From Halococcaceae archaeon (GTDB taxonomy: Archaea > Halobacteriota > Halobacteria > Halobacteriales > Halalkalicoccaceae): 10,765 bases of DNA. The notes under the pieces are model-generated. The model was not told the DNA's origin. It was given only the letters and a program-made list of their open reading frames with translations, and did not search any database. Both the position numbers and the translations under genes were made by a program. The stretch is from NCBI GenBank assembly GCA_007128515.1, contig SKXI01000078.1, forward strand, positions 1 through 10,765. Direction: 5' to 3'. Below, piece by piece: positions 1 through 10,765 of the stretch (its first letter is position 1; each line of letters starts with the position of its first letter).

Positions 1-749
1 CCGAGGTAGTTCTCGTCGGCGACGCCGACGTACGCCTCGTGGCCCTTCGTGTCGGCGTCCAGGACGGCCGAAACGAGCGAGACGATGTCACGGACGTCGA
101 TATACGACCAGAAGTTTCCGCTCGGGACGTGGGTGTTCCGGTCGCCGGTGACCGCCGCGGTCTCGGGGTCGAAGCTCTCGCGGATCCCGGTCGTGGCGTA
201 CTCGCCGGGGTACTGTATCCACGAGGGACGGATCGACGTGACGGGGACGCCGTACCTGCGGTGGACCATCCGTCCGATCTCCTCGCCGACCACCTTCGAC
301 GTGCCGTAGGGGTCGGGCGCGCCGACCGGGTGCTCCTCGTCGATCGGGAAGTACTCGGGGAGTTCGGTCGTCTCCGCGAACACCGTCCCGTAGGTACACT
401 CGCTTGAGGCCCAGACGACCTCCGATCCCACCCGTCCGGCGGCGTCCATCACGTTGTAGTTCGCCAGGACGTTGTTCTCGAACGTCCGGCCGCCAGCACG
501 GATCCCCATTGCCGGGACGTTCGCGAAGTGGATCACGGCGTCCGGTCGCGCGTACTCGATGAGCTCCCAGGCCTCGCCCTGGTCGGTGAGGTCCGCCCGG
601 TAGAACGAGACGTTCTCGGGGGCCTCACCGCTCGGGCCCACCTGGTCGACGCACGTGACGTCGACGCCCCGTCTCGCGAGGTCGTCGACGATCCAGCTGC
701 CCGACTCGCCGAGTCCACCGGTCACGACTGCGCTGTCGATCGTTACCAT
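1..749 (-). CDS. NAD-dependent epimerase/dehydratase (extended SDR), 3' end outside the window
   Basis: The frame opens with ATG at 749-747 and stays open to the left edge, giving about 249 residues without the C-terminus. The N-terminus carries the nucleotide-binding glycine motif TGGLGESG (residues 10-17), an acidic residue after the second strand (VDQ, about 35), and DAVIHFANVP at 70-79. The catalytic YxxxK is Y148-G-T-S-K152, with ASSE at 114-117 supplying the usual serine. FWSYIDVRD near 213-221 is the conserved segment before the substrate domain. These features are seen directly; the extended-SDR family oxidises or epimerises sugars, nucleotide sugars or sugar acids with bound NAD(P). 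The substrate here is unknown. It is transcribed divergently from the alcohol dehydrogenase, with 96 bases between the two start codons. The start is chosen because the glycine motif follows at the normal distance and a TATA-like box lies 26-31 bases upstream. Sugar or sugar-lactone oxidation is an inference from the neighbours. Confidence 0.9.
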   Translation of the reverse strand, partial: MVTIDSAVVTGGLGESGSWIVDDLARRGVDVTCVDQVGPSGEAPENVSFYRADLTDQGEAWELIEYARPDAVIHFANVPAMGIRAGGRTFENNVLANYNVMDAAGRVGSEVVWASSECTYGTVFAETTELPEYFPIDEEHPVGAPDPYGTSKVVGEEIGRMVHRRYGVPVTSIRPSWIQYPGEYATTGIRESFDPETAAVTGDRNTHVPSGNFWSYIDVRDIVSLVSAVLDADTKGHEAYVGVADENYL

Positions 750-773
750 CGACCGGTCGTACTCCGCGTACCG

Positions 774-782
774 TTGTATAGG
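774..782 (-). promoter_or_regulatory. TATA-like box of the epimerase gene (leaderless)
   Basis: On the minus strand the bases read CCTATACAA. The TATACA core (775-780) is 26-31 bases before the ATG at 749. That is the spacing for a haloarchaeal transcript starting at or beside the start codon. No Shine-Dalgarno sequence precedes this ATG, which agrees with leaderless translation. Confidence 0.5.
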
Positions 783-804
783 TGCTGATCGGGGCACCGA
801 TCCA

Positions 805-819
805 CGAAAACGTTTTTCG
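805..819 (+). promoter_or_regulatory. AT-rich near-palindrome in the divergent promoter region
   Basis: The sequence CGAAAACGTTTTTCG is a near-perfect inverted repeat in otherwise GC-rich DNA. Its T-run lies about 29-34 bases before the alcohol dehydrogenase ATG (846), so it may contain the TATA element for that gene. Its symmetry also makes it a candidate operator between the two divergent genes. GAGGT at 831-835 could act as a weak ribosome binding site for a short leader. The role is inferred from position and symmetry only. Confidence 0.35.
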
Positions 820-845
820 GTCGCTCTCGCGAGGTACGTACTGCG

Positions 846-2078
846 ATGTACGAAGCCGATTCTGTCTGGGAGTTCGAGATGGCGGGGAGCGTCACGTTCG
901 GCACCGGTGCCGTCGACGAACTCGCCGCCGAGGCGGGGAAACGCGACGCCTCCTCGGTGCTGGTCGTCACGGACGAGGGGCTGGTGGACGCGGGCGTCGT
1001 CTCCCGGGTGACGGACTCGCTCGGGGCGGGGTGCTCGTGCGAGGTCTTCGACGGTGTCGAGTCCGATCCGCCGGTCGCGGTGTTCGAGCGAGCGATCGAC
1101 CGGGCGCGCGAGGTCGACCCGGACCTGATCGTCGGCGTCGGCGGCGGGAGTTCGATCGACGTGGCGAAGACGACGAGCGTCGTCGCGAGACACGGCGGCG
1201 ACATCCTCGAGTACGTCGCCCCGCCGATCGGCGGCGGCAGCGCCATCCCGGGCCCGGACGTCCCGACGATCGCCGTCCCGACCACCGCTGGTACCGGGTC
1301 GGAGACCTCGCCCGTCACCGTCATCTCGCTGCCCGACCGAAACCTGAAGGTCGGGATCTCGAGTCGCCACCAGTACCCTGACCTGGCGCTGATCGACCCG
1401 CTGTTGACGATCTCGCTCCCGCCGTCGCACACGGCGTTCTCGGGGATGGACGCCCTCTCGCACGCGATCGAGGCGTACGTGACGCGGCGGTTCGACGCGA
1501 AACCGAGACCGGAGGACCCGCTCGACCGACCCGACTACGGCGGGCGAACGGTCGTCTCGGACCAGTTCGCGAGGACGGCGATCGAACTCGTCGCCGACGG
1601 CCTCCGCCGCGCGGTCGACAACGGCCGCGACGTCGAGGCGCGTCGAAACATGTCGCTGGCGAGCTTCCTCGCCGGGGTCGCGTTCACCAACGCCGGCCTC
1701 GGCGGGACGCACGCGGCAGCGCTCTCGGTCGCCGGCGAACACGACACCCCTCACGGGCTGACGATCGCACTGTTGCTCCCCGAAGTGATGCGGTACAACG
1801 CCCCGAGTGCCCTCGGGCGCTATGCTGAGGTCGCCTCGCTGCTCGGTGAACGGGTCGCCGAGGACGGCGAGGACGAGGCGGCCGAGAAGGCGGCCGTCGC
1901 CGTCCAGCGGCTGAGCGACGACGTCGGTATCCCCTCCGGGCTCGCCGAACTGGGCGTCCGGGAGGACGAGGTCGGGACGCTGGCGGACAACGCGATGCAG
2001 CTCGAGCGCCTCCTCGTGGGCAACCCCCGTCGGCTCGAACGGGAGGACCTCGAGACGATCCTCCGCCGGTCGCTGTAG
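846..2078 (+). CDS. Iron-containing (group III) alcohol dehydrogenase
   Basis: This 410-residue protein has the normal length and motif order of the Fe-ADH family, which interconverts alcohols or hydroxyacids and carbonyl compounds with NAD(P). The nucleotide-binding GGGSSIDVAK is at 99-108, followed by PTTAGTGSETSPVTVI at 145-160. The four metal ligands are visible with correct spacing: D202 and H206 in MDALSHAIEAYV, H289 in GGTHAAAL and H303 in TPHGL, the last two 14 residues apart as in FucO-type enzymes. The C-terminal half is helical, with an acidic haloarchaeal surface. It is the first gene of the plus-strand group. A 115-base gap separates it from the UxaA-type set, so co-transcription is possible but not certain. 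Family members act on lactaldehyde, butanol, propanediol or hydroxyacids. Here a role in reducing or oxidising a small aldehyde or hydroxyacid from sugar-acid breakdown is inferred. Confidence 0.93.
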   Translation: MYEADSVWEFEMAGSVTFGTGAVDELAAEAGKRDASSVLVVTDEGLVDAGVVSRVTDSLGAGCSCEVFDGVESDPPVAVFERAIDRAREVDPDLIVGVGGGSSIDVAKTTSVVARHGGDILEYVAPPIGGGSAIPGPDVPTIAVPTTAGTGSETSPVTVISLPDRNLKVGISSRHQYPDLALIDPLLTISLPPSHTAFSGMDALSHAIEAYVTRRFDAKPRPEDPLDRPDYGGRTVVSDQFARTAIELVADGLRRAVDNGRDVEARRNMSLASFLAGVAFTNAGLGGTHAAALSVAGEHDTPHGLTIALLLPEVMRYNAPSALGRYAEVASLLGERVAEDGEDEAAEKAAVAVQRLSDDVGIPSGLAELGVREDEVGTLADNAMQLERLLVGNPRRLEREDLETILRRSL

Positions 2079-2193
2079 CCGACGCTCCCGGGTACGACCG
2101 GTGTGACAGCCGGTACACGTGGCCGGAGCCGTCGACGGCGTCGATCGGGTCACATCCACAACCACTATGCACTCTGCCCGTCACACGGAGAGC

Positions 2194-3384
2194 ATGGCCG
2201 AATTCACCGGGTTCCGCCGGCCGGACGGATCCGTAGGGGTCCGCAACCACGTCGCGGTGATCCCGACGTCCGTCTCGGCGAGCGCGCTCGCGACGCGGAT
2301 CGGCGCGGACGCGGGCGAACGCGTCCGGGCGACCCCACACCAGATGGGTGCAGACCAGCCGACGCCCGCACGGGAGCAGACCGAGCGCGTGCTCGCGGGA
2401 ACCGGCCGCAACCCGAACGTCGGCGCCGCGCTGCTCGTCGAGCTGGGGACGGAGTCGATCGACGTGGAGGCGCTCGCCGACCGGATCGCCGCGTCTGGAA
2501 AACCCGTCGAGACGCTCTCGATCCGCGAGGTCGGGGGGACGGCCGCGGCGATCGAGGCGGGGACCGAGCGCGCACGGTCGCTGGTCGGCGAGGTCGAGGG
2601 TGCACGCCGGGAGACAGCGGACGCCGCCGAACTGGTCTTCGGCGTCGAGTGCGGCGGCAGCGACGCCACCAGTGGGATCGCGGCGAACCCCGCGGTCGGA
2701 AACGCGTGTGACCGACTCGTCGAGGCCGGTGGGACGGCGAGTTTCAGCGAGACGCCGGAGTTCATCGGCGCCGAGCACATCCTCGCCGAGCGGTGTGCAG
2801 ACGAGGCGACACGCGAGCGGCTGCTCGAGCGCGTCGAGATGCGAGAGAACATGGCACAGCTGATGGGCGTCGACCTCCGCGGCGCACAGCCCACGCCCGG
2901 CAACCAGGAGGGCGGGCTGACGACGATCGAGGAGAAGAGTCTCGGCGCGATCTCGAAGGGCGGGACCACGCCGGTCCGAGGGATGGTCGAGTACGCCGAG
3001 CGGCTCCCGACCGGGGGCGGGCTCGTGCTGATGGACACGCCGGGCTACGACGTCGAGAGCGTCGTCGGAAAGGTCGCCGGCGGCGCGCAGGTGGTCGCGT
3101 TCACCACCGGGCGCGGCAGCACGACCGGCAACCCGATCGCCCCGGTGATCAAGGTCACCGGCAACCCGAAGACCTGGGAGCGGCTCTCGAACAACGTCGA
3201 CTTCGACGCCAGCACGGTCATCTCCGGCGAGTCGCTCTCGGACGTCGGCGAACGGCTGTTCGACCTGCTGCTCGAGGTCGCGAGCGGGCGGCCGACCGAG
3301 GCGGAGTACCGCCGGCTCGAGGAGTTCGCGATCAACGAGATCCAGCCGGAGGAGCTCGTCGGGCTCCGGGGTGAGGCCCGATGA
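2194..3384 (+). CDS. UxaA-family dehydratase large subunit A (lacks the HxHGC and GC motifs)
   Basis: The 396-residue product matches the large domain of the altronate/galactarate dehydratase family (UxaA, GarD, SuyB), which removes water or sulfite from sugar acids and related hydroxyacids. FTGFRRPDGSVGVRN at 4-18 is the family N-terminus. ECGGSD (152-157), SETPEFIGAEH (185-195), PGNQEGGLTTIEEKSLG (235-251) and GGAQVVAFTTGRG (296-308) are intact. The usual HxHGC is PHQMGA at 48-53 and the usual GLGCE is ELGTE at 83-87, so one His and two Cys are replaced. I chose the ATG at 2194 because the family N-terminus starts there and GGAG sits at 2187-2190, although the spacing to the ATG is short. 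In-frame starts at 2167 (ATG) and 2119 (GTG) add only unconserved sequence. Its end overlaps the next gene by ATGA. Confidence 0.85.
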   Translation: MAEFTGFRRPDGSVGVRNHVAVIPTSVSASALATRIGADAGERVRATPHQMGADQPTPAREQTERVLAGTGRNPNVGAALLVELGTESIDVEALADRIAASGKPVETLSIREVGGTAAAIEAGTERARSLVGEVEGARRETADAAELVFGVECGGSDATSGIAANPAVGNACDRLVEAGGTASFSETPEFIGAEHILAERCADEATRERLLERVEMRENMAQLMGVDLRGAQPTPGNQEGGLTTIEEKSLGAISKGGTTPVRGMVEYAERLPTGGGLVLMDTPGYDVESVVGKVAGGAQVVAFTTGRGSTTGNPIAPVIKVTGNPKTWERLSNNVDFDASTVISGESLSDVGERLFDLLLEVASGRPTEAEYRRLEEFAINEIQPEELVGLRGEAR

Positions 3385-3716
3385 AGGGCCGAGTCCTCGA
3401 CGGGTGTGCGTTGCTGATGACCGGGCGGGACACCGTCGTGACCGCGCTAGAGGACCTCGAAGCGGTTCGAGAGATAGCGCTCGGCGAGGGGAAGGGGCCG
3501 GTCGTGCTCCGCGAGGCGGTCCCGTTCGGTCACAAGGTCGCCGTCGAACGAATCGACGCCGGCGACCACGTCGTCAAGTACGGCGAGGTGATCGGCGAGG
3601 CGACCGAGCGAATCGAGCCCGGCGCCTGGGTCCACACGCACAACTGCGAGAGCACTCGTGGCCGGGGCGACGTCCGGAGCGACGGCGAGGCCGTCGCGGG
3701 GGGCGAGCGACGATGA
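3381..3716 (+). CDS. UxaA-family small subunit (stand-alone SAF domain)
   Basis: The 111-residue protein corresponds to the N-terminal SAF domain that bacterial altronate dehydratase carries in one chain with its large domain. Haloarchaea and SuyA-type enzymes encode it separately. Visible family motifs are PFGHKVAVERI at 48-58, VVKYGEVIGEAT at 64-75 and the metal/substrate-site WVHTHN at 83-88. The last 20 residues are polar and unconserved. Its ATG lies inside the stop of subunit A (ATGA), and its own stop overlaps the start of subunit B in the same way, so the three are almost certainly translated together. The small domain is expected to cover the active site of one or both large subunits; which one it pairs with cannot be told from the sequence. 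Confidence 0.88.
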   Translation: MKGRVLDGCALLMTGRDTVVTALEDLEAVREIALGEGKGPVVLREAVPFGHKVAVERIDAGDHVVKYGEVIGEATERIEPGAWVHTHNCESTRGRGDVRSDGEAVAGGERR

Positions 3717-4855
3717 CCCCGCCCACGGGGACCGGAACGGTTTACGACGGCGAACCCGCGGACGGGACGGCAGCGTTCACCGGCTACGGCCGGGCCGACG
3801 GCCGTATCGGCGTCCGGAACCGGCTGCTGGTGCTCCCGTCGGTGATCTGCTCGCACGTCGTCGCCGACCGGATCGCCGCGCGGGTGCCCACGGCGGTGAG
3901 CGCGCCGCACGACCACGGCTGCGCCCAGCTCGGCGCGGACAACGACCAGACGGCACGGACCTTCACCGGTATCGGCACGAACCCGAACGTCGCCGGCGTC
4001 CTCGTCGTCGGGCTGGGCTGCGAGGAGATCCAGAGTGACGACGTCGCGGCGCGCCTCGCCGATCTGGGGGTCCCGGTGCGGGAGCTCTCGATCCAGTCCG
4101 AGGGTGGCTCCGACCGGACGATCGAGCGCGGCGTCGAGGAGGCGAGGGCCCTGCTCGAGGAGCGACGCCGGGAGACGGCGGGGTCGCTCGCGGACCTGAC
4201 CGTCGGGATCGTCGGAAGCGACGTCCAGGACTCGACGGTCGAGACGGCCGACCCGCTCGTGGGTTCGTTCGCTCGTCGGGTCGTCGGCGCGGGCGGACGG
4301 GTCGTCGTCGCCGGGACCGAGCGCCTGTCGCCGCATGCGGAGGAGGCGGTGGCGGCGGCGGACGACGCCGTCGCGGAGGAGTGCAGGAAGCTGCTCGAGC
4401 GCCGGCGGCGGACGCCGGCGCGCACCGCTGGTCTCCGACGACGGGCCGCCGAACGCTCGTTCGACGAGCTCTCGCGTTCGTGGGACCGTCTGCCGATCCG
4501 AGACGTGCTCGCCTACGGCGAGCGGGCGAGCCACGACGCCGGCGTAGCGCTCGTCGACGCACCCTCGGGATTCGCCGAGGCGGCGACTGGGCTCGCCGCG
4601 GCGGGGGCACAGATCGTCGTCCACGCGACGGCAGAGGGGATCCCGTCGGGTCACCCGATCGTCCCCGTACTGAAGGTGACGGGCGACGAGAGGACCTATC
4701 GGGCGCTCTCCGGAGACATCGACATCGACGCTCGATCGGCCTCGCCGGAGGCGTTCGCCGAGCGCGCCATCGGGGTGCTCGACGGGGCCGAGAGCTGTGC
4801 TGAACGACACGGCCTGACCGAGTTCGCGATCACCCGGATCGGGCCGTCGATGTGA
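3713..4855 (+). CDS. UxaA-family dehydratase large subunit B (keeps HxHGC and GC, lacks ECGGSD and the PGN...KSLG block)
   Basis: A second UxaA large-domain paralogue of 380 residues, starting at the ATG that overlaps the stop of the SAF gene. The first about 20 residues are extra; FTGYGRADGRIGVRN (22-36) is the family start. HDHGC at 66-70 and VGLGCEEIQ at 99-107 are complete and match the canonical family. The region that should read ECGGSD reads IVGSDV (166-171). SETPEFIGAEH is replaced by AGTERLSPHAEE, and PGNxxGGLTTIEEKSLG is absent, replaced by an Arg-rich stretch (225-258) shorter than in subunit A. The C-terminal GAQIVVHATAEG and PVLKVTG are kept. It aligns without gaps to subunit A around the PH motif, so the two are true paralogues. 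It may be a partner subunit that supplies the metal ligands, or a degenerating copy. The GTG of the following remnant overlaps its stop. Confidence 0.82.
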   Translation: MTPPTGTGTVYDGEPADGTAAFTGYGRADGRIGVRNRLLVLPSVICSHVVADRIAARVPTAVSAPHDHGCAQLGADNDQTARTFTGIGTNPNVAGVLVVGLGCEEIQSDDVAARLADLGVPVRELSIQSEGGSDRTIERGVEEARALLEERRRETAGSLADLTVGIVGSDVQDSTVETADPLVGSFARRVVGAGGRVVVAGTERLSPHAEEAVAAADDAVAEECRKLLERRRRTPARTAGLRRRAAERSFDELSRSWDRLPIRDVLAYGERASHDAGVALVDAPSGFAEAATGLAAAGAQIVVHATAEGIPSGHPIVPVLKVTGDERTYRALSGDIDIDARSASPEAFAERAIGVLDGAESCAERHGLTEFAITRIGPSM

Positions 4856-5541
4856 GGTTCGAGGGCCGCGAGGGGGCGAACACGCAGCGCTCCGTCCGTC
4901 GCGTCGTCCCCTACCCCGACCTCTACACGAACTACGTCGAGGTCGAACGAGGAAAGGCCACAGCCGAAGCCCTCGAGGCACTCGGTGCGCACGTCGTCGT
5001 CCCGGACGTCCCCTCCAGCTGACGTCCTCGACCCCTACGTCACGTCGGTGGGACGTCGTCGAGCCGAGCGACCTCGCGATATTCCGGAGCGACAACGAGC
5101 ACTTGCTCCCGGCGGAGCGTCACGAGCGGCTGGCCGGGAACAGCTACGAGATACTAGAGTACGTCTACGGACCGCTCGAGCGGTCGGGAACGGACGAGAC
5201 GACGCGGCGAGCGAAACGCCCGACAGACCACGACGTCGTCTATCACGGCCACTGTCAGCAGCGAACGCTCGGGCACCAGGCGTACACGACGGCCGTGCTC
5301 GAACAGCTGGGCTACGACGTCGCGACGAGCCGATCGGAGTGCTGTGGGATGGCAGGCTCGTTCCGCGACAAGTTCGAGGACTACGAGCCGAGTATGACCG
5401 TCGGGTCGCTCCTGCGAGACCAGGGAAGCGGCAGCGCGGAATCGGCGCGTCCTCGTCAGCGGCTCGTCCTGTAGGAACCGGATAGAGGCGCTCGTCGGCG
5501 AGCGACCGACCCACCCGATCGAGCTCCTCGAAGACCGGTAG
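4852..5541 (+). pseudogene. C-terminal remnant of an FAD/Fe-S 2-hydroxyacid (lactate/glycolate type) oxidase
   Basis: Three pieces of one protein lie in order in two frames. Piece 1 (4852-5022) contains YPDLYTNYVEVERGKATAEA and ends VVVPDVPSS before a TGA. Piece 2 (from about 5052) reads DVVEPSDLAIF, NSYEILEYVYG, then the CCG-domain motifs HGHCQQRTLG and SECCGMAGSF. Piece 3, in the first frame again (5446-5541), reads RVLVSGSSCRNRIEAL and ends PTHPIELLEDR before a TAG. In intact proteins about 30 residues join pieces 1 and 2, so that part is deleted, and a frameshift near 5420-5445 separates pieces 2 and 3. The whole FAD-binding part and the ferredoxin-like part are missing. Intact relatives oxidise D-lactate or glycolate and pass electrons to the respiratory chain. 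The remnant begins with GTG inside the stop of large subunit B, suggesting a deletion joined the two genes. It is not expected to function. Confidence 0.85.
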
Positions 5542-5559
5542 TGAGACGGGACCGTCTCA
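5542..5559. terminator. Palindrome between convergent genes, probable bidirectional terminator
   Basis: TGAGACGG and CCGTCTCA form an 8-base perfect inverted repeat around a 2-base centre. It starts one base after the stop of the oxidase remnant and ends on the stop codon of the cyclase gene on the other strand. Position between convergent units suggests termination in both directions. No strong T-run follows, so this is an inference. Confidence 0.4.
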
Positions 5560-6258
5560 GAGGAAGGCGAACGCCCGCGCCGAACAGCCGCCGACGCCCT
5601 GCAGCCGCAGCGGCGGGTAGAAGAAGGTCGCCCGCCGACTCTCGGCTCCTTCGAGGACCTGATCGAGGTTTCGCAACTCCTCGATCGGGATGATGTCGTT
5701 CTCGAGCAGTGGGAGGTGGGATTCGTCCGGGCCGATCTCGGTGACCGGCCCCTGTGCGGGCACCTCGTCGACCCAGCCGGCGACGCTCGGCGTGTCGATA
5801 CCGACGGCCTTCGGTTCGAGCTCCGCGAGGTACTGGGCGCCCTCGCCGGAGAGGAACGGATAGCGCATGACGTACTCGCCGGTCCAGCCGTAGTGGTCGT
5901 CCCAGCCGGTGTGAAGCATCACGACGTCGCCCGGTTCGATCTCGTCGCCAAAGGGCTCGATGTGTTCGGGTTCGATCGGCTCCGCGGGCTCGAGCGGCGT
6001 CAGGTCGAGGGCGATCCCCTCGCCCATGAACGTCTCGATGGGGAACTCGTCGAGCGTCTTCCCCTCCGGGATGAAGTGACGCGGCGCGTCGACGTGGGTC
6101 GCCGTGTGACTCCGCATCTCGACTCGCTCCATCGTGAAGCCGTCCCGCGCGGCGTAATCGGTCGTCTCGACCCGGACGTTTGGGAAGTTCGGGTAGGTGG
6201 GAATGTCGCTCTCGATCGGGTTGCTCAGGTCTACGACCGTCTCGACGTCGTCGAACAT
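5557..6258 (-). CDS. Cyclase-family metal-dependent hydrolase (kynurenine formamidase-like fold)
   Basis: The 233-residue protein is full length for the cyclase family (PF04199), whose members include arylformamidase, isatin hydrolase and polyketide-cyclase-like proteins. The N-terminus has VVDLSNPIESDIPTYPNFP (8-26). The metal-binding motif is H51-T-A-T-H55-V-D57-A-P-R-H61, matching HxxxHxDxxxH. GDVVMLHTGWDDHYG lies at 110-124 and IPIEELRNLDQVL at 190-202 supplies the conserved late Glu. It has no signal peptide, so it is cytoplasmic. It lies 87 bases downstream of the hydroxyacid dehydrogenase pseudogene on the same strand, and a TTTTGG box about 25 bases before its ATG suggests its own leaderless promoter. 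The family opens cyclic or formyl amide bonds and sometimes lactones. In this setting lactone or cyclic-acid hydrolysis is possible, but nothing in the sequence proves it. It is intact while both flanking genes are broken. Confidence 0.88.
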   Translation of the reverse strand: MFDDVETVVDLSNPIESDIPTYPNFPNVRVETTDYAARDGFTMERVEMRSHTATHVDAPRHFIPEGKTLDEFPIETFMGEGIALDLTPLEPAEPIEPEHIEPFGDEIEPGDVVMLHTGWDDHYGWTGEYVMRYPFLSGEGAQYLAELEPKAVGIDTPSVAGWVDEVPAQGPVTEIGPDESHLPLLENDIIPIEELRNLDQVLEGAESRRATFFYPPLRLQGVGGCSARAFAFL

Positions 6259-6280
6259 ACCCCCGGTTCTCGGGGTCGTA

Positions 6281-6286
6281 CCAAAA
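6281..6286 (-). promoter_or_regulatory. TATA-like box of the cyclase gene
   Basis: TTTTGG on the minus strand lies 23-28 bases before the ATG at 6258, the position for a leaderless haloarchaeal promoter. Just upstream at 6291-6301 is the palindrome TTCCCTGGGAA, and a CCCCG/CGGGG hairpin (6261-6275) lies between box and start. The box is a weak match, so this is tentative. Confidence 0.35.
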
Positions 6287-6345
6287 GCGCTTCCCTGGGA
6301 ACGGGCGACGCTCCTCGAGTCGGGATGCGAAGCGGCTCGCTCGAG

Positions 6346-7328
6346 TCACACACACTCGGTATCGGAAGAGACCTCGTTCCGTGGCGTCTCGCCGACCAGT
6401 ACGCGGCCGACGTCGTCGGCGATCTCCTCGCTCGACTGCTGGCACGAGGACTCCGAGCACCAGCCGACGTGTAGGGTGACGATCACGTTTTCGGGGTCGA
6501 ACGGCGCGTGGTCAGCGGGGAGCGGCTCCGGCTCCACCACGTCGAGACCGGCGAAGTCCATCCCGTCGGATTCGAGCGCGGAGACCAGTACGTCGGTGTC
6601 GGAGACGGGACTGCGGGCCGTGGCGGCGAGTATCGCGTCCTCGGTCATCGACGCCAGCGCGTCGGCGTCGGTCATCCGCTCGGTTTCCGTCGGAGTGGGG
6701 AGGTGGATCGAGAGCAGGTCGACCCGGGCGAGGAGTGCGTCGAACGCGACCGGCTCGGCGTTGTTGGTCCGCACGACGGTCGCCGGGAGATACGGGTCGT
6801 GGGCGATCAGTTCGCAGCCGAAGCCGTGGACCATCGTGGCGAGGCGACGGGGATCCTCCCGAAGCCGAGAACGCCGACCGTCGGCCCCCTGGAGCCGTCC
6901 GATCGGACTCCCCTCCGGACCAGACCCAGGCACCGCCGCGCGTCTGGCGGTCGTACGCGGAGAGCCTGCGAACGCACGCGAGCACCAGCGAGAAGGCGTG
7001 GGTCGCGACCTCGTCGGATGCTGTCGGTGAGGTCGTGGACGACGGTGACGCCGTGGTCGGCCGCGGCCTCGAGGTCGACGTCGACGACGCCGATCCCGGC
7101 CCGACCGATCACCGCGAGCGACGTCGCTCTATCGATGACGCGAGCGGTGACGGGGACGCCGGCGTCGACGATGAACCCCGACGTGTCACCGAGTTCCACG
7201 AGCAGGGCCGCTTCGGTGCGGGTGACCGCCGAGCTCGCGGTGACGTCGTAGCGGCCGAGCACCTCGCGATGGAGGTCTCGATCGACGGTCGTCGACTTCG
7301 AGTCGGTGATCAGGACGTTGTGTGTCGT
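6346..7328 (-). pseudogene. Broken D-2-hydroxyacid dehydrogenase
   Basis: Family motifs occur in order but in changing frames. First comes NVLITDSKSTTVDRDLHREV, LGRYDVTASSAV and LAVIGRAGIGVVDVDLEAAA (7320 to about 7020). The frame then shifts to DEVATHAFSLVLACVRRLSA (from about 7016), then to SPIGRLQG (about 6905), then back for PTVGVLGFGRI (the NAD glycine motif, about 6880), and shifts again for RRLATMVHGFGCELIAHDPY through to the stop at 6346. That is at least four frameshifts. The likely original start codon is now ACG (7328-7326), with no in-frame ATG or GTG before it. Conserved NTARGPV reads ATARSPV and TPHVGW reads TLHVGW, though the catalytic His remains. Intact relatives (320-330 residues) interconvert 2-oxoacids and D-2-hydroxyacids with NAD(P). 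Several independent lesions argue for real decay rather than a single sequencing error. Confidence 0.88.
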
Positions 7329-7416
7329 ACCGTTCGCGACTCACCCGTTGCACATCAAATGGTGGTGTTTCGTGTCGAGAGGCTACCGCGCTCGCCTCGG
7401 CGTCCCCGTGGGTGCC

Positions 7417-7422
7417 GTTAAG
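7417..7422 (+). promoter_or_regulatory. TATA-like box of the aldo/keto reductase gene
   Basis: GTTAAG, within CCGTTAAGC, lies 24-29 bases before the ATG at 7446. This resembles the TTTAAG-type boxes common in haloarchaea. No Shine-Dalgarno sequence precedes the ATG, so the mRNA is probably leaderless. Confidence 0.45.
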
Positions 7423-7445
7423 CACCCCAGACGACATCGTACCGC

Positions 7446-8408
7446 ATGGAGTACGTACCGCTCGGTCCGACGGGGACGAAGGTCTCGGAACTGTGTCTCG
7501 GGACGTGGCGTTTCGGCCACGAGTCCGGTGGGGTGATAGAGACGTCGCGCGAGGAGGCCCACGGACTGCTCGACGCGGCGTACGAGGAGGGGATCAACTT
7601 CATCGACACCTCGAACAACTACGGCGGCGGCGAGAGCGAGCGCTACATCGGCGAGTGGCTCGACGGGAGGGATCGCGAGGAGTTCGTGATCGCGAGCAAG
7701 GTCTACTACACCGCCGAGAGCCGGTTCGACAGGAACCTCTCGAGGAAGACGATCCGGGCGGAGATCGAGGGCACGCTCGACCGCCTCGGGACGGAGTACC
7801 TCGACGTCTACTACATCCATCGGTTCGACGACGAGACGCCGATAGCGGAGACGCTCGGAGCGCTCGACGACCTGGTGTGCGAGGGACTGATCAACCACAT
7901 CGGGGCCAGTACGACGCGGGAGCGAAACGGCGCCGGCTGGAAGCTGACGAAGGCGCTCTGGACGAGCGACGCACACGGCCTCGAGCCGTTCACCGTCACG
8001 CAGCCGAAGCTCAACGCCGCACACCGCGAGTCCGCACGCGGTATGCTCGACGTCGCCGCCGACCAGGGTCTGGCGGTGTGTCCGTACGAGCCGCTCGAGG
8101 GTGGGTTCCTGACTGGCAAGTACACTCGAGAGGGACGCCCGGAGGGCTCGCGCGGAGCCCTCAACGACTGGACCGACGACCGGTTCGACGACGACCAGTG
8201 GCGGTCGCTCGAGGCCGTCGAGTCGGTTGCCGAGGAGGTCGGTGCGACGCCCGCACAGGTCTCCCTCCGGTGGCTGATGGGACACGACCGGTTCACGTGT
8301 GTTCCGATCGTCGGCGCGAGGACCCCGGAGCAACTACGCGAGAACCTCGCCGCCACGGAGCTCTCGCTGACCGACGACCAGCACGAGCGCATCACCGACG
8401 CGTACTGA
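7446..8408 (+). CDS. Aldo/keto reductase
   Basis: A complete 320-residue aldo/keto reductase, cytoplasmic, TIM-barrel fold, NADPH- or NADH-dependent. The catalytic tetrad is visible: D54 in NFIDTSNNYG, Y59, K85 in VIASKVYY and H125 in VYYIHRFDD. The N-terminus GPTGTKVSELCLGTWRFG and the C-terminal cofactor segment VPIVGARTPEQLRENL (287-301) are typical. The family reduces aldehydes and ketones or runs in reverse on sugars; the substrate cannot be read. It stands alone on the plus strand, convergent with the enolase-superfamily gene, and divergent from the decayed hydroxyacid dehydrogenase. The start is fixed by the family N-terminus and by the TATA-like box 26 bases upstream. Its TGA stop runs directly into the left end of an 80-bp inverted-repeat element, so the element lies at the very end of the gene without disrupting it. 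Confidence 0.93.
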   Translation: MEYVPLGPTGTKVSELCLGTWRFGHESGGVIETSREEAHGLLDAAYEEGINFIDTSNNYGGGESERYIGEWLDGRDREEFVIASKVYYTAESRFDRNLSRKTIRAEIEGTLDRLGTEYLDVYYIHRFDDETPIAETLGALDDLVCEGLINHIGASTTRERNGAGWKLTKALWTSDAHGLEPFTVTQPKLNAAHRESARGMLDVAADQGLAVCPYEPLEGGFLTGKYTREGRPEGSRGALNDWTDDRFDDDQWRSLEAVESVAEEVGATPAQVSLRWLMGHDRFTCVPIVGARTPEQLRENLAATELSLTDDQHERITDAY

Positions 8409-8487
8409 TACTGTCGGCTGTAAGTCGTTGAAGATTCTCGCCAGTACGGGGTGGAGAGAATCTCCACATAGTTACAGCCGACGGTAT
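8408..8487. repeat. 80-bp nested inverted-repeat element, copy 1 (MITE-like)
   Basis: The 16-base ends ATACTGTCGGCTGTAA (8408-8423) and TTACAGCCGACGGTAT (8472-8487) are inverted copies with one mismatch. Inside, AGATTCTC (8432-8439) and GAGAATCT (8456-8463) form a second perfect inverted repeat. A TA dinucleotide lies at the outer margin of each end. The same terminal sequence occurs again at 9948-10025. Size, nested symmetry and recurrence suggest a miniature inverted-repeat transposable element. A conserved regulatory or terminator element between the convergent genes is the alternative. No transposase is present. Confidence 0.65.
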
Positions 8488-8768
8488 GAGGAGTGTCCGG
8501 GTTCGACCGGGAGCGGGATACGAGCATTCGGTACGGGTAAAGACACGCGGTATCACACCTCACGCACGGCCGCCCTCACCGAGGGGACGTGCCCTCTGGC
8601 CCCGTACACCGGTAGAGCTGCGAGTCGTGGTTCGCCTCTCCCGGACCGTTCGCGCGGTCCGAATCGGATCGACGGACGATCGTCCACAGAGACCACCGAA
8701 TACGGCTGTTGTAGCCGTTCCGGTGTGACCCCTGAGTTCAGTATCACTGAACCCCTCTCGACGCCCGG
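8488..8768. other. Intergenic region between convergent genes, no coding signal seen
   Basis: I see no protein in any frame with family resemblance or haloarchaeal coding character. It holds small hairpins: CGGACCG/CGGTCCG (8642-8661, 6-base loop), ACGGCT/AGCCGT (8702-8718) and the probable terminator at 8736-8752. A non-coding RNA cannot be excluded or supported from sequence alone. Confidence 0.5.
8736..8752 (-). terminator. Hairpin downstream of the enolase-superfamily gene
   Basis: GTTCAGT and ACTGAAC form a 7-base perfect stem with an ATC loop, 17 bases past the stop codon of the minus-strand gene. It is AT-richer than its surroundings. A terminator or 3'-end stabilising hairpin is likely by position, though there is no long T-run. 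Confidence 0.4.
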
Positions 8769-9920
8769 TCACAGCGTCGTCGTCCGCACGGACACGTCGG
8801 GGTGATCGAGCAGCGACGCATCGAGCTCGGTGCCGAGTCCGGGTCCCCTGGGGATCGGCAGGCGACCGTCCGAGGCCGAAAGCGGGGTCGTGACGAGGTT
8901 CCGATGCCAGCCGTCGTAGCGGTCGCGGATCGCCTCCATCACGTAGAGGTTCGGAATAGTCGCCGAGAGGTGTGCGTTCGCGAAGTGTAGCACCGGGCCG
9001 CCCGAGTTGTGCGGTGCGACCGGCAGGTGTGCGGCCTCGGCCATCGACGCCACGGCCTTCCCGGTGGATATCCCGCCCGCCCAGCAGAGGTCGAGCATCG
9101 CCACGTCGACCGCACCGGTCTCTATGACCTGCGCGAACTCGTAGGGACCGACCAGGCGTTCGCTGAGACAGAGCGGCACGCTCGTCGAACGCGCGAGCCG
9201 CCGGTACGCCTCGGGGTTTCCCTTCCTGATGACGTCCTCGACCCAGATCGGGTCGTACTCCTCGACGGCGTCGACCAGTCGCTTCGCGGGCGTTAGCGCC
9301 CAGAGGCCGTGGAACTCGACTGCGATCTCCATCCGGTCGCCGACGGCCTCCCGGATCCGCCGGATCGGCTCCAGTCCTGCCTGCAGGTCCTCGTTCGAGA
9401 TCCGTTGTCCTCGTGTCTTCGGAGCGACCCCGTCGAACGGCCAGATCTTCATCGACCTGATCCCCTCCCCGAGCAGCGACTCGGCGAGCGCTTCCGGCTC
9501 CTCCATGAAGTCGTATTGGCGGTCGTAACAGGTGTTGTACGTCGGGATATCCTCTCGGGAACGTCCACCCAGCAGTTCGTAGATCGGCTCGTCGGCGAGT
9601 TTCCCCTTGATATCCCAGAGCGCGATGTCGAGCGCGCTCAGCGCGCGGAACTCCGCGCCGGCGTGTCCGTAGTAGTTGAAGTAGGTCGTGAGGTCGTCAC
9701 GGATCCCCTCGATCCCCCGCGGGTCACGTCCCAGTACGTGATCGGAGATCGGCCCGTGGAGCGCCGCACACTCCATCTCCGCGAGGGGGAACGTCTCCCC
9801 GAGGCCGACCACCCCCTCGTCGGTGTGGACGCGGAGGAGGGTGATGCGGACGTCGCGTTCGGTCTCTGTGAGGGCACTCTCGGGGTCGAAGGTGAGCGTC
9901 TCGATGGCCGTGATCTGCAT
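8769..9920 (-). CDS. Mandelate racemase/muconate lactonizing enzyme family protein, probable sugar-acid dehydratase
   Basis: The 383-residue protein has the full enolase-superfamily layout: N-terminal capping domain (about 1-125), with [15 protein letters not shown] near 93-107 and LLGGR at 116-120, then the barrel. A Lys is at K158 (MKIWPFDG). The three metal ligands are E202 in VEFHGLW, E228 in IWVED and E254 in LSERL. H204 follows the first ligand as in galactonate/gluconate-type dehydratases (FHG motif). H304 in APHNSGGP with D277 in MLDLCWAGG forms the His-Asp pair, and E329 (VMEAIRD) is the late Glu. The family abstracts the proton next to a carboxylate; the FHG type dehydrates aldonates to 2-keto-3-deoxy acids. 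The exact substrate is unknown. The ATG at 9920 is supported by a TATA box 24-29 bases upstream. The gene is bracketed by two copies of the inverted-repeat element. Confidence 0.9.
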
Positions 9921-9943
9921 GGACGGGTGTTCGTCAACGGCGG

Positions 9944-9949
9944 TATATA
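9944..9949 (-). promoter_or_regulatory. TATA box of the enolase-superfamily gene, at the edge of repeat copy 2
   Basis: TATATA lies 24-29 bases before the ATG at 9920, which predicts a leaderless mRNA. It is the strongest promoter match in the window. The box overlaps the outer end of the inverted-repeat element (9948-10025), so the element occupies the position where activators or repressors and TFB would contact the promoter. Confidence 0.6.
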
Positions 9950-10025
9950 CAGTGTCGGCTGTACCTGTGTGGGAAGTCTCGACACGCCGAGTACGAAACT
10001 TCGAAGACGAACAGCCGACAGTGTA
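9948..10025. repeat. 78-bp inverted-repeat element, copy 2
   Basis: The ends TACAGTGTCGGCTGTA (9948-9963) and AACAGCCGACAGTGTA (10010-10025) are inverted copies with two mismatches and share the core TGTCGGCTGT with copy 1 at 8408-8487. The overall length is almost the same (78 against 80). The interior is only weakly similar to copy 1 and its orientation relative to copy 1 is unclear because both are near-symmetric. It lies upstream of, and touches, the promoter of the enolase-superfamily gene. Confidence 0.6.
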
Positions 10026-10279
10026 ACCTCGCTCTCGGAGCGACGTGGCGGCAGTCTGGCCGGGACGAGGGCTACCGGTTCCCGCTCCCGCGACCTCAAG
10101 TTAGAGACGGTGGAAGTGAGTTCGCGAGGGATCGACGGTGTCCGCGAGGAGCCTACCGAGGGAATCGGGTTCGACGTGGTCTCCGACACGATCAGTCACC
10201 CCTCGGGCCTCGAGACCTCGGTCGAGTCGGGAAAGAAGGGGGACAGGACCTCCTCGTCAGGTTGACGGGCGAGACGACG
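10026..10279. other. Intergenic region before the Gfo/Idh/MocA gene, no gene recognised
   Basis: One plus-strand frame is open here and ends at TGA 10263-10265. Its last about 60 codons look fairly protein-like (for example [20 protein letters not shown]), but I recognise no family and see no start of its own; upstream it only continues antisense to the enolase-superfamily gene. No clear TATA box for the next gene is visible. It could be the 3' remnant of a lost gene or simply leader and promoter DNA. Confidence 0.35.
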
Positions 10280-10765
10280 ATGGCGTGCGTGCCGCTCGTC
10301 CGGGCTGAGATCGAGATCCAGTGTTCCTACGGCTCGATGGACGTGGAGTTCGAACGGGTGCTCCGGCCGATACGTTCGAGCACGATCGACAGCGAGACGC
10401 TCGTCGCCACGCGGTTCTCGTTGACGGACGGAGACGGGACGATCGACCACGCCATCACGTACGACGAGTACCACGACGGCGTCGCCGCCGACGCCTACGA
10501 CGCCGTCTACGTCTGTACCCCGAACGCCCTCCACCTGCCGTACGTCGAGACCGCGGCCGAACTCGGGAAGGACGTCCTCTGCGAGAAGCCGATGGAGGGC
10601 AGCCTCGAACGCGCGGAACGGATCGTCGACGTTTGCGCCGACCACGACGTCCCCCTGATGGTCGCCTACCGGATGCAAACCGAACCGGCGGTCAGCCGGA
10701 TGCGGGAGCTGATCGTCGACGGCTTCGTCGGCGACCCGGTGCTCGTCCACGGCCACATGTCGCAG
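10280..10765 (+). CDS. Gfo/Idh/MocA-family sugar dehydrogenase, partial, with an abnormal N-terminus
   Basis: The frame is open from ATG 10280 to the right edge (162 residues seen). From residue about 56 it matches haloarchaeal Gfo/Idh/MocA oxidoreductases of the xylose-dehydrogenase (XacA/Gfo6) type: [20 protein letters not shown] (57-76), [16 protein letters not shown] (77-92), the signature CEKP at 101-104 with catalytic Lys 103, and [10 protein letters not shown] at 129-138. Such enzymes oxidise an aldose to its lactone with NAD(P). The first about 55 residues do not show the expected glycine-rich loop of the Rossmann fold; the nearest thing is CSYGSMD (15-21). [15 protein letters not shown] (33-47) may be a diverged second strand. 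A later start at 10334 (MDVEFERVL) is possible and would not restore the loop. Either the 5' part is damaged, or this is a diverged member. It faces away from the enolase-superfamily gene, which would dehydrate its product. Confidence 0.72.

Follow-up and report, generated by a model that had tools for sequence, protein, structure and literature searches.

Can two paralogous proteins, each lacking a different part of the residues conserved in their family, together make up one enzyme? This question is raised by a haloarchaeal locus in which two large subunits of the UxaA/GarD superfamily, A and B, are encoded on either side of a small SAF-domain protein. The E. coli enzymes UxaA (altronate dehydratase) and GarD (galactarate dehydratase; PDB 6u7l) have the same two large-subunit Pfam domains and a SAF domain, but they carry four cysteines and all of the catalytic motifs in one polypeptide with SAF, whereas the system described here consists of three polypeptides, two of which are paralogous. 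The iron centre of UxaA/GarD enzymes is unusual, and one full-length structure was found in PDB searches; the natural 3:1 division of cysteines described below predicts an iron site that is built between chains.

Organization of the Locus and Its Products

The window, which is the whole stretch of 10,765 nucleotides that was analysed, belongs to a haloarchaeal genome with a completeness of 61.6%. On its forward strand, Pfam, alignment, and AF2 models assign A (2194..3384, 396 aa) and B (3713..4855, 380 aa) to the UxaA/GarD-family large subunits, and the Pfam SAF domain and structural matches (3k3s, 3laz, and 6u7l) identify the small subunit encoded between them (3381..3716, 111 aa). The three genes overlap in series, and the start of the SAF gene overlaps the stop of A by 4 bases. 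An assembly artefact was ruled out, as the same pair occurs with 94% (A) and 89% (B) identity in G257, a congeneric genome assembled in two contigs.

The catalytic (C-terminal) domain of A is intact, with ECGGSD at residue 152, SETPEFIGAEH at residue 185, PGN at residue 235, and EEKSLG at residue 246. The stretch from SETPEFIGAEH to PGN...EEKSLG (2746..2946, forward strand) contains catalytic-domain motifs that A retains and B has lost, and the columns listed within it are retained in 42 of 42 A proteins and lost in most B proteins. Three iron-site cysteines are absent from the second domain of A, in which PHQMGA (residue 48; 2335..2352) is the altered counterpart of HxxGC, with Ala53 in place of cysteine, and ELGTE (residue 83; 2440..2454) is the altered counterpart of GLGCE, with Thr86 in place of cysteine. 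B has an intact iron-site (second) domain, with PHDHGC at residue 65 and GLGCE at residue 100, and a C-terminal domain that is altered and re-conserved; the motifs that remain in A (ECGGSD, SETPE, and PGN...EEKSLG) were searched for in the B sequence, and none was found. The gene coordinates and the motif differences between A and B that the preliminary description had reported were thus borne out.

Both proteins match the two large-subunit Pfam profiles above the cut-off, with 111.3 bits (GD_AH_second) and 314.1 bits (GD_AH_C) for A, and 127.9 and 83.8 bits for B, of which the GD_AH_C match covers only profile positions 114–240 of 242. A lacks the full set of four iron-site cysteines and keeps all 37 of the 37 conserved catalytic-domain columns, and B has neither all four cysteines nor the full set of catalytic-domain columns, having lost 23 of the 37. 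Scored each alone, A, B, and the SAF protein reach 212.6, 70.3, and 41.7 bits against the GarD equivalog TIGR03248, for which more than 730.85 bits are required. The locus also differs from the SuyAB sulfo-lyase pattern, as a second large subunit with three iron-site cysteines accompanies A in 42 of 42 genomes. E. coli GarD (6u7l) is the only solved relative of A and B found in PDB searches, and its chains are the sole matches of the A and B models at E ≤ 0.001, with best TM-scores by query length of 0.77 (A) and 0.73 (B). Since the models are confident (mean AF2 pLDDT of 92.9 for A and 92.3 for B) and GarD-like, B is predicted to fold and to keep the GarD fold.

Division of the Proposed Iron-Site Cysteines

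The study of C785_RS13685 (Watanabe 2019, PMC6336799) describes this bacterial superfamily member as a D-arabinonate dehydratase and as a brown iron protein with a rubredoxin-like ferric EPR signal. Of its 8 cysteines, only Cys134, Cys173, Cys208, and Cys276 are conserved across the superfamily, and these were proposed to bind iron; sulfolactate sulfo-lyase is named there as an exception to the conserved-cysteine rule. By spacing, which in GarD and UxaA is near that of the published residues, we mapped the four cysteines to GarD positions 144, 179, 215, and 288, a mapping that is our own. A and B share the superfamily and a similar cysteine spacing with C785_RS13685, but the latter has all four cysteines in one chain.

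The proposed iron-site cysteines are divided between the two paralogues, with three in B and the fourth in A. In B, Cys46 (PSVIC; 3848..3850) corresponds to GarD Cys144, Cys70 (HDHGC; 3920..3922) to Cys179, and Cys103 (GLGCE; 4019..4021) to Cys215; these positions are cysteine in 41, 42, and 41 of 42 B proteins, respectively, and in 0 of 42 A proteins. In A, Cys153 (ECGGSD; 2650..2652) corresponds to GarD Cys288, and this position is cysteine in 42 of 42 A proteins and in one of 42 B proteins (all codons on the forward strand). The position of B Cys46 is occupied by Ala, Ser, or Thr in A, and it is this column that makes the split 3:1, an addition to the preliminary description. Among 43 single-type rows (42 bacterial, including GarD and UxaA, and the A' protein of the divergent locus L105), cysteine occupies the four columns in 42, 42, 42, and 43 rows.

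The same states were found in held-out proteins, defined as those neither identical to nor contained in the sequences already used (113 of the 119 B-type and 111 of the 120 A-type matches); as they were taken from the best 120 matches of each search, they are close orthologues. Each of the three B cysteines is present in 113 of 113 held-out B proteins, of which 108 have only these three and 5 have all four. The fourth cysteine is present in 111 of 111 held-out A proteins and is the only one in 110, the remaining protein being gapped at the first column. Because these states are seen again and again, in 42 of 42 A proteins, in 41 or 42 of 42 B proteins, and in the held-out proteins, the difference between A and B is neither chance nor one-off decay. 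The reciprocal loss of motifs noted in the window is therefore real and conserved across haloarchaea.

Distribution of the Pair and Gene Order

In an even sample of 292 genomes from the haloarchaeal class, A (threshold >430 bits) is present in 42 and B (threshold >220 bits) in the identical 42, spread over many haloarchaeal genera, and neither A without B nor B without A was found among the 292. The two types thus occur together, mostly with their genes joined through the SAF gene by 4-base overlaps, and A-type genes occurring widely without B, which had been named as telling against a split enzyme, were not found in these genomes. As the genes are linked, finding them in the same genomes speaks only weakly for binding between their products.

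The 40 named haloarchaeal loci (L063–L102) include 37 at which A, SAF, and B were all detected. A 4-base stop/start overlap is possible at the A/SAF junction in 36 of 37 loci and at the SAF/B junction in 30 of 37, and six more SAF/B junctions have an ATG that overlaps by one base; the test was mechanical, and an available start need not be the one used. Of the other three loci, L088 stops before B, L102 has A in two pieces, and L099 has A and B with no recognisable SAF gene. Broken copies occur in G040 (A in two pieces) and in G190 and G250 (B in two pieces), and B of G121 is split across two contig ends. In a further genome, G237, a deletion remnant fuses the beginning of A with the last part of B, so that most of the A third domain, SAF, and the B second domain were taken out together; a single broken locus of this kind is no proof of anything. 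In the divergent pair L105, A' reads ACSNSD and B' lacks GLGC, so that both halves of the pair appear from their motifs to have changed together, which favours the composite-site explanation given below; a SAF gene was looked for at this locus and not found.

No B-type protein was found outside the order in 392 genomes of the phylum, and the best matches there were two G417 proteins, which are canonical singles with all four cysteines; an even draw with at most five candidates scored per genome does not prove absence. In a quick tree, the best topology joins A and B as sisters with a support of 0, and for this reason an origin of A and B by duplication is considered only plausible.

Conservation of the Second and Third Domains

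In 53 single-chain rows (the 43 single-type rows and ten haloarchaeal singles), invariance reaches at least 95% at 49 columns, of which 12 lie in the second domain and 37 in the third. With a column counted as lost when fewer than half of the rows keep it, A has lost one of 12 in the second domain and 0 of 37 in the third, and B has lost 0 of 12 and 23 of 37. In 38 loci with both genes, the mean entropy over GarD positions 273–400 amounts to 0.50 bits for A and 1.71 bits for B, and that over positions 401–510 to 0.65 and 1.19 bits. In the second domain, the values are 1.15 bits in A and 1.16 bits in B, and by this measure the second domain of A shows no overall decay. Site columns such as Cys179 (GarD numbering) and its neighbours at 183, 185, and 187 are invariant in B and variable in A. 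The preliminary description had read the two genes as a split enzyme, and the comparative part of this reading came out stronger than proposed, with cysteines divided 3:1 and conservation of the third domain confined to A.

The sequences of B vary more than those of A, and B nevertheless has conserved residues of its own. In 155 B rows (42 and the 113 held-out), His304 (GarD Phe436; 4622..4624) and His314 (GarD Leu446; 4652..4654) have frequencies of 1.00, and His366 (GarD Trp508; 4808..4810) has a frequency of 0.99 (all on the forward strand); all 40 bacterial singles have Phe at the first position, and histidine is found in <5% of them at each of the other two. Asp170, Gly201, Glu203, and Ala290 are also private to B, and Arg occupies position 204 in 108 of the 113 held-out B proteins. 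The private residues of A in the second domain are Thr86, Arg111, and Pro56. Since both proteins carry private conserved residues, the sequences hint at a remodelling of the second site that goes beyond simple loss. The invariant residues in the C-terminal domain of B had not been part of the preliminary description.

A Putative Composite Site across the Dimer Interface

The explanation that we consider likely, if well short of assured, is that A, B, and SAF form an obligate enzyme, the working site of which joins the iron domain of B and the catalytic domain of A across their interface; probably, neither A nor B works without the other. In the following scheme we infer a duplication, an A–B complex, the geometry across the interface, dehydratase activity, and the role of SAF. 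A, SAF, and B would together make up a single sugar-acid dehydratase of haloarchaea, belonging to the UxaA/GarD superfamily. The ancestral homodimer would have had two equal sites, each formed by one chain's second domain, with three cysteines for iron binding, and the catalytic third domain of the other chain, supplying the fourth cysteine, ECGGSD, SETPE, PGN..EEKSLG, and TGRG. Duplication would have turned it into a heterodimer with two non-equivalent sites. The site between the second domain of B and the third domain of A would have kept everything and would still dehydrate, and the site between the second domain of A and the third domain of B would have lost its iron and catalytic residues and been remodelled. 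A single SAF protein per A–B pair would serve the one working site.

The geometry is the critical element of this scheme. A site within one chain is unlikely because A and B would both be dead, yet both are conserved; with a site across the interface, the losses of A and of B fall on the same expendable site, and one complete site is left. The reciprocal loss would then imply that homodimeric UxaA/GarD enzymes also build their sites across the interface, and the second domain of GarD reportedly forms the dimer interface. Heterodimers that arose by duplication and have one working and one lost site are known, the paralogues keeping opposite halves of an interface site. The A–B pair differs from these in that the divided item is a proposed iron–cysteine site, split 3:1, and in that the second site is possibly remodelled.

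Several observations run against the composite-site explanation. The fourth cysteine is kept in one of 42 B proteins and in 5 of 113 held-out B proteins, the second domain is no better conserved in B than in A, L099 lacks SAF, B is broken in G190 and G250, and the sister grouping of A and B has a support of 0.

An extension of the scheme, which we put forward tentatively and regard as possible more than expected, is that the heterodimer has two different composite sites, one of them the iron dehydratase site. The other, made up of the altered second domain of A (Thr86, Arg111, and Pro56) and the rebuilt third domain of B (Asp170, Glu203, Arg204, His304, His314, and His366), would have turned into a new site instead of dying out; it might bind a different metal or an allosteric ligand, or carry out a second reaction, and UxaA/GarD homodimers would build the active site across the interface.

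Single-Type Genes and Alternative Explanations

In SuyAB sulfolactate sulfo-lyase, SAF forms a small subunit of its own, and the one large subunit lacks the iron cysteines. To our knowledge, neither SuyAB nor the heteromeric L-fuconate dehydratase has a second large paralogue. Both enzymes are heteromeric, as is proposed for A–SAF–B (the L-fuconate dehydratase is named as such in PMC6336799), but SuyB is excepted from the conserved cysteines. In 38 bacterial loci (L103–L141 without L105), SAF lies upstream of or is fused to the single-type large gene in 33, and no SAF match was found in the other five.

Ten haloarchaeal genomes carry a third kind of single UxaA-like gene, and the products appear SuyB-like from their cysteine pattern, which is that of A in ten of ten, with three cysteines missing. 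As these singles lack the same three cysteines, a protein without them presumably works alone, and the loss in A is by itself no proof that A depends on B. A and SAF might accordingly be an iron-independent lyase or dehydratase by themselves, like SuyB, with B as an iron-bound regulatory, assembly, or stabilising accessory outside catalysis; the non-canonical third domain of B, with invariant residues of its own, and the sulfo-lyase exception to the cysteine rule in PMC6336799 fit such a role. However, A reads CGGSD and TGRG, the catalytic motifs of the iron dehydratases, and nine of the ten singles (L143–L151) read CATSD and TGQG, L152 reading CGGSD and TGNG. Moreover, A was never found without B in the 42 genomes, whereas B is absent from nine of the ten genomes that carry SuyB-like singles, and the tenth, G073, has an A–B pair of its own. 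We therefore regard independent action of A as unlikely.

If the active site instead lay within one chain, A and B could be separate homodimers with new and different activities, tied only by pathway and operon, as might be suggested by the overall fold that both are predicted to retain and by the private conserved residues in both. What A and B have lost lies in opposite halves of a single site, the genes are packed tightly about one SAF gene in most loci, and neither A nor B occurs alone in 292 genomes, all of which make two separate enzymes improbable. That B is a decaying duplicate kept by linkage is already disfavoured and very hard to credit: B does vary more than A, has lost most third-domain family residues, and is split in two in G190 and G250, but it has 51 invariant columns among 47 chosen proteins, a mean pLDDT of 92.3, and the three iron-site cysteines in 113 of 113 held-out proteins, and it is found in many haloarchaeal genera.

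A full-text literature search (UxaA or altronate dehydratase with haloarchaea, archaea, or SAF), which leaves out most subscription journals, gave, among the papers listed, no title or beginning of an abstract describing a two-paralogue form, and this lack of prior description is no proof of novelty.

Genomic Neighbourhood and Annotation

The genes within about 9 kb were compared across 41 loci (the 40 named loci and L154), with one member of each neighbour group except Gfo/Idh checked by Pfam. Those that recur include two groups of MR-type enolases (19 and 13 loci), FAA hydrolases (18), Gfo/Idh oxidoreductases (17; named by eye and borne out by one annotated locus), IclR regulators (15), SDRs (10), LUD/Fe–S proteins (8), UxuA-like proteins (7), and PdxA (6). 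A role in sugar-acid catabolism is likely, and going by the neighbouring genes the substrate is probably a sugar acid; since no constant neighbour was found among the loci compared, the substrate is left unnamed. In four annotated plasmid regions, a dihydrodipicolinate-synthase-family gene is present in three and a transporter in all four. A, SAF, and B are all annotated as "UxaA family hydrolase" in these four regions, and elsewhere the annotation varies between altronate dehydratase large subunit, galactonate dehydratase, and sulfo-lyase subunit; pathway annotation may count two enzymes where probably one exists.

Variant A–B gene pairs

Salinigranum salinum carries two A–B pairs, and in the second of these (locus L099; the first is L068) the SAF gene for the small subunit is not recognisable at positions 10150–10500, where the gap contains a GC-rich repetitive stretch. 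SAF was likewise not found with a divergent A′–B′ pair from a Salinarchaeum MAG (L105:1834–4228), in which A′ reads ACSNSD and EEVSFG and B′ lacks GLGC; therefore, both halves have changed together. At L088:3957–5552, one open frame holds both A and SAF matches, possibly reflecting either an A–SAF fusion or a sequencing slip. A deletion allele at L153:6092–6979, adjoined by sugar ABC transporter-like genes, joins the first ~190 residues of A to the C-terminal part of B.

Single large-subunit genes

Ten haloarchaeal loci (L143–L152) carry a third kind of UxaA-like gene, a single gene without the three iron cysteines, and THPLGRCQ, AHAGE, and NCATSD are present in nine of the ten; these genes are candidate SuyB-like sulfo-lyases. 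A non-haloarchaeal genome of the same phylum (G417) encodes two canonical single proteins on separate contigs (L162 and L163), both of which contain all four cysteines.

Disrupted reading frames downstream of B

Directly downstream of B, at window positions 4858–5529, lies a C-terminal remnant of a LUD/Fe–S (LutB-like) protein; this remnant spans more than one frame and consists of three pieces with 37–59% identity to the L074 protein. A 2-hydroxyacid dehydrogenase gene on the minus strand (6367–7154) is divided between two frames and is therefore frameshifted or misassembled.
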